Positions 1 to 64,000 of a stretch of DNA of 64,000 nt are shown here, in pieces. A program made the translations under genes and the position numbers. The stretch comes from Hymenobacter taeanensis (GTDB lineage Bacteria > Bacteroidota > Bacteroidia > Cytophagales > Hymenobacteraceae). The stretch spans positions 2,449,001 through 2,513,000 of the forward strand of contig NZ_CP053538.1 of the NCBI RefSeq assembly GCF_013137895.1, written 5' to 3'. Positions within the stretch are counted from its first letter, which is position 1; the number at the start of each line of letters is the position of its first letter. The notes under the pieces were generated by a model. That model did no database searches, was not told the DNA's origin, and was given only the letters and a program-made list of their open reading frames with translations.

Positions 1-646
1 CCAATACGGCCAGCAGCTCCCGCCCCTTATCCTGCACCGGAAAGCCCCAGGTGGTACAGCCTGGCGTGTGGCCCGGCTCGGGGTGGGCCGTGAGCAAGAT
101 GGGCCCCAGCCGGATCTGAGCCCCATCCTGAAACCGATAGTCTACGCGTGGTGGGGGGTAAACCAGGCCGAGGTGGGCCAGTACTCTGAAGGAACCACTA
201 GTTGGGTCAGTGGCCCCGCCAGATTCCAGAATGTGGGCGTCTTGCTCATTAGCCCACAGCTTCGCCCCGGAAGCTTGCTGAAGTGCTGCTAGGCCACCCG
301 CGTGGTCGAAGTGAGCATGAGAGTTGAGTAAAATTTTTACGGCCCTGATGTTGAACCCTAGGGTAGCAATGCTCTTTAGAATCATGGGGGCCGTGCCGGG
401 GTAGCCGCCATCAATCAGCACGTGGACTTGGGGGCTAGTGAGCAGGAAGGAGGTTACGTCGCGGGTGCCTACATAGTAGAGGTTGCCAGCAATCCGGAAC
501 GGCTTCCGGGGGAGCTGGCCACCATGGTCAGAGGCCTCTTTCCATTTGCTTAGCAGAAACACAACGCCCAAGGCAAGCACGGCCATAGCCCCTAGCCATT
601 TGCGCCGCCTGTGGCACCTGCCAGTTTGTGGTTTCGCTGCTGCCAT
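1..646 (-). CDS. Subclass B3 metallo-beta-lactamase fold protein, 3' end outside window
   Basis: Reading the minus strand from the ATG at 646 gives 215 codons without a stop up to the window edge. There is a short basic N-terminus followed by one hydrophobic segment, so the protein is probably exported or membrane anchored. Then comes the zinc-binding motif HAHFDHAGG at about residue 115, and further on EPGHTPGCTTW with the third metal-binding histidine. Both motifs have the subclass B3 form (L1/THIN-B-like hydrolases). Known members hydrolyse beta-lactams using two zinc ions in the periplasm; some relatives act on other lactones. The last zinc-binding histidine lies outside the window. True resistance activity cannot be told from sequence. 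Confidence 0.85.
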   Translation of the reverse strand, partial: MAAAKPQTGRCHRRRKWLGAMAVLALGVVFLLSKWKEASDHGGQLPRKPFRIAGNLYYVGTRDVTSFLLTSPQVHVLIDGGYPGTAPMILKSIATLGFNIRAVKILLNSHAHFDHAGGLAALQQASGAKLWANEQDAHILESGGATDPTSGSFRVLAHLGLVYPPPRVDYRFQDGAQIRLGPILLTAHPEPGHTPGCTTWGFPVQDKGRELLAVL

Positions 647-704
647 GAGTACAGTGGCTGAAGTGGTGTAGGCTGCTCTAGTAAATACGTAAGTGCCGTA
701 AAAG

Positions 705-723
705 TACTTTGTATTTCAAAGTA
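705..723. promoter_or_regulatory. Inverted repeat TACTTTG-N5-CAAAGTA upstream of the B3 hydrolase
   Basis: A perfect 7-bp inverted repeat with a 5-base spacer lies about 60 bases upstream of the start of the metallo-beta-lactamase gene. The half-site resembles a Bacteroidota -7 element, so it may be a promoter element, an operator or both. The rest of the 647-946 gap is AT-rich near this site, and I see no gene in it. Confidence 0.3.
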
Positions 724-946
724 TGCAAACGTATTCTTATAAATTTTGTTTTTGCATCGTCTGAATCAGGAGAATGGGCCTCTGTACTGCTTATAAAGGG
801 TAGCTGCAGTCATCAGGCTTGGTATGGTGCGGCTGAGCGCCGGCCTAGTGGGCGTAAGTTGGGGTAGCAAGCACCGTAGGGATAAGGCAGTTGCCGGAAA
901 GAATAGGTAACAGTGGAGTATAGGCAACTGATACGCTCATGGCTTC

Positions 947-1684
947 TTACCGAAGGGAGTTCAAGCGTCGGCTGTTTTTACCAATAATTTTTAATAGGTT
1001 GAACCCTTCAGTGGCCAGTACCCGAGGATTCATGCGGGAAAAGATAATGCCCGGCTTGAGCTGTACTGGTACGGCAGCTACCCGTAACTGCGGAATCCGG
1101 GCTGAGCGGAACAGGAACTCGAGGTCAAACAGGTACCGATCAACCTGAGTTTGCAGAAAGAGAACCTTACCTTTTGCGTTAAAGCCCTTGATACCGCACT
1201 GCGTATCGGATACGGGCAGCCGCAGCAAATAGCGGGTGCAAAAGCGTAAGGTGCGCGAGATACCCGTTCGGATAGCGGGCACTTCGGCGTAATAGGCATC
1301 ATCGCGCGCGCCCACTGCAATATCGTAGTGCTGGTCCGCCAGCTTCCGGAACACCGCCGCCACACTATCTTCTTGGTAGGGGAAGTCAATATCAGTGAAC
1401 AGACAGTAGGGGTTATGGGCTTGCTGTACCCCATAACGCAGGGCGTAGCCTTTGCCCCGATTTTCGTTATAGGAAAGGTAGTGGAACTGGGGCAGCGCTG
1501 AGCGCAGTAACGCAATGTCAGCCTCAGTAGGTGGCTTAGAGGAGCCGTCGTTCACTACGTACACCGTAAAATCAGCCTCTGGTAGGCGTTGCTGCAGCTC
1601 CTGCAGGCAGGCAATGAGGTTGGCTGCCCAACCTTCCGGTGGATTGTAGCAGGGAAGAACTAAGTCGGTGGAGATACGCGGCAT
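947..1684 (-). CDS. GT2 glycosyltransferase, dolichyl/polyprenyl-phosphate sugar synthase type
   Basis: 245 residues. Family 2 glycosyltransferase: an N-terminal nucleotide-sugar fold opening with LVLPCYNPP, VVNDGSS at 44-49, NRGKGYALRYG at 75-85, a DxD-type metal site DID at 98-100, and SDTQCGIKGF further on. This is the pattern of DPM1-like enzymes that move a sugar from a nucleotide donor to polyprenyl phosphate at the inner membrane face. No C-terminal membrane segments are seen. The gene lies 47 bases downstream of a large membrane protein on the same strand. An operon is likely, in which this enzyme could supply the lipid-linked donor for its neighbour; that link is inference. Confidence 0.85.
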   Translation of the reverse strand: MPRISTDLVLPCYNPPEGWAANLIACLQELQQRLPEADFTVYVVNDGSSKPPTEADIALLRSALPQFHYLSYNENRGKGYALRYGVQQAHNPYCLFTDIDFPYQEDSVAAVFRKLADQHYDIAVGARDDAYYAEVPAIRTGISRTLRFCTRYLLRLPVSDTQCGIKGFNAKGKVLFLQTQVDRYLFDLEFLFRSARIPQLRVAAVPVQLKPGIIFSRMNPRVLATEGFNLLKIIGKNSRRLNSLR

Positions 1685-1731
1685 ACGAGGAAAGCAAGAG
1701 CGCCAGATAAAGCAGCCTGCCGGTGGTGGGG

Positions 1732-4020
1732 TTAGTCCTGCAAAGGAAGGTTGTTTTTGGTTGGCCTACCCGACGCCAGGGTTTCGTACACATCAGCATA
1801 CAAGGGCCTGATAAGTACATCGGCCGCTTCAAACGTTTCCCCGTCTATATATACTTCCAGCCGGTTAGTTGGCTTTTGAAGCCGGGTACTTAAGGCAATA
1901 CGCAGCCACCCATGGTATACATCGGTGGCCCGCGCTACCAGTATCTCCTGGTTTCTCACTTCCTGGCCTGTTTGCCCATCCCATTCACGCAGGTGCAACA
2001 CGGGCAGGCTTTCCATGCCCACGGAGCGCATCCACACGGAGGCCTCGTATGTAGTGGTGTCCTGGGCCTGGGGTACCGGCCCATTCCAGAGCACTAAGTT
2101 GCCGGAGCCGGCCTGGCTGGGGTTGCCCAGGGGGGAGCGTCCCGTGGGGTGGGCCCACGATTGCACGCGCACTACATCGAGGCGGGGTACGTAGCTGGTC
2201 ATGGCACTAAGAGCGGCTATCCGGGCCGGCTCGGCATTCAGGGCTGCCAGGGGCAACTCATAGAGGGAAGCCCGCTTGTCGGAATAGATCAGCTGTGCTT
2301 TGCTTACCAGGTTCTGTTCGGGCTTGCTTAAGGGGTGGGGCGTTACCAGCAGCAGCAAGGGCTTCTGGTTAGGAAAGTCGTGCAGTACTTCCTTTGGTAT
2401 CACGTCATGGCTGAACAGCTGGAGAACCGCGCCCGAGCGGCTCCGCGATGCCCGCGACATAGAGGCCGCCACCAGGGGCAAACCGGTTTCAATGGATGAG
2501 CGCATTGATTCGTACTCCGAGCTGCCGCCACCCATTTGCTGTACTTCTGACCCAATCAGGTAAAACGGCATCGGCACAATAGCCTGATAGTTGGTAATGG
2601 GGTGGTCCCAGCCCAGGTGGGTCATGTAAGAGTCCTGGGGGTGCATAAAGTCTTGGGTGATTTCGAGGCCCGAAACCCGTTTGGCAAACTGTGCCGTAGC
2701 GTTTCGGCCTTCCCAGCCCCAAATAACAATGAGCAGCACCGCCAACGACAAGGCAAACCGGCCCGCCCTCCTGTTGCGCAGGTAGCGGAAAAGCAGGTTG
2801 AAGTAAAAAACTACGTATACCGTGTAAGTGTAGTAAAACACCCACGCAAACCGGCCAATGGAGCGAAACTGCTTAAGTGGCTTCATGTATTCTAGCAAAT
2901 CAGCCAGCCCCCAGATAAAGGGCACACCACTACCAAACAGGGCGCACAAAATACCCGCGAATAGGCCAATGCGCAGCGGCAAAGGCAGCACTGGCTTCAG
3001 AATCAGGCCCGGCCGCCGCCGAATGAGGTACTGCACTACCCGGACAACAGTCAGAAGCAGCGCGACCAAGCCAATGAGTCCCACGTAAGCCCAGCCTTCC
3101 CAAATCTCCGATGGTTCGGCTTTAAGAGCGGTTTTCCAGAAGCCTCGCAGGGGTTCGAGTACTGGGTAAAAGATGCTGGCAAAGCTCGCCCGATAGAAGA
3201 GGAACCCCCACGGCGAGGCCGGCCGATCAGGGATGTTATCGGTAAGCAGCATAAAAAGCTGGAATACCCCTACGGAAAGCAAACCCGCTACCATAACGCG
3301 CACCGCTAGCCCCTTAGAGTAGGAAGAGGCCTTGTTATGCTGCAGCAAAGCCACCAGCCCGTAGGCCAGGGCGAGCAACGCTGCCATAGTAACCCAATAG
3401 GGGTGCAATAGGCCCCCTAGAAAACCAGCTGCCACGTAAAGCGCTAACAGCCAACCGCTACGCGCTTTGGTGCTGTCAAAAGCGTTAATAAGTATGTACC
3501 AGTACAACGGAATAAGAAAGCCGTATGATAGGCCAAAGTGCCCCAGAATACGCTCCAGCTGAGGCGACATGAAGCTGATGAGGAGCGCCCCAATTACCGC
3601 GGGCCACGCAGGAACCAGGTTAGCCCGCAGAATGCGGTACAGCAGCAAGCCCGAAATTGGAATAGCCCAAAGCATAAGGCCGTTCATAAACCCCAGGCCA
3701 GAGTCAGGCAATGGCAGCCCAAGCTGCCGCCAGCCAGCCAGCAGCATGGAAAGCAACGGCTGCCCATCGGAGTACACCACATGGTCGCCGTAGGGGTACA
3801 TCATCCCCTTGAAGTGGGTGCCCTGGCCCCACAATACATGGTATAGGTAGGTATAGTTGTTTTTGAGTCCGTCGCCACCAGAGCTAAACAGGTAGGAGCC
3901 CGGATGGAGGAAAACATCTTTAAAGGCAGCCTTGAGGAGGAATAGCGCAACAACTACCAGTACTATTTCGGGAAGCTTACGGCGGAGAAACGAAGTTACT
4001 TTAGGTAGCCAAAGAGACAC
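1732..4020 (-). CDS. Large polytopic membrane protein, GT-C/YfhO-like
   Basis: 762 residues with a GTG start. The first ~460 residues hold many hydrophobic helices, and the last ~300 are mostly soluble and may face the periplasm. The loop after the first helix has the acidic motif SSGGDGLKN, and a short HFGLSYGF stretch follows between helices. This architecture (acidic first loop, about ten helices, soluble C-terminal domain) resembles GT-C glycosyltransferases and YfhO-type proteins that take sugars from polyprenyl phosphate. I do not recognise a named subfamily. The downstream GT2 gene, 47 bases away, supports a role in cell-surface or lipid glycosylation. The function is inferred. Confidence 0.6.
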   Translation of the reverse strand: MSLWLPKVTSFLRRKLPEIVLVVVALFLLKAAFKDVFLHPGSYLFSSGGDGLKNNYTYLYHVLWGQGTHFKGMMYPYGDHVVYSDGQPLLSMLLAGWRQLGLPLPDSGLGFMNGLMLWAIPISGLLLYRILRANLVPAWPAVIGALLISFMSPQLERILGHFGLSYGFLIPLYWYILINAFDSTKARSGWLLALYVAAGFLGGLLHPYWVTMAALLALAYGLVALLQHNKASSYSKGLAVRVMVAGLLSVGVFQLFMLLTDNIPDRPASPWGFLFYRASFASIFYPVLEPLRGFWKTALKAEPSEIWEGWAYVGLIGLVALLLTVVRVVQYLIRRRPGLILKPVLPLPLRIGLFAGILCALFGSGVPFIWGLADLLEYMKPLKQFRSIGRFAWVFYYTYTVYVVFYFNLLFRYLRNRRAGRFALSLAVLLIVIWGWEGRNATAQFAKRVSGLEITQDFMHPQDSYMTHLGWDHPITNYQAIVPMPFYLIGSEVQQMGGGSSEYESMRSSIETGLPLVAASMSRASRSRSGAVLQLFSHDVIPKEVLHDFPNQKPLLLLVTPHPLSKPEQNLVSKAQLIYSDKRASLYELPLAALNAEPARIAALSAMTSYVPRLDVVRVQSWAHPTGRSPLGNPSQAGSGNLVLWNGPVPQAQDTTTYEASVWMRSVGMESLPVLHLREWDGQTGQEVRNQEILVARATDVYHGWLRIALSTRLQKPTNRLEVYIDGETFEAADVLIRPLYADVYETLASGRPTKNNLPLQD

Positions 4021-4539
4021 GACTAGCAGATAAAAGATACAGGAATGCTACAAATATAAGCGTACCAGCGTGTCTGGATAGAAGCCAACGCTTCGTACCG
4101 GTGAGCGGCAAGCGGCCTTAGCTTGTATCAGCCGGTGCCCGTGCTGCGCTGAGCGAGCTGAGCTGCTCTTCAAATAGTTGTTGCTACTCACAGCCACTCA
4201 CACGCTAGTGGCATGGTGGCAGCCTGTTAAGGAATTGAGGCAACCCTGTATACCAACGGGATACTGGGTTTGCCTACGCAAACCCCTGGTGAGCAGCCTG
4301 GTAGATTTAAGGCTGAGTATACAGTATTGCCGCCGTAGCGCATAAGGGCTATGCAATGTGCCTGAACAATCTATTTTGCCCGGGTATAAAGTCCAAGAAA
4401 ATATGGCTTCTGGCTAAAGTCATAGCACAGGAAGTTTAATTGAAACTTTACCTTTACACCACCAACTGCCAAACGCCAGGCCACCCCAGAGCTGAGCGTA
4501 AGTCAGTTATCTACTTTGAAGCTGTAAACTCCAGATGCC
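4021..4539. other. 519-bp intergenic region between divergent genes
   Basis: The region separates the GTG start of the membrane protein (minus) from the GAF gene (plus). No convincing ORF or RNA is seen. TACCTTTA at 4449-4456 is near the Bacteroidota -7 consensus TAnnTTTG, and TACTTTG occurs just before the GAF gene; both are weak promoter candidates for the plus-strand gene. Confidence 0.35.
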
Positions 4540-5031
4540 ATGAACAACTCTTCCATTAAGCCGGACGCTCCTATGCACCGTGAAATAGGGGAGTTTGAAA
4601 ATATTCTGCAGCAGCGCGGCGTGCATGCGGCGCTTAAATACCTCAACAGCCGCACGCCCCACCAATACACCGGTATCTTTCGTTTTGATGGCGACACGCT
4701 ACGCAACGAGGTACTGTATGACCGCTATAATCCGGAGCTGTTGAAGGGGGACGACGCGCCTATGGCGGCCACTTACTGCTCACTGGTAGGGCGGCAGGAA
4801 GCCCCTCTGGAAATTACCGATGCTACCACCGACGCGCGGGTAAAAGGCGTGATTGATACGCCGGTTATTTCTTACTGCGGGGTGCTGATTCGGGACGCCG
4901 GGGGCAAAGCCTTTGGTACGCTGTGCCACTATGATATGCAACGGTGCGAGGAGCGTACCACCGATTTGCCGCTACTACAAGCCGCCGCTGAAATGCTGTA
5001 TCAGCGGCTGCGGCCGGCTGGGGTTGCGTAG
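4540..5031 (+). CDS. GAF domain protein
   Basis: 163 residues forming essentially one GAF domain and no effector domain. Features are the helix carrying LQQRGVHAALKYLNSRTPHQYTG-like sequence, then strands ending in YCSLV (about residue 87), SYCGVLIRD and GTLCHYD, the usual ligand-pocket positions of GAF domains. Stand-alone GAF proteins of Bacteroidota are small cytosolic sensors of unknown ligand. The cysteines in YCSLV, SYCGV and GTLCH might respond to redox state, which is speculation. It appears monocistronic. Confidence 0.8.
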   Translation: MNNSSIKPDAPMHREIGEFENILQQRGVHAALKYLNSRTPHQYTGIFRFDGDTLRNEVLYDRYNPELLKGDDAPMAATYCSLVGRQEAPLEITDATTDARVKGVIDTPVISYCGVLIRDAGGKAFGTLCHYDMQRCEERTTDLPLLQAAAEMLYQRLRPAGVA

Positions 5032-5140
5032 TAAGTCAGTTAGCGCGGTACGTGCGGTGTACGTATAAGCTGCTGCTCATTGGGGTAACAACGGCAATGG
5101 ACGCTCTGCAATCAACGCGGAGGTAAGCCCGGGCCTGCCT

Positions 5141-5911
5141 TCAGTGCACCCAAACCTCCAACTCCTCAACCGGCGCTTCCGCAAAGCACTGGCCTAGGCT
5201 TGTTGCTGTCAGTTGTGCTTTGGGTAGCTCTTTATAGCGCAAGCGCACAGCAAAGGGCACCTGAAAGGGGGAGGGGTGAATGCGCACGGAGTGGCGGCTA
5301 GGCCACTCCACCTGTATGGTATGCTGCCGGGTGAAGGCAAAGTAATCAGAGAAGGGTATGCCTTCCCGGTACCAGGGGTGCTCCTGCTCTTTGGTGGTGC
5401 CAGGCTCATTGAGGCAGAGGTAGAGCGAGAGGTTATCGGTGAAGCGAAGCAGCCTTTTATGAAACTCCAGGGTGGCGGCCTCGGTGGGAGCCGTGAGCCG
5501 GAGCTGTTGTTTAAGGTGCTGCTGGCGCTCAGCCTCCGTGCGCAGGAACTGCTGGCCGGCGGGGCTGCGGGCCAAGTCGGGAAAGCTGGTGTAGTGCAGG
5601 CTGCACAGCAAGCCAGCATAGGGTGCCAGGTGGGCAACCTCCTCAATACCCTGCTGATAGTGCTGCACTTTAGGAGCGGTGGGGTAGTCGAGAAAGGAAT
5701 GAGGGGCCTGGGTTTGCTTATTCCAGATAGGCACTGCATCAAGGGGTATCCAGGCCCGGTCATGCTCCCTACTGGCCAGCAGCACTTCTGGCCGGCGGTC
5801 GGGGCCCTCAAAGTAAGCAAGCTGCCACTGCTCCGCCAGCCGGCCCGAAATCTGGGCATGGTCGTGTTGAGCGAGGCAGATGAAGCTGGTGAGCATTTCC
5901 CGAACAATCAT
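5141..5911 (-). CDS. DUF3891 family protein
   Basis: 256 residues. The N-terminus reads MIVRE followed at about 13-22 by LAQHDHAQISG, the signature of DUF3891. Conserved histidines and acidic residues (QHDHA, EHDRAWI, the HYTSF stretch) suggest a metal-binding helical fold reminiscent of HD-type hydrolases. The biochemical role is not known. A 61-base gap separates it from the small membrane-protein gene upstream on the same strand, so a small operon is possible. Confidence 0.75.
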   Translation of the reverse strand: MIVREMLTSFICLAQHDHAQISGRLAEQWQLAYFEGPDRRPEVLLASREHDRAWIPLDAVPIWNKQTQAPHSFLDYPTAPKVQHYQQGIEEVAHLAPYAGLLCSLHYTSFPDLARSPAGQQFLRTEAERQQHLKQQLRLTAPTEAATLEFHKRLLRFTDNLSLYLCLNEPGTTKEQEHPWYREGIPFSDYFAFTRQHTIQVEWPSRHSVRIHPSPFQVPFAVRLRYKELPKAQLTATSLGQCFAEAPVEELEVWVH

Positions 5912-5972
5912 GGCAGTGCTGAAACAGTAGAAGCCACTAAGCCTAGCAGTACGGCTTAGGCTGCGAGGCCAG

Positions 5973-6089
5973 TTATGACTGGCAGCGCGTTAGGTACCAC
6001 GCCAGTGCCATTACCAAGGCTATGGAGCCAAAGCGCAGCAGCAGAAATACCCAGGCCGGTAACTCAGGTTTTTGCGGAACGTTGGCCAT
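5973..6089 (-). CDS. Small single-pass membrane protein (38 aa)
   Basis: I use the ATG at 6089 rather than the upstream in-frame start, because the extension (MPLPPPARK...) is unlike a protein and this start gives a compact peptide: a short polar head, MANVPQKPELP, one hydrophobic helix of about 20 residues, and a TRCQS tail. Such small proteins often modulate larger membrane complexes. The function is unknown and the gene prediction is tentative because of its length. Confidence 0.45.
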   Translation of the reverse strand: MANVPQKPELPAWVFLLLRFGSIALVMALAWYLTRCQS

Positions 6090-6186
6090 AGAGCAGCAGT
6101 AGAAGTGGCCTACATGTACGCAGCGCACTACAGATGGATACGCCACAGCCTTGCGGGCTGGGGGTGGCAATGGCACATAAAAACAA

Positions 6187-6216
6187 GCCGCCTCCTACTG
6201 TAGCGTAGGAGGCGGC
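6187..6216. terminator. Hairpin downstream of the SDR gene
   Basis: A 12-bp GC-rich perfect stem (GCCGCCTCCTAC and its complement) with a 6-base loop lies 28 bases past the SDR stop codon. An A-rich stretch precedes it on the plus strand, which becomes a U-tract on the minus-strand transcript, so it fits a rho-independent terminator. Confidence 0.75.
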
Positions 6217-6244
6217 CAGGGCTGAGCTGCACACGGCAAAGCAA

Positions 6245-7036
6245 CTACCGGGCGGTGGCGTGGAGCTGCGTATTCATGAGAGTGGCCAGCATAGAGTCGG
6301 GGAGGAGTAGGCTGGAAACAAAGTTGATTTTGGCGCCCAGAGTAGGCAGTGAGCGGGAGGCACCCTCCATCAGAGCATCATACCCTTCTTCGGCTACGGC
6401 CCGGGCCGAGGCCGTGTGCGCCGCCGCCCTGGTATTTTCGGCGTGAGCGGTGCGGAAGAAGTTAGTATCGGTGGGAGGCGGGCAGAGGATGGTCATGGTT
6501 ACGGCCGATTTCTGCTGCTTCAGCTCATGCTGCACGGCCTCGGCGAAGCTGAGCACAAAGGCCTTGGTGGCAGCGTACACGGCCTGGCAGGGACTAGGGG
6601 CAAAGGAAGCCACGGAGCCCACCTGCAGAATGCGGCCCTCATTGCGCTCCATCATGTTGCGCAGATAGAGCTTGGTGAGGTGTACCAGGGAGGCAGCATT
6701 TACTTGAATCATGCGGAGCTCGGTTTCCAGGTCGGTATCCGTGAAGTAACCCGTTTCACCAAAGCCGGCGTCATTCACCAGCGCATCAATGCGCAGGCCG
6801 CGTTGCGTGGTTTCGGCGTGGAGCTGCGCCGCTGCATCGGGCAGGCTCAGGTCGAAGGGCAGCAGCAGGATGTCTACACCCATAAACTCCTGGTGGAGTA
6901 AGCGGGCAGCTTCCTGCAGCTCATCGAGGTGGCGGGCCACAAGCACAACGCGGTAATCGTCGCGCGCGAAGCAACGAGCCAACTCAAACCCGATGCCGCT
7001 TGAGGCACCGGTGATCAGGGCGGTTTGTTCGTTCAT
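6245..7036 (-). CDS. SDR family NAD(P)-dependent oxidoreductase
   Basis: 263 residues from the ATG at 7036; the longer in-frame start would place the cofactor motif too far from the N-terminus. Classical short-chain dehydrogenase: TGASSGIG at 9-16 binds the cofactor, NDAG replaces the usual NNAG, a catalytic serine lies in QVGSVASF and YAATK supplies the Tyr and Lys. An Arg in VLVARHLDE after the second strand suggests NADPH preference. It resembles the DltE/YqjQ-type branch, whose substrate is unknown. The gene is monocistronic, with a hairpin behind it. Confidence 0.88.
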   Translation of the reverse strand: MNEQTALITGASSGIGFELARCFARDDYRVVLVARHLDELQEAARLLHQEFMGVDILLLPFDLSLPDAAAQLHAETTQRGLRIDALVNDAGFGETGYFTDTDLETELRMIQVNAASLVHLTKLYLRNMMERNEGRILQVGSVASFAPSPCQAVYAATKAFVLSFAEAVQHELKQQKSAVTMTILCPPPTDTNFFRTAHAENTRAAAHTASARAVAEEGYDALMEGASRSLPTLGAKINFVSSLLLPDSMLATLMNTQLHATAR

Positions 7037-7175
7037 GGCTGAAAGGGTTAGGAGGTTGGTGTGTACCCTTAATTTACTGATAATAAGCCGCATTAGCTTG
7101 CGAAATCTTGCTTATTATCAGGCCCTGTTCAGCTTCGGCTACCATAGGCTCTCCCGCTGGTGGCCTAGCCTACCG

Positions 7176-8129
7176 CTACGCTGCCGACGACAGCATGGTG
7201 TTTTGGAGCAGCCAGTGATAGAGCCGGGTGGCGTCTTCCTTCCGGAATAACTCAGTACCGGGGTTCATGGTGGCGGCCGTGCCACAGGCCACCCCCAGGC
7301 GCACGGTCTCGCGCACGGAGAGGCCCGTAGTGAGCCCATACACCAGCCCGGCTACCATACTGTCGCCGGCGCCCACGGTGCTGCGCTTTTTCACGGCGGG
7401 TGCCGGCACGTGGTCTATCAGGTCACGGGTAACCACGCAGGCTCCCTGGGGCCCCAAAGACGTGACTACAATTTCGCACTTGCCCTCTTGCACCAGCGCA
7501 CGGGCGGTTTGGGCTATGGCTGCGTTATCCAGCTCATCAATGTTCGCCATGCGGCTTAGCTCGCCCACGTTAGGCTTGGCCAGGTACACACCTTCATCCA
7601 GCAGCCGGTGCAAAGCGGGCCCGGAGGTGTCTATTACCACCTTCACGCCGCGGGCTTTTGCCGCCTGCACAATCCTGACCAAAAACTCAGGCTCTACGCC
7701 GGGCGGTATGCTCCCGCTAATGACCAGAAAATCGGGGTTGCCTGGTAGGTTCCGAAGCGTGGTGAGTACCTGCTGCTGCTCTACTTCAGCCAGCTCCGTG
7801 CCGGGCATCCCAAAGCGGTACTGCTGGCCCGTGGAGGCATCCACCACAATAAAGTTTTCCCGGGTGCGGCCTACCGTTACCACGGGCTGCTGCAGAATAT
7901 CTTCCTTGCTCAGAAGTTCCTGCAGCAGCAGGCCCGTGTGGCCGCCCACCGGAAATATTGCCGTCGACTCGGCACCCAGCCGCTTGAGGGCCCGTGAAAC
8001 ATTGATGCCGCCCCCGCCCGGCTCAAACTTAGGTGGCGCACACCGCAACTTTTGGTCAGGAATAATCTGGCCCGTAGTCGTGCTCTTATCAACGGTAGGG
8101 TTTAGGGTAAGCGTGACGATGTAAGCCAT
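7176..8129 (-). CDS. pfkB: 6-phosphofructokinase II (PfkB family)
   Basis: 317 residues, normal for the family. It phosphorylates fructose 6-phosphate (or a related sugar phosphate) with ATP in the cytosol. It starts with VTLTLNPTVD, the hallmark of the PfkB/FruK/LacC branch; PGGGGINVSRAL at 38-48 is the first PfkB signature and STVGAGDSMVAG near 255 contains the anion hole and catalytic Asp. FruK (1-phosphofructokinase) is the main alternative; there are no fructose PTS genes nearby, which favours PfkB. It is single and divergent from the HipA-like gene. Confidence 0.85.
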   Translation of the reverse strand: MAYIVTLTLNPTVDKSTTTGQIIPDQKLRCAPPKFEPGGGGINVSRALKRLGAESTAIFPVGGHTGLLLQELLSKEDILQQPVVTVGRTRENFIVVDASTGQQYRFGMPGTELAEVEQQQVLTTLRNLPGNPDFLVISGSIPPGVEPEFLVRIVQAAKARGVKVVIDTSGPALHRLLDEGVYLAKPNVGELSRMANIDELDNAAIAQTARALVQEGKCEIVVTSLGPQGACVVTRDLIDHVPAPAVKKRSTVGAGDSMVAGLVYGLTTGLSVRETVRLGVACGTAATMNPGTELFRKEDATRLYHWLLQNTMLSSAA

Positions 8130-8339
8130 AATACAGGAAACGAGTGAAGAGCCAGGGCAAAGGTGTGTAAGGGGTTGTACTACCAGGTGGCCACATGGTT
8201 ACATGAAGCGGGGCCGCTGTCCGGGTAGTTTCCCCGTAAACTCCTGCGGGGCGGCTCCTGCTCAAGGCGCATGAGCGCCGCCAAAAACTTCCAGAATTGT
8301 CCGTCCTTTGCGCGGCCTATCCTTTCTTGTTCTTGCTGT

Positions 8340-9131
8340 ATGCAGGCTGCTACCCTTTCTCTAAGAACCGTTGACGTAACGCGCTACGTTACTCCGCTGC
8401 GCGAAGGAGGCTCGCTACCGGCCCTCGTAGAGGCCGATGATGGGTTCATGTACGTGGTAAAATTCCGGGGGGCCGGCCAGGGCGTGAAGGCCCTGATTGC
8501 CGAGCTGGTAGTGGGCGAAATGGCCCGCGCACTAGGCCTGCGGGTGCCGGAGCTGGTGTTTTGCCAGCTCGACGAAGCCTTTGGCCGCACTGAGCCCGAC
8601 GAAGAAATTCAGGACCTGCTCCGTTTCAGCACCGGCCTCAACCTGGCCCTGCACTACCTCTCCGGCGCCAGCACCTTCGACCCCCTGGTGAATACCATTG
8701 AGCCGGAGCTGGCCTCTCTGATTGTGTGGCTTGATTGCCTCACGATGAACGTAGACCGCACCGCCCGCAACACCAACCTGCTCATGTGGCACAAGGAGCT
8801 GTGGCTGATTGACCACGGCGCGGCGCTGTACGTGCACCACGCCGGCCCGAGCTGGTCGGAGCCCAAGCCCCGACCATTTCCGCAGGTGAAAGACCATGTG
8901 CTGCTGCCCCAGGCCAAAGAGCTGGCCGCCGCCAATGCCCTAGGCCACTCCCGCCTCACGCCCGAGCGCATCAGGGCTATTCTGGCGCTGGTACCAGCTG
9001 AGTGGCTGGCCGAGCCCGAGGTAGATGCCGAAGAGCAGCGGGAAAATTATGTGCGGTTCCTGACGACGCGTCTGGCCGCCTCCGAAACCTTTGTTCAGGA
9101 AGCCGAAAATGCCCGAAAAGCACTTGTATGA
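8340..9131 (+). CDS. HipA-like kinase family protein
   Basis: 263 residues from the ATG at 8340. An earlier start at 8271 would add a cysteine-rich non-conserved stretch. The N-terminal half has the glycine-rich, lysine-containing ATP lobe (YVVKFRGAGQG) and the C-terminal half has the kinase motifs LDCLTMNVDRTARNTNLL and WLIDHGAAL (catalytic Asp/Asn and metal-binding Asp). This matches the stand-alone HipA-like family found across Bacteroidota and Proteobacteria without a HipB antitoxin. The gene overlaps the DUF3037 gene by 23 bases, a conserved pairing, so the two are probably translated together. The substrate is unknown. Confidence 0.8.
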   Translation: MQAATLSLRTVDVTRYVTPLREGGSLPALVEADDGFMYVVKFRGAGQGVKALIAELVVGEMARALGLRVPELVFCQLDEAFGRTEPDEEIQDLLRFSTGLNLALHYLSGASTFDPLVNTIEPELASLIVWLDCLTMNVDRTARNTNLLMWHKELWLIDHGAALYVHHAGPSWSEPKPRPFPQVKDHVLLPQAKELAAANALGHSRLTPERIRAILALVPAEWLAEPEVDAEEQRENYVRFLTTRLAASETFVQEAENARKALV

Positions 9132-9495
9132 GTACGCCGTGCTGCGCGTGGTGCCACGCGTAGAGCGCGAGGAGTTCCTCAACGTGGGCGTAATCCTGTA
9201 CTGCTCCTCACAGGGGTTCTTGCAAGCCCGGTTTGAGGTGCCCGAGGCCCGCCTGCGCGCCTTTGCCGGCAATGAACTGGACCTGACCGAGCTCACCCAG
9301 CGGCTGCGCTCCTTCGAGCGCATTTGCCAGGGGCGCAAAGAGGGTGGGCCTATTGGGCAACTCCCGGTTGCCTCCCGGTTTCGGTGGCTCACGGCCACGC
9401 GCAGCACCATTGTGCAAACCTCACCCGTGCACCCCGGTAGGTGCACTGACCCCGCTGAAACCCTGGCGCGCCTATACGCCCAGCTAGTGCTGTAG
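9109..9495 (+). CDS. DUF3037 family protein, partner of HipA-like kinase
   Basis: 128 residues from the ATG at 9109, inside the end of the kinase gene. The sequence opens with YEYAVLRVVPRVEREEFLNVGVILYC, typical of DUF3037, a family of unknown function that is almost always beside a HipA-like kinase. The overlap implies translational coupling and perhaps a fixed ratio of the two proteins. Whether it is a substrate, inhibitor or scaffold of the kinase is not known. Confidence 0.8.
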   Translation: MPEKHLYEYAVLRVVPRVEREEFLNVGVILYCSSQGFLQARFEVPEARLRAFAGNELDLTELTQRLRSFERICQGRKEGGPIGQLPVASRFRWLTATRSTIVQTSPVHPGRCTDPAETLARLYAQLVL

Positions 9496-9610
9496 CCGCG
9501 CTGCAATGGGCAAAGCTTGGGGAGCTAAGAACCGGGTCGCAGGCGTGTATTGCTTTTGGTGAATGTGTTGCGTATCTTCAGATATACAACACTTTACACC
9601 ATATACGGCC

Positions 9611-9760
9611 ATGGAAACGAGACCAAGAAGATTCGCAGGATACTCAGGGCTGGGCCAGCGGCTTGGCAACTTACCTTGGTGGGCTTACGGGCTTATTATC
9701 CCTGGCGTGTATCTGCTGGGCTGGGTGCTGCATTGGGCGGGCCTTATTGCCGGAAAGTAG
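9611..9760 (+). CDS. Small membrane protein (49 aa)
   Basis: The ATG at 9611 follows an AT-rich stretch (9545-9605). The peptide has a basic head (METRPRRFAGYSG), a helix LPWWAYGLIIPGVYLLGW with a second hydrophobic stretch, and a GK tail. One or two short membrane passes are likely. A strong hairpin at 9805 closes the unit. No family is recognised. Confidence 0.5.
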   Translation: METRPRRFAGYSGLGQRLGNLPWWAYGLIIPGVYLLGWVLHWAGLIAGK

Positions 9761-9804
9761 GCTGCACTCCGGTACGCCGCCTTGCCAGTGCCGCTATAAA
9801 CAGG

Positions 9805-9832
9805 CACGGCCCTGCGCATGCGCAGGGCCGTG
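9805..9832. terminator. Perfect 28-base palindrome after the small membrane gene
   Basis: CACGGCCCTGCGCA is followed directly by its exact reverse complement, giving a 14-bp palindrome 45 bases beyond the stop of the small gene. No long T-tract follows. It probably ends transcription, with the hairpin at 9849-9898 serving the convergent gene. Confidence 0.6.
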
Positions 9833-9848
9833 AAAGGAAGTGCGCGCC

Positions 9849-9898
9849 GCTAGGCCACTGCAGTTGCCGTAGTTACACAGTAGCAGGAGTGGCCTAGC
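9849..9898. repeat. Inverted pair of GCTAGGCCACT motifs at the convergent gene end
   Basis: GCTAGGCCACT at 9849-9859 is matched by its exact complement at 9888-9898, the second copy overlapping the stop codon of the minus-strand gene. It belongs to the abundant CTAGGCCAC family of this window and can form an 11-bp stem with a 28-base loop. Confidence 0.7.
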
Positions 9899-10490
9899 CG
9901 TTTAGTTTTACAGGGGCCGTTGTACCTGATGGAGCTGCAGTGGGGGCCAGCTGCTGTAACAGGCTAAACAGCAGATGATAGATTTCCTGCAGCTGCGCCG
10001 GCTCTACAATGGCTTGCTCCTTGGTGAGCGTCAGGTACAGCTCATCCATATTGTCGTGATGCACGGGGGCCAGACTCAGGCGCAGCTCCTGATACTTCTG
10101 TAGCGTTTCGCGGCTGGCTGGGTCTGAGAGCAGTGCCTGCAGGGCGGCGGGGTCGTTGGTGGTGATGATGTACGCCGGGTCCAGCTCGGGGTAGCCTAGC
10201 TGCACATCGGTAAGGCCCAGTAGCTTACCAATTTCATGAATCCAGTCTTGCTCGTGCAGGGCAAACCGCAGCTCCACGCTGGCCGGAACGGGGGCCGTAA
10301 AAGTGGTCGTCTCGAAACCTCCCTCAAAGCCGCCACCCAGGTCAATGTCAATATCCAACCGAATGGTGTGGCCCTGTAGGTGCAGGTCGGCGGTGTATTC
10401 CAGCAGGTCAGTCTCGCGGGCCATGTCGGCGGCTACCTGCTGCCATAAGGCAGCCTCAGTGTCGGCGGAGAAAGAGCGAACAGTATCCAT
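9894..10490 (-). CDS. Hypothetical cytosolic protein (198 aa)
   Basis: I do not recognise a family. The protein is acidic, without signal peptide or membrane segment. The middle has alternating strands with a glycine patch (DLGGGFEGGFET); the C-terminal part is helical (LQEIYHLLFSLLQQL). Its TAG stop lies inside a CTAGGCCAC copy. The gene is 66 bases downstream of the esterase stop codon on the same strand, so the two may be cotranscribed. Confidence 0.7.
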   Translation of the reverse strand: MDTVRSFSADTEAALWQQVAADMARETDLLEYTADLHLQGHTIRLDIDIDLGGGFEGGFETTTFTAPVPASVELRFALHEQDWIHEIGKLLGLTDVQLGYPELDPAYIITTNDPAALQALLSDPASRETLQKYQELRLSLAPVHHDNMDELYLTLTKEQAIVEPAQLQEIYHLLFSLLQQLAPTAAPSGTTAPVKLNG

Positions 10491-10556
10491 GAGTAGGGAA
10501 GAGGGGGAAGTATGGGAGAATGTTTCCTACCTACTCATAAGAACCCCGATAGGTTG

Positions 10557-11663
10557 CTACTCGAAATCAAGATGAGTATTGAAAAACGGCAGCACCTGCT
10601 GATACACGCGCCCGGTACGTCCCATAATGCGGCTACCGTGGGTGCCCTCATACTCCTGCGCCGTGTGGCGCAAGCCAAAGCTACTAAGCCACGAGCTGAA
10701 GGTGTAGCAAGTGGGCGGAATGTGGCGTACCTCGTCCTGAGCGCCCCAGTCAAAAGCCAGGGCCCGAAGCTGGCGCAGCGCCGCAATGCGCGTAGGCAGT
10801 TGCGCGGTAGGAGTAGCGCCCACCCAGCGTCCCAGCACGGCATCACGCCGAGCCACGCTGTCGGCACCCAGAGAACCGGGCAAATCGGCACCGAACGGCT
10901 GTTTTTTTGGGGCCGCTGAGAAGGCCCGGGATAGAGATACCGTGGCGAAGGCTACATGGCTGCCCTGTACGTCGGCGGGGCCTTTGGCCCGCAGGGCAGT
11001 GGGCACGCCTGGGCCCGGCAGATAGCTGGGATGCGCCCCCAGAAAGGCGGGGCTCAGGGCGTAGGCCGCTGCCCAGGTACCCGGAAATTGCATGGCCAGC
11101 CGAATGGTGCCACCGCCACCCATGGAGTGTCCGGCCAGGCCACGGCTGCCAGGGCGAGCCAGCGTACGAAAGTTCTTGTCAACGAACTCTATCAGCTCCC
11201 GGGCGGTAAAGTCGGCCCAGGGGCCGTTGGTGGCCGAGTTAACATACCAACTGCCCCCAAAGCGCGTCTGCTCGTTAGGCACAACCAGGATAAAGGGCCG
11301 GATCTGACGGTCGGCAATGGCTTGGTCAAGCAGGCCTTTCATCCCATCCTGGTTGAAGATCAGGCTGTCGTTCCAGGTAAAACCGTGCAGGTAATATACC
11401 ACCGGGTAGCGCCGCTGCGGATGAGTTTCATAGTCGGCCGGCAAGTACACGCTCACGCGGCGGCGTGGGTTTTCGCCACCTGGGTTACCGCGCAGCAGCT
11501 TGGAGTCAAGAGTCTTTACTACCACGCGCCCAGCCGGAGGTGAGGGTGTCTGGGCCGCTAGCGGAAGCACGAACAGCCAACATAGTACTACCAGCAGCCC
11601 GGTTTTAAGGAAGTGTATGCTACTGTGTATTAAGGACGGAGGCTGCATCACTGGGCTATTCAT
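10557..11663 (-). CDS. Secreted alpha/beta-hydrolase esterase (esterase D / antigen 85 type)
   Basis: 368 residues from the ATG at 11663 (a TTG three codons earlier is less likely). A signal peptide ends near LPLAAQTP. Then comes an esterase-D fold: YPVVYYLHGF oxyanion strand, AGHSMGGGG nucleophile serine near 170, an acidic residue in WGAQDE, and histidine in YEGTHGSR. Members hydrolyse carboxyl esters such as feruloyl or acyl esters; the substrate here is unknown. Location is the periplasm or cell surface. There is no lipobox and no T9SS tail. Confidence 0.85.
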   Translation of the reverse strand: MNSPVMQPPSLIHSSIHFLKTGLLVVLCWLFVLPLAAQTPSPPAGRVVVKTLDSKLLRGNPGGENPRRRVSVYLPADYETHPQRRYPVVYYLHGFTWNDSLIFNQDGMKGLLDQAIADRQIRPFILVVPNEQTRFGGSWYVNSATNGPWADFTARELIEFVDKNFRTLARPGSRGLAGHSMGGGGTIRLAMQFPGTWAAAYALSPAFLGAHPSYLPGPGVPTALRAKGPADVQGSHVAFATVSLSRAFSAAPKKQPFGADLPGSLGADSVARRDAVLGRWVGATPTAQLPTRIAALRQLRALAFDWGAQDEVRHIPPTCYTFSSWLSSFGLRHTAQEYEGTHGSRIMGRTGRVYQQVLPFFNTHLDFE

Positions 11664-11873
11664 TGAAATCAAGTAGACAGTTGCTAGGGGAAGTGAAAGG
11701 GACTAGTATTCCTGGATTAGTACGCGCTGAACAGAGCAGCCCGATAAGCTACAGGCTCTCTAAGGCAACGGTTGTTGCCCAAAGCGACTGCAATCTATCG
11801 AGCTGCGACTATATGTGCCAGGTGACCTTAGTAGCACAGGCTTACTAGGTACTAGCGGAGTGGCCTAGGCCAG

Positions 11874-14120
11874 TTAAATCAGCTTATCGGGGGTGATGGG
11901 CAGCTCCCGCACGCGCTTGCCAGTGGCATTGAACACCGCGTTGGCAATGGCGGGGGCCACGCCGATGATGGCAATTTCGCCGATGCCTTTCGTGCCGAGG
12001 GCATTCACGTAGGGGTCGGGCTGGTTTACGAAGGCCACCTGCACGTCGGGCGCATCGGCGTGGACGGGCACGTGATATTCGGCCAGGTCCTTGGTGACGT
12101 AGCGGCCGAACCGGTCATCGATGAGGGCGTGCTCGGTCAGGGCCATGCCAATACCGCCCACGGCACCGCCCTTCATCTGGTTGCCAGCCGTTTTCTCGTT
12201 CACAATAGTCCCCGCATCGGCGCAGGAAACCAGCTTGCTCACGCGCACCTCGCCGGTAAGCTGGTGCACGCGCACCTCGGCAAAGTGCACTGAGTACGAG
12301 TACATAGAATAGTTCTTCTGGTTGTCGCCCTGGGGCTTCGACTCTACGGTAACAAAGCCGCCATCGGCCTGCTTCAGCAGATCAGCGAAGCTGGCGCGGG
12401 CGCTGGGGTTACCATTCAGGCCCACGTAGCCATCGGCAAAAACTACGTCTTCTTTTTTAGCTGAAGCAAAGGCGGTATTGCTGGTGGCCGCCATGGTGCG
12501 CAGCTTCTCTTTCAGTGCCAAACAAGCTTCCTGCACGGCCGGGCCCACCGTGTTTACAATGGCGGAACCCCCTTGCGTAGGCGCGGGTGCAAACTGCGAG
12601 TTGCCCCACTCAAACTTGATTTTATCGGGTGAGAGACCCAGCGTGTCGGCGGCAATCTGAGTCATGGCAGTGCCAGTACCGGGGCCGATGTCCGTCACGG
12701 CGCTTTGTAGAAGCACTGTGCCGTTAGGCAGCAGCCGGATGTTGGCCTGGGAGGAGCCGCGGTGCGCCCCAAAGGTGCCCACGCCCATGCCGTAGCCCAC
12801 CAGCCAGTCGCCGTCGCGCAGGCTGCCGGGCTTCAGCTGCCGCTTGTTCCAGCCCACGCGCTCGGCGCCCATCTGGTAGCATTCCTTCAGAAACTTGCTC
12901 GACCACGGCTTGCCGTTTTCGGGGTCCTTGTCGGTGTAGTTGCGCAGCCGAAACTCCATGGGGTCCATGTTCAGCAGGTGCGCCATTTCATCCATCGCCG
13001 ACTCCAGGGCAAATGCTCCCGTGGCCTCGCCGGGGCCGCGCATCCAGATGGGCGTGCTCACGTCGAGGGCGGCAATGCGGTAGCGGGTATTCACGTTCGG
13101 CGACTGGTACATCATGCGGGTCTGCTGCACCGTCGATTCCGTGAACTCCTCGTAGCTGGAGGTCTGGCCCACGGCTTCATGGGTGATGGCCGTGATTCTA
13201 CCGTCGGGCGTGGCGCTCATGCCCACTTTCTGCCAGGTAAAGGGACGGTAGCCCACCATGGTGGTCATCTGCTCGCGCGTGAGTACCAGCTTCACCGGCC
13301 GGTTTACCTTCTTGGCCGCAATGATGGCCGCCGACTCGTGGGGCCAGCTGTGCAGGGCATTGCCAAAGGCGCCGCCCACAAACGTGGCAATGACCTTTAC
13401 GTTCTCTTCGGGCAGGCCCCACTCTTTGGCGAAGTCGCGCCGGGTAGCCATGGTGCCCTGGGTCTTGTCGTAAATCGTCAGGCGGTCGGGAGCTTCCCAG
13501 TGGGCGGTAATGGATTGCAGCTCCATGGGGTGGTGCACCTCCGTCGGGATAACGTACTCCGATTCCAGCTGAACCGCGCCGGTTTTGTAGGCATCAGCGG
13601 TGCCGCGCACGTAGTCAGCCACCCCCGACTTCGGGTTTCTCTTCGCCTGGGTAGGTACAAATGCCTGCTGTATACCCACGGCCATGTCGGTTACGTGTTT
13701 GTCCTGCTCATATTGGGCTTTCACCAGCCGGGCGGCGTAGCGGGCACGTTCCAGCGTGTCGGCCACTACCACCGCAATCGGCTGGTCGTTGAAGCGCACC
13801 AGATCGTCATTGAACACCTTGAGGCGGCCGCCTACGGTCTGGGGCTGAGAAGGGTCTTTGCCCGTCGGAACGAACCCCGGAACCTTGGGCGAGTTGAAAT
13901 GGGTGATAACCGCCAGCACGCCGGGGGCCCGCTCAGCGGCGCGGGCATCAATGTTTTTGATCCGGCCCTTCGCAATGGTGCTGCCCACAAGCACGGCATA
14001 GCTCATGTTGGGCAGGTTGTACTCAGCGGAGTAAGTGGCAGCACCCGTAACCTTAAGCCGGCCATCTACCCGGTTCATGGGCTTGCCGATATTGTTTTTG
14101 GGAGTGGGAGTAGTATCCAT
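11874..14120 (-). CDS. paoC: Aldehyde oxidoreductase molybdopterin subunit, second copy
   Basis: 748 residues, last gene of the operon, 33 bases after its paralogue. Xanthine-dehydrogenase-family large subunit: the N-terminal a/b hammerhead (PMNRVDGRLKVTGAATYSAEY), then FVGGAFGNAL, RGPGEATGAFALESAMDE with the substrate-positioning Arg, GPGTGTAMTQIAADTLG at the cofactor, and near the end GTKGIGEIAIIG with the catalytic Glu. All key residues are present, so it should be active. PaoC (YagR) of E. coli oxidises aromatic and other aldehydes in the periplasm. It is close in sequence to the neighbour; the reason for two copies is unknown. It carries no own Tat signal and probably travels with PaoA. 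Confidence 0.9.
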   Translation of the reverse strand: MDTTPTPKNNIGKPMNRVDGRLKVTGAATYSAEYNLPNMSYAVLVGSTIAKGRIKNIDARAAERAPGVLAVITHFNSPKVPGFVPTGKDPSQPQTVGGRLKVFNDDLVRFNDQPIAVVVADTLERARYAARLVKAQYEQDKHVTDMAVGIQQAFVPTQAKRNPKSGVADYVRGTADAYKTGAVQLESEYVIPTEVHHPMELQSITAHWEAPDRLTIYDKTQGTMATRRDFAKEWGLPEENVKVIATFVGGAFGNALHSWPHESAAIIAAKKVNRPVKLVLTREQMTTMVGYRPFTWQKVGMSATPDGRITAITHEAVGQTSSYEEFTESTVQQTRMMYQSPNVNTRYRIAALDVSTPIWMRGPGEATGAFALESAMDEMAHLLNMDPMEFRLRNYTDKDPENGKPWSSKFLKECYQMGAERVGWNKRQLKPGSLRDGDWLVGYGMGVGTFGAHRGSSQANIRLLPNGTVLLQSAVTDIGPGTGTAMTQIAADTLGLSPDKIKFEWGNSQFAPAPTQGGSAIVNTVGPAVQEACLALKEKLRTMAATSNTAFASAKKEDVVFADGYVGLNGNPSARASFADLLKQADGGFVTVESKPQGDNQKNYSMYSYSVHFAEVRVHQLTGEVRVSKLVSCADAGTIVNEKTAGNQMKGGAVGGIGMALTEHALIDDRFGRYVTKDLAEYHVPVHADAPDVQVAFVNQPDPYVNALGTKGIGEIAIIGVAPAIANAVFNATGKRVRELPITPDKLI

Positions 14121-14153
14121 AAAAAACGAAGTGCGAATGAGTGACCGACTGGC

Positions 14154-16376
14154 CTAGACCAGTTTATCGGGGGTGATGGGAAGCTCCCGGACGCGCGTGC
14201 CGGTGGCGTGGTACACGGCATTGGCCACGGCGGCGGCAAAGCCTACCAGGCCAATCTCGCCGAGGCCCTTGGCGCCCGTGGGGCTGATGATAGGGTCGGG
14301 TTTATCAATGAACTGCACGTCAATGGCCGGCATGTCGGCGTTGACGGGCACGTGGTACTCGGCCAGGTCGTGGTTGATGAAGTTGCCGTAGCGGTGGTCG
14401 ATGACGGCCTGCTCCATGAGCGCCTGCCCAATGCCCCACACCACCGCGCCCAGCACCTGGCTGCGAGCGGTGGTGTGGTTGAGCACCCGCCCCGCATCTA
14501 CCACCGATACCACGCGGTTCACGCGCACCTCGCCGGTGAGGGCGTGCACGTGCACCTCCACGAAGTTGGCGCAAAACGACTTGCCCGAGTGCTCCTTCAG
14601 CTCCGGCCCGCCCTTCGACTGGCGCGTGACTTCCAGCATGGGCAGGTTTTGCTGCCTGAGAAGTTCCACGTACGAAAGCCGCTTGCTGCTGTCCTGAGCC
14701 AGTTGCAACTCTCCGTTGCGGGCCACCAACTCAGCAGGCGGCACCTGGCTGAATGCAGAGCCCGTTTGGTTGCGGGCCAGGTTCTGCAGTTGTTCGCGCA
14801 GCGCCACGCACACCTCATGCACCACTGAGCCCACCGACGTAGCCGTGTGCGAGCCGGCCTGAATGGGGGCAGGTGGCAGGGCCGAGTCGCCGAGCTCAAA
14901 CCGAATGTTCTCGGGCGCTACGCCGCTGGCATCGGCGGCAATCTGGGTCATGATGGTGCCCGTGCCGGGGCCAGTATCGGCGGTGGCGCTCTGGATGAGC
15001 AGGGTGCCATCGGCCATCAGGCGGGCCTTGGCGGTGGCTTCCTGCCGCTCCGACTTGTAGATGCCTGAGCTCATGCCCTGGCCCACGAGCCAGTCGCCCT
15101 GCCGCGTGGCGCGGGGCACGGGGTTGCGCTTGCTCCACCCGAAGCTAGCGGCACCGCGCTCGTAGCACTCGCGCAGGTGCTTGCTGGCCCAGGGCTTGTC
15201 GTTTTCGGGGTCGGTTTCGGCGTAGTTGCGCAGGCGCAGGGCCACGGGGTCCATCTTGAGCGCGTAGGCCAGTTCGTCCATCGCCGACTCCAGAGCAAAA
15301 GACCCGCTCGATTCGCCGGGGCCACGCGTCCAGCAGGGCGTGCTCACGTCCAGGGGCACCACCTTGTACACCGTGTTCATGTTGGGCGTGCGGTACGCCG
15401 ACTTGGTGGGGTGCACAATGCGCTCGGCAAACTGCTCGTACTGGGAGGTGTTGCCGAACGCCTCGTGCGTGACGCCCACCAGGGCCCCATCCGCCGCAGC
15501 GCCCAGCCCCATTTTCTGCATCGACCTTGGCCGGTAGCCCACCAAGTTAAACTCCTGCTCGCGGCGCAGCATCAGCTTCACGGGGTGGCCTACGTGCTTG
15601 GCCCCGAGGATGGCTGCCGTCTCCTGGGGCCAGATGCGCGAGGAACCTCCGAAAGCCCCACCCACGAAGGGCGAATGCACCAGCACCTTCTCCTCGGGCA
15701 GCTGAAACATGCGCATGAGGTCTTGCTGGGCCAGTTTGGGCGCCTGAGTTTTGTTGTAGACCGTCAGCTTATCACCCTCCCAGAGCGCAATGGCGGCGTG
15801 CATTTCCAAGGGGGTGTGCACCTGAATGGGCGTGCCGTACTGTTGCTCAATGTGTACTGGGGCCGTGCGGTAGGCGTAGGCCTGTCCGCGCGAGTAGTCC
15901 TTTTCCTTCTTGGGCTCAGTGCCTTGCTGTAGGTTAGCTGCCAGGTCGGTTTGGTGGGGCTGCTGCTCGTAGGCCACGCGCACCAGCGAAGCGGCGTAGC
16001 GGGCCTGTTCCAGCGTTTCAGCAATGGCCAGGGCCACGGGCTGGTTGTAGAAGTGAATCTGGTCGTCGTAGAAAATCTTGATCTCCTGACCTTCTACCCG
16101 CGGGTTGTTGCTGGCCTTGGCATCAGAGTAGCCGGGTACTTTGGGGGAGTTTCGATACGTGACAATGGCCAGTACGCCCGGGGCTTTTTCTGCCGCAGCC
16201 GTGTTAAGCTCCTTGATACGGCCCCGCGCTACCGTGCTCGTCACCAGTACCCCGTGCTTCACGCCCGCCACCGGGTGCTCAGCCGCGTACCGGGCCGCGC
16301 CGGTCACTTTCAGCCGGCCGTCCACGCGCTGCATCGGGTTTCCGACGACTCCAGTCTCAGCGGGTTGCTTGGGCAT
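14154..16376 (-). CDS. paoC: Aldehyde oxidoreductase molybdopterin subunit, first copy
   Basis: 740 residues. It has the same order of motifs as the downstream copy: hammerhead (PMQRVDGRLKVTGAARYAAEH), FVGGAFGGSS, RGPGESSGSFALESAMDE, GPGTGTIMTQIAADASG, and the catalytic GAKGLGEIGLVG. The full set suggests a functional molybdenum-cofactor subunit of a PaoABC-type enzyme. A 223-base gap with an inverted repeat separates it from the FAD-subunit gene, so its level may differ from that of the first two genes. The two paralogues could give alternative enzymes with shared PaoA and PaoB, which is inference. Confidence 0.9.
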   Translation of the reverse strand: MPKQPAETGVVGNPMQRVDGRLKVTGAARYAAEHPVAGVKHGVLVTSTVARGRIKELNTAAAEKAPGVLAIVTYRNSPKVPGYSDAKASNNPRVEGQEIKIFYDDQIHFYNQPVALAIAETLEQARYAASLVRVAYEQQPHQTDLAANLQQGTEPKKEKDYSRGQAYAYRTAPVHIEQQYGTPIQVHTPLEMHAAIALWEGDKLTVYNKTQAPKLAQQDLMRMFQLPEEKVLVHSPFVGGAFGGSSRIWPQETAAILGAKHVGHPVKLMLRREQEFNLVGYRPRSMQKMGLGAAADGALVGVTHEAFGNTSQYEQFAERIVHPTKSAYRTPNMNTVYKVVPLDVSTPCWTRGPGESSGSFALESAMDELAYALKMDPVALRLRNYAETDPENDKPWASKHLRECYERGAASFGWSKRNPVPRATRQGDWLVGQGMSSGIYKSERQEATAKARLMADGTLLIQSATADTGPGTGTIMTQIAADASGVAPENIRFELGDSALPPAPIQAGSHTATSVGSVVHEVCVALREQLQNLARNQTGSAFSQVPPAELVARNGELQLAQDSSKRLSYVELLRQQNLPMLEVTRQSKGGPELKEHSGKSFCANFVEVHVHALTGEVRVNRVVSVVDAGRVLNHTTARSQVLGAVVWGIGQALMEQAVIDHRYGNFINHDLAEYHVPVNADMPAIDVQFIDKPDPIISPTGAKGLGEIGLVGFAAAVANAVYHATGTRVRELPITPDKLV

Positions 16377-16400
16377 GGGATGGGTGAATTGGATGGTGAG

Positions 16401-16581
16401 TTTGTTCTGGCGGGCGCCTCACCCCCCGGCCCCCTCTTCGAAAAAGGAGAGGGGGAGCCGAACGGAAGAGCTATAAAGGCCTGCTATGTGTCTTTAGCTA
16501 GGAGCAGAGAAAGTGGACTACTACGAAGACTAGAGCTAGTTCCCCTCTCCCTTTCGGAGAGGGGCTAGGGTTGAGGCGCGC
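16401..16581. repeat. Imperfect inverted repeat of the CCTCACCCCCGGCCC family
   Basis: Left arm: TTCTGGCGGGCGCCTCACCC, then CCCGGCCCCCTCTTC and a GAGAGGGGGAGCC half hairpin (16406-16459). Right arm: CCCCTCTCCCTTTCGGAGAG followed by a TGAGGCGCGC end (16542-16581). It is the same element type as 31074-31273 but more diverged, lying inside the pao operon between the FAD gene and the first molybdopterin gene. Confidence 0.7.
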
Positions 16582-16599
16582 TAGAGCTAGAAAAGCCCT

Positions 16600-17583
16600 C
16601 TAGGCTGCTGCAGTGGCATTCTTCAGGGCTTGTATGATGGAGTTTGGGCCGAGCTTTAGCTTGTAGGCGTTGTGCTTGAAGGCCTTGGCATCGCGCATGG
16701 CGATGGCGGCGGCTTGACGGAACGTTTCTTCTGTGGCGGGCTTGCCGACCAGGAATTTCTCTGCTTCGTTGAGGCGCCAGGGCTTGTGGGCTACACCGCC
16801 CATAGCCAGGCGGGCATCTTTGATGGTGCCATTGTCGAGGTGGAGGGCGGCGGCCACGGAGAGCAGGGCGAAAGCGTAGGAAGCCCGCTCGCGCACTTTC
16901 AGGTAGTGCACGTTTTTGGTGAAGGGCCCGTCGGGAATGTCAACGGCGGTAATTAGCTCGCCTTGCTCCAGGTTAGTGTCCTTCTGGGGCGTGTCGCCGG
17001 GGAGGCGGTGGAATTCTACGAACGGAATGCGCCGGTCGCCGCGGGGGCCACTGACCAGCACCGTGGCATCGAGGGCGGCTAGAGCCACGCTCATGTCGGA
17101 GGGGTGCACGGCAATGCACTTATCCGAGAAGCCGAAGATGGCGTGCATGCGGTTGATGCCTTCCAGGGCGCCGCAGCCCGAGCCCGGCTCGCGCTTGTTG
17201 CAGGGCATAGCCGTGTCATAGAAGTAGTAGCAGCGGGTGCGCTGGAGCATGTTGCCACCCACCGTAGCCATGTTCCGCAGCTGCGCTGAGGCGCCAGCTT
17301 TCAGAGCCTGGGCCAGCAACGGTTGTTTTTCCAGCACTAGCTTATCCTCTGAAACTGCCGTGTTTGAGGCCAGCGCCCCTATGCGGAGGCCGCCGTTTTC
17401 TTTCTCAATCTTGTTGAGAGGCAGCTTGTTGATGTCGACCAGCTTTTGCGGGCTCATCACGCCCCGCTTCATCAAATCAACGAGGTTGGTGCCGCCGGCA
17501 ATGAACTGGGCCGAGGTGTCCTTGGCTAGCGCATCAATGGCTGCTTTCTGCTTGGTGGGGCGAACGTATTGGAACTGGTTCAT
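16600..17583 (-). CDS. paoB: Aldehyde oxidoreductase FAD-binding subunit with extra iron-sulfur segment
   Basis: 327 residues. The start is the ATG at 17583, which overlaps the stop of the upstream gene as ATGA; a longer in-frame ORF only reads through that gene. Domains: VAO/CDH-type FAD domain with FIAGGTNLVDLMK (about 30-45) and RNMATVGGNMLQRTRC, then CO-dehydrogenase flavoprotein C-terminal domain. The insert RCYYFYDT...CNKREPGSGCGALEG...KCIAVHP carries the cysteines that bind an additional 4Fe-4S cluster in YagS/PaoB. The protein links electrons from the 2Fe-2S clusters to FAD. It belongs to a coupled operon. Confidence 0.92.
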   Translation of the reverse strand: MNQFQYVRPTKQKAAIDALAKDTSAQFIAGGTNLVDLMKRGVMSPQKLVDINKLPLNKIEKENGGLRIGALASNTAVSEDKLVLEKQPLLAQALKAGASAQLRNMATVGGNMLQRTRCYYFYDTAMPCNKREPGSGCGALEGINRMHAIFGFSDKCIAVHPSDMSVALAALDATVLVSGPRGDRRIPFVEFHRLPGDTPQKDTNLEQGELITAVDIPDGPFTKNVHYLKVRERASYAFALLSVAAALHLDNGTIKDARLAMGGVAHKPWRLNEAEKFLVGKPATEETFRQAAAIAMRDAKAFKHNAYKLKLGPNSIIQALKNATAAA

Positions 17584-18218
17584 ACTTTCTGACCGCCGTT
17601 TTTCACGTCCTGAATGGCCGCTACAATATTGGAATAAGCACCGCAGCGGCAGATGTTGCCGCTCATGTACTCCTTGATCTCCCCCTCGGAGCCCGCGTGG
17701 CCCTCCCGGATGCACGCCACCGCCGACATAATCTGGCCGGGGGTGCAGTAGCCGCACTGGAAGCCGTCGTGCTTCACGAAAGCCTCCTGCATAGGGTGCA
17801 GCTTATCGCCGTCGGCCAAGCCTTCAATGGTGGTGATTTTCTTGCCGTCTTCCATCACGGCCAAGCGCAGGCAGGAGTTTACCCGCTCACCATCTACGTG
17901 CACCGTGCAGGCCCCGCACTGGCCGTAGTCGCAGCCTTTTTTGGTGCCGGTGAGGTGGAGCTGCTCACGCAGCAAGTCCAGCAGCGTAGTGCGGGGCTCT
18001 ACCGAGAGCTTATGCTTCACGCCGTTTACTTCCAGCTTCAAGGGCACTTTCTCGAAAGCGGCCGCCACTTTCTCATCCCACTCCGCCGCGGCTGCTTGCA
18101 GCACGGGGCCGGGGGTGAGGGCAACGGCAGTTAGAAGGGTAGATTTTTTTAGGAAATCCCGACGGTTACCGTCGTGGCCAGCGTTTTCCGGAGGTGTTCC
18201 AGGGTTCTCGTCTGCCAT
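17580..18218 (-). CDS. paoA: Aldehyde oxidoreductase 2Fe-2S subunit with Tat signal
   Basis: 212 residues. The N-terminus carries a twin-arginine signal (NRRDFLKKS near 20-28, then a hydrophobic stretch to AAAA), so the folded enzyme is exported to the periplasm. It has a plant-type ferredoxin domain with CDYGQCGACTVHVDG and a later Cys, then the second 2Fe-2S domain with QCGYCTPGQ and NICRCGAY. This matches PaoA/YagT. It heads the operon paoA-paoB-paoC-paoC; no PaoD/XdhC maturation gene lies in the window, so it must be elsewhere. Confidence 0.93.
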   Translation of the reverse strand: MADENPGTPPENAGHDGNRRDFLKKSTLLTAVALTPGPVLQAAAAEWDEKVAAAFEKVPLKLEVNGVKHKLSVEPRTTLLDLLREQLHLTGTKKGCDYGQCGACTVHVDGERVNSCLRLAVMEDGKKITTIEGLADGDKLHPMQEAFVKHDGFQCGYCTPGQIMSAVACIREGHAGSEGEIKEYMSGNICRCGAYSNIVAAIQDVKNGGQKV

Positions 18219-18476
18219 AATACAAAGGATGATAGCAAGGCCCAGCAGACCCGCCAGTGAGTAGTCGTGATGATTGCCGCAGCTGCTACAGCGGACTGGA
18301 AAAGAAACGCACCAATCCGCACCGTTGCCGTTCAGACACAGATTTTGGCTTACGTAGTCAGAAGGTTGAAGTTGGGAGGCGCAATGAGAAAATTAAGAAT
18401 GAAATCAGGCTGGTCTGCCGGCCGCAGCCGCTAGGCCAGGAGCTGCGTAGAAACTCCGCTTACCAATGCTGCTGCC

Positions 18477-19223
18477 ATGCCCGCTATCCACATCGGTTGC
18501 TCCGGGTTTCATTACCGCGACTGGAAAGGCGTGTTTTATCCGCCGGAGTTGCCTCCGCGCAAGTGGTTTGGGTATTATTGCACCCAATTTAATACCTTGG
18601 AGCTGAACGTTACCTTCTATAAGATGCCCGAAATGAGGGCCTTAGAGAACTGGTACGACCAGAGCCCCGAAGGCTTTCAATTTGCCGTGAAGGCCCCGCG
18701 CATCGTCACGCACTACAAGAAGTTTAACGCCGAAGCCGAGCCCGTGCTGGCCGATTTCTACGGCACGGTGCGCGAAGGACTGCGCGAAAAGCTCGGGCCG
18801 GTGCTGTTTCAGTTGCCGCCCAAAGCCGCATACACCGAGGAGCTGATGGAGCGCCTCCTCACCAACCTCAACCCGGAGTTTACCAATGTGGTGGAGTTCC
18901 GGCACCCCAGCTGGTGGGAAGGGGAGGTGTACCGGGAACTGGCCCGCCACCACATCAGCTTCGTGGGCCAGAGCCACCCCATGCCTCTGCCCGATGAAGT
19001 AGTAGCCAATACCGACGTGGTCTACTACCGCTTTCATGGCGTACCGGAGTTGTACAAGTCGTCGTACAGCGAAGATTTTTTGCAGCGCATTGCGGATGAA
19101 ATTCAGGCCGCGCCGGGTGTGAAAGAGGCCTACGTGTACTTCAACAACGGTATCGGTGGGGCCGGCGTGCTCAACGCCTTTGAGCTGCGGAAGCTGCTGG
19201 GCAACACTACCGGAGTGGCCTAA
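18477..19223 (+). CDS. DUF72 (YecE-like) protein, copy 1
   Basis: 248 residues. It begins with HIGCSGFHYRDWKGVFYP, then FNTLELNVTFYKMP, FAVKAPRIVTHYKKF, LGPVLFQLPPKA, VEFRHPSWW, YYRFHGVPELYKSSYS and YVYFNN, the full DUF72 set of a TIM-barrel-like fold. The biochemical function of the family is unknown. A second copy lies 208 bases downstream, an apparent tandem duplication. Between them is a solitary CCTCACCCCCGGCCC repeat unit. Confidence 0.9.
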   Translation: MPAIHIGCSGFHYRDWKGVFYPPELPPRKWFGYYCTQFNTLELNVTFYKMPEMRALENWYDQSPEGFQFAVKAPRIVTHYKKFNAEAEPVLADFYGTVREGLREKLGPVLFQLPPKAAYTEELMERLLTNLNPEFTNVVEFRHPSWWEGEVYRELARHHISFVGQSHPMPLPDEVVANTDVVYYRFHGVPELYKSSYSEDFLQRIADEIQAAPGVKEAYVYFNNGIGGAGVLNAFELRKLLGNTTGVA

Positions 19224-19311
19224 ACGAAGCTGCCGCCTGGCTCAACGCTATTAACCCCAGCAAGTATCAGGTCGTAGGTCAGGAGCAACCTAAGTCAGTT
19301 GTGCTAGTGGG

Positions 19312-19350
19312 GCACCTCACCCCCGGCCCTCTCTCCGAAAAGGGAGAGCC
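19312..19350. repeat. Single CCTCACCCCCGGCCC repeat unit with hairpin
   Basis: The core CCTCACCCCCGGCC followed by CTCTCTCCGAAAAGGGAGAG is one arm of the element found at 16401-16581 and 31074-31273. The second arm is absent. It lies between the two DUF72 genes. Confidence 0.7.
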
Positions 19351-19431
19351 ATACGTGCATGGGCAGTTACACTGCTATCGTAAAGCAAGTGCGTCCAACT
19401 TCAGTACCTCTTCACTCCATCACCTAACTCC

Positions 19432-20154
19432 ATGTGGCATATTGGCTGTTCTGGTTTTCACTACAAACACTGGAGGGGCATTTTTTACCCGGAAAAGCTG
19501 CCCCAACGCCGCTGGTTTGAGTTCTACAGCCAGCACTTTCAAACGCTAGAGCTGAACGTGACCTTCTACCGTTTTCCGCAGCTCTCGTTCCTGGAGCCGT
19601 GGTATCAGAACAGCATCCCGGAGTTTCGTTTCGCGGTGAAAGCGCCCGGGCTCATTACGCACTACAAGCAGTTCCACGACACGGCCCAACTACTAGCTGA
19701 CTTCTACGGGACCGTGCAGGAAGGCTTGCGCGAGAAGCTTGGGCCGGTGCTGTTTCAACTGCCACCGCGCATGACCTTCACCCAGGAGCGCCTGCAGCGC
19801 ATTGTGGAAAGTCTGGACTCAGCTTACCAAAACGTGCTGGAGTTCCGGCACCCCAGCTGGTGGGAAGGGCAGGTATTTCAGGAACTGTCGCGGCGCCGGA
19901 TTGCCTTTGCTGGCCAGAGCCACCCGCACCTGCCCGATGACGTAGTGACTACCACCGATTTCCTCTACTACCGTTTTCACGGCGTGCCGGAGCTGTATAA
20001 GTCGCCGTACAGTGAGGAGTTTCTGCGACGCATTGTCTCCGAAATACAGGCCGCGCCGCAGGTAAAACAGGCTTACGTGTATTTCAATAACGATATTGAT
20101 GCCTCCGCCATCGGCAACGCCCAGCAGATGCAGGCGTTGGTGGGCCAAGGCTAA
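19432..20154 (+). CDS. DUF72 (YecE-like) protein, copy 2
   Basis: 240 residues. It has the same block order as copy 1 (HIGCSGFHYKHWRGIFYP, LELNVTFYRFP, FAVKAPGLITHYKQF, LGPVLFQLPPRM, LEFRHPSWW, YYRFHGVPELYKSPYS, YVYFNN) but is clearly diverged from it, so the duplication is not recent. It is probably cotranscribed with copy 1. The function is unknown. Confidence 0.9.
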   Translation: MWHIGCSGFHYKHWRGIFYPEKLPQRRWFEFYSQHFQTLELNVTFYRFPQLSFLEPWYQNSIPEFRFAVKAPGLITHYKQFHDTAQLLADFYGTVQEGLREKLGPVLFQLPPRMTFTQERLQRIVESLDSAYQNVLEFRHPSWWEGQVFQELSRRRIAFAGQSHPHLPDDVVTTTDFLYYRFHGVPELYKSPYSEEFLRRIVSEIQAAPQVKQAYVYFNNDIDASAIGNAQQMQALVGQG

Positions 20155-20239
20155 AACTGTCATTCCAAGTGAAGCGAGGAGTCTGGGGAAGTGGCCTAGA
20201 AGCTAATCCAGATTCCTCGCATCACTCGGAATGACAGTT
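20155..20239. repeat. Inverted repeat between convergent DUF72 and Nudix genes
   Basis: AACTGTCATTCC at 20155-20166 pairs with GGAATGACAGTT at 20228-20239, and an inner pair, GCGAGGAGTCTGG with CCAGATTCCTCGC, extends the stem. A GTGGCCTAG motif sits in the loop. It begins inside the DUF72 stop and ends at the Nudix stop, so it may be a bidirectional terminator. It is one of several GTCAT-type repeats in the window. Confidence 0.75.
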
Positions 20240-20641
20240 CTAATCAGCCAGTAACCCTTGTTCTCTGAGCCAGTCAAATATCACTTGATCAACGGCCGAT
20301 ACTTCGGGGCGGTGCCGATGAGTGAGCCAGATTACTTCTTCAATCTCGGCGGCGGGTTGGAGGTGGCCTACGTAGCGGGCGCGGTAGCAGGTCATGCGCA
20401 CCACTACATCGGGCGCGTGGCCATGCGCCGGCGCTTCAAAAGTGCCCACGTAGGTTAAGCTGGTGGGTTCAAGGTCAACGGTCAGTTCTTCCTTGATTTC
20501 GCGCAGCAGGGTTTGCGCGTCGGTTTCACCGGGTTCGCGCTTGCCGCCGGGTATGTAGTACCGGTCTTTGCCGCGGCTGCGGGTACTCAGGAGCTGGCCC
20601 TCTTCCAGATGCAGCCAGGCAATTTTGTCAATCAGTTTCAT
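20240..20641 (-). CDS. Nudix hydrolase
   Basis: 133 residues from the ATG at 20641; an upstream extension to 20728 is not Nudix-like. The Nudix box is GKREPGETDAQTLLREIKEELTV, matching Gx5Ex7REUxEE with Thr in place of the last Gly. Such enzymes cleave nucleoside diphosphate linked compounds with Mg2+. The specificity is not visible. The end is convergent with the DUF72 gene and shares its hairpin. Confidence 0.85.
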   Translation of the reverse strand: MKLIDKIAWLHLEEGQLLSTRSRGKDRYYIPGGKREPGETDAQTLLREIKEELTVDLEPTSLTYVGTFEAPAHGHAPDVVVRMTCYRARYVGHLQPAAEIEEVIWLTHRHRPEVSAVDQVIFDWLREQGLLAD

Positions 20642-20772
20642 GGTTTGGAACAGCAGTGGCCTGAGCCAGTCAGAACGAAAAGAGTGGTACGGGGAGAGTA
20701 CCATAGAACGCCGCCGGGAAGCTAGCACCAGGCTTCCTTAACTCTGCGTTCAGCGCTGCGTTAGAATACCCT

Positions 20773-21297
20773 ATGAGCCGTGCATTTACCAAAGAAGACG
20801 ATTCCCTCGAAGCCCCTATTATTCCGCCACGGCCGGCGCTACCGCCGGGCTCACCCAACTACGTAACGCCAACTGGCCTGGAGCAGCTCCGCGCCGAGCT
20901 GGTTGAGCTGGAAGCCGAGCGCACAATAGCCGAAGCCAACCGCGAAAACGATGCCGACCGCACCCGCCTGCTTACAGTCTTGAATGGTCGCATCAGTGCC
21001 CTCAATGCTCGCATTGCCAGCGCCAAAGTGGTAGACCCCCGCGGCCAGCCCGCGAAAGAGGTTCGCTTCGGGGCTACCGTTACCCTCGTGACCAAAAGCG
21101 GCGGCAAACCCGGAATGAAACGGCAGTTCACCATTGTGGGCGTTGACGAAGCATCAGTAGCAGAAGGCAAAGTAGCCTTCGTAGCCCCCATTGCCCGGGC
21201 CGTGCAAGGCGCCAAGCTGGGCAAAACGGTTACCCTGCGCCTCGGTCCCAAAGAGGAAGTAGTGGAGGTAACCAATATCACTTACGATGTGGCCTAG
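20773..21297 (+). CDS. GreA/GreB family transcription elongation factor
   Basis: 174 residues. It starts MSRAFTKEDD like GreB-type proteins, then has a coiled-coil region (LEQLRAELVELEAERTIAEA to ALNARIASA, about 40-95) without the Gre signature DLxENAEY acidic tip in its usual form (ANRENDADR instead). The C-terminal FKBP-like domain VRFGATVTLV...FTIVGVDEA...SPIARAVQG-like follows (here APIARAVQGAKLGKTV). It would act in the RNA polymerase secondary channel; transcript-cleavage activity is uncertain given the changed tip. The stop codon is within a GTGGCCTAG motif. Confidence 0.85.
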   Translation: MSRAFTKEDDSLEAPIIPPRPALPPGSPNYVTPTGLEQLRAELVELEAERTIAEANRENDADRTRLLTVLNGRISALNARIASAKVVDPRGQPAKEVRFGATVTLVTKSGGKPGMKRQFTIVGVDEASVAEGKVAFVAPIARAVQGAKLGKTVTLRLGPKEEVVEVTNITYDVA

Positions 21298-21325
21298 CAT
21301 GCGTGAATGTGATTCACAGCCAGAA

Positions 21326-21344
21326 CGTCATGCTGAGCATGACG
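21326..21344. repeat. CGTCATGCT hairpin after the Gre-like gene
   Basis: CGTCATGCT, one base, then AGCATGACG makes a 9-bp palindrome 29 bases after the stop. It is a short member of the GTCATGCTGAGC repeat family and may assist termination. Confidence 0.5.
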
Positions 21345-21435
21345 CTCTCTTAATAACGTTTAAACAGCCTATAACTACCTGCCCAAACGTGACAAGTTCC
21401 TCCCTTCGTCAGGATGAGGCGCTATGCGAAAATAC

Positions 21436-22368
21436 TTAGTACCCGCGGCTCAGTTCCACCTCGTTTTCCAGGGGCTGCTGGTGCTGCAGGTTTTGTAGGT
21501 TACGCAGCAGGATACGCACTTTGCCTTCGTCTTCTTCTGGCTGGCCGCCGCCGCTGTGCTGGGTGAGCAGTACGTTGGGCATTGCCCACAGCGGGCTGTC
21601 GGTGGGCAGGGGTTCCTGAGCGGTTACATCGAGCACGGCTCCGCCGAGGCGGCCGGTTTGCAGGGCCGCTATCAGGGCGGGCTCGTCGGTGGTGTTGCCG
21701 CGCCCCACGCTGGCGTAGATACTGGTGGGCGGCATGGCCTCAATGAGCTCCGCAGAGAAGAAGCCTTCGGCGCTGCCGGGTAGGCAGTTCACCACGATAT
21801 CCGTTTCGGGTAGCGCGGCTTGCAGCTCTGCTTTTGAGTGCAGCTGGGCTTTTGGATCAGTGCGGGCGAGAAACTGAATGGCGCTGGTAAAACCGGAGAG
21901 CTGCTGAGCCACGGCCTGCCCAATAGCACCGCTGCCCAGAATAATTACCCGCTTGTTGCGCAGCAGGCCGGTTTGCTGCCGAATGGGGGCACCCACCCAT
22001 CTCTTTTCCGTTTGCCACACCGCTAGCTGCGGAATGCACCGGTACACCGCCAGCAGCCCGGCCAGCATGGTTTCGGCGCAGGGCCAGGCAAAAAAGTCGC
22101 CCACGTTGGCTACCGGGCAAGTCACCTGCACCTCGCGGTACCGCTCAATGCCGGCCGAGTCTATCTGCCAGAACTGTAGGCCACTCGGGGGCGTGCGAAA
22201 CCACTCTACGGGTGGGTTGCCGAGTAGCACTTCGGCCTGCCGGAAGTGGGCTTGCTGCTGCTCTGGCGGCAGATCCTGCCGGAACGTTGAAACTACTGAG
22301 GAGGGGAGCTGTTGAAGCAACAGGGCGCGGGCCGAGCTGGAGAGGGCGGGATAGACAAACAAACGCAT
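21436..22368 (-). CDS. D-2-hydroxyacid dehydrogenase (GhrA-like)
   Basis: 310 residues from the ATG at 22368; another ATG three codons upstream is equally possible. The N-terminal catalytic lobe is weakly conserved; the nucleotide domain has VIILGSGAIGQAVA (GxGxxG), and the active-site set is SVGRG (Arg), AQEPLP (Glu) and TQHSGG (His). The closest overall type is glyoxylate/hydroxypyruvate reductase A. Reduction of a 2-keto acid by NAD(P)H is expected; the substrate is unknown. It is divergent from the ArsM-like gene. Confidence 0.85.
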   Translation of the reverse strand: MRLFVYPALSSSARALLLQQLPSSVVSTFRQDLPPEQQQAHFRQAEVLLGNPPVEWFRTPPSGLQFWQIDSAGIERYREVQVTCPVANVGDFFAWPCAETMLAGLLAVYRCIPQLAVWQTEKRWVGAPIRQQTGLLRNKRVIILGSGAIGQAVAQQLSGFTSAIQFLARTDPKAQLHSKAELQAALPETDIVVNCLPGSAEGFFSAELIEAMPPTSIYASVGRGNTTDEPALIAALQTGRLGGAVLDVTAQEPLPTDSPLWAMPNVLLTQHSGGGQPEEDEGKVRILLRNLQNLQHQQPLENEVELSRGY

Positions 22369-22510
22369 ATGCCCCATACTACCATAACCGGGCCGATGGT
22401 TGCATGGGCGGCCCCCGCCACGGTAAATCCATAGCGGGCAGGTGGCCGCTAAACCGAACTAACTCGCTGGTACGTACCTTGCCCAGGCAACGTCAGCATC
22501 TTTTAACTCC

Positions 22511-23560
22511 ATGGAAGAACAAATTCAGCAGCAGGTACAAGACTACTACGGTCAGCAACTGCGCACCAGCCAAGACCTGAAAACCAACGCCTGTTGCACC
22601 GATGATATTCCGGCTGAGCATAAGCTGATTCTGGCCCAGCTAGAGTCGGAGGTGCTGGAGAAATATTACGGGTGTGGGGTGTGCGTGCCCCCGGCCGTGG
22701 AAGGCTGCACCGTGCTGGACCTGGGCAGTGGCAGCGGCCGCGACGCCTATCTGCTCTCTAAGCTGGTGGGGGAACAGGGTCACGTTATTGGGGTAGATAT
22801 GACTGAGGAGCAGCTCGATGTAGCGCGCCGCCACATTCAGGCTCACACCGAGAAGTTTGGCTACCGCCAGCCCAACGTGGAGTTTCGCCACGGTTACATC
22901 GAAGACCTGCGCACCGCCGACCTTGCCGACAACAGCGTGGATGTAGTGGTCAGCAACTGCGTGCTTAACCTCAGCACCGATAAGGAAGCCACGTACCGCG
23001 AAATTTTCAGGGTGCTGAAACCAGGCGGCGAGCTTCATATTTCCGACGTATTTGCCGACCGCCGCGTGCCGGAAGCTCTGCGGCAGGACCCAGTGCTCTA
23101 CGGTGAGTGCCTCAGCGGCGCCCTCTACATTGATGACTTCCGCCGCCTGCTCCTGAACCTGGGCATCCGCGACTACCGCCTCACTGCCCAGCGCCGCCTC
23201 ACCATCAATAACCCCGAGATTGAAGCCAAAGTCGGCAACATCAAGTTTTACTCCCTCACGGTGCGGGCCTTTAAACTCGACCTCGAAGACAAGTGCGAGG
23301 ACTATGGCCAGGTGGCCATCTACCAGGGTACCGTCCCCGGCCAGCCCCACGCCTTTGAGCTCGATGACCACCACCGCTTTGAAACCGGCCGCCCCATGCT
23401 CGTGTGCGGCAATACCGCCGACATGGTCAGCCTCACGCGCTACGGAGCCCACTTCAAAGTCTTGGGCAATAAAGACCAGCACTTCGGCCTGTTCCCCTGC
23501 GGCCCCGCTCCAGCCTCAGAAAGCCCCGGCTCCGGCGACGCCGTTTCCTGCGGCTGCTAG
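22511..23560 (+). CDS. arsM: Arsenite S-adenosylmethionine methyltransferase-like protein
   Basis: 349 residues. A SAM-binding Rossmann domain has VLDLGSGSGRDAY at about 68-80. The cysteines expected for As(III) binding are present: Cys28-Cys29, Cys55/Cys58, Cys150 in VVVSNCVLNLS and Cys200 in LYGECLSGALY. The C-terminal domain ends in a Cys-Gly-Cys tail. ArsM methylates arsenite to volatile or less retained forms. No other ars genes are adjacent, so the assignment rests on motifs alone. The gene is transcribed alone and closed by hairpins at 23621 and 23735. Confidence 0.8.
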   Translation: MEEQIQQQVQDYYGQQLRTSQDLKTNACCTDDIPAEHKLILAQLESEVLEKYYGCGVCVPPAVEGCTVLDLGSGSGRDAYLLSKLVGEQGHVIGVDMTEEQLDVARRHIQAHTEKFGYRQPNVEFRHGYIEDLRTADLADNSVDVVVSNCVLNLSTDKEATYREIFRVLKPGGELHISDVFADRRVPEALRQDPVLYGECLSGALYIDDFRRLLLNLGIRDYRLTAQRRLTINNPEIEAKVGNIKFYSLTVRAFKLDLEDKCEDYGQVAIYQGTVPGQPHAFELDDHHRFETGRPMLVCGNTADMVSLTRYGAHFKVLGNKDQHFGLFPCGPAPASESPGSGDAVSCGC

Positions 23561-23620
23561 GCCACGCTAAAAGAGCTGCCTGAACAACCCAGAACGTTGT
23601 GACGGGCGCAGTCCACCTTC

Positions 23621-23672
23621 CTCGCGTGCCGGTGTAGAGAGGCGGATTTACATCTCTACACCGGCACGCGAG
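23621..23672. repeat. Perfect 20-bp inverted repeat, 12-base loop
   Basis: CTCGCGTGCCGGTGTAGAGA at 23621-23640 is matched exactly by its complement at 23653-23672. There is no T-tract, so it looks like a mobile-type or REP-like intergenic palindrome more than a simple terminator. It lies between the arsM-like gene and the shared terminator. Confidence 0.8.
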
Positions 23673-23734
23673 CTGTTCCAACCAACTTTTCGATAGGACA
23701 GCTTGGTAAAACGTAGTCGTTTCGTGCCCTTAAG

Positions 23735-23780
23735 CGCAACAAAAAAGCCTCTGACAATCGTCAGAGGCTTTTTTGTTGCG
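23735..23780. terminator. Bidirectional terminator between arsM-like and glycine-zipper genes
   Basis: A 21-bp perfect stem beginning CGCAACAAAAAAGCCTCTGA has an AATC loop. The A-tract on one side and T-tract on the other make it work in both directions, serving the convergent genes. Confidence 0.92.
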
Positions 23781-23792
23781 TTAAAAGTAAGT

Positions 23793-24080
23793 CTACTTTT
23801 TGTAGGCCTGATAACGAGCGGGGTCTTTCTTTTTGTCTTTGTTGCGGCCGACTACGCCCCCGGCTGCGGCGCCAACTACGCCACCCACTACGGCACCTTT
23901 ACCGCCGCCCAGTACGGCGCCGGTTACAGCACCGGCGCCACCACCAATGGCAGCACCTTTAGCCTTTTTACTCCAGGTTTTCTTGGGCTTGGTTTGCGCT
24001 TCGGCGGTTTGAGGGGCAGCAGTGGCACCCAACAGTAAAACGGCCGAAGCCATGGCGATATATCCTTTGAACGTCTTCAT
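23793..24080 (-). CDS. Secreted glycine-zipper protein
   Basis: 95 residues. The signal peptide runs to about residue 28 (ends in AEAQ), followed by a lysine-rich stretch and then glycine-zipper repeats (AAIGGGAGAVTGAVLGGG and KGAVVGGVVGAAAGGVVG), then a KDKKKDPARYQAYKK tail. The family (YMGG-like, Gly-zipper 2) usually inserts in or associates with membranes. The function is unknown. It is monocistronic. Confidence 0.85.
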   Translation of the reverse strand: MKTFKGYIAMASAVLLLGATAAPQTAEAQTKPKKTWSKKAKGAAIGGGAGAVTGAVLGGGKGAVVGGVVGAAAGGVVGRNKDKKKDPARYQAYKK

Positions 24081-24218
24081 AAAACGTGTGGGTTTTAAGG
24101 GGAAGGAATGGTACTTGGGCCTTAAAACGTAAGTGCTAAAGTTCAGGTTGTGTCAGAAGTTCGTGATTATTTAAGTGCTTACAGTTAAAGAGTTGTGAGC
24201 CACTCGCGGGCAAACAAA

Positions 24219-24246
24219 AGCCCCCAAGCTGTTGAGCTTGGGGGCT
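24219..24246. terminator. Hairpin behind the S9 peptidase
   Basis: AGCCCCCAAGCT, loop GTTG, then AGCTTGGGGGCT: a 12-bp perfect stem, with TTTG on the minus-strand transcript side, 25 bases after the S9 peptidase stop. Confidence 0.85.
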
Positions 24247-24270
24247 GCTGCAAACAGGGGTAAGCTCGGC

Positions 24271-25260
24271 TTACTTTACGGGCGTATTGTTGGCTTCAGG
24301 AGTGGCCACTGGGGCCGCAGGATTCTTCACGTACTTGTCAAGCCAAGAGTTCATTTCCCACAACATGTGCATGATAGACTCGCGGGCTGCATAGCCGTGT
24401 GATTCTGCGGGTAGTACTACGTAGCGCACAGTGGCGCCGTGGCCCTTCAGGGCATTGTAGAACCGCTCGCTCTGAATCGGGAACGTACCGGAGTTATTGT
24501 CGGCCTCGCCGTGAATCAGCAGGATTGGCGTCTTGATCTTATTGGCGTAGTTGAACGGCGACATCTGGCCGTACACCTCCGGGGCCTCCCAATACGTGCG
24601 CTCCTCCCCCTGGAAGCCGAAGGGCGTGAGGGTGCGGTTGTAAGCGCCGCTGCGCGCAATGCCTGCTTTAAATATGTTAGTGTGAGCCAGCAGGTTGGCC
24701 GTCATAAAGGCCCCGTAGCTGTGGCCCATTACCGCCACGCGTTTGGTGTCTACTACACCCAGGCGGGCACCTTCATCAATAGCGGCTTTAGCCGAGGCCG
24801 TGAGCTGCTCCACGTAGGTGTCATTGGGTTCCTTAGTGCCTTCGCCCACAATCGGAATGCTGGTGCCCTGCAGCACGGCGTAGCCCTGCGTTACCCAGAA
24901 CACGGGGGAGCCCCAGCTTAGGCGCGTGAAAGTGTAAGGCGAGCCTTTCACCTGGCCGGCGTCTTTCTTGTCCTTAAACTCTACGGGGTAGGCCTCCATC
25001 AGTGTGGGCAGGGGGCCGTCTTCCTTCTTGTAGTTCGGGGGCAGATAGAGGTTGGCGGTTAGCTCTACGCCATCGGCGCGCTTGTATTTTAACACCTGCT
25101 TCTGCAGGTTGCCTAAGCTGGCGTAAGGGTTACTAAACTTGGTAAGGGGCGTAACCTTGGTGCTGCGAGCGTCACGCAGTACGTAGTTGGGCGCCTCCTG
25201 CACCGACTCGCGCCGGGTTACGAACTGATGCTTATTCAGGTCAAGCAAAGCTACGGGCAC
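24271..25260 (-). CDS. S9D peptidase, catalytic-domain fragment as read alone
   Basis: 329 residues if begun at the GTG at 25260, but the true frame enters from the upstream piece. It contains the nucleophile Ser181 in GHSYGAFM, the Asp in HGEADNNSG and the His in ESHGYAARES, and a region ARSGAYNRTLTPFGFQGEER nearly identical in pattern to plant chloroplast glutamyl endopeptidases. Activity requires the propeller half. Confidence 0.75.
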   Translation of the reverse strand: MPVALLDLNKHQFVTRRESVQEAPNYVLRDARSTKVTPLTKFSNPYASLGNLQKQVLKYKRADGVELTANLYLPPNYKKEDGPLPTLMEAYPVEFKDKKDAGQVKGSPYTFTRLSWGSPVFWVTQGYAVLQGTSIPIVGEGTKEPNDTYVEQLTASAKAAIDEGARLGVVDTKRVAVMGHSYGAFMTANLLAHTNIFKAGIARSGAYNRTLTPFGFQGEERTYWEAPEVYGQMSPFNYANKIKTPILLIHGEADNNSGTFPIQSERFYNALKGHGATVRYVVLPAESHGYAARESIMHMLWEMNSWLDKYVKNPAAPVATPEANNTPVK

Positions 25261-25276
25261 TTCGTAATACGGGGCC

Positions 25277-26722
25277 TCAGAGCGCCACCAGCGCTGGCTT
25301 TTTTTTGGTGCGCACGTTTAGCTCGTCCACAAAGGGCCGGTCGCCCTCAGGAGAGGCGCCGTTGCCCAGCAGATACACCGTTTCGCTGTTGCCATCGGTA
25401 GCCAGCACGTAGCGGCCCAAGGTGTTGCGCTGCAGGTAGGGCGAGCCGGGGTCGGCGTAGGTATCCTGAGTAGAGCGGTCGAAGAGGGGGGCCAGAGACG
25501 TTTTGGTGGCTAAGTCCAGGGTCCAGATGGTCTCGTGACGGTCTGACCAGCGGCCGCCTTCCACCAGCGCCAACTTATCGGAACCCCAGTAAATATTCTG
25601 GAAGCGGAGCGGTAGGGCCGCCAACTCCTGCGGCTGCCCGTCAAAGGGAGCCGGCAGGGCATAAATCCGGTCCCGGATGTCGGCGGTAGTTTTAGGGTCG
25701 CCACCGTCCTGAGCTTCCACCCAAAACACGGTGTTCGGCGCATCCTCGCGCCAGCCGTGGCGGCGTTGCCCGGTGGGCACTGCATCAAAGCTGGTGGGCA
25801 CGTTATCGGCCAGGGGCAGCTCAGCCAGCTCCTTCACTACTAATCCTTCCAGGTTCAGAATTTCTACCCGCATGGGGAAGCTGCTCACCGGCAGAGTGTA
25901 GGAATAGGGGCGGTGGCGCTTTTTCACCAGAATGTAGCGGCCATTGGGCGAGGGCAATGCCTGCTGCACAATACCCGGCTGGCCCAGCGGAGCCATCCGG
26001 CCATCAAGACCCACTTTTACTACCTGGGCCAGGCCGTAATAATCAAACAAGCGCTCATCAACGGGTGAGTGCAGCAGATCCTGGTAGGTGCGGGCGCCGG
26101 CGGCTCTACCAACGTTCTCCTGAATTACCGGGCCGGCAGGTGCCACCGTAGTGCTGGGTGCCTCGCCGCGGCCACCCACTACAGCCCGGGCAATAATGGT
26201 TTTGCTGTCCGAAGTCCACTCGTAGCTGGAGCCGAAGATGCCATTCAAAAACAGGTTGGGCACCAGGCGGGCCGAGGCCGTGGCCACATCCACCAGCCAA
26301 AGCTCAATGTGGTTATCGGTGGTGTGGGTGAAAGCAATTTTGGTGTTGTCCGGCGACCATTGCACCTCGCTGATGCGGGCTTTAGCTGGCAGACCCTGCA
26401 CCAGCAGCTCCTTGCCCTCGGGCAGGCGGCGCAGGCGCAGGTTAGTAGAGTAGCTCACCCGGCTGTTTCCGTTGGTGCGCGGGTTTATGCGCAAGCCCGC
26501 CAGCCGCAGCTCCGGCTGCGCCACATCGGCAATGGCAGGCATGGCCTGCACATCCTGCAGCAGCATCCACTGACCATTAGAGGAAAAGCTCACCCGCGGA
26601 ATTGGGGCCGCATCTACCAGGGTGGCAATGGCTCGGGGTGGCATCTGATAGGGCAGCTCCTGGGCGTGGGCTAAACCACAAAGAGCACTGCTTAACGCCA
26701 CAGTGAGGAGAGGTATTTTCAT
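25277..26722 (-). CDS. S9D peptidase, signal and beta-propeller fragment
   Basis: 481 residues. It has a signal peptide (MKIPLLTVALSSALCGLAHA) followed by WD/propeller repeats (WSPDNTKIAFTHT, YEWTSDSKTIIAR, PSPNGRYILVKKR). It ends in RTKKKPALVAL just after the A-run at codons 473-475, where the reading frame departs from the family sequence. As a stand-alone product it would be an inactive secreted propeller. Confidence 0.75.
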   Translation of the reverse strand: MKIPLLTVALSSALCGLAHAQELPYQMPPRAIATLVDAAPIPRVSFSSNGQWMLLQDVQAMPAIADVAQPELRLAGLRINPRTNGNSRVSYSTNLRLRRLPEGKELLVQGLPAKARISEVQWSPDNTKIAFTHTTDNHIELWLVDVATASARLVPNLFLNGIFGSSYEWTSDSKTIIARAVVGGRGEAPSTTVAPAGPVIQENVGRAAGARTYQDLLHSPVDERLFDYYGLAQVVKVGLDGRMAPLGQPGIVQQALPSPNGRYILVKKRHRPYSYTLPVSSFPMRVEILNLEGLVVKELAELPLADNVPTSFDAVPTGQRRHGWREDAPNTVFWVEAQDGGDPKTTADIRDRIYALPAPFDGQPQELAALPLRFQNIYWGSDKLALVEGGRWSDRHETIWTLDLATKTSLAPLFDRSTQDTYADPGSPYLQRNTLGRYVLATDGNSETVYLLGNGASPEGDRPFVDELNVRTKKKPALVAL

Positions 26723-26852
26723 AAAGTCAATTCAGGAAGCAAGCGAGAATTATATACAAATGACGGAACATTGCCCCAAATTTTCTACTAATACTTGCAA
26801 CCTATCAGCCAGTTGCGGCCCGAATACTGGGCCAGGGCTATACACCCTGAAT

Positions 26853-26889
26853 GCAAAAAAGCCTTTCTCACCGGAGAAAGGCTTTTTGC
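26853..26889. terminator. Terminator between S9 peptidase start side and pirin operon end
   Basis: GCAAAAAAGCCTTTCTC pairs with GAGAAAGGCTTTTTGC: a long stem with an A/T tract on each side, 20 bases past the pirin stop. It ends the pirin-nitroreductase-pirin operon. Confidence 0.9.
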
Positions 26890-26909
26890 TGAGGTATTTC
26901 TGGGTTGGG

Positions 26910-27620
26910 CTAGTGGTTGATGGGCGCCTCAATTACAATGAATTGGCTCTCGGCTTCGCACTGAATGTTAAGGTGGCTGGTTTCCCACAGGCCTATGCTT
27001 TCCCGACGGTTAACGGCTTGGCCGTTCACCGTCAGCTGCCCATCCATCACGAAGATAAATATGCCCTTGTTGAGTGGGTTTAGCGAATATTCCAGTGTTT
27101 GGCCCGCCTCATAGTATCCCAAAGAGAGCTTAGCGTTCTGGTTGATCCAGCAGTGTGCGGTGCCCTCCTCATTGCTGACCACGGTGGTGAGCTGGTTGCG
27201 GCGCTTCTCCTGCGGGAAATGGCGGCGCTGGTAACGGGGCGTTACGTTTTGCAGCTTGGGCTCAATCCAGATCTGCAGGAAGTTCACCTCATCGTCGCCT
27301 ACGTTGTGCTCCTCGTGGCGTAGGCCACTGCCAGCACTCATAATCTGCACCCAGTCTTTGTGCACCACTTCCTTGTAGCCAAGGGAGTCGAGGTGGTTCA
27401 TGCTGCCGGCCAGCATAATGGAAATGATTTCCATGTTGGCGTGGGCGTGCAGGCCAAACCCGTTGCCGGGCTGCACAAAGTCATCGTTGAACACGCGCAG
27501 CAGCCCGAAGCCGGAACGCTCGGGATTGGCATAGGGGCCGAAGCTCAGCGAGAAGTTGCTTTGCAGCCAACCAATGTCTTTGAGGCCCCGGTCGGCGGCG
27601 GAAGTGATGCGGAAGGGCAT
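26910..27620 (-). CDS. Pirin family bicupin, operon copy 3'
   Basis: 236 residues. The N-terminal cupin has the metal site residues of pirins in FGLHAHANMEIISIMLAG and SGLRHEEHN, and GYEEV-type linkers. The C-terminal cupin (FIFVMDGQLTVNG) lacks metal residues, as usual. Bacterial pirins such as YhhW have quercetinase activity or act in redox response; the actual role is unknown. Three bases separate it from the nitroreductase gene, so the two are coupled. Confidence 0.88.
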   Translation of the reverse strand: MPFRITSAADRGLKDIGWLQSNFSLSFGPYANPERSGFGLLRVFNDDFVQPGNGFGLHAHANMEIISIMLAGSMNHLDSLGYKEVVHKDWVQIMSAGSGLRHEEHNVGDDEVNFLQIWIEPKLQNVTPRYQRRHFPQEKRRNQLTTVVSNEEGTAHCWINQNAKLSLGYYEAGQTLEYSLNPLNKGIFIFVMDGQLTVNGQAVNRRESIGLWETSHLNIQCEAESQFIVIEAPINH

Positions 27621-27623
27621 AGT

Positions 27624-28202
27624 TTAGGCAGGTAAGTGTTGGTTGAAAGCAATATCAGCGTGGTGCTTGCGGGCACGCGGCGCTTTCTCGCGGCTCAGGA
27701 AGGGCTCTTCCAGCAGCTCGGCCTCGCCCATGTAGCCCAGCGCAATAATCACCACGGGCTGCAGGCCTTCGGGCAGCTGAAATACCTCGGTGGTCTTGGC
27801 ACGGTCGAAGCCGCCCATGAAGTGGCCGTACAAGTCCAGAGCTGTGGCCTCGGTGATAAGGTTAGCGTTGGCCATGCCCACATCGTGCAGGGCGGCGCCG
27901 TTAGGCGTGCCGTTGTCGTAGTGGGTTTTGGCCAGAGACAGAATCAGGACGGGCGCGTTCTTGGCCCAGGGCTGGTTGCCCGGCAGCAGGCAGTCTACCA
28001 ATTTCTGGAAGGTTTCCTCATCGGAGCGGTGGGCGTAGATGTAGCGCCAGGGCTGCTCGTTCATGGCGCTGGCAGCCCAGGAGGCGGCCTCAAATACCTG
28101 GTTCAGGATTTCCTGATCTACTGGTTTGTTGGCGAAGGAGCGAGGGCTCCAGCGCTTGCGGATGTTCTCTTGAACAGGATAAACTGTGGTGGCGTCTTTC
28201 AT
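27624..28202 (-). CDS. Nitroreductase family protein
   Basis: 192 residues. FMN-dependent nitroreductase fold: RKRWSPRSFANKPVD at 14-28 (FMN phosphate contacts), AASWAASAMNEQPWRYI (about 44-60), and PVVIIALGYMGEAELLEE near the end. It reduces quinones, nitroaromatics or enones with NAD(P)H. Its position between two pirins supports a role in quinone or electrophile stress. A 171-base gap separates it from the upstream pirin. Confidence 0.88.
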   Translation of the reverse strand: MKDATTVYPVQENIRKRWSPRSFANKPVDQEILNQVFEAASWAASAMNEQPWRYIYAHRSDEETFQKLVDCLLPGNQPWAKNAPVLILSLAKTHYDNGTPNGAALHDVGMANANLITEATALDLYGHFMGGFDRAKTTEVFQLPEGLQPVVIIALGYMGEAELLEEPFLSREKAPRARKHHADIAFNQHLPA

Positions 28203-28373
28203 GGGTAAAAAGGCATTCCGGGGCTCTGGCCTGATAGGCCAGGGCCGAAATGTTGAGAGTAAAATCAGTAAAAAACACTGGGCTGCTGCACAGTGGTATC
28301 ATCACCCGCAAGCGGGGACAAATGTTTAGCCCATGGCTAAAGCTGGTCTCAGCACCAAACCAGAAGCAGCGGT

Positions 28374-29090
28374 TTATCGAAGCTCCATAGGTACTTCCAT
28401 CAGCAGCAGGCGGGTGTCGGTGTCGCCTTTTACGGTGAAGGAAGCGGTATCCCATACCCCAAAGCCGTCGCGGCGGTGCAGGGCCTGACCGGCCACCGTG
28501 GCGTCGCCTTCCAGCACAAATACATACACGCCGTTGCCGGGCTTCTTCACCTGGTACTCGGCCACAAAACCGGCGTCGAAGTCGGCCAGATGGAACCAAG
28601 CATCCTGATGAATCCATACGCCCGCATCATCGGAGTTGGGGGAGAGCACCTGCTGGAACTGGTTATGGCGGTTAGCGGCCTCAAAGGCCTGCTGGTCGTA
28701 GCGCGGCTGCACGTTGCGCTTGTTGGGGAACACCCAGATCTGCAGGAATTTTACCTGTTCAGTCTGACTGTGGTTTTTCTCGCTGTGCGCAATGCCGGTG
28801 CCGGCACTCATCACCTGCACATCGCCGTGACGGATGATGCCGTGGTTGCCGGCGTTGTCCTTGTGCTCCAGCGTGCCCTCCAGCGGAATGCTGATGATTT
28901 CCATGTTGTCGTGGGGGTGGGTACCAAAGCCCATGCCCGCCGCCACGGTATCATCGTTCAGCACGCGCAGCACGCCAAAGTGTACCCGCTGGGGGTTATT
29001 ATAGCCGGCGAAGCTGAACGTATGGTAGGAATTAAGCCAACCGTGGCTGGCGTGTCCGCGCGTGTTGGCGGTATGAAGGAGCGTTTGCAT
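28374..29090 (-). CDS. Pirin family bicupin, operon copy 5'
   Basis: 238 residues. It shares the layout of the other pirin: HTFSFAGYNNPQRVHFGVLRVLNDD, metal-binding FGTHPHDNMEIISIPLEG and AGTGIAHSEKNHS, then a second cupin (YVFVLEGDATVAG). The two copies are well diverged. It heads the unit pirin-nitroreductase-pirin and has a good promoter upstream with a palindrome. Confidence 0.88.
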   Translation of the reverse strand: MQTLLHTANTRGHASHGWLNSYHTFSFAGYNNPQRVHFGVLRVLNDDTVAAGMGFGTHPHDNMEIISIPLEGTLEHKDNAGNHGIIRHGDVQVMSAGTGIAHSEKNHSQTEQVKFLQIWVFPNKRNVQPRYDQQAFEAANRHNQFQQVLSPNSDDAGVWIHQDAWFHLADFDAGFVAEYQVKKPGNGVYVFVLEGDATVAGQALHRRDGFGVWDTASFTVKGDTDTRLLLMEVPMELR

Positions 29091-29128
29091 ATCGAGTTAA
29101 AAAGTGGCCTAAGCCAGTAAGGATGAAT

Positions 29129-29155
29129 CAAAGATACAGCTAATATATGTACATA
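29129..29155 (-). promoter_or_regulatory. Promoter of the pirin operon with TATGTACATA palindrome
   Basis: On the minus strand TATCTTTG (29136-29129) matches the Bacteroidota -7 element TAnnTTTG, 38 bases from the pirin start. A 10-bp perfect palindrome, TATGTACATA, at 29146-29155 lies in the spacer between -7 and -33, a position where a repressor would block the polymerase. HxlR/MarR-type redox regulators often control such genes; no regulator gene is adjacent. Confidence 0.55.
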
Positions 29156-29349
29156 CATAGGTTTGATGTCAGAAGTTCGCCTTTTCGCTATATATATTTA
29201 TGGGAGGCCTGGCTGGGCCCTACCAGTCCCCGCAATTGATTTATGCACAGTAATGTAAGGAGAGAGAATGGGACTGAGGTAAGCAGCAGGCATACAAGCG
29301 GAGACGTTAGATTTGCCTTTCGAAGTGCACTTTGCCACCCGACTGGCCT

Positions 29350-30258
29350 ATGGAATTTCCCGTTGCTCCCGTTGTATCGCGCCTGGCGCCCACACCCAGC
29401 GGCTTTTTGCACTTGGGCAACGCTGTCAACTTTACGTTAACCTGGCTGCTGGTGCGCCGGGCGGGCGGGCAGCTGCATCTGCGCATTGATGACCTGGACC
29501 GCACCCGGTTCCGGCCGGCGTACCTGGAGAACATCTTCCGCACCCTGGAGTGGCTCGGTCTCGACTACGACCTTGGCCCTGCCGGCCCCGATGAGTTCGA
29601 GCGGCACTACTCGCAGCGCCACTTTCTAGGCCAGTACGAGGCTGCGCTGCAGACCGCCTTGGCTGCTCACCCTGGCTTGTTCTACCCCTGCCGCTGCTCC
29701 CGCACTGAACTGGCCCGTCAAGCCCTGCCTGATGGCCGCTACCCTGGCACCTGCCGCCCCCTATTACTGCCCGCTACTACCCCCGACACGGCCTGGCGTG
29801 CCCACGTGCCGGAAGCCACCCCAATCACCTTCTCCGACCTTTGGCAAGGCCCCGTAGCCGTGCCGCTAGGCCAGGTGCTGGGCGACTTTGTGGTACGCAA
29901 GAAGGATGGTGCAGCCGCCTACCAGGTAGCCTCAGTGTTGGATGATGTGCGGTTGGGCGTCACCTGCATCGTGCGGGGGCTGGATTTGCTGCCCAGCACG
30001 GCTGCTCAGCTCTGGCTAAGTCAGTATCTGCCGCAGGCGCAGCAGTTCTGCCAGGTGCAGTTTCTGCACCACGGCCTGCTGCTAAATGCGCAGGGCCAGA
30101 AGCTATCCAAGTCGACCCAGGCGGGACAGCAGCGAGGCATAGTAGAGGAAGCCAGCGGACCGCAAGTAGTATATGGTGCAGTTGCCCGTTTGCTAGGCCT
30201 GGCGGCGGAAGCGGCGGAGTCGTTGGAGAAACTGCAAACGGCTTTTAAACAGGTGTGA
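29350..30258 (+). CDS. gluQ: Glutamyl-queuosine tRNA(Asp) synthetase
   Basis: 302 residues from the ATG at 29350 (six codons inside a longer frame). A truncated GluRS catalytic domain without anticodon-binding domain: RLAPTPSGFLHLGNA (HIGH-type), a zinc site with CRCSR and YPGTCR in the GluQ pattern, and KLSKS in place of KMSKS. It attaches glutamate to queuosine 34 of tRNA(Asp). The length and missing C-terminal domain separate it from GltX. Confidence 0.9.
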   Translation: MEFPVAPVVSRLAPTPSGFLHLGNAVNFTLTWLLVRRAGGQLHLRIDDLDRTRFRPAYLENIFRTLEWLGLDYDLGPAGPDEFERHYSQRHFLGQYEAALQTALAAHPGLFYPCRCSRTELARQALPDGRYPGTCRPLLLPATTPDTAWRAHVPEATPITFSDLWQGPVAVPLGQVLGDFVVRKKDGAAAYQVASVLDDVRLGVTCIVRGLDLLPSTAAQLWLSQYLPQAQQFCQVQFLHHGLLLNAQGQKLSKSTQAGQQRGIVEEASGPQVVYGAVARLLGLAAEAAESLEKLQTAFKQV

Positions 30259-30310
30259 AGCTGATGCGGCCACGCCCAGTTGATGCCTTGTAGTAGCCTA
30301 GGGCGCAGCG

Positions 30311-30997
30311 TTACCGCACTTCTTTTTTGAATTCCTCGGCCCAATGGTCGGCGAGGCGGGTGGGCTCGGGGAGCTTATAACCGCGCAGGCAAGCCAGCGT
30401 GAGGCGGGTGGCGGTGGCCTGGTCGCAGCGGTGACCCGGGCTCACAAACAGCGGATTTACTTTGTCTTTGCTGCGGATTACTTCGCCCAGCAGGTCGCCG
30501 TTTTTATCTGTCAGGGGCGAAATGCTGCCTTTAGTGAGGCCAGGCTCTACGTAGTTCCCGGTAAGCTTTTGCTTGGCCACCCCGAAAGTAGGTTTATCAA
30601 GCAGCACGCCCAGGTGCGCGGCAATGCCCATGCGGCGTGGGTGCGCAATGCCGTGGCCATCTACCATTATCACATCGGGCTTTTGCTGCAGCTTCTCGTA
30701 GGCCATTATCACATTGGGCGCTTCGCGGAAGGAAAGCAGCCCCGGAATGTAAGGCAGCTCCACCACGCTGGTAGAGTAGACTTTCTCCACGATTTCCAGC
30801 GTCGGGAAACGCAGCAGCACGAACACCGACAGGATGGTTTCGGGCGTGGGAAACGACGAGTCGCAGCCGGCAATGAGGGTGGGCTCAGCAGCCAGGGGCT
30901 CCTGGCGCACACGACTGCGCATGTCCTCCTGCAGGCGCGTGAGGTCTCTAACGATGGTGGGGTCGGCGGGAGGAGTGTACGGGCGGAAGTACGGCAT
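30311..30997 (-). CDS. nfi: Endonuclease V
   Basis: 228 residues from the ATG at 30997; the open frame upstream runs through a repeat and is not protein-like. It has IAGCDSSFP with the catalytic Asp, VVELPYIPGLLSFREAP with the strand-specific PYIP wedge and Glu, VDGHGIAHPRRMGIAAHLG, and FVSPGHRCD. The enzyme nicks DNA beside deoxyinosine with Mg2+. It is monocistronic. Confidence 0.93.
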   Translation of the reverse strand: MPYFRPYTPPADPTIVRDLTRLQEDMRSRVRQEPLAAEPTLIAGCDSSFPTPETILSVFVLLRFPTLEIVEKVYSTSVVELPYIPGLLSFREAPNVIMAYEKLQQKPDVIMVDGHGIAHPRRMGIAAHLGVLLDKPTFGVAKQKLTGNYVEPGLTKGSISPLTDKNGDLLGEVIRSKDKVNPLFVSPGHRCDQATATRLTLACLRGYKLPEPTRLADHWAEEFKKEVR

Positions 30998-31073
30998 AGC
31001 AGATCGGAAGGAGGGGAGTTGACGTGTACTCCCGGAAGGCCGGCTGGGTTCTCGTGTTTGTGTAGAGTGTTTT

Positions 31074-31273
31074 GTTCTGGCGGGCGGGACCTCACCCCCG
31101 GCCCCTCTCCTCAGGGAGAGGGGAGCCACGGAGACAATGAGCATTCGACCATTAGTAATCAACAATGCTGCCTTAGGTACTGCGTACACTCAGCATATGC
31201 GCCAGGTTCTGTTTCGTCAGGCTCCCCTCTCCCTGAGGAGAGGGGCCGGGGGTGAGGTCCCGCCCGCCAGAAC
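31074..31273. repeat. Perfect 54-bp inverted repeat with 92-base centre
   Basis: The arms 31074-31127 and 31220-31273 are exact reverse complements. Each arm begins GTTCTGGCGGGCGGGACCTC and includes CACCCCCGGCCCCTCTCC and an inner hairpin (CCCCTCTCCTCAGGGAGAGG). The middle, 31128-31219, shows no convincing ORF. The rest of the 30998-31365 gap is non-coding. Related copies are at 16401-16581 and 19312-19350, so it is a repeated, probably non-autonomous element of REP/MITE type. Confidence 0.9.
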
Positions 31274-31365
31274 TACCGCTAGGCCACTCCGCGTAGCAGC
31301 CGCGCGTTAACCCCGGCTCCGGCGGCTACGTTAGTGGCCTACATGCTTCTTGCACTCTCCCTGTC

Positions 31366-31935
31366 ATGAACAAACCCGAGCAACCCGCCCATACCGGCAG
31401 CGGCCCGTTATTTGAACGCCGCTACTGGATTGATGTGCAGCATCCGCGCCAAGCAGCGCCGGAGCTGTTCAACCACGTCAAAGACAACATTCCGGAGTTC
31501 TCGCCTGATCTGCTGGCCGACTTTAAAAAACAGAAAGGCCAGGAGCATGAGCTCAACGTGGATGACGAGTTTCGCATCAAGATTCTAGGGCCCTGGAACG
31601 GCGATGTGCGCGTATCTGAGATTGGGGCCGACTATTTTGAGCTGGTGACGCTGGAGAGCCACCCCGAGGCGGGCCGCATTCGGTTCACGCTGTGCCCGCA
31701 CCCTTCGCTACCTAATACCATTCGCTTTGAGATTCACTCCTGGGCCCGCTCCCGCGACGGCCTCGTGGCCTTCACCTATGACACCCTGGGCATGGGCAAG
31801 CGCGTGCAGCAGCAAACCTGGGAAACTTTCTGCCAGCGGGTGGGCGAGAAGTGCGGTGGCCTCCTGCTGGGCCCGGTGCATGTAGAAACAGTAAAGCAAT
31901 CTGCTTCGGAAACCAACGTCTCGCGCGATGCCTAA
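31366..31935 (+). CDS. DUF1990 family protein, copy 1
   Basis: 189 residues. It starts with FERRYWIDVQHPRQAAPELFNHVKDN and contains the RIKILGPWNGDVRVSEIGADYFELVTLESHPEAG and FEIHSWARSRDG blocks of DUF1990 proteins. The fold resembles START/polyketide-cyclase-type domains, but the function is unknown. It overlaps the next DUF1990 gene by 8 bases, implying translational coupling. Confidence 0.75.
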   Translation: MNKPEQPAHTGSGPLFERRYWIDVQHPRQAAPELFNHVKDNIPEFSPDLLADFKKQKGQEHELNVDDEFRIKILGPWNGDVRVSEIGADYFELVTLESHPEAGRIRFTLCPHPSLPNTIRFEIHSWARSRDGLVAFTYDTLGMGKRVQQQTWETFCQRVGEKCGGLLLGPVHVETVKQSASETNVSRDA

Positions 31936-32656
31936 CTCAGTGCCACTGTATGAGCGCCAGAAAGCCCGCCTGGAAGCCTACGCCAACGCCGACATTAATT
32001 TCGACCTTGACCAGGCCACCGACTATACCCCCGAGCATGGCTGGCGCGTAGATGATTACGAAACGGAGTTGCCCCCTGAGCAGCCCGGCCCGCCGGCTGC
32101 GCAAGGCTCCTGGGCGGCAGCCCGCGAGGTGCTGCGCAACTACACCTTTCCACCGCCGGGCCTTATCACGGGTATCTTTCTGCCCGATCAGCCCCTGGAA
32201 CAGCGCGTGATGGTGCTGCGGGGGCAGTTCCTATTCTTTACATTTTGGTTTGGGGTGCGCATTGGGAGCGTCACGGATGAACAGCGCACCCTGCCCAACG
32301 GCGAAACCGAGCAGGTGTGGGGCTACAACTACCGCACCCTGGAAGGCCATTTTGAGCGCGGACAAATTGACTTCACCATCCACAAAAACCTCACAACGGG
32401 CCGGGTGCTGTTTCACATTCACGCCTTCTCCCAAACCGGCCGCATTCGCAACCCTTTCTACTGGATTGGCTTCCGGCTGTTTGGGCGCATGCTCCAGAAA
32501 CGGTTCTCGCGGCAGTCGATGAAGCGGCTGCGGGCTCAGGTAGAGGAGATGCTGCAGAATGGCTGGCAGAAGCCCAGCGCCCAAGAGGCGCCACCCGTGC
32601 AGCAAGCCACCACCCAGCACGATGCCCAGGCGCAAATGGACAAAGCTACCTCCTAG
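31928..32656 (+). CDS. DUF1990 family protein, copy 2
   Basis: 242 residues. FTFWFGVRIGSVTDE, VWGYNYRTLEGHFERGQIDF, and FHIHAFSQTGRIRNPFYWIGFRLFG are classical DUF1990 motifs. The N-terminal ~60 residues are Pro/Glu-rich. It is coupled to copy 1, suggesting a hetero-pair. The function is unknown. Confidence 0.85.
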   Translation: MPNSVPLYERQKARLEAYANADINFDLDQATDYTPEHGWRVDDYETELPPEQPGPPAAQGSWAAAREVLRNYTFPPPGLITGIFLPDQPLEQRVMVLRGQFLFFTFWFGVRIGSVTDEQRTLPNGETEQVWGYNYRTLEGHFERGQIDFTIHKNLTTGRVLFHIHAFSQTGRIRNPFYWIGFRLFGRMLQKRFSRQSMKRLRAQVEEMLQNGWQKPSAQEAPPVQQATTQHDAQAQMDKATS

Positions 32657-32668
32657 GCCACTTGTGCG

Positions 32669-33619
32669 CTACCGCAGGCGGGCATAGAGCCCAATGCCCA
32701 GCACCACCAGCGCCATGCCCAGCCAGCTGATGAGTGAAGGCAAAGGCGCACTCAGCAGCGTAACCTCCAGGGCCACTGTGGCCAGCAGCTCCACCGACTG
32801 CGTAGCCTCCACAGCCCCAAGCAAGGGCGCATTGTTGCCCACCAGTGCCAAGGCGTAATAGAACAAGCTGGTAGCCAATACCCCGGCCAGCACGGCAATA
32901 ATGAAGGTGTAGCGCCACTGATCCGGCGTAGGGCCCGTACCCGTGGCTAGCCCTATCCCCGACAGCACTGCCCAGAACGGCAAGCTCCCCAGGGTAAGCC
33001 CCAGCACCATCTGGCCCGCATTCAATCGGATGGGCTGCGTTTCCAGGAATACCAGAATTTTGCGGTTGGCCAGCGGGTAAAGGAAGGTGGCAATTACCGT
33101 GAGGCCAAACCCCAGCAGCGCGCCCCCGGAAAAGCCCTGACGGAGGTTATCGGCCTGCATGAGCACAATGCCAATCACCACCAACGACGCCATGCGCAGG
33201 GCCCGGAAGTTGAGCGGGGCGCGGTGGTCGTGGTACACGAAGGGCGTAATCAACAGGCCCGAAAGCAACACCAGCTGAAACGAGCCAGCCACTAGCCAGG
33301 CCGGGCTATACTGGGCCGCCACGGCCACCAGCGAGTAAAATATGCCAATCCCAACAGTGCCCCACAGCACCCACGTACGCCAGGTGCCGCGCCAGAAATG
33401 CCAGAAAGCCAGCCACTGGCCGCGCACCAGCAGCCACCCCGTCAGCAGCACCGCCATGTAGGAATAGCGCAGCACGGCCGTCCAGACCCAGGGGCCACCG
33501 CTGGTGGCCATGAGCCGGTTCAGCAGAAACGTGGAGGAGAAGAAGCAGGCCCCCAGCGTGCCCAGCACAATGGCCCGCCACGCGTTTGGAGCAGTAGTAG
33601 AAGGAGCAGAAGCAGTCAT
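32669..33619 (-). CDS. Multidrug resistance efflux transporter of the DMT superfamily (EmrE-like)
   Basis: 316 residues and about ten hydrophobic segments, in two five-helix repeats. It lacks a signal peptide; the first helix (LGTLGACFFSSTFLLNRLM) has the FFSSTF block of the PF13536-type efflux family. The substrate is unknown. The end is convergent with DUF1990 copy 2, only 13 bases away, with a CTAGGCCAC copy across the stop of that gene. Confidence 0.8.
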   Translation of the reverse strand: MTASAPSTTAPNAWRAIVLGTLGACFFSSTFLLNRLMATSGGPWVWTAVLRYSYMAVLLTGWLLVRGQWLAFWHFWRGTWRTWVLWGTVGIGIFYSLVAVAAQYSPAWLVAGSFQLVLLSGLLITPFVYHDHRAPLNFRALRMASLVVIGIVLMQADNLRQGFSGGALLGFGLTVIATFLYPLANRKILVFLETQPIRLNAGQMVLGLTLGSLPFWAVLSGIGLATGTGPTPDQWRYTFIIAVLAGVLATSLFYYALALVGNNAPLLGAVEATQSVELLATVALEVTLLSAPLPSLISWLGMALVVLGIGLYARLR

Positions 33620-33665
33620 GAACGCCTAGGAGCCGCTACGGGCCGCCAAAACTAAGGAAACGAAA

Positions 33666-33704
33666 GAAGCCCACGGCCGCTAGCAGTAGCAGGCCGTGGG
33701 CTTC
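33666..33704. terminator. GC-rich hairpin upstream of DMT and downstream of cytochrome gene
   Basis: GAAGCCCACGGCC and GGCCGTGGGCTTC make a 13-bp perfect stem with a 13-base loop. It lies 26 bases beyond the stop of the cytochrome-like gene (minus strand). There is no long T-tract. Confidence 0.75.
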
Positions 33705-33729
33705 AGGCAGGCCACTAGGCCAGGTGTGC

Positions 33730-34386
33730 TCACGCGTTGTCAGCCGGTTCGCCGCCGTGAATCATGTCTGAGGTAAGGCCGGGCTCCGTGGTAACCTCGG
33801 CGCGTACAACGCCCACAATGTGCGCTATTACGAAGGCAATAATCAGGTACATGGTAACATTATGAATTTCCTTCACGGTGTGCTCGATGCTGCTGAAATA
33901 ATCCTCGAACACGAGAATCAGGCCTGTTAGTACCATCACGGCCAGTATCACATAGAACACGCGGTAAGAGTAACGAACCCATACAGCCTTGCCCACGGTT
34001 GGGTCACCTTGGGCAGCCCGGGCCTTCAGGCGAGCCAGCTTGCCGGCCGTGCGCTGTCCGCCCTTCTGCAGAAAGCTCACCACCACCCGAAAGGCCAGGA
34101 AAGAGGCCAGCGTGATGCCAATCCAGATGTGCCAGTCCCAGATGCGGTGAGCCACAATGCTGGTGAGGCTGCGCAGCTGATCGGGCGCCATATCTACCCC
34201 TTTCTTCGCCAGGGCCTTGCTGAAGTCGGGGGCCAGGCCTTTCACCTTGATAATGACCGACATAAACACGATGGTAAGCAGCTGGGCCGAAACCAGCGCA
34301 GCATTAGACCAATGCCAGATGCGCAGGCCTAGCGAGTTACGTTTCAGGTCCGTTGTGGAAGGGAGTTGTTCAGTTTGCGGAGTCAT
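33730..34386 (-). CDS. Cytochrome b561-like membrane protein
   Basis: 218 residues from the ATG at 34386; the larger in-frame ORF to 34992 only runs antisense into the alcohol dehydrogenase. Four hydrophobic helices carry paired histidines (LRIWHWSNA, AHRIWDWHIWIG, EIHNVTMYLIIAFVIAHIVG), the pattern for two b hemes in Ni-Fe hydrogenase/b561-type cytochromes. It probably moves electrons between the quinone pool and a periplasmic partner, though none is encoded next to it. Confidence 0.85.
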   Translation of the reverse strand: MTPQTEQLPSTTDLKRNSLGLRIWHWSNAALVSAQLLTIVFMSVIIKVKGLAPDFSKALAKKGVDMAPDQLRSLTSIVAHRIWDWHIWIGITLASFLAFRVVVSFLQKGGQRTAGKLARLKARAAQGDPTVGKAVWVRYSYRVFYVILAVMVLTGLILVFEDYFSSIEHTVKEIHNVTMYLIIAFVIAHIVGVVRAEVTTEPGLTSDMIHGGEPADNA

Positions 34387-34563
34387 GAGCAAAAACGAGG
34401 GGAGGGTTAGAGGCAGGTAAGGTACAGCGTCAAGCTGAGTTAACGAAGCAAACACGACTATTCTGGCCGCTAGGTTGCATGGGGCACAAACCTTCCGGGG
34501 TGTACAGCGGTTTATAGACTTCGCACCGAAATTTTTCGCTCCTGCTCTACAACCAACTCCTCT

Positions 34564-35604
34564 ATGATTGATGCTAAAGGCTATGCGGCTCCGGCCGTAA
34601 GTGCTCCCCTGGTTCCGTTTGACTTCCAGCGCCGCGACGTGGGCAACCACGATGTGCGTATTGAAATTCTGTTCTGTGGCGTGTGCCACTCTGATTTGCA
34701 CCAGGTGCGCGACGAGTGGGGCGGCTCCGTATTCCCCATGGTACCCGGCCACGAGATTGTGGGCCGCGTGGTAGAAGTGGGCTCGCACGTGAAAAGCTTT
34801 AAGGCCGGCGACCTGGCCGGTGTGGGCTGCATGGTAAACTCCTGCCAGCACTGCCCTGAGTGTAACGAGGGCCTGGAGCAATACTGCGACGAGGGCTTCG
34901 TGGGTACCTACGGCGCCCAGGACCGCGACGGCACCGTGACCTACGGTGGCTACTCCAACCAAGTGGTAGTTACCGAGAAATTCGTGCTGCACGTATCCGA
35001 GAAGCTGGATCTGGCCCGCGTAGCACCTCTTCTGTGCGCTGGCATTACCACCTGGTCGCCGTTGCGCCAGTGGAAAGCCAAGGCCGGCGACCGGGTAGCC
35101 GTGATGGGCCTGGGTGGCCTAGGGCACATGGCCGTAAAATTTGCCGCCGCCCTGGGCTGCGAAGTAACCGTTTTCAGCACCTCACCTGATAAAGAGGCTG
35201 ATGCCAAAGCCTTAGGTGCTCACAAGTTTGTGGTGAGCAAGGATAAGGACTCGATGAAATCAGTATCGAACTACTTCGACCTGATCATCAACACCGTGTC
35301 GGCTACCATGGACCTCACGCCCTACATCAGCACCCTGCGCCTTGATGGCACCATGGTGCTGCTGGGTGTGCCACCTGAAGCGCCACAGCTGCATGCCTTC
35401 AACCTCATTGCCAAGCGCCGGCGCATTGCAGGTTCCCTCATCGGTGGTATTCAGGAAACCCAGGAAATGCTGGACTTCTGCGCCGAGCACAACATCATGT
35501 CTGATGTAGAAATAATTCCCATGAATTACATCAACGAGGCCTACGAGCGCATGCTCAAGTCCGATGTGAAGTACCGCTTCGTGCTGGATCTGGCTACGAT
35601 TTAA
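34564..35604 (+). CDS. Zinc-dependent alcohol dehydrogenase (YahK/AdhC-like)
   Basis: 346 residues. Catalytic zinc: FCGVCHSDLHQ and PGHEIVGRV; structural zinc: CQHCPECNEGLEQYC. The nucleotide domain has VMGLGGLGHMAVKFA. The cinnamyl-alcohol-dehydrogenase branch reduces aldehydes using NADPH. The gene is monocistronic, with its own hairpins after the stop at 35633 and 35741. Confidence 0.9.
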   Translation: MIDAKGYAAPAVSAPLVPFDFQRRDVGNHDVRIEILFCGVCHSDLHQVRDEWGGSVFPMVPGHEIVGRVVEVGSHVKSFKAGDLAGVGCMVNSCQHCPECNEGLEQYCDEGFVGTYGAQDRDGTVTYGGYSNQVVVTEKFVLHVSEKLDLARVAPLLCAGITTWSPLRQWKAKAGDRVAVMGLGGLGHMAVKFAAALGCEVTVFSTSPDKEADAKALGAHKFVVSKDKDSMKSVSNYFDLIINTVSATMDLTPYISTLRLDGTMVLLGVPPEAPQLHAFNLIAKRRRIAGSLIGGIQETQEMLDFCAEHNIMSDVEIIPMNYINEAYERMLKSDVKYRFVLDLATI

Positions 35605-35632
35605 TAGGCCGCGCCTCGTAGTGCCAATAATT

Positions 35633-35725
35633 GTCATGCTGAGCTTGTCGAAGCATCTCTACCGCTAACGTTGAGTCACAAACCAGCCGAAGCGGTAGAG
35701 ATGCTTCGGCTGCGCTCAGCATGAC
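35633..35725. repeat. Inverted repeat GTCATGCTGAGC type after alcohol dehydrogenase
   Basis: GTCATGCTGAGC with a further AAGCATCTCTACCGCT on the left, and AGCGGTAGAGATGCTTCGGC with GCTCAGCATGAC on the right. The stem is long with a few mismatches. It is a member of the family also seen at 20155, 21326 and 39320. Confidence 0.8.
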
Positions 35726-35740
35726 GGACTGCTTCCTGTC

Positions 35741-35800
35741 AGCCACAAAAAAGACTGCTCCCCCTTCCAATGCGAAGGGGGAGCAGTCTTTTTTGTGGCT
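35741..35800. terminator. Strong bidirectional terminator
   Basis: A 27-bp perfect stem opens AGCCACAAAAAAGACTGCTC and has a 6-base loop. It is flanked by A and T tracts and ends the alcohol dehydrogenase (plus) and serine hydrolase (minus) transcripts. Confidence 0.93.
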
Positions 35801-35817
35801 GATAGTAGCCTAGGCCA

Positions 35818-37374
35818 CTAAAACTTTACGAACACATACGGGTCGTATTCCACGTAGTCGTTCACGCGAAGCTCCACGTTTTTTACCTTGTTGCCTTCCA
35901 CTTCAAATTTGGCGGGCATCACTCCAAAAACCAGGTCGGAGTACGTTGTCCGGAACTCCTGACCATCCATGTAGTCGAGGGTGGCGGTCAGGCCGGGGTG
36001 GGTAGGAAACTGAATCAGGAGCTGCTTGCCTTTCTGGGTAATGATGATGTGACCAAACAGCTTGTTCTCAAACTCACCCACGTAGGCGCTCAGGGGCAGC
36101 GCTGACTTGTTCTTTTTGGCAACCCGGGCGGCCAGTGCTTTGGTGGGGTCAACCTGGGTGGCCTCGTACTGCTGCTTGCGCTTTAGGCCTTGGGCGCTGC
36201 GGTCTACGTAGGGCACGCCCAGGTAGCTGTCGAGGAGCTGGTAGCGCAGCAGCTCAAAGAAGCTCTGGTTGTCGTTGTTGGTCAGGATGGCAATGCCCAG
36301 GCCAGCTTCGGGCACAAAGCACACGTTGCTCACCTGCCCCGAGGCGCCGCCCGTGTGCCAGAACGTTTGCTGTCCGTTGTAGTCGGTGGCCTCCACGCCT
36401 AGGCCATAGGTAGTGAAGTGGGTAGGGTAGATGGTTGATTTACGGCTGCTGATAACCGTGTTGGCGTCGCGGGTTTTGCGTAGCGCCGCCCAGGGCATCA
36501 CCTGCTTGCCCTCGTAGCGGCCACTATCCAACTGGAAGCGCAGCCACTTGGCCAGGTCCGTTACGTTGGATACCATGCTGGCGCAGGGGGCCATGTTGTC
36601 CCAGTTATCAAACGGCACTTTGGCCAAGGGGCCAAACGTGTTGGAGTAGGCGTAAGCAATGTTGGGGCGTTGCGCAAACCCCGTTGAGCTCACATAGGTG
36701 TTGCTCATGCCCAGCGGCTGCAACAGGTTCTGCTGCACATACTTCTCCCAGGAGGTGCCGCCGGTAGCGGCAGGTATTACCTCGCCGGCCGCCACAAACC
36801 CCGAGTTGCTGTAGCCATAGTCGCGCCGGAACTGGCCGCCGGGCTTCATCAGGCGCATGCGGCGCACAATCTCGGGGCGCTCTATATTGGATTTGAAGAA
36901 GCTGAAGTCGCCCTGGAAGGTCTTGAACCCGAAGTGGTGGCTCATGAGGTCGCGCACTGTCACTATCTGCGAGGCCAGCGAGTCGTAGAGCCGGTAGTCG
37001 GGCAGGTACTTGGTTACTTTTTCGTCGAGGCTGATTTTCTTCTCCCCATCGAGCTTCGCCAGGGCCGTGCCCGTGAAGAGCTTGGTGTTAGAAGCAATCA
37101 TGAACAGCGTGTTGGCGTCCACGGGCTCGGGCTTGCCCACTTCCCGCACGCCGTAGCCTTTCTGCACCACCACTTTGCCGTCTTTCACCACCACGATGGC
37201 CAGCCCCGGAACTTGCCACTGGCGCATGCCGCGCCGGATGTAGCTGTCGAGGCTATCGGTTACGAAATGGTTGGCGGGGGAGGAGCTCTGAGCTAGAGCC
37301 ACTGAAGTGCTACTTACTAGCAGAGCTGTTGCCACGGCTAGGTGACGAAGAGAGCGAGAGAGGGGCATAGACAT
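35818..37374 (-). CDS. Secreted serine hydrolase, beta-lactamase/PBP class C type
   Basis: 518 residues. The signal peptide ends near ALAQ at 29. The active-site set is SNTK (about 93-96, Ser acyl-enzyme and Lys), YSN in YGYSNSG and HTGG. The C-terminal ~100 residues form a DUF3471-like beta domain. Such proteins act as D-amino peptidases, esterases or carboxypeptidases; beta-lactamase activity is not implied. Start codons at 37374 and 37368 are both possible. Confidence 0.85.
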   Translation of the reverse strand: MSMPLSRSLRHLAVATALLVSSTSVALAQSSSPANHFVTDSLDSYIRRGMRQWQVPGLAIVVVKDGKVVVQKGYGVREVGKPEPVDANTLFMIASNTKLFTGTALAKLDGEKKISLDEKVTKYLPDYRLYDSLASQIVTVRDLMSHHFGFKTFQGDFSFFKSNIERPEIVRRMRLMKPGGQFRRDYGYSNSGFVAAGEVIPAATGGTSWEKYVQQNLLQPLGMSNTYVSSTGFAQRPNIAYAYSNTFGPLAKVPFDNWDNMAPCASMVSNVTDLAKWLRFQLDSGRYEGKQVMPWAALRKTRDANTVISSRKSTIYPTHFTTYGLGVEATDYNGQQTFWHTGGASGQVSNVCFVPEAGLGIAILTNNDNQSFFELLRYQLLDSYLGVPYVDRSAQGLKRKQQYEATQVDPTKALAARVAKKNKSALPLSAYVGEFENKLFGHIIITQKGKQLLIQFPTHPGLTATLDYMDGQEFRTTYSDLVFGVMPAKFEVEGNKVKNVELRVNDYVEYDPYVFVKF

Positions 37375-37433
37375 AGCGTCAGGAAAGCTTAAAGCTAACA
37401 GCCATCTTTCACACTCTCACATGTGGCCAGTAG

Positions 37434-37922
37434 TTATTCCTTCTCCACCGGGTACCGGAACGTGCCTTCCATAGTGAAACGCTTGCCGCCACGGCCCGAC
37501 TCGCAGACGGTGCAGCGGTAGCTGCCAGCTAGCCAGTGCTTCTCGCCATTCACCGCGGTAATGGTCACGGAGCCCGGGTTATCGGGGCACGACTTGGAGT
37601 AAGCGGCCGTGTTGCCGAAGCGGTACGAGGCGTCGCGGTTGCGGCCACTCAGTATTTCCTGGAAGCTGTAGGTGCCCGCCTGAATCGGGAAGCGGTCAAT
37701 CAGGATGGTGAGGCCTTCACCATCGGGGTCGTCGCGGCGGATGATGTTCAGGCGCAGCGTGCGGGTGTCGCTCAGGAAAAAGCGGGAGCTCGTGGTATCG
37801 GTGGCTACGGTTTGCCCATTGATGCGCAGCGTGAGCAGGCGAGCCGAAGTAGATTCCTGGCGACCAGGACCGGCCGCTGCGCCCAGCAGCGGCAGAAGCA
37901 GGAGAGGTAAAAAGCGGTTCAT
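37434..37922 (-). CDS. Hypothetical secreted protein (162 aa)
   Basis: I start at the ATG at 37922, which gives a clean signal peptide (MNRFLPLLLLPLLGAAAG); the longer frame adds a non-signal hydrophobic stretch. The mature part is beta-rich with few recognisable motifs, and has Cys pairs in KSCPDNPG and RCTVCES that could be disulfide-linked. No family is recognised. It lies 59 bases downstream of the serine hydrolase start region, on the same strand and separate from it. Confidence 0.6.
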   Translation of the reverse strand: MNRFLPLLLLPLLGAAAGPGRQESTSARLLTLRINGQTVATDTTSSRFFLSDTRTLRLNIIRRDDPDGEGLTILIDRFPIQAGTYSFQEILSGRNRDASYRFGNTAAYSKSCPDNPGSVTITAVNGEKHWLAGSYRCTVCESGRGGKRFTMEGTFRYPVEKE

Positions 37923-38054
37923 GGGCGGCAGAAGGCAATAATCAGCCCAGAAGATAATAATGAACAGGTAAGAATGAGCAAGGAACAATGAGAAACGGAC
38001 AGCACTTGAGGCGCAATAACCCATTCCTCACTGTTCATTCGCAATTGCTCATTC

Positions 38055-39251
38055 CTAATGACTTCTGCCGGGGTACTCTCGTAAGGCCACCTCCAAGCAG
38101 TCCATGGCGCGGTTTATAACGTCTTGGTTTACCACGTAGGCCATGCGCATTTGCTGACGCCCCAGGCTAGGGGTGGCGTAAAAGCCGGAAGCCGGCGACA
38201 CCATGAGCGTTTCGTTGCGGTACGAAAACTTCTCCAACAGCCATTTCGCAAACAGATCGGCATCGTCGATGGGCAGGTGGCAGAGCACGTAAAACGCACC
38301 GCGCGGCAGGGGGCACCGCACCCCCGGCATGGCGCGCAGGCGGCTTACCATGAGGTTGCGGCGAGCCAGATACTCGGCCTTGGTATGGTCGAAGTAGTCT
38401 TCGGGCAGGTCGGCGGCGGCTTCGGCCAGCAGCTGGCCCAGGCCGGGAGGGCACACCCGCAGCTGCGCCAACTTAAACACAATGTCGCGGAGGGTCTTGT
38501 TCTTGGTGACCAACGCCCCAATGCGGGCTCCGCAGGCACTATAGCGTTTGGAAATAGTGTCGAGGAGTACTACGTGGTCGTCGGCGCCTTGCAGGTGCAG
38601 GGCGCTGGTGAAGGTAGCATCGTAGCAGAACTCCCGGTAGGCCTCATCCGAGAGCAGGAACAGGTTGTGGCGCACGCACAGGTCCTTGATCTGCTCCAGC
38701 TCTTGGCGGCTATACACGTAGCCGGTGGGGTTATTGGGGCTGCAGATGAGAATGGCCTTGGTGCGGGGCGTAATCTTACGCTCAAACTCTTCCACGGGGG
38801 GCAGCGCAAAGTCGTTTTCCAGGTGTGAGGCCACGGCTACCACGTGCGTACCGGTAGAGATGGCGAAGGCGTTGTACGGCCCATAGAAGGGCTCTGGCAC
38901 AATAAACTCGTCGCCGGGGTTGAGGCAGGCCAGTAGCGCGAAGGAGATAGACTCGCTGCCGCCCGTGGTCACGAGAATATCCTCTGCTGTCACATCCAGC
39001 CCCAGGTTCTGGTAGTAGGTGGCTAGCTTCTGGCGGTAGCTTACGGTGCCCGCCGTGGGGCCGTACTCCAGCACCCGGATATCAGCATTCTGCACCGCTG
39101 CCAGCATGGCCGGGGGCGTTTCGATATCGGGTTGCCCAATGTTGAGCGGATGCACAATGATGCCGCGCTGCCGGGCGGCATCGGCATACGGACTGAGTTT
39201 GCGGTAAGGGGAGGCGGGCAACGCCACGCCACGCTGCGAAGGTTGAAGCAT
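38055..39251 (-). CDS. Class I/II pyridoxal-phosphate aminotransferase
   Basis: 398 residues. Fold-type I aminotransferase: NIGQPDIETP near 38, the cofactor stretch VTTGGSESISFALLACLNPGD, SPNNPTG, SDEAYREF with the Asp, and the Schiff-base lysine in SKRYSACGARIG (around 235-245). It is closest in kind to AspC/aspartate-type enzymes of Bacteroidota; the substrate is unspecified. It is monocistronic. Confidence 0.88.
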   Translation of the reverse strand: MLQPSQRGVALPASPYRKLSPYADAARQRGIIVHPLNIGQPDIETPPAMLAAVQNADIRVLEYGPTAGTVSYRQKLATYYQNLGLDVTAEDILVTTGGSESISFALLACLNPGDEFIVPEPFYGPYNAFAISTGTHVVAVASHLENDFALPPVEEFERKITPRTKAILICSPNNPTGYVYSRQELEQIKDLCVRHNLFLLSDEAYREFCYDATFTSALHLQGADDHVVLLDTISKRYSACGARIGALVTKNKTLRDIVFKLAQLRVCPPGLGQLLAEAAADLPEDYFDHTKAEYLARRNLMVSRLRAMPGVRCPLPRGAFYVLCHLPIDDADLFAKWLLEKFSYRNETLMVSPASGFYATPSLGRQQMRMAYVVNQDVINRAMDCLEVALREYPGRSH

Positions 39252-39319
39252 GGCCTTAAAGTTAAGTTGAGCCGCGTGGAATCAGCTACGACACCCCGAA
39301 AACTTATGCAGCCCAAGCT

Positions 39320-39395
39320 GTCATCCTGAGCGAAACCAGGTAGCTGATGCCTGGCCCGGAAGCCAGCCCAGATTTCTCGCTTCGCCCGGAATGAC
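39320..39395. repeat. Inverted repeat GTCATCCTGAGC type before the DinB gene
   Basis: GTCATCCTGAGCGAA at the left and TTCGCCCGGAATGAC at the right, with a central GCCTGGC-type hairpin. It is imperfect, lying between the divergent aminotransferase and DinB genes. Confidence 0.65.
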
Positions 39396-39439
39396 AAGCG
39401 TAAACGTAACTCTAGGCCAGTACGGCGGGTTAACGCATC

Positions 39440-39976
39440 ATGACTCCTGCTACTCTCCCCGAAGTTTGGCTGCGCGGCCCGCTGCCCCATATGCCGGCGC
39501 TGCTTCAGCCCCTAGCTCACGCCCTGCTCCAGGCCCGCGAGGAGGTAACTGCTGCCCTAGGCCAGTTCCCCGATGAGCTGCTGGCGGCACGCCCGGCCGG
39601 TGTGGCCTCCGTGGGCTTTCACCTGCGCCACCTGTCGGGAGTGCTGGACCGCATGCAAACCTACGCCCGCCACGAGCCACTCTCCGCAGAGCAGTTCCGT
39701 TACCTCGCGGCTGAAAAAGACGGCCCCGTTACCCCAAGCACTCCCGATACCACCACGGCGCTGGTACAACGCTTTCAGGAGGCCGTAGAGCAGATGCTGC
39801 ACACCCTGCGCACAACCCCCGAGGTAGTGCTGCCGGAGTTTAGACCAGTGGGGCGGCAGGCACTGCCCAGCACCGTAATAGGGCTACTGACGCACGCTGC
39901 CGAGCACACGACCCGGCACGTAGGCCAGCTGCTGGTGACGGCGCGGGTGGCGCAGGCCGGGCGGCAAGGGGCCTAG
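39440..39976 (+). CDS. DinB family protein
   Basis: 178 residues. Four-helix DinB fold with the metal-binding histidines: FHLRHLSGVLDR (about 57-68) and HAAEHTTRHVGQLLVT near 150-165. Bacillithiol S-transferase-like enzymes are the closest known relatives; the thiol used in this organism is not known. It ends with GGGGCCTAG, another copy-like CCTAGGCC site. Confidence 0.85.
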   Translation: MTPATLPEVWLRGPLPHMPALLQPLAHALLQAREEVTAALGQFPDELLAARPAGVASVGFHLRHLSGVLDRMQTYARHEPLSAEQFRYLAAEKDGPVTPSTPDTTTALVQRFQEAVEQMLHTLRTTPEVVLPEFRPVGRQALPSTVIGLLTHAAEHTTRHVGQLLVTARVAQAGRQGA

Positions 39977-40070
39977 GCCAGCCTTGGCTTGCGGGGAGGC
40001 TACCGGTGCCGACAACCGATGCCAGTTGGAGCGCTCTGTTCCTGAAATACGCAGCGTTTGCCGCTCAGCA

Positions 40071-40113
40071 ATAACCAAAAAAGGACGCCGTTTCGGGCGT
40101 CCTCTTTTGGTTA
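40071..40113. terminator. Bidirectional terminator between DinB and the surface protein
   Basis: ATAACCAAAAAAGGACGCC pairs with GGGCGTCCTCTTTTGGTTAT with one internal mismatch. It is 95 bases after DinB and 23 bases before the surface-protein stop. Confidence 0.85.
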
Positions 40114-40135
40114 TGCAAGCCGTTAGAAGGGCTGA

Positions 40136-43100
40136 TTACTTATTCAGCATCAGGCGTAAGGTCTGCACCTCCCCATTGAGCACCAGGCGACCGGTATAAA
40201 GGCCCGGTGCCAGTGAAGTGCCCTCAAGGGTAAACTCATACTCCTGGCCGCTCTGAGCTACGCCGCTGTAGAAGGTTTTCACCACTTGTCCCAGCGAGTT
40301 GTAGATCTGGAGCTGAGCAGCTCCCGTTTTAACCGTGCGGAAGTGCACCACCGTTTGCGCCGTGAAGGGGTTGGGGTAGGCCTCGAACAAGGGGGTCTGA
40401 GAAGTAGTCCCGCCAGCCAGCGCCGCGCTTTGCGCCGAGGTGCTGCTTACGCAGTCGCCCAGCAGGTCGCCGTGCTGTAAATGGTCGGCCACATCTGCCG
40501 CCGAAACGCATACCTCGCGACCTTTATGGCACACAGTTACTTTGTCGTTCTTATTGCCGCAGCGTACGTCAATTACCGTTAGTGTTATGCTCTTGCTGGC
40601 AGTGCACCCTGAGGCGCTGGTTACGGTAACCGTAAAGGTAAACGTGCCGGGCATGGCCGGGGTGAAGACGGGGTTAGCAACGGTGGTATTGCTCAGGCCA
40701 GCCGCCGGGCTCCAGCTGTAGGCCACTCCGCCCGTAGCCGAGAGGGTAGCACTCTTGGGGCCATAACCCAGATACAGGTTGGTAGCTACGCCACCCGTAT
40801 ACACCCCAGACCCCGGCACCACGGCAATGGCCGGCGCAGGAATTTCGCCCGTAACTGTAACGGTAGCCGTTTTGGTAGCCACGTTGCCATGAATGTCGGT
40901 TACGGTGAGCGTTACGGTATTCTCGCCAATGTTCTCGCAGCTAAACGCGGTGCGGTCCAGCGTGAGGGTAGCAATGCCGCAGGCATCAGTGCTGCCCTTA
41001 TCTACCTGAGCCGCCGTAATGGTGGCGGCGCCTTTGCTCAGGGCTACCGTCAGGTTCTGCGTCAGTACGGCAGGAGCCTGCTTGTCTTCCACGGTTACCG
41101 TAAACGTCTTGGTCTCGGTGCTGCACTCGTTGGCAGCGGTGGCCGTAACTACGGTAGTACCCACCGGGAACAGGTAGGGCGAGGTAATAGCAGTAGTTGC
41201 GCCTTCTTGCTGGATGGTGTACGTGATGGCCGGCGCCGGAGCACCCGTAGCCGTAGCGGCAAAAGCCACCGAGGCACCGCACTGGTCGGCGGTGCTGTAA
41301 ACGGTGGCAATAGCTGGCACCGTCAGTACCGGATCGAGACAAGTCAGGCCGGTACGAACCACCCGGTATGTAGTGCCCACCCGGATGCCATCTACCAGCA
41401 GCCCGGGGGTATTAGAACCCTGGCGCAAAGCCACCGAGCCGATGTTGTCGTTGGGGGCAGCAGGCGTGGTACCCGTTTCAGTGGCGCTGGCAGCTGCCTC
41501 AGTGGGCTCCTCATTCAGCGTAGCAGGGTTAATAAAGAGGGTGCTGGTGTTGCTGGCCTCATCAAAGCTGTACTTAAGCACTACCAGATAGGTGGTGCTT
41601 AGGTTATACGCCGCATCGGTGTACTTCACTTCGCCCGAGCCGCTGCTGACACCAAATTGCAGCTTACCACTCGCGGCCTCTTTGCGCACAAACAGGCGGC
41701 TGCGGAACGTGCTGCCAATAGGCTGCGGACCCAGGTGGAAGAAGTACTCGCCGGTAGTAGAAACGGAGGAGGCATTTACCAGAAGCGAAACATACACCGG
41801 GGTGCGCGCATACACTGGGCTAAAGGTCCGGTTTACGTCTTCGCCATTCGCCACCAACGCCGCCGATTTGCCACTGTTGGCGCTGTAGCCGCTATACGAG
41901 AGGTTAGTAGCCGACACCGCCACCGATTTGGTGCCCGTGCCACTGTGCGAGGTCCAGTTGTTAGCCGTTAGCAGTGTGCCTGCCGTGTACTCAAAGTTTT
42001 CCTCCAGAAGTAGTGCGATAGGAGCGGCTTTCGTGGTCTGCGTCAGGGTGCCGGGGGTAGTGGTCAGGTAGTTTTCAGCGTAGGGCGTGTTGTTGTCATT
42101 AAAGGCAAAAGCCGTGAAGTAATACGGGGTGTTGGGCCGGAGGTTGGTCACCGTTACGGTAGGCTCCATACCGTTATACACCACATAATTACCCTTGCTC
42201 AAGGTGCCACCCTTGCCAAAAGCGGCATCGGCCGTGTACGTCACGGCGTCGGTGGGTTCCGCATCAACGGGAGCCGCTATACGGGCTACCACCAGGTACT
42301 TGGTAGCGCTGGCGCCTCCAGTTAGGGTAAGCTGCACCGACGTGGCGGTTACCGCGCTGGCCGTGAGGGCGGCCGGGGCCGTGGGCTCGGTGGCCAGCGG
42401 CACGGCTACTGTAGTAACCGTCAGCTCGTCGCCGTAGGCGGTGCTGGTGCCGTTGGTAGCGTAGGCCCGCACATAGTAGGTGGTGCCGGGCAGTAAGTCG
42501 GTGATGGTGCTGCTGAACTCACCCGTGCCCGCGCCATCTACGGTGCGCGCCAGGCCCAGGGTAGGGTTAGGGGTTTTGCTCCACACCACACCACGCGCCG
42601 TTACGGCGCTGCCGCCATCATCGGCGATGGTGCCGCCCGCTGAGAAGCTGGTTGGGGCCAGGTCTGCTACGGGCTTGGTAGCCAGCGTGGCAGGGTAAAC
42701 CGGGGCCACGCCCGTGCCACTCACGGCCACTTGCTGGCTGAGGTAGCCAGGGTTAACAACCGGAATGCTGGCTTGGGTAACCTGCGCAGCAGTAGGAGTA
42801 AACCGTACCTCAATGGTAGTATTCGGAACGAGGCCCTGTACCGGCGACAGCACAATGGCGCAGCACGCAAACGGATTGGTGCCCGTCCGGATTTCAAACC
42901 CAACCGGAGGCGTAATCGTGATGTTATCGGTGAGGTTGGTGCCACTAACAACAAAGCTCTTTGGTGGAGCACCAGCACCTACCGCAACATCACCAAAGGC
43001 CGGCAGCGAAGTCTGCGACACAGATAGTACGGGAGTAGGTGCGGGAGCCGACACAGTTACCGTAATCGGGCTACTTACCCCGGCTACATTACCGCATGCG

Positions 43101-44437
43101 GTAGAAGTAGTGGCCTGCGCCACCAAGTAATAGGTGCCAGCGCCGGCAAAGTCAGCGCCTTTCAGCTGATACATGGATGCCGTAGCACCGGCAATAGGGG
43201 TAAACGGACCCGTAGCACTAGTGCTATACTGCCAGGCAAAAGCCGAGCCCGTTGCTGCGCTGGCGTTAAGCGTAGCTCCGGTACCCGTGGTGGTGATGGT
43301 TTGCGGCGAAGAAGGCGAAATCGTAACCGGGTTGCTGGCTGAGGTAAGGTTAACCGTAAGGGCAGCGCTGCCAGCCGAGCCGGTGGTAGCAGGGGCATCA
43401 TTCAGCACCCGCACCCGGTACTGAGTACCGCTGGCCGTACCCGCCGGAATAGAAGCCGAAATAGGGGAGGCAGAGCCGCTGCCAATAATGTTGGTAGCGT
43501 TAGCCGCAAACACACCGCTGGCGTCAGAAAGCTGCACTTTATAGGTACCCGTGAAGGTGCCCGTGCTGGTGTAGGCCACCTCAAAGGCTGGGCTACCCGC
43601 AGAAGCCGTTACGCAGAAAGAAGAAGCGGATACGCTGCCCGTAGTAATGGATGCCACCGGGGCCGGCGGCTGGCTGCCCGAAAGCGTAGGCGTGATGGTG
43701 AGGTTATCAAGCCCCAGGCCCTGAGAGAAGGTGCTGCCCGCTCCCACGTACGACCAGCGTAGGTACGTAACGTCGCCTGCCTTCACGCTTAACCCAGTTA
43801 TAGTAAGGCTTTTGGATACTGAGGTAGCCGGGTTAACTACGGCCGTAACGTCGTCTCCGCGGAAGGGCTCGCTATTTACCTGCGTCCATGTTGAGCCATT
43901 GGGGCTGGTGTAAAACTGCCATTCAAAGGAGGTAGTGCCGCTACGATACTTCTCAATATCGTAGGCCACCGTCAGGTCAGTAATAGTAGCGCCCGTATTG
44001 TTCTGCAGGGCAAGCAGCAGGTGGCGGGGCGAGGTGAAGGAGCTGCTGGAAAGGAAACCCAGCGCCCGGTCGGTGGAACTGCCCGAAATGCCATCGGCGA
44101 AGTTATAGGCGCCACCCGCCGAGGTGCCGTTGAGCGCACCACTGCCTGTGGTGCCTCCTACCCGCGTGGTAACGGTAGTGTTGGCAGCGTTGCTATAGCT
44201 TACGCTGGCCCCGTTGGCCAGCACAAAGCCCGTGGGCACCTGGGTTCCGAGTGTAGTGCCCAGGCCGTTGAAATTCTCCGTAACCGGGGCGGCGCTGGTC
44301 AGCACCAGGGGAGCGGGGGCAGTAGTTTGGGCCGAAAGCGAAGGTATCAGGCCCATAGTGGCTAGGCCAGTCAGGAGCCCGGTAATCAGCTTTCTAGCTC
44401 GCCCGGAAAAAGAGGAATGATTAGAAGTATGCTTCAT
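40136..44437 (-). CDS. Giant T9SS-secreted multidomain surface protein
   Basis: 1433 residues from the ATG at 44437 (the TTG upstream gives only seven extra residues). There is a signal peptide, then beta-sandwich domain ENFNGLGTT... with a jelly-roll motif, fibronectin-like repeats (PGTTYYVRAYATNGTSTAYG; PNTPYYFTAFAFNDNN), an LamG-like carbohydrate/ligand domain (DVNRTFSPVYARTPVYVSLL...), HYR-like repeats, then a Cys-rich VTVCHKGREVCVSAADVADH block and the type A C-terminal sorting domain (YPNPFT, ending APGLYTGRLVL). The C-terminal domain directs export by the type IX system and attachment to the surface. Candidate adhesin or gliding/colonisation factor; ligand unknown. It is transcribed as a unit after its neighbour nuclease, with 54 bases between them. 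Confidence 0.85.
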   Translation of the reverse strand: MKHTSNHSSFSGRARKLITGLLTGLATMGLIPSLSAQTTAPAPLVLTSAAPVTENFNGLGTTLGTQVPTGFVLANGASVSYSNAANTTVTTRVGGTTGSGALNGTSAGGAYNFADGISGSSTDRALGFLSSSSFTSPRHLLLALQNNTGATITDLTVAYDIEKYRSGTTSFEWQFYTSPNGSTWTQVNSEPFRGDDVTAVVNPATSVSKSLTITGLSVKAGDVTYLRWSYVGAGSTFSQGLGLDNLTITPTLSGSQPPAPVASITTGSVSASSFCVTASAGSPAFEVAYTSTGTFTGTYKVQLSDASGVFAANATNIIGSGSASPISASIPAGTASGTQYRVRVLNDAPATTGSAGSAALTVNLTSASNPVTISPSSPQTITTTGTGATLNASAATGSAFAWQYSTSATGPFTPIAGATASMYQLKGADFAGAGTYYLVAQATTSTACGNVAGVSSPITVTVSAPAPTPVLSVSQTSLPAFGDVAVGAGAPPKSFVVSGTNLTDNITITPPVGFEIRTGTNPFACCAIVLSPVQGLVPNTTIEVRFTPTAAQVTQASIPVVNPGYLSQQVAVSGTGVAPVYPATLATKPVADLAPTSFSAGGTIADDGGSAVTARGVVWSKTPNPTLGLARTVDGAGTGEFSSTITDLLPGTTYYVRAYATNGTSTAYGDELTVTTVAVPLATEPTAPAALTASAVTATSVQLTLTGGASATKYLVVARIAAPVDAEPTDAVTYTADAAFGKGGTLSKGNYVVYNGMEPTVTVTNLRPNTPYYFTAFAFNDNNTPYAENYLTTTPGTLTQTTKAAPIALLLEENFEYTAGTLLTANNWTSHSGTGTKSVAVSATNLSYSGYSANSGKSAALVANGEDVNRTFSPVYARTPVYVSLLVNASSVSTTGEYFFHLGPQPIGSTFRSRLFVRKEAASGKLQFGVSSGSGEVKYTDAAYNLSTTYLVVLKYSFDEASNTSTLFINPATLNEEPTEAAASATETGTTPAAPNDNIGSVALRQGSNTPGLLVDGIRVGTTYRVVRTGLTCLDPVLTVPAIATVYSTADQCGASVAFAATATGAPAPAITYTIQQEGATTAITSPYLFPVGTTVVTATAANECSTETKTFTVTVEDKQAPAVLTQNLTVALSKGAATITAAQVDKGSTDACGIATLTLDRTAFSCENIGENTVTLTVTDIHGNVATKTATVTVTGEIPAPAIAVVPGSGVYTGGVATNLYLGYGPKSATLSATGGVAYSWSPAAGLSNTTVANPVFTPAMPGTFTFTVTVTSASGCTASKSITLTVIDVRCGNKNDKVTVCHKGREVCVSAADVADHLQHGDLLGDCVSSTSAQSAALAGGTTSQTPLFEAYPNPFTAQTVVHFRTVKTGAAQLQIYNSLGQVVKTFYSGVAQSGQEYEFTLEGTSLAPGLYTGRLVLNGEVQTLRLMLNK

Positions 44438-44491
44438 ATACTGACAGCAGTGCCGCAAAAACCAATGGAGAAGTGAGACTGAATGCGAGGC

Positions 44492-45796
44492 TTAGTTGGT
44501 AGGGCCCGCATCAACTTTCGATTCAATAGCTGCCTGCACATCCACGGGCAGGCTCGAGAGCAGGTCGTAGCCGGTAGCAGCCTCAATGGCGTCTACGCTG
44601 GTGCGGTAAGTGCCCCAGTCGGTGTTGCGGATGCCGTTGGTGTTGGGCATATCAATGGCAATGACGCGCGTGGTAGTGGAAATGCGCGAGACATCATTGT
44701 CGCCCACGGGCAGAATAACTATTACCTTCCAGGTACGATTAGGCACCGTAATGCGGCCTCCGTCAATAGTTCTGGTTACGCCGCCGTTACTGCCGGTGCC
44801 GCCTATTCCGTAGCTGCCGCACACAATGTATACTTCATTGTCGGGCAGAAAAGTACGGGTGTAGTTCTCCAGGCTAGCCCAGGGGCCCTGGTTATTATCC
44901 GGGGCCTGGGGCATCATGTTGGTCATCAGGAACGTGGCCGAGTTGTTCTCCACCGTGGAAGTGCGGTCGGCGGAGGGGCAGTTGTGGCCCCGGTCGAAGC
45001 CTGAGCCCTGGTAGCTCGTGCCCAGCACCTGATACCAGCCGGCCGGCAGTGAGGTGTCGTTGCGGAAGTCGTTCTGCCGGTCGCTACTGTCACGGTCCGA
45101 GATATCAACGTGCCAGCTAACCCAGTTGGGCTTGCCCTCGTCGCGGTTGTAGCCTACCACGTACTGGGGCTTTTCCAGCAGGTAGTTGTTGGGGTAGTTG
45201 AGGTCGGTGGTGGCACCGCTGGGGTTGCCCAGGGCTAGGTTGATATTATTGGAAGTGGGCGGCGCAATACCGTAATCCGCTACCGAGAAATCATCCAGGT
45301 TGAGGCGGGCGAGGCCACCGGAAGTTTTCCGAATCTCAAACTTGACCTTACCCGAGATATTAACGGTGAAGGCAGCCGTTTGGAGCGTGGCGCTGGTGGT
45401 GAAAACCGTGTTGCCCACCTTCGTCCATTTATCGCAGTTGCAAGCCTCGGGCTGCGCCCACAGCTCCCAGCTGCTGCTGGCATCGGTGCCGTAAATGGCA
45501 TGCTGCACGGTAACGGTAGAGGCCCCGTTAAGCACAAAGAAGTCCATGGTCAGGCGCCCGTTCTTCTGCAGGCGTACGGCTTGGGCCCCGTTTTTATGAT
45601 CGGCCTCTGTGCTGCCCAAAGCGGCGTCATCCAGAATCCAGTTGCCGGTAGTTAGCGCTACCGTGCCGGTAGAATAAGCGGGCTTGCTGCCAGTGTCAAA
45701 TGTTTCTTGAACATCGGCTGCGGCGAGCAGCGGGCATAAGGCCAGACATGGCAGAAGTAACCAACAGTGCAAAGCACGTCGTAAAAATTTCGGCAT
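44492..45796 (-). CDS. Secreted DNA/RNA non-specific endonuclease
   Basis: 434 residues. The signal peptide is followed by a jelly-roll-type N-terminal domain (residues ~25-175, VQETFDT...), a short linker and a NucA/S1-P1-like nuclease with DRGH at 268-271 and TNMMPQAPDNNQGPW at 292-306, the bipartite metal and catalytic site of DNA/RNA non-specific endonucleases. No T9SS tail is seen, so it may be released in the periplasm or exported by another route. It probably degrades extracellular nucleic acid for nutrition. It lies directly upstream of the giant surface protein on the same strand. Confidence 0.85.
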   Translation of the reverse strand: MPKFLRRALHCWLLLPCLALCPLLAAADVQETFDTGSKPAYSTGTVALTTGNWILDDAALGSTEADHKNGAQAVRLQKNGRLTMDFFVLNGASTVTVQHAIYGTDASSSWELWAQPEACNCDKWTKVGNTVFTTSATLQTAAFTVNISGKVKFEIRKTSGGLARLNLDDFSVADYGIAPPTSNNINLALGNPSGATTDLNYPNNYLLEKPQYVVGYNRDEGKPNWVSWHVDISDRDSSDRQNDFRNDTSLPAGWYQVLGTSYQGSGFDRGHNCPSADRTSTVENNSATFLMTNMMPQAPDNNQGPWASLENYTRTFLPDNEVYIVCGSYGIGGTGSNGGVTRTIDGGRITVPNRTWKVIVILPVGDNDVSRISTTTRVIAIDMPNTNGIRNTDWGTYRTSVDAIEAATGYDLLSSLPVDVQAAIESKVDAGPTN

Positions 45797-45858
45797 ACAC
45801 CAGCAAGAAAAAAACGTTAGAACAACTTCCGCGCTGACTATCAGGACTTACGGAAATG

Positions 45859-45866
45859 CAAAATTA
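45859..45866 (-). promoter_or_regulatory. Bacteroidota -7 element of the nuclease gene
   Basis: On the minus strand TAATTTTG fits TAnnTTTG, placed about 63 bases from the nuclease start codon. The surrounding 45840-46000 is strongly AT-rich. Confidence 0.45.
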
Positions 45867-46380
45867 AATCAATTATAGGATTTGAAGATTATAATATTGT
45901 TAATAATTATGGCTAATGGATAAATATTAATAAAATAGTACAATCATATATGCGGGCATAATGTCATTAGAATTATGCAAGTGATTATAGAAGTGGGTTT
46001 TAGCGCAACAGCTACTGCTTTACACAGCTCAGGATTGGCCTGCAGCTTAGGTAAAGCGCTTTTCTAGCAACAGGCCCAGCCCTAAGTCACTAGGTAGCCT
46101 GACGGACTTGGGCGCACCTGCGTCTCATTATCTTGCTTCCAGCGACCAGCCGCTTATACCAGTCCTGTACTTTCTCCTGCTATTGTCCTAGCCACACCGC
46201 TCCCTAACGCCTTTATTTACAAAGCAGGTTACAGGGCCATCTATTCAAAAAATTATACTGGCTACTCACTTCACCAACCGGCCCAAACTACTGCTTCTGC
46301 CAGGCTGTAAACAATATACACGAGTGGTAATACTGCAAGGCAACACATAAGTCGCGCTAGGCCACTCCGCTCCTCGCGTG
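45867..46380. other. AT-rich intergenic region with no gene
   Basis: Between the nuclease promoter and the DUF3817 gene I find no credible ORF or RNA. 45890-45970 is markedly AT-rich, unlike the rest of the window. 46040-46360 has normal composition and a CTAGGCCAC copy at 46357. Confidence 0.4.
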
Positions 46381-46680
46381 CTACTCCTGAAAGAGCTTCT
46401 TCTCAGCCCAGAACGTGCCAAGCGGCACCACCGATACCACCAGCGCCAGCAGGGCCTTGCGCCACGACCAGCTACGCTCTATACTCACCTGAATTACCAG
46501 CAGCACATACAGCACAAACAGCACGCCGTGGGCCATGCCCACCAGCCGTACGGCCGCTGGTTCCCCAAACGCATATTTTAAGGGCATCGCAATGCCCAGC
46601 AACACCAAAAAGGACACACCTTCCAGAAAACCAACTACGCGTAAGCGTCCCAGCGGAGTACGGAACAAATAAGCAAGCAT
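46381..46680 (-). CDS. DUF3817 integral membrane protein
   Basis: 99 residues from the ATG at 46680; DUF3817 proteins are about this size, and the longer frame adds an unrelated N-terminus. Three hydrophobic segments with the family pattern LRVVGFLEGVSFLVLLGIAMPLKY and GMAHGVLFVLYVLLVIQV. The function is unknown, but homologues occur near cytochrome oxidase genes elsewhere. Confidence 0.8.
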   Translation of the reverse strand: MLAYLFRTPLGRLRVVGFLEGVSFLVLLGIAMPLKYAFGEPAAVRLVGMAHGVLFVLYVLLVIQVSIERSWSWRKALLALVVSVVPLGTFWAEKKLFQE

Positions 46681-47044
46681 AAACCCGTCTGCAGCAGATG
46701 AAGCCGCAAGATACGGCGGCCAGCGTTGTTGGCGAGGAGACATAGATGAGGCAGACCGCTCCTTCATGAGCAAGGCCACCAGGTGCCTGCCCCAGAGCTG
46801 CACCAGCGAAACGCTAGGCCACCTAAGCGCTCCTCCTCAAACGGCCTGAAGATTTACTAAAGAGGCCTGGGCCTACAGGCGGCAACAGTAAAATGTGGTT
46901 TACTAGATGGGTCTTAGCTCAGGCAGAGACTACCAAATTTGCCAGGCTACTCGCTGAGAAAAATAACTATATAGGCAACCCTATATGCCATGCGGGCATC
47001 TTGCCCACAAAAGCACTGAGCAGGATGCTCGCTCGCCCGATTCT
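46681..47044. other. Divergent intergenic region
   Basis: It separates the start of the DUF3817 gene (minus) from the serine hydrolase (plus). A CTAGGCCAC copy lies at 46814-46822 and no gene is visible. Confidence 0.4.
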
Positions 47045-48538
47045 ATGAAACAATACACACGCACTACTTGGCTCAGCCGGGTGACAACAGTTCTGCTGCT
47101 GCTACTAAGTGGGTACGGACAAGCCCAAGCGCAAACCCCCGCCGATACGCTCGATGCTTTCCTGGAGGCGCGCATGCGGCAGCAGCGGATACCTGGCCTA
47201 CAACTGGCTGTTGTGCAGAAAGGCAGAGTCCTGAAGCTAGGCCAGTATGGCCTGGCCAATCTTCAGGACTCGCTGCCCGTGACCCAACAAACCCGCTTCA
47301 CCATCAACTCCATCACCAAGGCCTTCGTGGGCGTGGCCGTAATGCAGTTGGTAGAAGCCGGGATGCTTGACCTGGCAGCTCCCACCTCGCGCTACCTGAG
47401 TGGACTACCCGCAGCGTGGCAACCCGTAACCGTCCGGCAGCTGCTTACCCATACCTCCGGCCTACCCGATATTATGTCTGATGACGATATGGTGACGGAA
47501 GCAACTGCCAGCGCCGCCTGGGCGGCTGTCCAGGCTAAGCCCATGGACTTTCAGCCGGGCGAAAAGTTCGCCTACAACCAAACCAATTACGTTCTGCTGG
47601 GCAAAATCATTGATAAGCTCAGTGGGCAGCCCTTTGCGCAGTTTATTCAGGAGCGCCAGCTCAACGTGGTTGGGATGCCGCGCACCATGTTTGGCGATGC
47701 GCACGATGTGGTGCCCCACGCCGCCCGGGGCTATACTTTCTTCCACATGGTAGATGGGAAGATGGGCCGCTCCAAAGAGCTGCGGAATGTGTTTGAGACG
47801 TTTCCGCCTTTTCTGCGCACCGCCGCTGGTCTAAACTCTACCGCTGAGGAACTGGCCCGCTGGGTAATTGCCCTGCAACAGGGGAAAATGCTGAAAGCCG
47901 CTAGTTTGCCCATTCTCTGGACGCCAGGCGTTCTGAACAATGGTACCCACCGGGGCTTTAGCGGCTACCTGAACGGCTATGCGCTGGGGTGGCCTACCAT
48001 CTCCCGCCCCGAGCACCCGGCCGTGGCGCCGGTAGGAGGGGGCCGCAACGCTCTGTTTGTGTACCCCCAGGATGAGTTGGCCATCATCGTCCTGACGAAC
48101 CTGCAGGGTGCCAACCCCGACAACTTCATAGATGAAATTGCTGCCCACTACCTCCTCGACATGCGCGCCACTGCCGGCTTCGGCCTGCCGCCCACCATCC
48201 TGGCCCTGCACCAAGAGCTGCGCAAGCGCGGCTTCGCGCAAGCTACCGCCTTGGTGAAGCAGGAAAAGAAAAAGAACCCCAAGTATCAACTTCCCGAGGA
48301 CGAGGTAAACGCCTGGGGTTACCGCCTCCTGAGCCAAGGCAAGCCCCAAGACGCGCTGGAAGTGTTCAAGCTCAACGTAGGCCTCTACCCCCAAAGTGCT
48401 AACACCTACGACAGCCTCGCCGAAACTTATGCTGAACTTGGCAACAAAGAGCTAGCCACCAAAAACTACCAACGCTCCTTAGCCCTCAACCCCAAAAACA
48501 CCAGCGCCGCAGAGTATCTGAAGAAGTTAGGGCAGTAG
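47045..48538 (+). CDS. Secreted serine hydrolase with C-terminal TPR
   Basis: 497 residues from the ATG at 47045. The signal peptide ends near QAQAQ. Class C beta-lactamase fold: SITK in TINSITKAFVGV supplies the acyl Ser and Lys, YNQTNY gives the YxN motif, but the third motif is GGGRNA instead of the usual KTG/HTG. A TPR-type helical repeat follows (TYDSLAETYAELGNKELATK to NYQRSLALNPKN). The family includes peptidases and esterases; the odd third motif argues for a non-lactamase role. Confidence 0.85.
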   Translation: MKQYTRTTWLSRVTTVLLLLLSGYGQAQAQTPADTLDAFLEARMRQQRIPGLQLAVVQKGRVLKLGQYGLANLQDSLPVTQQTRFTINSITKAFVGVAVMQLVEAGMLDLAAPTSRYLSGLPAAWQPVTVRQLLTHTSGLPDIMSDDDMVTEATASAAWAAVQAKPMDFQPGEKFAYNQTNYVLLGKIIDKLSGQPFAQFIQERQLNVVGMPRTMFGDAHDVVPHAARGYTFFHMVDGKMGRSKELRNVFETFPPFLRTAAGLNSTAEELARWVIALQQGKMLKAASLPILWTPGVLNNGTHRGFSGYLNGYALGWPTISRPEHPAVAPVGGGRNALFVYPQDELAIIVLTNLQGANPDNFIDEIAAHYLLDMRATAGFGLPPTILALHQELRKRGFAQATALVKQEKKKNPKYQLPEDEVNAWGYRLLSQGKPQDALEVFKLNVGLYPQSANTYDSLAETYAELGNKELATKNYQRSLALNPKNTSAAEYLKKLGQ

Positions 48539-48551
48539 ATGATGGGGTAAA

Positions 48552-49388
48552 TTAAGAGAGATAAGAGTTGACTCTGATACTAGATTCAGGTATAGGATGG
48601 TTTATGATTTTTAGTAAGGTTTTAATTCCATTAAGGGTATCAATATCATCTGACAAGTTGTTTATCAAATTGATGAAACAATAGTGAAGCTTGTTACTAC
48701 TATCAAATGATACTTCTTTATGCTTCCTGTTATTTTTATAAGCTTTAATTGTGAATATCTTCTTTGCTTCATCAAAAGAAATATGAACTCTATTACTATA
48801 TGTTTTTCCGGTATAATAATCAATGCTTCTTAGGCTAATGTCTTTCTCATTTCCAGTTAATTGATGAAAATCAGAGCTGCTTATAATTAGTCCTCTTTCA
48901 ATGTAGCTAATTTTATGCTCCATAGATAGTACGAAAAGCTCAGCAAGTTCAATGGCGTCTTGTACTTCTCTTTCAGAAGGTATTTCGTAATAATGCTCTA
49001 ACTTATTCCTTAAATTTCTAATATTTGATAGTAGTCCGCTGGGCGTAAAACTCATTGACTGTATAAGCCTTAACTTTAGCGGTAAATCTTTATTACTAAA
49101 ATTAAAATGGTTGCAGTAGTCATGAGCAGCGCTTGGTATAGTATCGAAACTTATACCAAAATGATTAAATGCCGTATCAATTTGACAGTCTATGGCTCTC
49201 TTAGCATTGGATATTGCGTTAATCAATGCTCTGTTATCTCTGCATAGGAAATCTTCTTTTGCATATCTAGTAAACTCCTTAGGCCTAATGTGCAAATAGT
49301 TGGCTGTTCCGCCAGGGTCATTGCAAATAACCACTGTTTTAGAGAAGTCTATTTTACAGTCTTTGCAAATTGCCAGTAAATCAACCAT
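48552..49388 (-). CDS. AT-rich orphan gene with HEPN-type RNase motif
   Basis: 278 residues. It is AT-rich where neighbours are GC-rich: the line 48601-48660 has 16 G/C of 60, against 35 of 60 in 49501-49560. The only recognisable motif is R127-N-K-L-E-H132 (Rx4H), inside a helix (NLRNKLEHYYEIP to EVQDAIELAELF), the hallmark of HEPN domains whose RNases act in abortive infection and toxin systems. The rest is unfamiliar, with cysteines near 8-22 and a C-terminal strand-rich region. Its codon use and composition suggest recent transfer. There is no recognisable antitoxin partner beside it. The reading as a HEPN protein is an inference from one motif; a DNA-binding or other helical protein is possible. 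Confidence 0.5.
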   Translation of the reverse strand: MVDLLAICKDCKIDFSKTVVICNDPGGTANYLHIRPKEFTRYAKEDFLCRDNRALINAISNAKRAIDCQIDTAFNHFGISFDTIPSAAHDYCNHFNFSNKDLPLKLRLIQSMSFTPSGLLSNIRNLRNKLEHYYEIPSEREVQDAIELAELFVLSMEHKISYIERGLIISSSDFHQLTGNEKDISLRSIDYYTGKTYSNRVHISFDEAKKIFTIKAYKNNRKHKEVSFDSSNKLHYCFINLINNLSDDIDTLNGIKTLLKIINHPIPESSIRVNSYLS

Positions 49389-49403
49389 GACAATATTTTA
49401 AAT

Positions 49404-49435
49404 AAAAAGGGCCAGTTCAACAACTGGCCCTTTTT
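49404..49435. terminator. icd terminator directly before the orphan gene
   Basis: AAAAAGGGCCAGTT, loop CAAC, AACTGGCCCTTTTT: a 14-bp stem with a T-tract on the minus-strand transcript, 28 bases after the icd stop. It ends only 15 bases before the start codon of the orphan gene, leaving very little room for a separate promoter. Confidence 0.92.
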
Positions 49436-49462
49436 TAGAGAATTAAAGCTATTGCCAAGTTA

Positions 49463-50725
49463 CTACATGCGCTCGATAATCTCGTCGCCGAACTCTGAGC
49501 ACTTCAGCAGGGTAGCACCTTCCATCAGACGCTCGAAGTCGTAGGTCACGCGCTTCGAGGCGATGGCGGCCTCTAGGCCTTTGTAGATCAGGTCGGCGGC
49601 TTCCTGCCAGCCCATGTGCTCGAACATCATGGCACCGGAGAGGATAACCGAGCCGGGGTTCACCTTATCGAGGTTAGCGTACTTAGGCGCGGTGCCGTGC
49701 GTAGCTTCGAAGATGGCGTGGCCGGTTACGTAGTTGATGTTAGCACCGGGCGCAATACCGATACCACCCACGATGGCGGCCAGTGCGTCGGAGATGTAGT
49801 CACCGTTCAGGTTCAGGGTGGCTACTACCGAGTATTCAGCGGGGCGGAGCAGAATCTGCTGCAGGAAGGCGTCGGCAATGCTGTCCTTGATGAGGATCTT
49901 GCCGCTTTCCAGGGCTGCTTTCTGCTGCGCATCGGCTACTTCCTGGCCTTGCTTAGCAGCGGTTTTGTCGTACTGGCTCCAGGTGTATACTTTGTCGCCG
50001 AACTCACGCTCCGCTAACTCGTAACCCCAGGTTTTGAAGGCACCCTCGGTGAACTTCATAATGTTGCCCTTGTGCACGATGGTCACCGAAGGCTTGTTGT
50101 GCGAAATGGCGTACTCAATAGCTGCGCGCACCAACCGCTCGGTGCCTTCCTTCGAAACGGGCTTAATGCCGAACGAAGACGACTCGGGGAAGCGGATTTT
50201 CTTCACGCCCATCTCGTCCTGCAGGAATTCCAGCATTTTCTGGGCCTGCGGCGTACCGTTCATGTACTCAATGCCGGCGTAGATGTCCTCAGTGTTCTCA
50301 CGGAAGATCACCATGTCGGTCAGCTCGGGGCGCTTCACGGGCGAAGGCACGCCTTCAAACCACCGTACGGGGCGCAGGCAAGCGTACAAGTCCAGCTCCT
50401 GGCGCAGAGCCACGTTCAGTGAGCGGATACCACCACCTACGGGCGTAGTCAGGGGGCCTTTGATGCCCACCAAGTATTCACGGAAAGCGTCGAGGGTTTC
50501 GTTGGGCAACCAGTTACCTGTCTGCTTAAAGGCTTTCTCCCCAGCCAGTACCTCTTTCCAAATCAACTGGCGCGAGCCGCCATATGCTTTCTCTACTGCT
50601 GCGTCAAATACTCGTACGGAAGCTGCCCAAATGTCCGGACCCGTGCCGTCGCCCTCAATGAAGGGGATGATGGGTTGGTCAGGAACGTTCAGCTTGCCGT
50701 TTTTGATGGTGATTTTCTCTGCCAT
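49463..50725 (-). CDS. icd: NADP-dependent isocitrate dehydrogenase
   Basis: 420 residues, the usual E. coli-type length. It decarboxylates isocitrate to 2-oxoglutarate in the TCA cycle. Motifs: [14 protein letters not shown] (about 21-34), [28 protein letters not shown] with the phosphorylatable Ser, [14 protein letters not shown], and [18 protein letters not shown] for cofactor recognition. It is monocistronic, with its own terminator. Confidence 0.96.
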
Positions 50726-50793
50726 TGGAAAAAGTTGTCAGGTGTAAATTGACAGTTATTTAGGAGTTGTGGGTTTTGATTGAATGTAGAAAC

Positions 50794-50830
50794 CCTAGGC
50801 CACCTTCAGCTAACCAGGAGGTGGCCTAGG
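50794..50830. terminator. Hairpin made of paired CCTAGGCCACCT motifs
   Basis: CCTAGGCCACCT at 50794-50805 pairs exactly with AGGTGGCCTAGG at 50819-50830, with a 13-base loop, 8 bases past the stop of the M16 peptidase. It shows the abundant 9-mer used in a stem, like uptake-sequence pairs in other bacteria. Confidence 0.75.
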
Positions 50831-50837
50831 AGTGTAA

Positions 50838-53800
50838 TTAGTAGCCGAAAATCTCTTTCAGCGTGAGTTGTTCAACTTGGCCATACTTGGCCAGTTCCTT
50901 GAAATTGAGACGGTCTTTAGAGCCAATAACCAAGATGGTCTGGTTCTGGCCCTTCACTTTCGCCTGCTGAAACTTCTGCAGATCGGAGAAGCTCATGTTC
51001 TGGGTCTTCTCATACACGTCGCGGCGCACGTCGTAATCGAGGCCCAAGCGCTTGGCCCGCTCGTAGTTGAATAGCACATCCGACTTGGTGATGCGCTCCG
51101 TGGCAATGCTGTTGCGGATGGCATTCTTGGCAATCTGCAGGTTGGCCTCAGCCACGGGCATATCGTTCAACAGGGCTTCCATGCCGGCCATGGCCTCGGG
51201 CAGCTTGTCGCTCTGGGTGCCAATGTAGCTGAGGTTGTAGCTGCTGCGGCCCAGCTTGTCGGCATTGGCGTAGCGCGAAGATGCGGAGTAGGCCAGGGCC
51301 TTCGACTCGCGCAGCTCCTGGAACACAATGCTGCCCATGCTGCCCCCGAAGTACTCGTTGTACAGGCTCACCGTCGGTACAATGTTCTTATCGTAGATAT
51401 CACCCTTGGTCAGGAACAGGATTTCCGCCTGTACCATGTTGTAATCCACCCAATAAACCTTGCGCGAGTTCATGGGTTGCTCCGCGAAGTCCTTGTTAGC
51501 CGGAACTGGCTTGAGCGTGGCGGGAGTTTTATGTAGTTGATCAAGAACAGAAACTAAGCCCCGTTTCGGGCCACTAGACGTAATTGGCTGCTTAACTACG
51601 TTAGTTTCTTTACCCGTCATAGGGTCTTTTTCCTTGACAGGAAGCTCATTTGCCTCAACAACCCAACGTGGTCCGTAGTACAGCACGCGGTGCTGGTAGG
51701 TCGGAATCTGCTTGATGAGCGAAGTCAGTTGCTCGGGCTTCAGGGCCTTTAGCTCTTTCTCGCTAAGGCGGCTAGTGAAGGGGTTCTTCGAGCCATACTT
51801 CGCGTAGTTCAGCATGGCCTGATTCAGAATCACGCCCTTGTTCAGCTTCGCATCCTGGCGCGACTTCAATTCACCGGCCACCATGTTCTGTAGGGCGGCA
51901 GCGTCGGGCTTGGGTGCGTTCAGCAGGCTCTCGAATAACTGCAAAGCCGGCTCAAAGTTGCTGTCTAGGCCACTCAGGCTCACGAAAATTCGGTCCTGCC
52001 CGCTGCTCACAGCAAACGAGCAACCCAACTTGTAGAACTCTTGCTGCAGCTGCTCGGCGCTGTACTTGCCGGTACCCAGGTACTGCAGGTAGTCGGCGGC
52101 CAGGCCCAGGCGCGGGTCGTTGTTCGTGCCCATATCGAGCACGTAATACAGGTTGAACAGGTTATTCTCGGCATTGCGGGTGTAGAACACCGGCACGCCC
52201 GAGGCCAATTTGGTTTCCTGAATATCCTTCTTGTAATCAAGGAACACGGGCTGCAGCTCCGGCGAGGTCATGCTGGTAACCTGCTTGTAGAAGTCGGAGG
52301 CCACCTCGCGGTTCACGGGTACCGGCGTAATGGCCGGCTTCACCACTTTCACCTTGTTGGGGTCTTGGCCGGTGCGCTTGTACACGGCCACGTAGCTAGG
52401 GCCGTAGTATTGGTTGGCTACGCGTACCACTTCCTCTTTCGTGATGGTCGCGAAATCGTCGAACTGTTTCAGGTAGTCTTTCCAATCTTCGCGGGCCACG
52501 AAGGCCTCTACGAACGCGCCGGCGCGGGCCTCATTGCTCTCGTAGCTCTTGGTGCGCTGCAGCTGTTCGTTGTTGATGATGGCCGGAATCAGCCACTCCG
52601 GGAAGTCGCCCTTCTTCACCTTCTCCAACTGGCCTAGCAGCAGGTCGCGTACTTGCTCCAGCTTTTGACCCTGGCGCGGCGTGGCGTACAAAATATGCGA
52701 GGAGTAGTCGTTGTTGATGTCGGTGAAGGAAGCGGCACTTAGCACCACCTGCTTCTGATTTAGGTTCAGGTCGATGAGGCCGGCCTGGCCGTTGGTCAGG
52801 ATCTTGTCCAGCATGCGCAATACCAGCGCGTCGCGGGTTGCCACGCCGGGAAAGCGGTAGCCCAGCATCACGTTCTCCGCATCGGGACCAATTACTTCCT
52901 TTACAATGGGCGCGGTGATGGGCGCTTCCTTGGCGGGTGTGTAGGCCGGTACCGGCTTGCTTTGCAGCTTGCCAAAGTACTGGTCAATGATGCGGATGGT
53001 CTGGTCGTAATCCAGGTCGCCGGAGAGGCACAGTGCTACGTTGTTGGGCACGTAATACTGCCCGAAGTACTTCTTGATTTCCGTGATGGACGGGTTCTGC
53101 AGGTGCTCAATCGTCCCGATGGTGGTCTGCGTACCGTACTCGTGCTTTTGGTAGAGGTTACGGTTGAGCATCTCCAGCTCCTTGCGGAAGTCGCTGTCGA
53201 GGCCCCGGTTTTTCTCTTCGTACACGGCCTCCAGCTCCGTATGGAACAGGCGCGGCACCATCTCGCCCAGCCGCTCGCTCTGAATCGCGGCCCACTTTTC
53301 AATTTGGTTGCTCGGAATGTCCTCCTGATACACCGTCTGCTCCACCGAGGTGTAGGCATTGGAGCCTTTAGCGCCAATGGCCCCCATCACCTTGTCGTAC
53401 TCATTGGCCACCGCGTACTTGGCCGCCACACTCGACACGGAGTCAATCTGGTGGTACAGCTTTTTGCGATTGGCTGGGTCCGTTTGGGCGCGGTACTGCT
53501 CGTAAAGCGCTTCAATCTTGTCGAGCTCTACTTTCTCCGCAGCCCAGTTCTGGGTGCCCAGGCGAGAGGTACCTTTGAACACCATGTGCTCCAGGTAGTG
53601 CGCCAGACCAGTGGCGTTGTGTGGGTCGTTCTTCGAGCCCGCGCGCACCGCCATATAGGTCTGAATGCGAGGGGCATCGTCGTAGTCAGAGAGGTAAACG
53701 GTCAGGCCGTTATCCAGGGTGTAAATGCGCGCTTTCAGCGGGTCGCCTTCTACGGTCTGGTACGTATATTCCTTTGGCGCAGTGGCCGCTGGGCTGGCCG

Positions 53801-53900
53801 GAACCGAGGAAGTGGTAGTAACTGCGGGCTTGCTGGTCTGGCACTGGGTAAGGCTAAGCGCCGCGATGGCTGGGAGGAAAAGAAGGAAGGATTTTTTCAC
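50838..53900 (-). CDS. M16 family zinc metallopeptidase, lipoprotein
   Basis: 1020 residues with a GTG start. It is a lipoprotein by its lipobox: signal followed by SLTQC with Cys20. The M16 N-terminal unit carries HYLEH (101-105, His-x-x-Glu-His metal site) and the distal Glu in EAVYEEKN; a second, inactive-type M16 unit fills the C-terminal half, as in pitrilysins. It lies in the periplasm or outer membrane and degrades peptides. It is monocistronic, with a TATCTTTG promoter upstream. Confidence 0.9.
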   Translation of the reverse strand: MKKSFLLFLPAIAALSLTQCQTSKPAVTTTSSVPASPAATAPKEYTYQTVEGDPLKARIYTLDNGLTVYLSDYDDAPRIQTYMAVRAGSKNDPHNATGLAHYLEHMVFKGTSRLGTQNWAAEKVELDKIEALYEQYRAQTDPANRKKLYHQIDSVSSVAAKYAVANEYDKVMGAIGAKGSNAYTSVEQTVYQEDIPSNQIEKWAAIQSERLGEMVPRLFHTELEAVYEEKNRGLDSDFRKELEMLNRNLYQKHEYGTQTTIGTIEHLQNPSITEIKKYFGQYYVPNNVALCLSGDLDYDQTIRIIDQYFGKLQSKPVPAYTPAKEAPITAPIVKEVIGPDAENVMLGYRFPGVATRDALVLRMLDKILTNGQAGLIDLNLNQKQVVLSAASFTDINNDYSSHILYATPRQGQKLEQVRDLLLGQLEKVKKGDFPEWLIPAIINNEQLQRTKSYESNEARAGAFVEAFVAREDWKDYLKQFDDFATITKEEVVRVANQYYGPSYVAVYKRTGQDPNKVKVVKPAITPVPVNREVASDFYKQVTSMTSPELQPVFLDYKKDIQETKLASGVPVFYTRNAENNLFNLYYVLDMGTNNDPRLGLAADYLQYLGTGKYSAEQLQQEFYKLGCSFAVSSGQDRIFVSLSGLDSNFEPALQLFESLLNAPKPDAAALQNMVAGELKSRQDAKLNKGVILNQAMLNYAKYGSKNPFTSRLSEKELKALKPEQLTSLIKQIPTYQHRVLYYGPRWVVEANELPVKEKDPMTGKETNVVKQPITSSGPKRGLVSVLDQLHKTPATLKPVPANKDFAEQPMNSRKVYWVDYNMVQAEILFLTKGDIYDKNIVPTVSLYNEYFGGSMGSIVFQELRESKALAYSASSRYANADKLGRSSYNLSYIGTQSDKLPEAMAGMEALLNDMPVAEANLQIAKNAIRNSIATERITKSDVLFNYERAKRLGLDYDVRRDVYEKTQNMSFSDLQKFQQAKVKGQNQTILVIGSKDRLNFKELAKYGQVEQLTLKEIFGY

Positions 53901-53943
53901 AATCTACGCGGACACAACAAGCAGGGCCAAGGAATAAAGGAAT

Positions 53944-53951
53944 CAAAGATA
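53944..53951 (-). promoter_or_regulatory. Bacteroidota -7 element of the M16 peptidase gene
   Basis: TATCTTTG on the minus strand, a perfect TAnnTTTG match, about 44 bases upstream of the GTG start. Confidence 0.6.
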
Positions 53952-54058
53952 GGCGGCCCATCCTGGAATAAAAAGCGCGGCCGGGCGCCTTAGCCCTCTA
54001 AGTGCGAAATTTTGCGTATGAGAATAGGGCTTAGTAAGGTTACTCTGACTCCCAGCAA

Positions 54059-54090
54059 AAAGGACTGCTTCTGTGCGGAAGCAGTCCTTT
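54059..54090. terminator. dnaX terminator
   Basis: AAAGGACTGCTTC pairs with GAAGCAGTCCTTT with a 6-base loop and an A-rich flank, 39 bases beyond the dnaX stop on the minus strand. Confidence 0.88.
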
Positions 54091-54129
54091 ACATATAGAG
54101 CAGGGCAGAAAGCTCAAGCTAAAACTGGC

Positions 54130-56301
54130 CTAAAAATCGGCATCCAGTCCCAAGCGCTGCTTCATCTCAGAGAGCATGGGATATTTCTCCATCAGGTATT
54201 CCAGCTTATCGGTGGAAGTGTAGAGCTTACGGCCGGTATCTACCTGCTCGCTTATTTCTACCTGCACGTTGAGACGCGGGTAACCGGTGCGGCGGCGCAG
54301 CTCACCTAGGAAGCCCGCCCGAAACTCATTGAACTGGTCTTCCTGCACAGGATTGTCCACACGAAGCAGGATAACATGCTGCTCATTGGCGCGCACCGGG
54401 CGGTTGAGCACGCTGTATTCACTCATGCTGTTTTGCTTGCGTTCCTCCAGTAGCTCAGCCCACACCCGTTGTAACACCTCATCATTGATAGGGGCCAGGC
54501 CAGTTGTGGGGCCAGTTGGCTCGGTGTCAACCAAGGCAGCCTTGCCGGCGGCCTGCTGCTCCATCTGAGCTTTTAGGGCGTTGAGACTGCCGAGGCCCGG
54601 GATTTTGCTGCCTAGGCCTATGGGCTTTCCCGTGGGCAGGCCGGGGCGGGGCGGCGGCAGGGGCGCGGCCGTAACCGGGGTCTGGCCGGGCTCATGACCA
54701 GCTACGCTGGGCTGCCCAATTTCTACGTGGGGCACCGTATCGCGCAGTTTTTGGGTAGTGGGAGGGGCAGTAGCCGCTTCGTTCTCAATACTGGGCGTGC
54801 TATGCAGTTCTTCCACGCCGCTTTCCACGGGCACAATGGGCTCGGGGTCGGCGGGAGCGTGGGCGAGTGGCCTGGCGGGTTCAGGCGTTGGGCTGGCAGG
54901 TGTGGCCGGGCTGGCCGTTCCGCTGCCGTTCGCAGAGGCATAGGGCGCGGCCATTTCGGCGGTGCCATTAGTGCTCAGCAAGCCGTCCGGGGCGGGAGCG
55001 GCCGCCGGCGCTACGCTACTTTTTTTTTTCGCCTCGCCGTTGCTGGCTGAGGCGGGTTGGGCGTTGGCCGAGGGGCCGGCACCCATGTCGCGGGCGAATT
55101 GCACGGCGCCGTTCAGGTAGGCCAGTTTCATCAGCATCAGCTCCACGTGGAGGCGCTGGTTTTTGGCCTGCTTAAACTCCCGGTCGCACTGGCTTACCAG
55201 ATTCAGGGCCGACAGCAGGAAGGCCAGCGGCGCGGCCTGGGCCTGCTGCACATAGCGCGCCCGAATGTTATCGGACACCTCCAGCAGCTGCACCGTCACG
55301 GGGTCTTTGCACACCAGCAGGCCACGCAAATGCTCGGCAGCACCCACCACAAAATTATGCAGGTCGAAGCCATTCTGCACTACCTCTTCCAGCAGCAGTA
55401 GAGTCTGCGACAGGTTCTCCGTCAGCAGCGCGTCAACCAGCCGGAAGTAGTACTCATAATCCAGAATATGCAGGTTCTGGACTACGTCCTTATAGCGCAA
55501 ATCATGCCCCGAGAAGGTCACCATCTGGTCGAACATGCTCAGGGCGTCGCGTAGGCCACCGTCGGCCTTTTGGGCCAGCAGGTGCAGGGCGTCGTCCTCA
55601 GCTTTTATGTGTTCCTGGGTAGCCACGTAGCGCAGGTGCCCCCGAATGTCATCTACCCGAATCCGGTTGAAGTCGAAGATCTGGCAGCGCGAGAGGATGG
55701 TGGGGATAATCTTGTGCCGCTCAGTGGTGGCCAGAATGAAGATGGCGTAGCTTGGCGGCTCTTCCAGCGTTTTGAGGAAGGCGTTGAAGGCCGCATTCGA
55801 GAGCATGTGCACCTCATCAATGATGTACACCTTGAAGCGGCCCTGCTGCGGAGCGTAGCGCACCTGCTCCACCAAACTGCGGATGTCCTCCACGGAGTTG
55901 TTGGAAGCCGCATCCAGCTCGTGCACGTTGAACGAGGCGTTTTCCTGGAAGGCCCGGCAGGAGCTGCATTTGCCGCAAGCCTCCAGCTCGAAGGGCGTAT
56001 TATCCGGGTCTGGGGCCTGTTGCAGCACCTCCGGTACAATATCAGGCTGCACCTGCAGCAGCTCTGAAACCGGCCGACCTTTCCGCACATGCTCCTCTAC
56101 AAACTCGCAGTTGATGGTCTTGGCCAGAATACGCGCACAGGTGGTTTTGCCCACCCCGCGCGGACCACAAAACAGAAATGCCTGCGCCAGATGCTGGCTA
56201 GCAATAGCGTTCTGCAACGTGGTGGTAACGTGCTGCTGCCCAACTACGCTGCGAAACGTAGCGGGACGGTATTTCCGGGCCGAAACAACGAAATTCTCCA
56301 T
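54130..56301 (-). CDS. dnaX: DNA polymerase III gamma/tau subunit
   Basis: 723 residues. Clamp-loader ATPase: GPRGVGKTT Walker A at 46-54, a zinc site of Cys64 and CGKCSSC (109, 112, 115) with a ~35-residue insertion compared with E. coli, IIDEVHML Walker B, and SRCQIF sensor. Residues 1-420 form domains I-III, and 430-723 the tau-specific part with Ala/Pro-rich linker and C-terminal domain. At codons 425-428 there is a run of ten A; a shift in either direction terminates immediately, giving a product of about 428 residues, the size of E. coli gamma (431). That shorter form is inferred. It is one of the most interesting genes here. Confidence 0.95.
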   Translation of the reverse strand: MENFVVSARKYRPATFRSVVGQQHVTTTLQNAIASQHLAQAFLFCGPRGVGKTTCARILAKTINCEFVEEHVRKGRPVSELLQVQPDIVPEVLQQAPDPDNTPFELEACGKCSSCRAFQENASFNVHELDAASNNSVEDIRSLVEQVRYAPQQGRFKVYIIDEVHMLSNAAFNAFLKTLEEPPSYAIFILATTERHKIIPTILSRCQIFDFNRIRVDDIRGHLRYVATQEHIKAEDDALHLLAQKADGGLRDALSMFDQMVTFSGHDLRYKDVVQNLHILDYEYYFRLVDALLTENLSQTLLLLEEVVQNGFDLHNFVVGAAEHLRGLLVCKDPVTVQLLEVSDNIRARYVQQAQAAPLAFLLSALNLVSQCDREFKQAKNQRLHVELMLMKLAYLNGAVQFARDMGAGPSANAQPASASNGEAKKKSSVAPAAAPAPDGLLSTNGTAEMAAPYASANGSGTASPATPASPTPEPARPLAHAPADPEPIVPVESGVEELHSTPSIENEAATAPPTTQKLRDTVPHVEIGQPSVAGHEPGQTPVTAAPLPPPRPGLPTGKPIGLGSKIPGLGSLNALKAQMEQQAAGKAALVDTEPTGPTTGLAPINDEVLQRVWAELLEERKQNSMSEYSVLNRPVRANEQHVILLRVDNPVQEDQFNEFRAGFLGELRRRTGYPRLNVQVEISEQVDTGRKLYTSTDKLEYLMEKYPMLSEMKQRLGLDADF
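55020..55029 (-). promoter_or_regulatory. A10 slippage/frameshift site in dnaX
   Basis: Minus-strand codons GCG AAA AAA AAA AGT contain ten A. Adding one A (or a -1 frameshift) gives AAA AAG then TAG; losing one A gives GTA GCG TAG. Both frames stop within a few codons, just after domain III. Thermus thermophilus dnaX makes gamma by slippage on a nine-A run and E. coli by a -1 shift on A-AAA-AAG, so the same function is likely. Confidence 0.75.
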
Positions 56302-56313
56302 AAGTCGTGGCTA

Positions 56314-56321
56314 CAAAGATA
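56314..56321 (-). promoter_or_regulatory. Promoter -7 element of dnaX
   Basis: TATCTTTG on the minus strand, a perfect TAnnTTTG match, 13 bases before the dnaX ATG. Transcription would start within about 7 bases of the start codon, so the leader is very short or absent. Confidence 0.6.
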
Positions 56322-56361
56322 CCCCGAAAAGCCGGGGTTTGGAAGCCAGACCCGCGGCTTC

Positions 56362-57120
56362 TTATCCGGCCATGCCCAATACTCGGCACAGGGCGGCCGT
56401 GCGGTTATCCACCTCCAGCTTGGCGTAAATGTTCTGCAAATGGTTCTGCACCGTCCGGGGGCTAATGCCGCACACCCGGCTGATTTCCTTGTCGGGCAGG
56501 CCGCGCATCAAGTGGCCTAGAATTACTGATTCACGCGGAGTAAGCTCCGGCGTAGCAGGTGGGGCTACTGGGGGCACTTGCTGTCGTAGTGCGTGCAGCG
56601 TTTGGCTTAGGCGTACGGCTGCCTGAAAGTGGGGTACCAAGAGCTGTAATAAAGTCTTATCAGTGGCTGTGAAGTCGCGGTGAGAACGAGTCACGGCGCA
56701 GATAATCTTGCCGTAGTGCATCACCGGTAGGCCCACCACTAACTGATGCGTAATAGCCAGTGGCCGATAAAATTCTTTGTGCAGGGCAGTGCTTGTAGAA
56801 CTGCTCAGCGGCGCCACAGTAGTGCTGCGCAGGGGCTGGGCATAGTTCTGCCCCATAATGGTTGGAAATAAGGGGTGGTTCGGTAAGTGCGCCGCTAGGC
56901 TAGGTGATGGCAGCGCCAGAAACCTGGCTTCTGGGAAAGCTCCCAGGTGGCCTATGAGCCCGTCGGGATTATCTCCATTAAAGCGGGCCGTTTCTGCCCG
57001 GGTGGCCCGCGCCGCCGCTTCGGAAAGCCGGCCGAACAATGTTGTTGGCTCAAGCTCAGTATAGACGAGAGCAATAGCCTGATTGAGACGCAGAAAATCA
57101 GTGGTGCGGAGACGAAACAT
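56362..57120 (-). CDS. LuxR family transcriptional regulator with N-terminal sensor domain
   Basis: 252 residues. The C-terminal HTH (about 190-250) has LTPRESVILGHLMRGLPDKEISRVCGISPRTVQNHLQNIYAKLEVDNRT, the GerE/LuxR-type DNA-binding domain. The N-terminal ~170 residues look like a GAF/PAS-like ligand domain, with no receiver domain. Its gene lies upstream of dnaX, on the same strand and with 60 bases between. A 10-bp palindrome, GTAATATTAC, lies about 50 bases upstream of the start (57171-57180) and could be an autoregulatory operator. Its targets are unknown. Confidence 0.8.
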   Translation of the reverse strand: MFRLRTTDFLRLNQAIALVYTELEPTTLFGRLSEAAARATRAETARFNGDNPDGLIGHLGAFPEARFLALPSPSLAAHLPNHPLFPTIMGQNYAQPLRSTTVAPLSSSTSTALHKEFYRPLAITHQLVVGLPVMHYGKIICAVTRSHRDFTATDKTLLQLLVPHFQAAVRLSQTLHALRQQVPPVAPPATPELTPRESVILGHLMRGLPDKEISRVCGISPRTVQNHLQNIYAKLEVDNRTAALCRVLGMAG

Positions 57121-57347
57121 GGCAAAGCGGATGAGGCAGCCAGAGACAATCCAGAAACAATAGGGTATAGGTAATATTACTCATTTTCTGGAAGATAGCA
57201 GCGCGTAGCTTTGGTTGCAGCCGAGTCAAATCAGGAAACCAGCACTCAGCCAATGCTGCCTACTCAGAGCAGGGTGTTCGGCCCTGAGCCAGTGGCCTGT
57301 GAGCAGTGCTCTGCTTTTATCCATCCACATCCAGCTCTTTTACTCTT

Positions 57348-59522
57348 ATGCTTAAGTCTTTATACTTCCTACTGGTGCTGAGCCTGGTAACAATAGCTGC
57401 GTTAGCCCAGCCCGCGGCCCCTTCAGTATCTGCCACCGACACGTACTTTGGCGTGAAAGTGACGGACCCGTATCGTAATCTGGAGAACCTCACTGACCCA
57501 GCCGTGCAAACCTGGATGAAGGCACAGGCCGTGTATGCTCGCCAGACCCTGGACGCCATTCCGGGGCGGCAGGGTCTCATCGACAAAATGAAGGAGTTTG
57601 ATAGCCGTAAAGCTTCTGTGGTAGGCCGCCAAGTGTCTATTGCTGATAACGACCGGTATTTCTACCTGAAAACCCGCCCCGAAGACCAACAGCCCAAGCT
57701 CTACTACCGCGACGGCTACAAGGGAGCCGAGAAGCTGCTGTTTGATCCGGAGAATTTTCAGCCGGGCAAGGTGTACACCATCAATACTTTCTCGGCGGCC
57801 CATGATGGCAGCAAGGTAGCGTTTGCCTTGAGTGAAAAGGGCAGTGAAATAGGAGAGGTGCGCATTCTGGAGGTAAATACCCAGAAGCTCTACCCCGAGG
57901 TGGTAGCCCGACCCTGGGGCAGCGGTGAGTGGCTCCCTGATAACCAGAGCTTCACCTACACGCCTCTTAACAGTGCCGATGTAAAAGACCCCGCTGCCCG
58001 CCTCAATACGCAGGCCTTTCTGCACCGCGTGGGTACTCCTCAAAGCCAGGATCAGCCCATCTTCTCGGCCAAGCTTTACCCCAAACTGGGCATTAAGCCC
58101 GCTGAGTATGCCTATGCTGGCGTCGACCGCGACACCAAACTGGCCTACGGCTTCCTGGGCAGCGTCGACCGGTACGTGCATGGCTACTACGCACCGGCCT
58201 CAGCTCTCACCAAGCCCAATATTCCGTGGCAGCCACTCTTCAAGCCTGAGCAAGAGGTTACCAACTTCGTGACGGACGGGCAGTACATGTACTTTACTAC
58301 CTCCAAAAACACCCCGCGCGAAAAGATCATGCGCATGCCGGTAGCCAAACCCGACGTAGCTACCGCCGAGTTGCTGGTACCTGAAAGCCCCGATGAGGCC
58401 ATTAACGCCGATGAGCTAAAGGCCAATAAAGACGGATTGTACTTTGTGCGCACCCGTAATGGGGTAGAAGCCAAGCTGTATTTTGTGGCGAAAGGCAGCA
58501 AAACGGTGCAGGAAATCAAGCTACCGCAACCTGTGGGCACGCTCAGCTTGCAGGTTAAGAATGCCCAATCACCAGATTTATGGATTAGCGCCGTAGGCTG
58601 GACCACCGACCGCACGCGCTACCGCTACTCAGCCGCTACCAAGCAATTTACAGCCGAGCCGTTATCGTCGGAGGCGCAATACCCGGAATTTGCCGACCTT
58701 ACCGTGGAAGAGCTTATGGTACCCTCGCACGATGGGGTGATGGTGCCATTGTCGTTGGTGTATAAGAAAGGAACGCCGCGCAACGGCTCGGCGCCCGCGC
58801 TCATGATAGGCTATGGGGCATACTCCGTCTCCACCAGTCCATTCTTCTACCCACCTTACCTGCTCTGGACCCAGCAAGGGGGTGTGCTTGCTGTGGCTCA
58901 TGTGCGCGGCGGCGGCGAGCTAGGAGAAGCTTGGCACAAAGCCGGTCAGAAAACTACCAAACCCAACACCTGGAAAGACCTCATTGCCTGCGCCGATTAT
59001 CTGGTGCAGAAACAGTACACTGGCCTAGGCAAAATTGCCATTAACGGTGGTAGCGCCGGCGGCATCCTCATCGGCCGCGCCATGACGGAGCGCCCCGATT
59101 TGTTTGCCGTAGCCATGCCCGAAGTAGGCTGCCTGAATGCTGTACGGATGGAAAATTCTCCTAACGGCCCAGTAAACGCCCCCGAGTTTGGCACCGTGCA
59201 GAAGGAAGACGAGTGCAAGGGGTTACTTGAAATGGATGCCTACCAGCATTTAGTGGCTGGCACCAAGTACCCTGCCACGCTCGTAACGGCCGGTATGAAC
59301 GACCCGCGGGTAATTGCCTGGCAACCCGCCAAGTTTGCCGCCCGCCTGCAAGCCAGCACCACCTCAGGCAAGCCTGTGCTGTTCTTCACCGACTACGAAG
59401 CCGGCCACGGCATCGGCGACTCCAAGCAAAAGCAGTTTGAAACTATGGCCGATCTGCTGGCTTTTGGCCTCTGGCAAACCGGGCAACCTGGCTTTCAGCC
59501 TAAAAGTGCGGCTATGAAGTAA
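57348..59522 (+). CDS. Prolyl oligopeptidase (S9A) family peptidase
   Basis: 724 residues from the ATG at 57348 (a start 14 codons earlier is in frame but weak). The signal peptide runs to ALAQ. Beta-propeller first, then the catalytic domain with GGSAGG in NGGSAGGILIGRAM (nucleophile Ser), the Asp in GMNDPRV and the His in EAGHGIGD. Family members cleave after proline in short peptides. The usual GGSNGG is GGSAGG here. It is secreted or periplasmic and monocistronic. Confidence 0.9.
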   Translation: MLKSLYFLLVLSLVTIAALAQPAAPSVSATDTYFGVKVTDPYRNLENLTDPAVQTWMKAQAVYARQTLDAIPGRQGLIDKMKEFDSRKASVVGRQVSIADNDRYFYLKTRPEDQQPKLYYRDGYKGAEKLLFDPENFQPGKVYTINTFSAAHDGSKVAFALSEKGSEIGEVRILEVNTQKLYPEVVARPWGSGEWLPDNQSFTYTPLNSADVKDPAARLNTQAFLHRVGTPQSQDQPIFSAKLYPKLGIKPAEYAYAGVDRDTKLAYGFLGSVDRYVHGYYAPASALTKPNIPWQPLFKPEQEVTNFVTDGQYMYFTTSKNTPREKIMRMPVAKPDVATAELLVPESPDEAINADELKANKDGLYFVRTRNGVEAKLYFVAKGSKTVQEIKLPQPVGTLSLQVKNAQSPDLWISAVGWTTDRTRYRYSAATKQFTAEPLSSEAQYPEFADLTVEELMVPSHDGVMVPLSLVYKKGTPRNGSAPALMIGYGAYSVSTSPFFYPPYLLWTQQGGVLAVAHVRGGGELGEAWHKAGQKTTKPNTWKDLIACADYLVQKQYTGLGKIAINGGSAGGILIGRAMTERPDLFAVAMPEVGCLNAVRMENSPNGPVNAPEFGTVQKEDECKGLLEMDAYQHLVAGTKYPATLVTAGMNDPRVIAWQPAKFAARLQASTTSGKPVLFFTDYEAGHGIGDSKQKQFETMADLLAFGLWQTGQPGFQPKSAAMK

Positions 59523-59665
59523 CCGATGATCAACTACAGCTCGTTATGGCAAGCTTATCAGGCGTCTTGCGTACTGAGGTTGCTATGCTAGCTAAGCGTC
59601 AGTGCGCGAGATTTCTAGATTTCGCTCAGAGTGCCATTCCAGTTGCTTGCAGTACACCCCCGTTT

Positions 59666-59712
59666 CTAGGCCACTTCAGGGTGGTTATTATCCGTTAACG
59701 AGGGTGGCCTAG
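59666..59712. repeat. Inverted CTAGGCCAC pair upstream of tmRNA
   Basis: CTAGGCCAC at 59666-59674 and GTGGCCTAG at 59704-59712 face each other, about 90-140 bases before the tmRNA. The rest of the 59523-59804 gap holds nothing I can support as a gene. Confidence 0.7.
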
Positions 59713-59804
59713 CGGGAACATTTTTGGGCCTAAGCAACGTTTTCTCCCTGATGTGCGTACATTCGCACCCCGCCATTTGTGGCGGGTCTCGTTCTTTCTA
59801 AATT

Positions 59805-60171
59805 GGGGCTGACCGGAATTGACAGCTTGTGCAGGTCGCGAGTAAGCGTGTCGGGAGTTGGATAAATCTCCCGCTAAAAATTCATCCAAACAACAACCGG
59901 CGAGTATAGCTACGCCATGGCTGCCTAGTCTAGGTACTAAGCACTGTCATCGTCCCGCACCCGTCTTCCTTCTCACGGGTGAGTTCGGGGCGTCGTAAGT
60001 AGTAGGATAGTCCTGGGGGCGCTGCGACCCTTCGGCGAAACTAAAGCAGATAAGGACAAACCAAGGGCCTGATGTGCGCCTGGAATGTCTCGAAAATTCA
60101 AGCATAGATACACACGTAGAAAGCTCGACGGCTTCCTTGTCTGGACCAGGGTTCGAATCCCTGCAGCTCCA
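59805..60171 (+). ncRNA. ssrA: Transfer-messenger RNA
   Basis: 367 bases. The 5' end GGGGCTGACC and the 3' acceptor strand CAGCTCC make a tRNA-like end (one G-U pair), with T-arm CAGGGTTCGAATCCCTG just before. The 5' region has the conserved GAATTGACAGCTTG-type start and the 3' end keeps a discriminator A (CCA is not encoded). The tag frame GGC GAG TAT AGC TAC GCC ATG GCT GCC TAG lies at 59899-59928 and encodes GEYSYAMAA. It rescues stalled ribosomes with SmpB and marks the peptide for degradation. The antisense ORF over it is spurious. Confidence 0.95.
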
Positions 60172-60174
60172 CTG

Positions 60175-60208
60175 AAAACCCGCTCCGCATTATGCAGAGC
60201 GGGTTTTT
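60175..60208 (+). terminator. tmRNA terminator
   Basis: AAAACCCGCTCCGCAT pairs with ATGCAGAGCGGGTTTTT with one mismatch and a short loop, followed by a T-run, immediately after the tmRNA. Confidence 0.9.
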
Positions 60209-60282
60209 GTTTTAGGATACAGCCCCTGATTTACTTTGTGATTGCGCTAGATGAAGAAAGTGTTAGACCCATATAGTCGCGC

Positions 60283-60290
60283 TACCTTTG
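60283..60290 (+). promoter_or_regulatory. Promoter -7 element of the acyltransferase gene
   Basis: TACCTTTG, a perfect Bacteroidota -7 match, 25 bases before the ATG at 60315. The leader would be about 18 bases. Confidence 0.6.
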
Positions 60291-60314
60291 CATTTGCTGA
60301 ATTAATTGCATTGA

Positions 60315-61403
60315 ATGGAATACAAGCCCTCTGCTCTGCCCGTCCGGTTTTACGAGATTGACTTACTGCGCTTCGTTGCGGCATTTGCTGTCATGTTTTA
60401 CCATTATGCTTACCGGGGGTGGGCATTGGGTCCCTTGAGCCCTGTCCAGTATCCCGAATTACCGCTGGCCAAGTACGGCTACTTAGGAGTAGAATTATTT
60501 TTCTTAATCAGTGGATACGTCGTGCTTATGTCGGCGTACGACAAAAGCGTACGTGACTTTTTCGTTTCCCGGGTAGCAAGGTTATATCCCGCGTACTGGG
60601 TGGCCTGCACTATTACCTTCTTAGTAACAATAATCTGGGGACCCAAGATGGGCAGTGTGCACTGGCAGCCCGAATACGCTGCTACTGTCAAAATCTACCT
60701 CTACAACATGACCATGTTGCAGGAATTTTTTGGGCAGCAAGTACTAGACACAGCTTACTGGACTCTTCGTGTAGAAATAGGGTTTTATTTCCTGATTGCG
60801 GTGTTCATTGGGTTCCGCTTAATGAAGCACCTTGACGTGGTATTAATGCTGTGGCTAGGCTACACGGCATTGGTGGGGCCGTTACCAGCTAATAGCTATT
60901 TCGCTCACTTGCTGTTTCCAGAGTTTAGCCCATTCTTCGCCGCTGGTATGATACTATATATGTTGCAGCACCGTTTGCAAGCCACCTGGAAATTATACTC
61001 GTTACTAGGCCTGTCTTTTCTACTGGCCTTACGTAGTGGCCGGGCTGAAGCGGAAATATATGAAATGCTGTTTAAGCAGCCTTTTTCGCAGCCGATTATA
61101 GCAGGCATTATCTCGCTTCTTTTCCTTGTTATGTATTTGGTCAGTCATCGGAAAATAGCCCTTCAGCAGCGTTGGTTAGCTTCGTTGGGGGCATTGACGT
61201 ACCCATTATATCTACTACATGGCAATATTGGCTGGATCATTTCTCAGCAACTTTATGTCAAAGTAAACCGATGGGCACTCCTCATAGGCTTAGTAATAGG
61301 AATGCTATTAGCTGCTTATTTGCTCCATACTTTCGTGGAAAAGCGCTATAGCAAATTAGTAGTAGCACAAACAAGAAAGATTCTATCGTTTTTTGAGCGT
61401 TAA
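60315..61403 (+). CDS. Acyltransferase 3 family membrane protein
   Basis: 362 residues. About ten hydrophobic helices; the start is FYEIDLLRFVAAFAVMFYHY, the catalytic-His motif of the family, followed by SGYVVLMSA and the VARLYPAYW arginine block. Members O-acetylate or acylate sugars of polysaccharide, peptidoglycan or lipid. Composition is lower in GC than neighbours (one sampled line, 60721-60780, has 25 G/C of 60), so it may be recently acquired. The substrate is unknown. Confidence 0.9.
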   Translation: MEYKPSALPVRFYEIDLLRFVAAFAVMFYHYAYRGWALGPLSPVQYPELPLAKYGYLGVELFFLISGYVVLMSAYDKSVRDFFVSRVARLYPAYWVACTITFLVTIIWGPKMGSVHWQPEYAATVKIYLYNMTMLQEFFGQQVLDTAYWTLRVEIGFYFLIAVFIGFRLMKHLDVVLMLWLGYTALVGPLPANSYFAHLLFPEFSPFFAAGMILYMLQHRLQATWKLYSLLGLSFLLALRSGRAEAEIYEMLFKQPFSQPIIAGIISLLFLVMYLVSHRKIALQQRWLASLGALTYPLYLLHGNIGWIISQQLYVKVNRWALLIGLVIGMLLAAYLLHTFVEKRYSKLVVAQTRKILSFFER

Positions 61404-61521
61404 CTGCGTTAGAATAGCAGTGCCAGTGCATCAATGTATTAAGCTTTAGGTAAAACTGTGAACCATGCTGACAAAGCGCCCGGCTGTTTTTCGGCGATTC
61501 GCGAGATTTCTTTCGAGTAGC

Positions 61522-62856
61522 CTATGTAACTGCTTTCTCTTCGTGCGGCTGCTCTAGGGGCTTTCGTATTTTGCTGCCGCCTATCATAGAGCGCAGGCCC
61601 TTATCGTAGCTAAAATAGCTCCAGCTCCAACTCAGGAAAACGGCCAGGCGGTTGCGAAAGCTTACCAATGATAGCACGTGCACAATGCTCCAAGCTATCC
61701 AGGCCAGCAGGCCACTCAAGTGGTACTCGCGGCCAAAGAGTTTTATATCAGCTACGGCGTGGTTGCGGCCGATGGTGGCCATGCTGCCCTTATCATGGTA
61801 GTGGAAGGGCTGCCGGGGGCGGCCTGCTAGTTGTTGCGTGAGGTTATGGGCCAGCAGCTTGCCCTGCTGCAGTGCGGGCTGAGCTACCATGGGGTGCCCT
61901 TCGGGGTAAGCCTCGCTGCGCATGGCGGCAATGTCGCCGATGGCGAAAATGTTCTCATAGCCAGCTACCTGGTTGTACTCATTTACCTGGTAGCGGTTGC
62001 CGGGAAGCAAGCTTTCAGGACGTAGGCCACTGATGGGGTTGCCCGTGACGCCCGCTGCCCAGATAAGAGTGCGGGTAACGAGTGTTTCGCCGGTATTCAG
62101 TGTAACCGTGTAGCCATCATAGGACTTTACTCGCCGGTTCAGCCACACTTGCACCCCAAATTCCTGCAGGTACTCCAGCGACTTTTGAGAGGCCTCTTTT
62201 GACATGCCCTTCAGCAAGTCTGGCCCACTCTGAATCAGGTGGATATCCATCTCCTTGAAATCCAGCTCCCGGTAATCGCGCGGAAATACGTGGGTACGTA
62301 GCTCGCTTAGGGCGCCCGCAATTTCAACCCCGGTAGGGCCGCCGCCCACAATCACAAAGTCAAGCAGACTGTTAATTTGCTCTATGTCGCCGAGCTGCAG
62401 GGCCTGCTCAAAATTAGCCAGCACGGTATTACGCAGCTCAATGGCGTCGGGCACGCTCTTGAGCGTGATGGCGTGCTGCTGCATCTGCGCGTCGCCGAAG
62501 AAGTTGCTGGTGGCGCCGGTGGCCAGCACCAGGTAATCGTAGCGCAGCAGGCCAATGGAGGTTTCCAGTAGTTGCTGCTCCGTGTTTACGGATTGTACCT
62601 CCGCCAAACGGAAGTAGAAGTTCTCCTGCTCATCCAGAATTTTCCGAAACGGCGACACAATGCTGTCGGCCGCCAGGCCTGCGGTGGCCACCTGATACAG
62701 CAGGGGCTGAAACGCGTGGTAGTTCTGCCGGTCAATGAGTACCACCTGCACGGGGGCGTGCCGCAGCTCCTGAGCCAGCTCCAGCCCTCCAAAGCCACCG
62801 CCTACAATAACCACCCGCGGTTTGCCCAGGTCTTCAATCTTAGTCAAGCTATTCAT
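61522..62856 (-). CDS. ndh: Type II NADH:quinone oxidoreductase
   Basis: 444 residues from the ATG at 62856. An FAD/NAD(P)-dependent oxidoreductase with VVIVGGGFGGLELA (GxGxxG, FAD) and VIVGGGPTGVEIAGAL for NADH, then IFAIGDIAAM and a C-terminal amphipathic/hydrophobic region that anchors it to the membrane (LSGLLAWIAWSIVHVLSLVS). It moves electrons from NADH to quinone without pumping protons. It is monocistronic. Confidence 0.88.
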   Translation of the reverse strand: MNSLTKIEDLGKPRVVIVGGGFGGLELAQELRHAPVQVVLIDRQNYHAFQPLLYQVATAGLAADSIVSPFRKILDEQENFYFRLAEVQSVNTEQQLLETSIGLLRYDYLVLATGATSNFFGDAQMQQHAITLKSVPDAIELRNTVLANFEQALQLGDIEQINSLLDFVIVGGGPTGVEIAGALSELRTHVFPRDYRELDFKEMDIHLIQSGPDLLKGMSKEASQKSLEYLQEFGVQVWLNRRVKSYDGYTVTLNTGETLVTRTLIWAAGVTGNPISGLRPESLLPGNRYQVNEYNQVAGYENIFAIGDIAAMRSEAYPEGHPMVAQPALQQGKLLAHNLTQQLAGRPRQPFHYHDKGSMATIGRNHAVADIKLFGREYHLSGLLAWIAWSIVHVLSLVSFRNRLAVFLSWSWSYFSYDKGLRSMIGGSKIRKPLEQPHEEKAVT

Positions 62857-63173
62857 AAGCAACGCGGATGCAAATACAGCGGGTTAAAGTAAGAAAGGCA
62901 CACGTATAGATGCCCAAGGATAGAGTAACGGCCCCGCAATCTATAGCCTACGTCTACTCACAACAATTCAGTTGCTTACGGTGTAGTAGTCAGAAACAAT
63001 ACTTCTGGGGGCTCTTGCCCAGGGGTTGCCTGGGTGAAATTTCCTGCTGGTAACTCCCTGCTGTGCTGTTTCGCGCAACAACGCTATTCCCTGCACAGGC
63101 CTCAAGGGCCTATACAGCCAAACGCCTCCCGATGAAGTTCATCAGGAGGCGTTTGGCTGTAAATACTGATGAT
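62857..63173. other. Intergenic region with terminator
   Basis: No ORF of quality. The hairpin at 63115-63159 (listed separately) ends the gene at 63174; the rest is unremarkable. Confidence 0.4.
63115..63159. terminator. Hairpin behind the 121-aa gene
   Basis: CAGCCAAACGCCTCC pairs with GGAGGCGTTTGGCTG, a 15-bp perfect stem with a 15-base loop (itself able to pair), 15 bases beyond the stop of the minus-strand gene. No extended T-tract. Confidence 0.75.
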
Positions 63174-63539
63174 TTACGCGTCCTGTTCCAGGTCGCCGCC
63201 GGCTTTCAGCAGGAAATCGGCCAGGGCCGTGAGGGAGGAGCGCACGTCGCCTTGAGCGGTAGCAGCTACCTGGGTAGTTTGAGTGCCAAGCATGCTCAGG
63301 GAGCGGCCAATGGCTTTACCATCGAGGCCCTTGCCGCCTACACTGAGCATGCTTTGCAGGTTGCCTAGCTCTCGGTCAATGTCTTGCAGGGCCGGAATAC
63401 CGCTTTGCTGGAGCACCTCCTGCCACTGATCAATGGTGGTATCGGCGGTGCTGAGCGGAATACTGGTTAGGCCACCCTGTAAAGCGCGGAGGGTATCATC
63501 GAGCTGTTTGGTATCGGGGGTATTGGAAGATTTCGCCAT
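63174..63539 (-). CDS. Hypothetical helical protein (121 aa)
   Basis: Acidic, soluble, without membrane or signal segment. Predicted mostly helical, with repeated small hydrophobic and Gln/Ser residues. No family is recognised. It lies 35 bases downstream of uvsE and could be cotranscribed with it. Confidence 0.65.
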   Translation of the reverse strand: MAKSSNTPDTKQLDDTLRALQGGLTSIPLSTADTTIDQWQEVLQQSGIPALQDIDRELGNLQSMLSVGGKGLDGKAIGRSLSMLGTQTTQVAATAQGDVRSSLTALADFLLKAGGDLEQDA

Positions 63540-63574
63540 GAGGGAAGTCGAAAATTCGGTAGAAAGAAGTGGAG

Positions 63575-64000
63575 TTAGATCGGTAGTGATTGTGGAGTGG
63601 GAGAGGCCAGGCCCAACTCGTGCAGGATAGCAACGGCGCGCCGGGCACTGATTTCTTTGTCCTTTATCTCCAGCATAATATCGGGGTCTACGCTCTGCAA
63701 ATGCGTAAGAAACTCCCGGAACAGCTCCTCCACCAGGGAGGTTGTGTGTTTGCCTTTCCGCTCGCCGGGGGCCTGGGAGCTATAGTCCATCATCATGGTG
63801 CCGTCGCGCTCGGGGTGCCACGTGCCAGCCGCCAGTCGCAAGGCTTCCGACATGGACTCACCGTGGTTCAGGCACTCATGATGAAAATTGTCGAACAGAA
63901 TAGGAATACCTACTGCCTCGTGTACCCGCAAGCAGTCCTGCAAACTAAACAGCCGGTCGTCGTTTTCAATAACCAGGCGAGCCGTCACGGCCGCTGGCAG
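63575..64000 (-). CDS. uvsE: UV damage endonuclease UvsE, 5' part outside window
   Basis: Only the C-terminal 141 codons are present; the frame is open to the window edge, so the GTG inside is not the start. RLVIENDDRLFSL, PILFDNFHHECLNHG, DGTMMMDYSSQAPGERKGKH and PDIMLEIKDKEISA are the C-terminal UvsE/UVDE motifs, with the metal-binding residues in IENDD, DNFHH and MLEIKDKE. It nicks DNA 5' to UV lesions. The final ~10 residues vary. Confidence 0.93.
   Translation of the reverse strand: MPAAVTARLVIENDDRLFSLQDCLRVHEAVGIPILFDNFHHECLNHGESMSEALRLAAGTWHPERDGTMMMDYSSQAPGERKGKHTTSLVEELFREFLTHLQSVDPDIMLEIKDKEISARRAVAILHELGLASPTPQSLPI

Follow-up and report, generated by a model that had tools for sequence, protein, structure and literature searches.

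A conserved run of ten A's in dnaX of Hymenobacter and other Bacteroidia, a probable transcriptional slippage site for the gamma subunit

The dnaX gene of Hymenobacter taeanensis carries a run of ten A's, with stops in both other frames close behind it. This raises the question of whether the gene yields a short gamma product in addition to tau and, if so, by which kind of slip. The window considered here is the whole analysed stretch of DNA, 64,000 nucleotides in length. Its dnaX frame is identified by NCBIfam PRK14971 and TIGR02397, both above cut-off, by Pfam DNA_pol3_gamma3 at residues 273-397 and by a PDB sequence match to E. coli gamma/tau, whose best stretch comprises residues 107-392. 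The relevant features, with the basis for each, are the following:

54130..56301, minus strand: dnaX, 723 codons, the full frame being tau, 79.3 kDa computed (ORF, profile and PDB matches)
55081..56301, minus strand: folded N-terminal part, residues 1-407 (ATPase, lid and domain III), in both predicted products (AlphaFold2, Pfam)
55020..55029, minus strand: putative slippery A10 run, codons 425-428 (AAA AAA AAA A/GT) (T10 on the plus strand; genus conservation)
55016..55018, minus strand: TAG, stop of the A11 or -1 frame, 1 nt past the run (frame readout)
55011..55013, minus strand: TAG, stop of the A9 or +1 frame, 6 nt past the run (frame readout)
54502..55077, minus strand: low-confidence, probably disordered linker holding the run, residues 409-600 (AlphaFold2)
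54151..54483, minus strand: folded C-terminal domain, residues 607-717, absent from the predicted short product (AlphaFold2)

Across the run the frame reads GCG AAA AAA AAA AGT AGC GTA GCG; the run begins at codon 425 in phase 0, lies 59% through the gene and is directly followed on its 3' side by GTAGCGTAG. An uninterrupted run of at least nine A's within a single tau frame after domain III is present in this gene. The initial annotation, made from the letters alone, had placed the run at codons 425-428, just behind domain III, and both statements are borne out, the placement being kept in all 118 genomes of the genus that were examined. With near stops at 1 and 6 nt in the two non-tau frames, an A11 transcript or a -1 shift would give 428 amino acids and an A9 transcript 429. 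The same annotation had predicted a product of about 428 residues from a slip in either direction, which agrees with these values; its length for gamma stands, and the computed mass of the 428-residue product is 48.0 kDa, where it gave ~47 kDa. The gamma of E. coli has about 430 residues. Beside the gene, a perfect 13-bp inverted repeat (AAAGGACTGCTTC/GAAGCAGTCCTTT, 6-nt loop) occupies window positions 54059-54090, in the gap that separates dnaX from the minus-strand ORF after it (50838-53900). It looks like a terminator by eye; the terminator scan reported a different site, at 53964-53946, and not this one.

What a slip would do to the protein was considered with an AlphaFold2 model built on a 30-sequence alignment (mean pLDDT 70, pTM 0.49). 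The model is confident to about residue 407, with 10-residue pLDDT means of 77-93 over residues 21-400, and pLDDT falls below 50 over residues 409-572 and 582-600. The corresponding means for the C-terminal domain are 78-90 over residues 601-680, 63-64 over 681-700 and 77-79 over 701-720. Since the run lies near the start of the probably disordered linker, a slip would, according to the model, remove the linker together with the C-terminal domain. It would leave in place the clamp-loader portion, which has its match in solved structures of E. coli gamma.

We consider it likely that the A10 run serves as a site of programmed transcriptional slippage from which gamma arises, in the manner of Thermus. 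RNA polymerase would copy the run into mRNAs with 10, 9, 11, 12 or other numbers of A's. Transcripts with 10 ± 3n A's would be translated into tau (723 aa), with its linker and C-terminal domain, and the remaining ones would meet a stop right behind the run and give a gamma of 427-430 residues, that is, domains I-III without the C-terminal domain. We infer that the slip takes place during transcription and that the clamp loader uses both proteins, which, as in Thermus thermophilus, a single gene would supply.

Could the run have arisen by chance? The count in the window is by itself not surprising: four A8 words occur against 1.5 ± 1.7 expected, and 14 of 100 shuffles reach four. The whole genome (4.88 Mb) holds 16 distinct A/T runs of at least nine, two of them of length 10, and the second length-10 run is situated upstream of the first ATG in its open frame. 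The genus gives a different kind of evidence. Of 120 Hymenobacter genomes searched, 118 had a dnaX readable across the site, the other two (G096 and G100) being without a full dnaX match. The run is A10 in 106 of these genes, A11 in eight, A9 in three and A8 in one, and each of the 118 templated dnaX frames contains one A/T run of at least eight, and one alone. Between residue 405 and the run lie 21 to 147 nt, so that the run moves within a fast-changing linker, yet every one of the 118 retains it. The linker sequence on its flanks diverges while the run, its placement and the double stops stay. The initial annotation had named, as one of the findings that would count against it, a run missing from relatives that conserve the flanking protein; the opposite was found, in 118/118 genus genes and in most of the relatives sampled in the class. 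It is conservation, and not the count in the window, that argues against a chance origin of the run.

The stops are kept as well. Both non-tau frames end within 27 nt of it in 118/118 genus genes, and one of the two within 4 nt, whereas in the genus linkers at large both frames stop within 30 nt at 4.5% of other positions (n=9,440). Within the 104 intact A10 genes of the genus, the TAG of the A11/-1 frame stands at 1 nt in 93, and the stop of the A9/+1 frame lies 6-27 nt past the run in all 104; the usual pattern is TAG at 1 nt and TAA, TAG or TGA at 6 or 9 nt. Five genomes reach the double stop through quite different codons (GCCCTGATGCAG). Because of their shared ancestry, the 118 genomes are not 118 independent tests, and it is the varied ways of reaching the double stop that argue for selection. 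Taken comparatively, the conserved run and stops support the earlier interpretation of the run as a slippage site, at which the slip itself is deduced from sequence.

Two readings that give the run little or no part in making gamma have to be set against these data. One, which we hold to be very improbable, is that the run has no programmed role and is a lysine patch or a mutable tract for phase variation. Lys-Lys-Lys is indeed conserved in the genus, and the run length changes by one base at the tips of the tree; nevertheless, A10 is kept in 106 of the 118 genus genes, and neither a lysine patch nor phase variation gives a reason for the double stops. Elsewhere in 108 genus genes lysine is encoded more often by AAG than by AAA (944 vs 660 codons before the run, 716 vs 316 after it), and across the class the phase of the run, hence the encoded residues, differs. 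The other is that tau is proteolysed and that most of any gamma arises in this way, the run doing no more than tuning it; proteolysis is the route given for Caulobacter in PMC5009743. The position of the run inside a linker that AlphaFold2 predicts to be disordered is in keeping with cleavage, but proteolysis leaves the conserved run and stops unexplained, and we regard this as scarcely credible.

The outlook widens beyond the genus. In the wider sets a run was scored when A8 or more occurred in the interval from 60 nt before the end of domain III to 330 nt beyond it, and all runs found in the five sets were A9-A13. The run was present in 17 of the 19 genomes that belong to the family but neither to Hymenobacter nor to the genus designated g3, and in 29 of 30 of the order-and-class sample. 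The class sample comprised 60 loci from 56 families, mostly one per family; 58 were usable, of which 44 had the run and 14 lacked it. In a set of named Bacteroidia, taken from the best 80 of 594 stretches and overlapping the genus set by three Hymenobacter genomes, and perhaps other sets too, 64 of 78 usable loci had the run and 14 did not. Other classes of the phylum had it in 12 of 30 and lacked it in 18. Its absence from part of the class, named and other-class loci indicates that gamma by this route is not universal. Of the 166 run-bearing genes in these five sets, 158 have a stop in each non-tau frame no more than 30 nt away, against a background of 5-21%; the eight without one near stop at this limit are L019, L049, L052, L072, L268, L276, L308 and L347. 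All three codon phases of the run occur in the class (for example GAA AAA AAA AAG or TCA AAA AAA AAA), with 9, 37 and 18 genes of the named set in phases 0, 1 and 2. This variation implies that the nucleotides are kept, and not the residues.

Which of the two products is templated also varies. Tau is templated at the run in 110/118 genus genes; L129 and L185 belong to these 110, and their frames break further on. In the other eight, with an A8, A9 or A11 run, gamma is templated and tau needs a slip, three of them requiring one A more and five one A fewer. In the five wider sets 117 genes are tau-first, 45 need one A more for tau, including L057 on a short contig, of which we are unsure, and four need one fewer (L060, L278, L356 and L376). 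On a FastTree tree of N-terminal DNA of the genus the templated state changes eight times, and each of the eight slip-dependent genes has a nearest relative with A10. Their C-terminal part remains open for 285-314 codons in seven of the eight, with dN/dS of 0.11-0.20 against a relative (seven intact control pairs gave 0.09-0.22); L193 and L198 were compared with L135 because the nearer L185 is frame-broken. The eighth, L139 (A8), carries damage further along (182 open codons, dN/dS 0.37) and counts for little. As the eight flips are recent events at the tips, these values say only that the C-terminal part has not decayed, and not that the state is long-lived. Some of the A8, A9 and A11 flips may be assembly errors. 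As for L129 and L185, their A10 is intact and their templated frames end near residues 576 and 551; a C6 stretch stands just ahead of the break in L129, perhaps an assembly error.

The main rival to transcriptional slippage is slippage of the ribosome: gamma would be made as in E. coli, by -1 frameshifting on the run (A_AAA_AAA), the longer slippery stretch being kept because it slips well. Runs of A are slippery for ribosomes too, and a -1 shift here would give the same gamma, meeting the TAG at 1 nt both in the window and in those 93 of 104 intact A10 genes. Among templated-gamma genes outside the genus set, most (45 vs 4) require an additional A, which amounts to a -1 shift; this also favours the ribosomal explanation, and so does an upstream GAGG within 8 nt of the run in 110/118 genus genes and 5/5 of g5. 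That GAGG is found in none of seven g4 genes and in two of five of g6, however, any Shine-Dalgarno-like 4-mer occurs upstream in 23/75 of the class sample, and the spacing between GAGG and run is unlike that of the E. coli stimulator. Around the same place, AACGGCGAGGC(G/T) at window positions 55030-55041, immediately ahead of the run, hardly varies within the genus, a GAG codon being present there in 108 of 116 phase-0 genus rows; it is kept in g5 and not in g4 and most of g6.

Although the predicted gamma resembles that of E. coli in its roughly 430 residues and its early -1-frame stop, the site differs from the E. coli one in three respects. The in-frame heptamer A_AAA_AAG is absent from the window gene, where the frame AAA AAA AAA AGT leaves A_AAA_AAA alone available. 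No downstream structure was seen in the genus, the mean fold z being -0.16 in 35 of 104 genes under a scoring without pseudoknots; third-position conservation downstream of the run is 0.67 in the first 9 nt and 0.39 thereafter. Finally, the +1 frame is stopped nearby as well, so that the second non-tau frame is closed in 118/118 genus genes. In addition, a single -1 shift is no rescue for the A11-templated genes L143, L146, L195 and L199. Stops in both other frames, together with slip-dependent genes of either direction, fit slippage in the transcript better than a one-way ribosomal shift, which we consider unlikely for the A10 run.

Within the same family, g3 shows the features usual for a ribosomal shift, which speaks for this rival. 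All 50 g3 genomes that were drawn were used (L237, L240, L243, L245, L250, L251, L253, L254, L256, L258, L259 and L380-L418). Their dnaX has no A10; an A7 takes its place, or A6 in the gamma-first L259, and it is followed, with small variations, by GCTAA-GGTAG...GGCACC...CTACC...GGTGCC. Interleaved stems of 5 and 6 pairs (GGTAG/CTACC and GGCACC/GGTGCC), a potential pseudoknot, are possible in 50/50, with one pair lost in two. The stems show three wobble changes and zero two-sided changes that keep a pair; since the region is nearly invariant (mean third-codon-position conservation over 48 nt of 0.82, vs 0.44 in Hymenobacter), informative changes are few, and the pseudoknot is strongly suggested and not proven. 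The fold is somewhat more stable than that of shuffles (mean z -1.32 in 25 of 50 genomes). These features mark a candidate -1 ribosomal frameshift site in g3. In a quick tree of 53 proteins g3 forms one clade (support 98), and the branch that connects it with the remaining genera, g2 excepted, has weak support (15). A10 versus A6/7 requires two changes on this tree, in which the seven order relatives used have A10 or A11; two separate losses of the run, or one loss and a regain, would both be compatible with it. Slippage of the polymerase has apparently been swapped for ribosomal frameshifting in g3.

Other relatives without the long run present sequences of several kinds at this place. The g2 loci L246 and L249 come from the same family and have a gamma-first dnaX in which a G follows A6 (L246) or A7 (L249); both then have GATGCCGGTAGCGTAAAACCTGCCGGC, a possible hairpin, and a -1 frame open for 225-240 codons, into which a -1 shift would lead to give tau. 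L048, L064 and L073 (Bacteroidales or Bacteroidetes MAGs) have no A run and an in-frame TAG at about codon 401, in the conserved context TAG ATTGC(A/T)AGG, beyond which the frame is open for 189-254 codons. Stop readthrough for tau is possible in these three, judging from the open frame; a strict search for the TAG-readthrough pattern returned 0 of 395 class genomes. At the corresponding position L027, L046, L077 and L326, which also have no A run, read GGG C(G/A)T AGC, and a slip into the -1 frame on these G's would run straight into TAG; L079 and L377 are similar without that stop.

The mechanism favoured here, transcriptional slippage, is already known for dnaX. Thermus thermophilus uses it on nine A's, according to PMC1088944 and PMC5009743. 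The Hymenobacter gene is like that of Thermus in having a long sense-strand A run in a single tau frame, both other frames stopped nearby and a shorter gamma; it differs in having A10 in place of A9, in belonging to another phylum and in being known here from its sequence. The run also lies 59% through the gene, vs seven-eighths in Thermus according to PMC1088944. For E. coli, PMC5009743 describes -1 ribosomal frameshifting to an early stop in the -1 frame as the source of gamma, and for the reversed case, tau made by frameshifting, it names one candidate, in Chlorobium. Two-ORF dnaX genes with poly-A at the junction were published in 2013 (PMC3711429): ten A's are found in 9 of 17 genes, three more from Chloroherpeton and Chlorobium have nine, eight and seven, and the authors suggested transcriptional slippage. 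A ten-A dnaX that needs a slip for tau was thus on record. In those two-ORF genes tau needs the slip, whereas in the window and in 110/118 genus genes it is gamma that does; the two-ORF architecture is not that of the window gene, with its one open frame of 723 codons, and its gamma-templated counterpart occurs in eight of the 118. No report of dnaX slippage in Hymenobacter was found in the literature covered by our search, which did not extend to the species list of PMC3711429. New here are the breadth across the class, the flipping of frames and the apparent swap of mechanism.

These elements can be joined into a class-wide reading, to which we give about even chances. The slip site in dnaX of Bacteroidota would be an old device of the class, in which the nucleotide run is selected, and not the protein. 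If both products are made in any case, which one is templated would hardly matter, and the gene would flip between tau-first and gamma-first with each one-base change in run length. Polymerase slippage would have given way to ribosomal frameshifting at an A7 ahead of a pseudoknot in one genus of the family or more, and there may be UAG readthrough in a few Bacteroidales.

The importance of the short gamma is disputed, with considerable controversy for E. coli according to PMC5009743. In about three quarters of the sampled families of the class the site is present and its stops are kept while the protein is free to change, and a truncated DnaX is therefore probably selected there. The family offers a natural comparison between apparent polymerase slippage and apparent ribosomal frameshifting leading to the same product, and it carries a warning for annotation, namely that split-looking dnaX genes in these genomes need not be pseudogenes.
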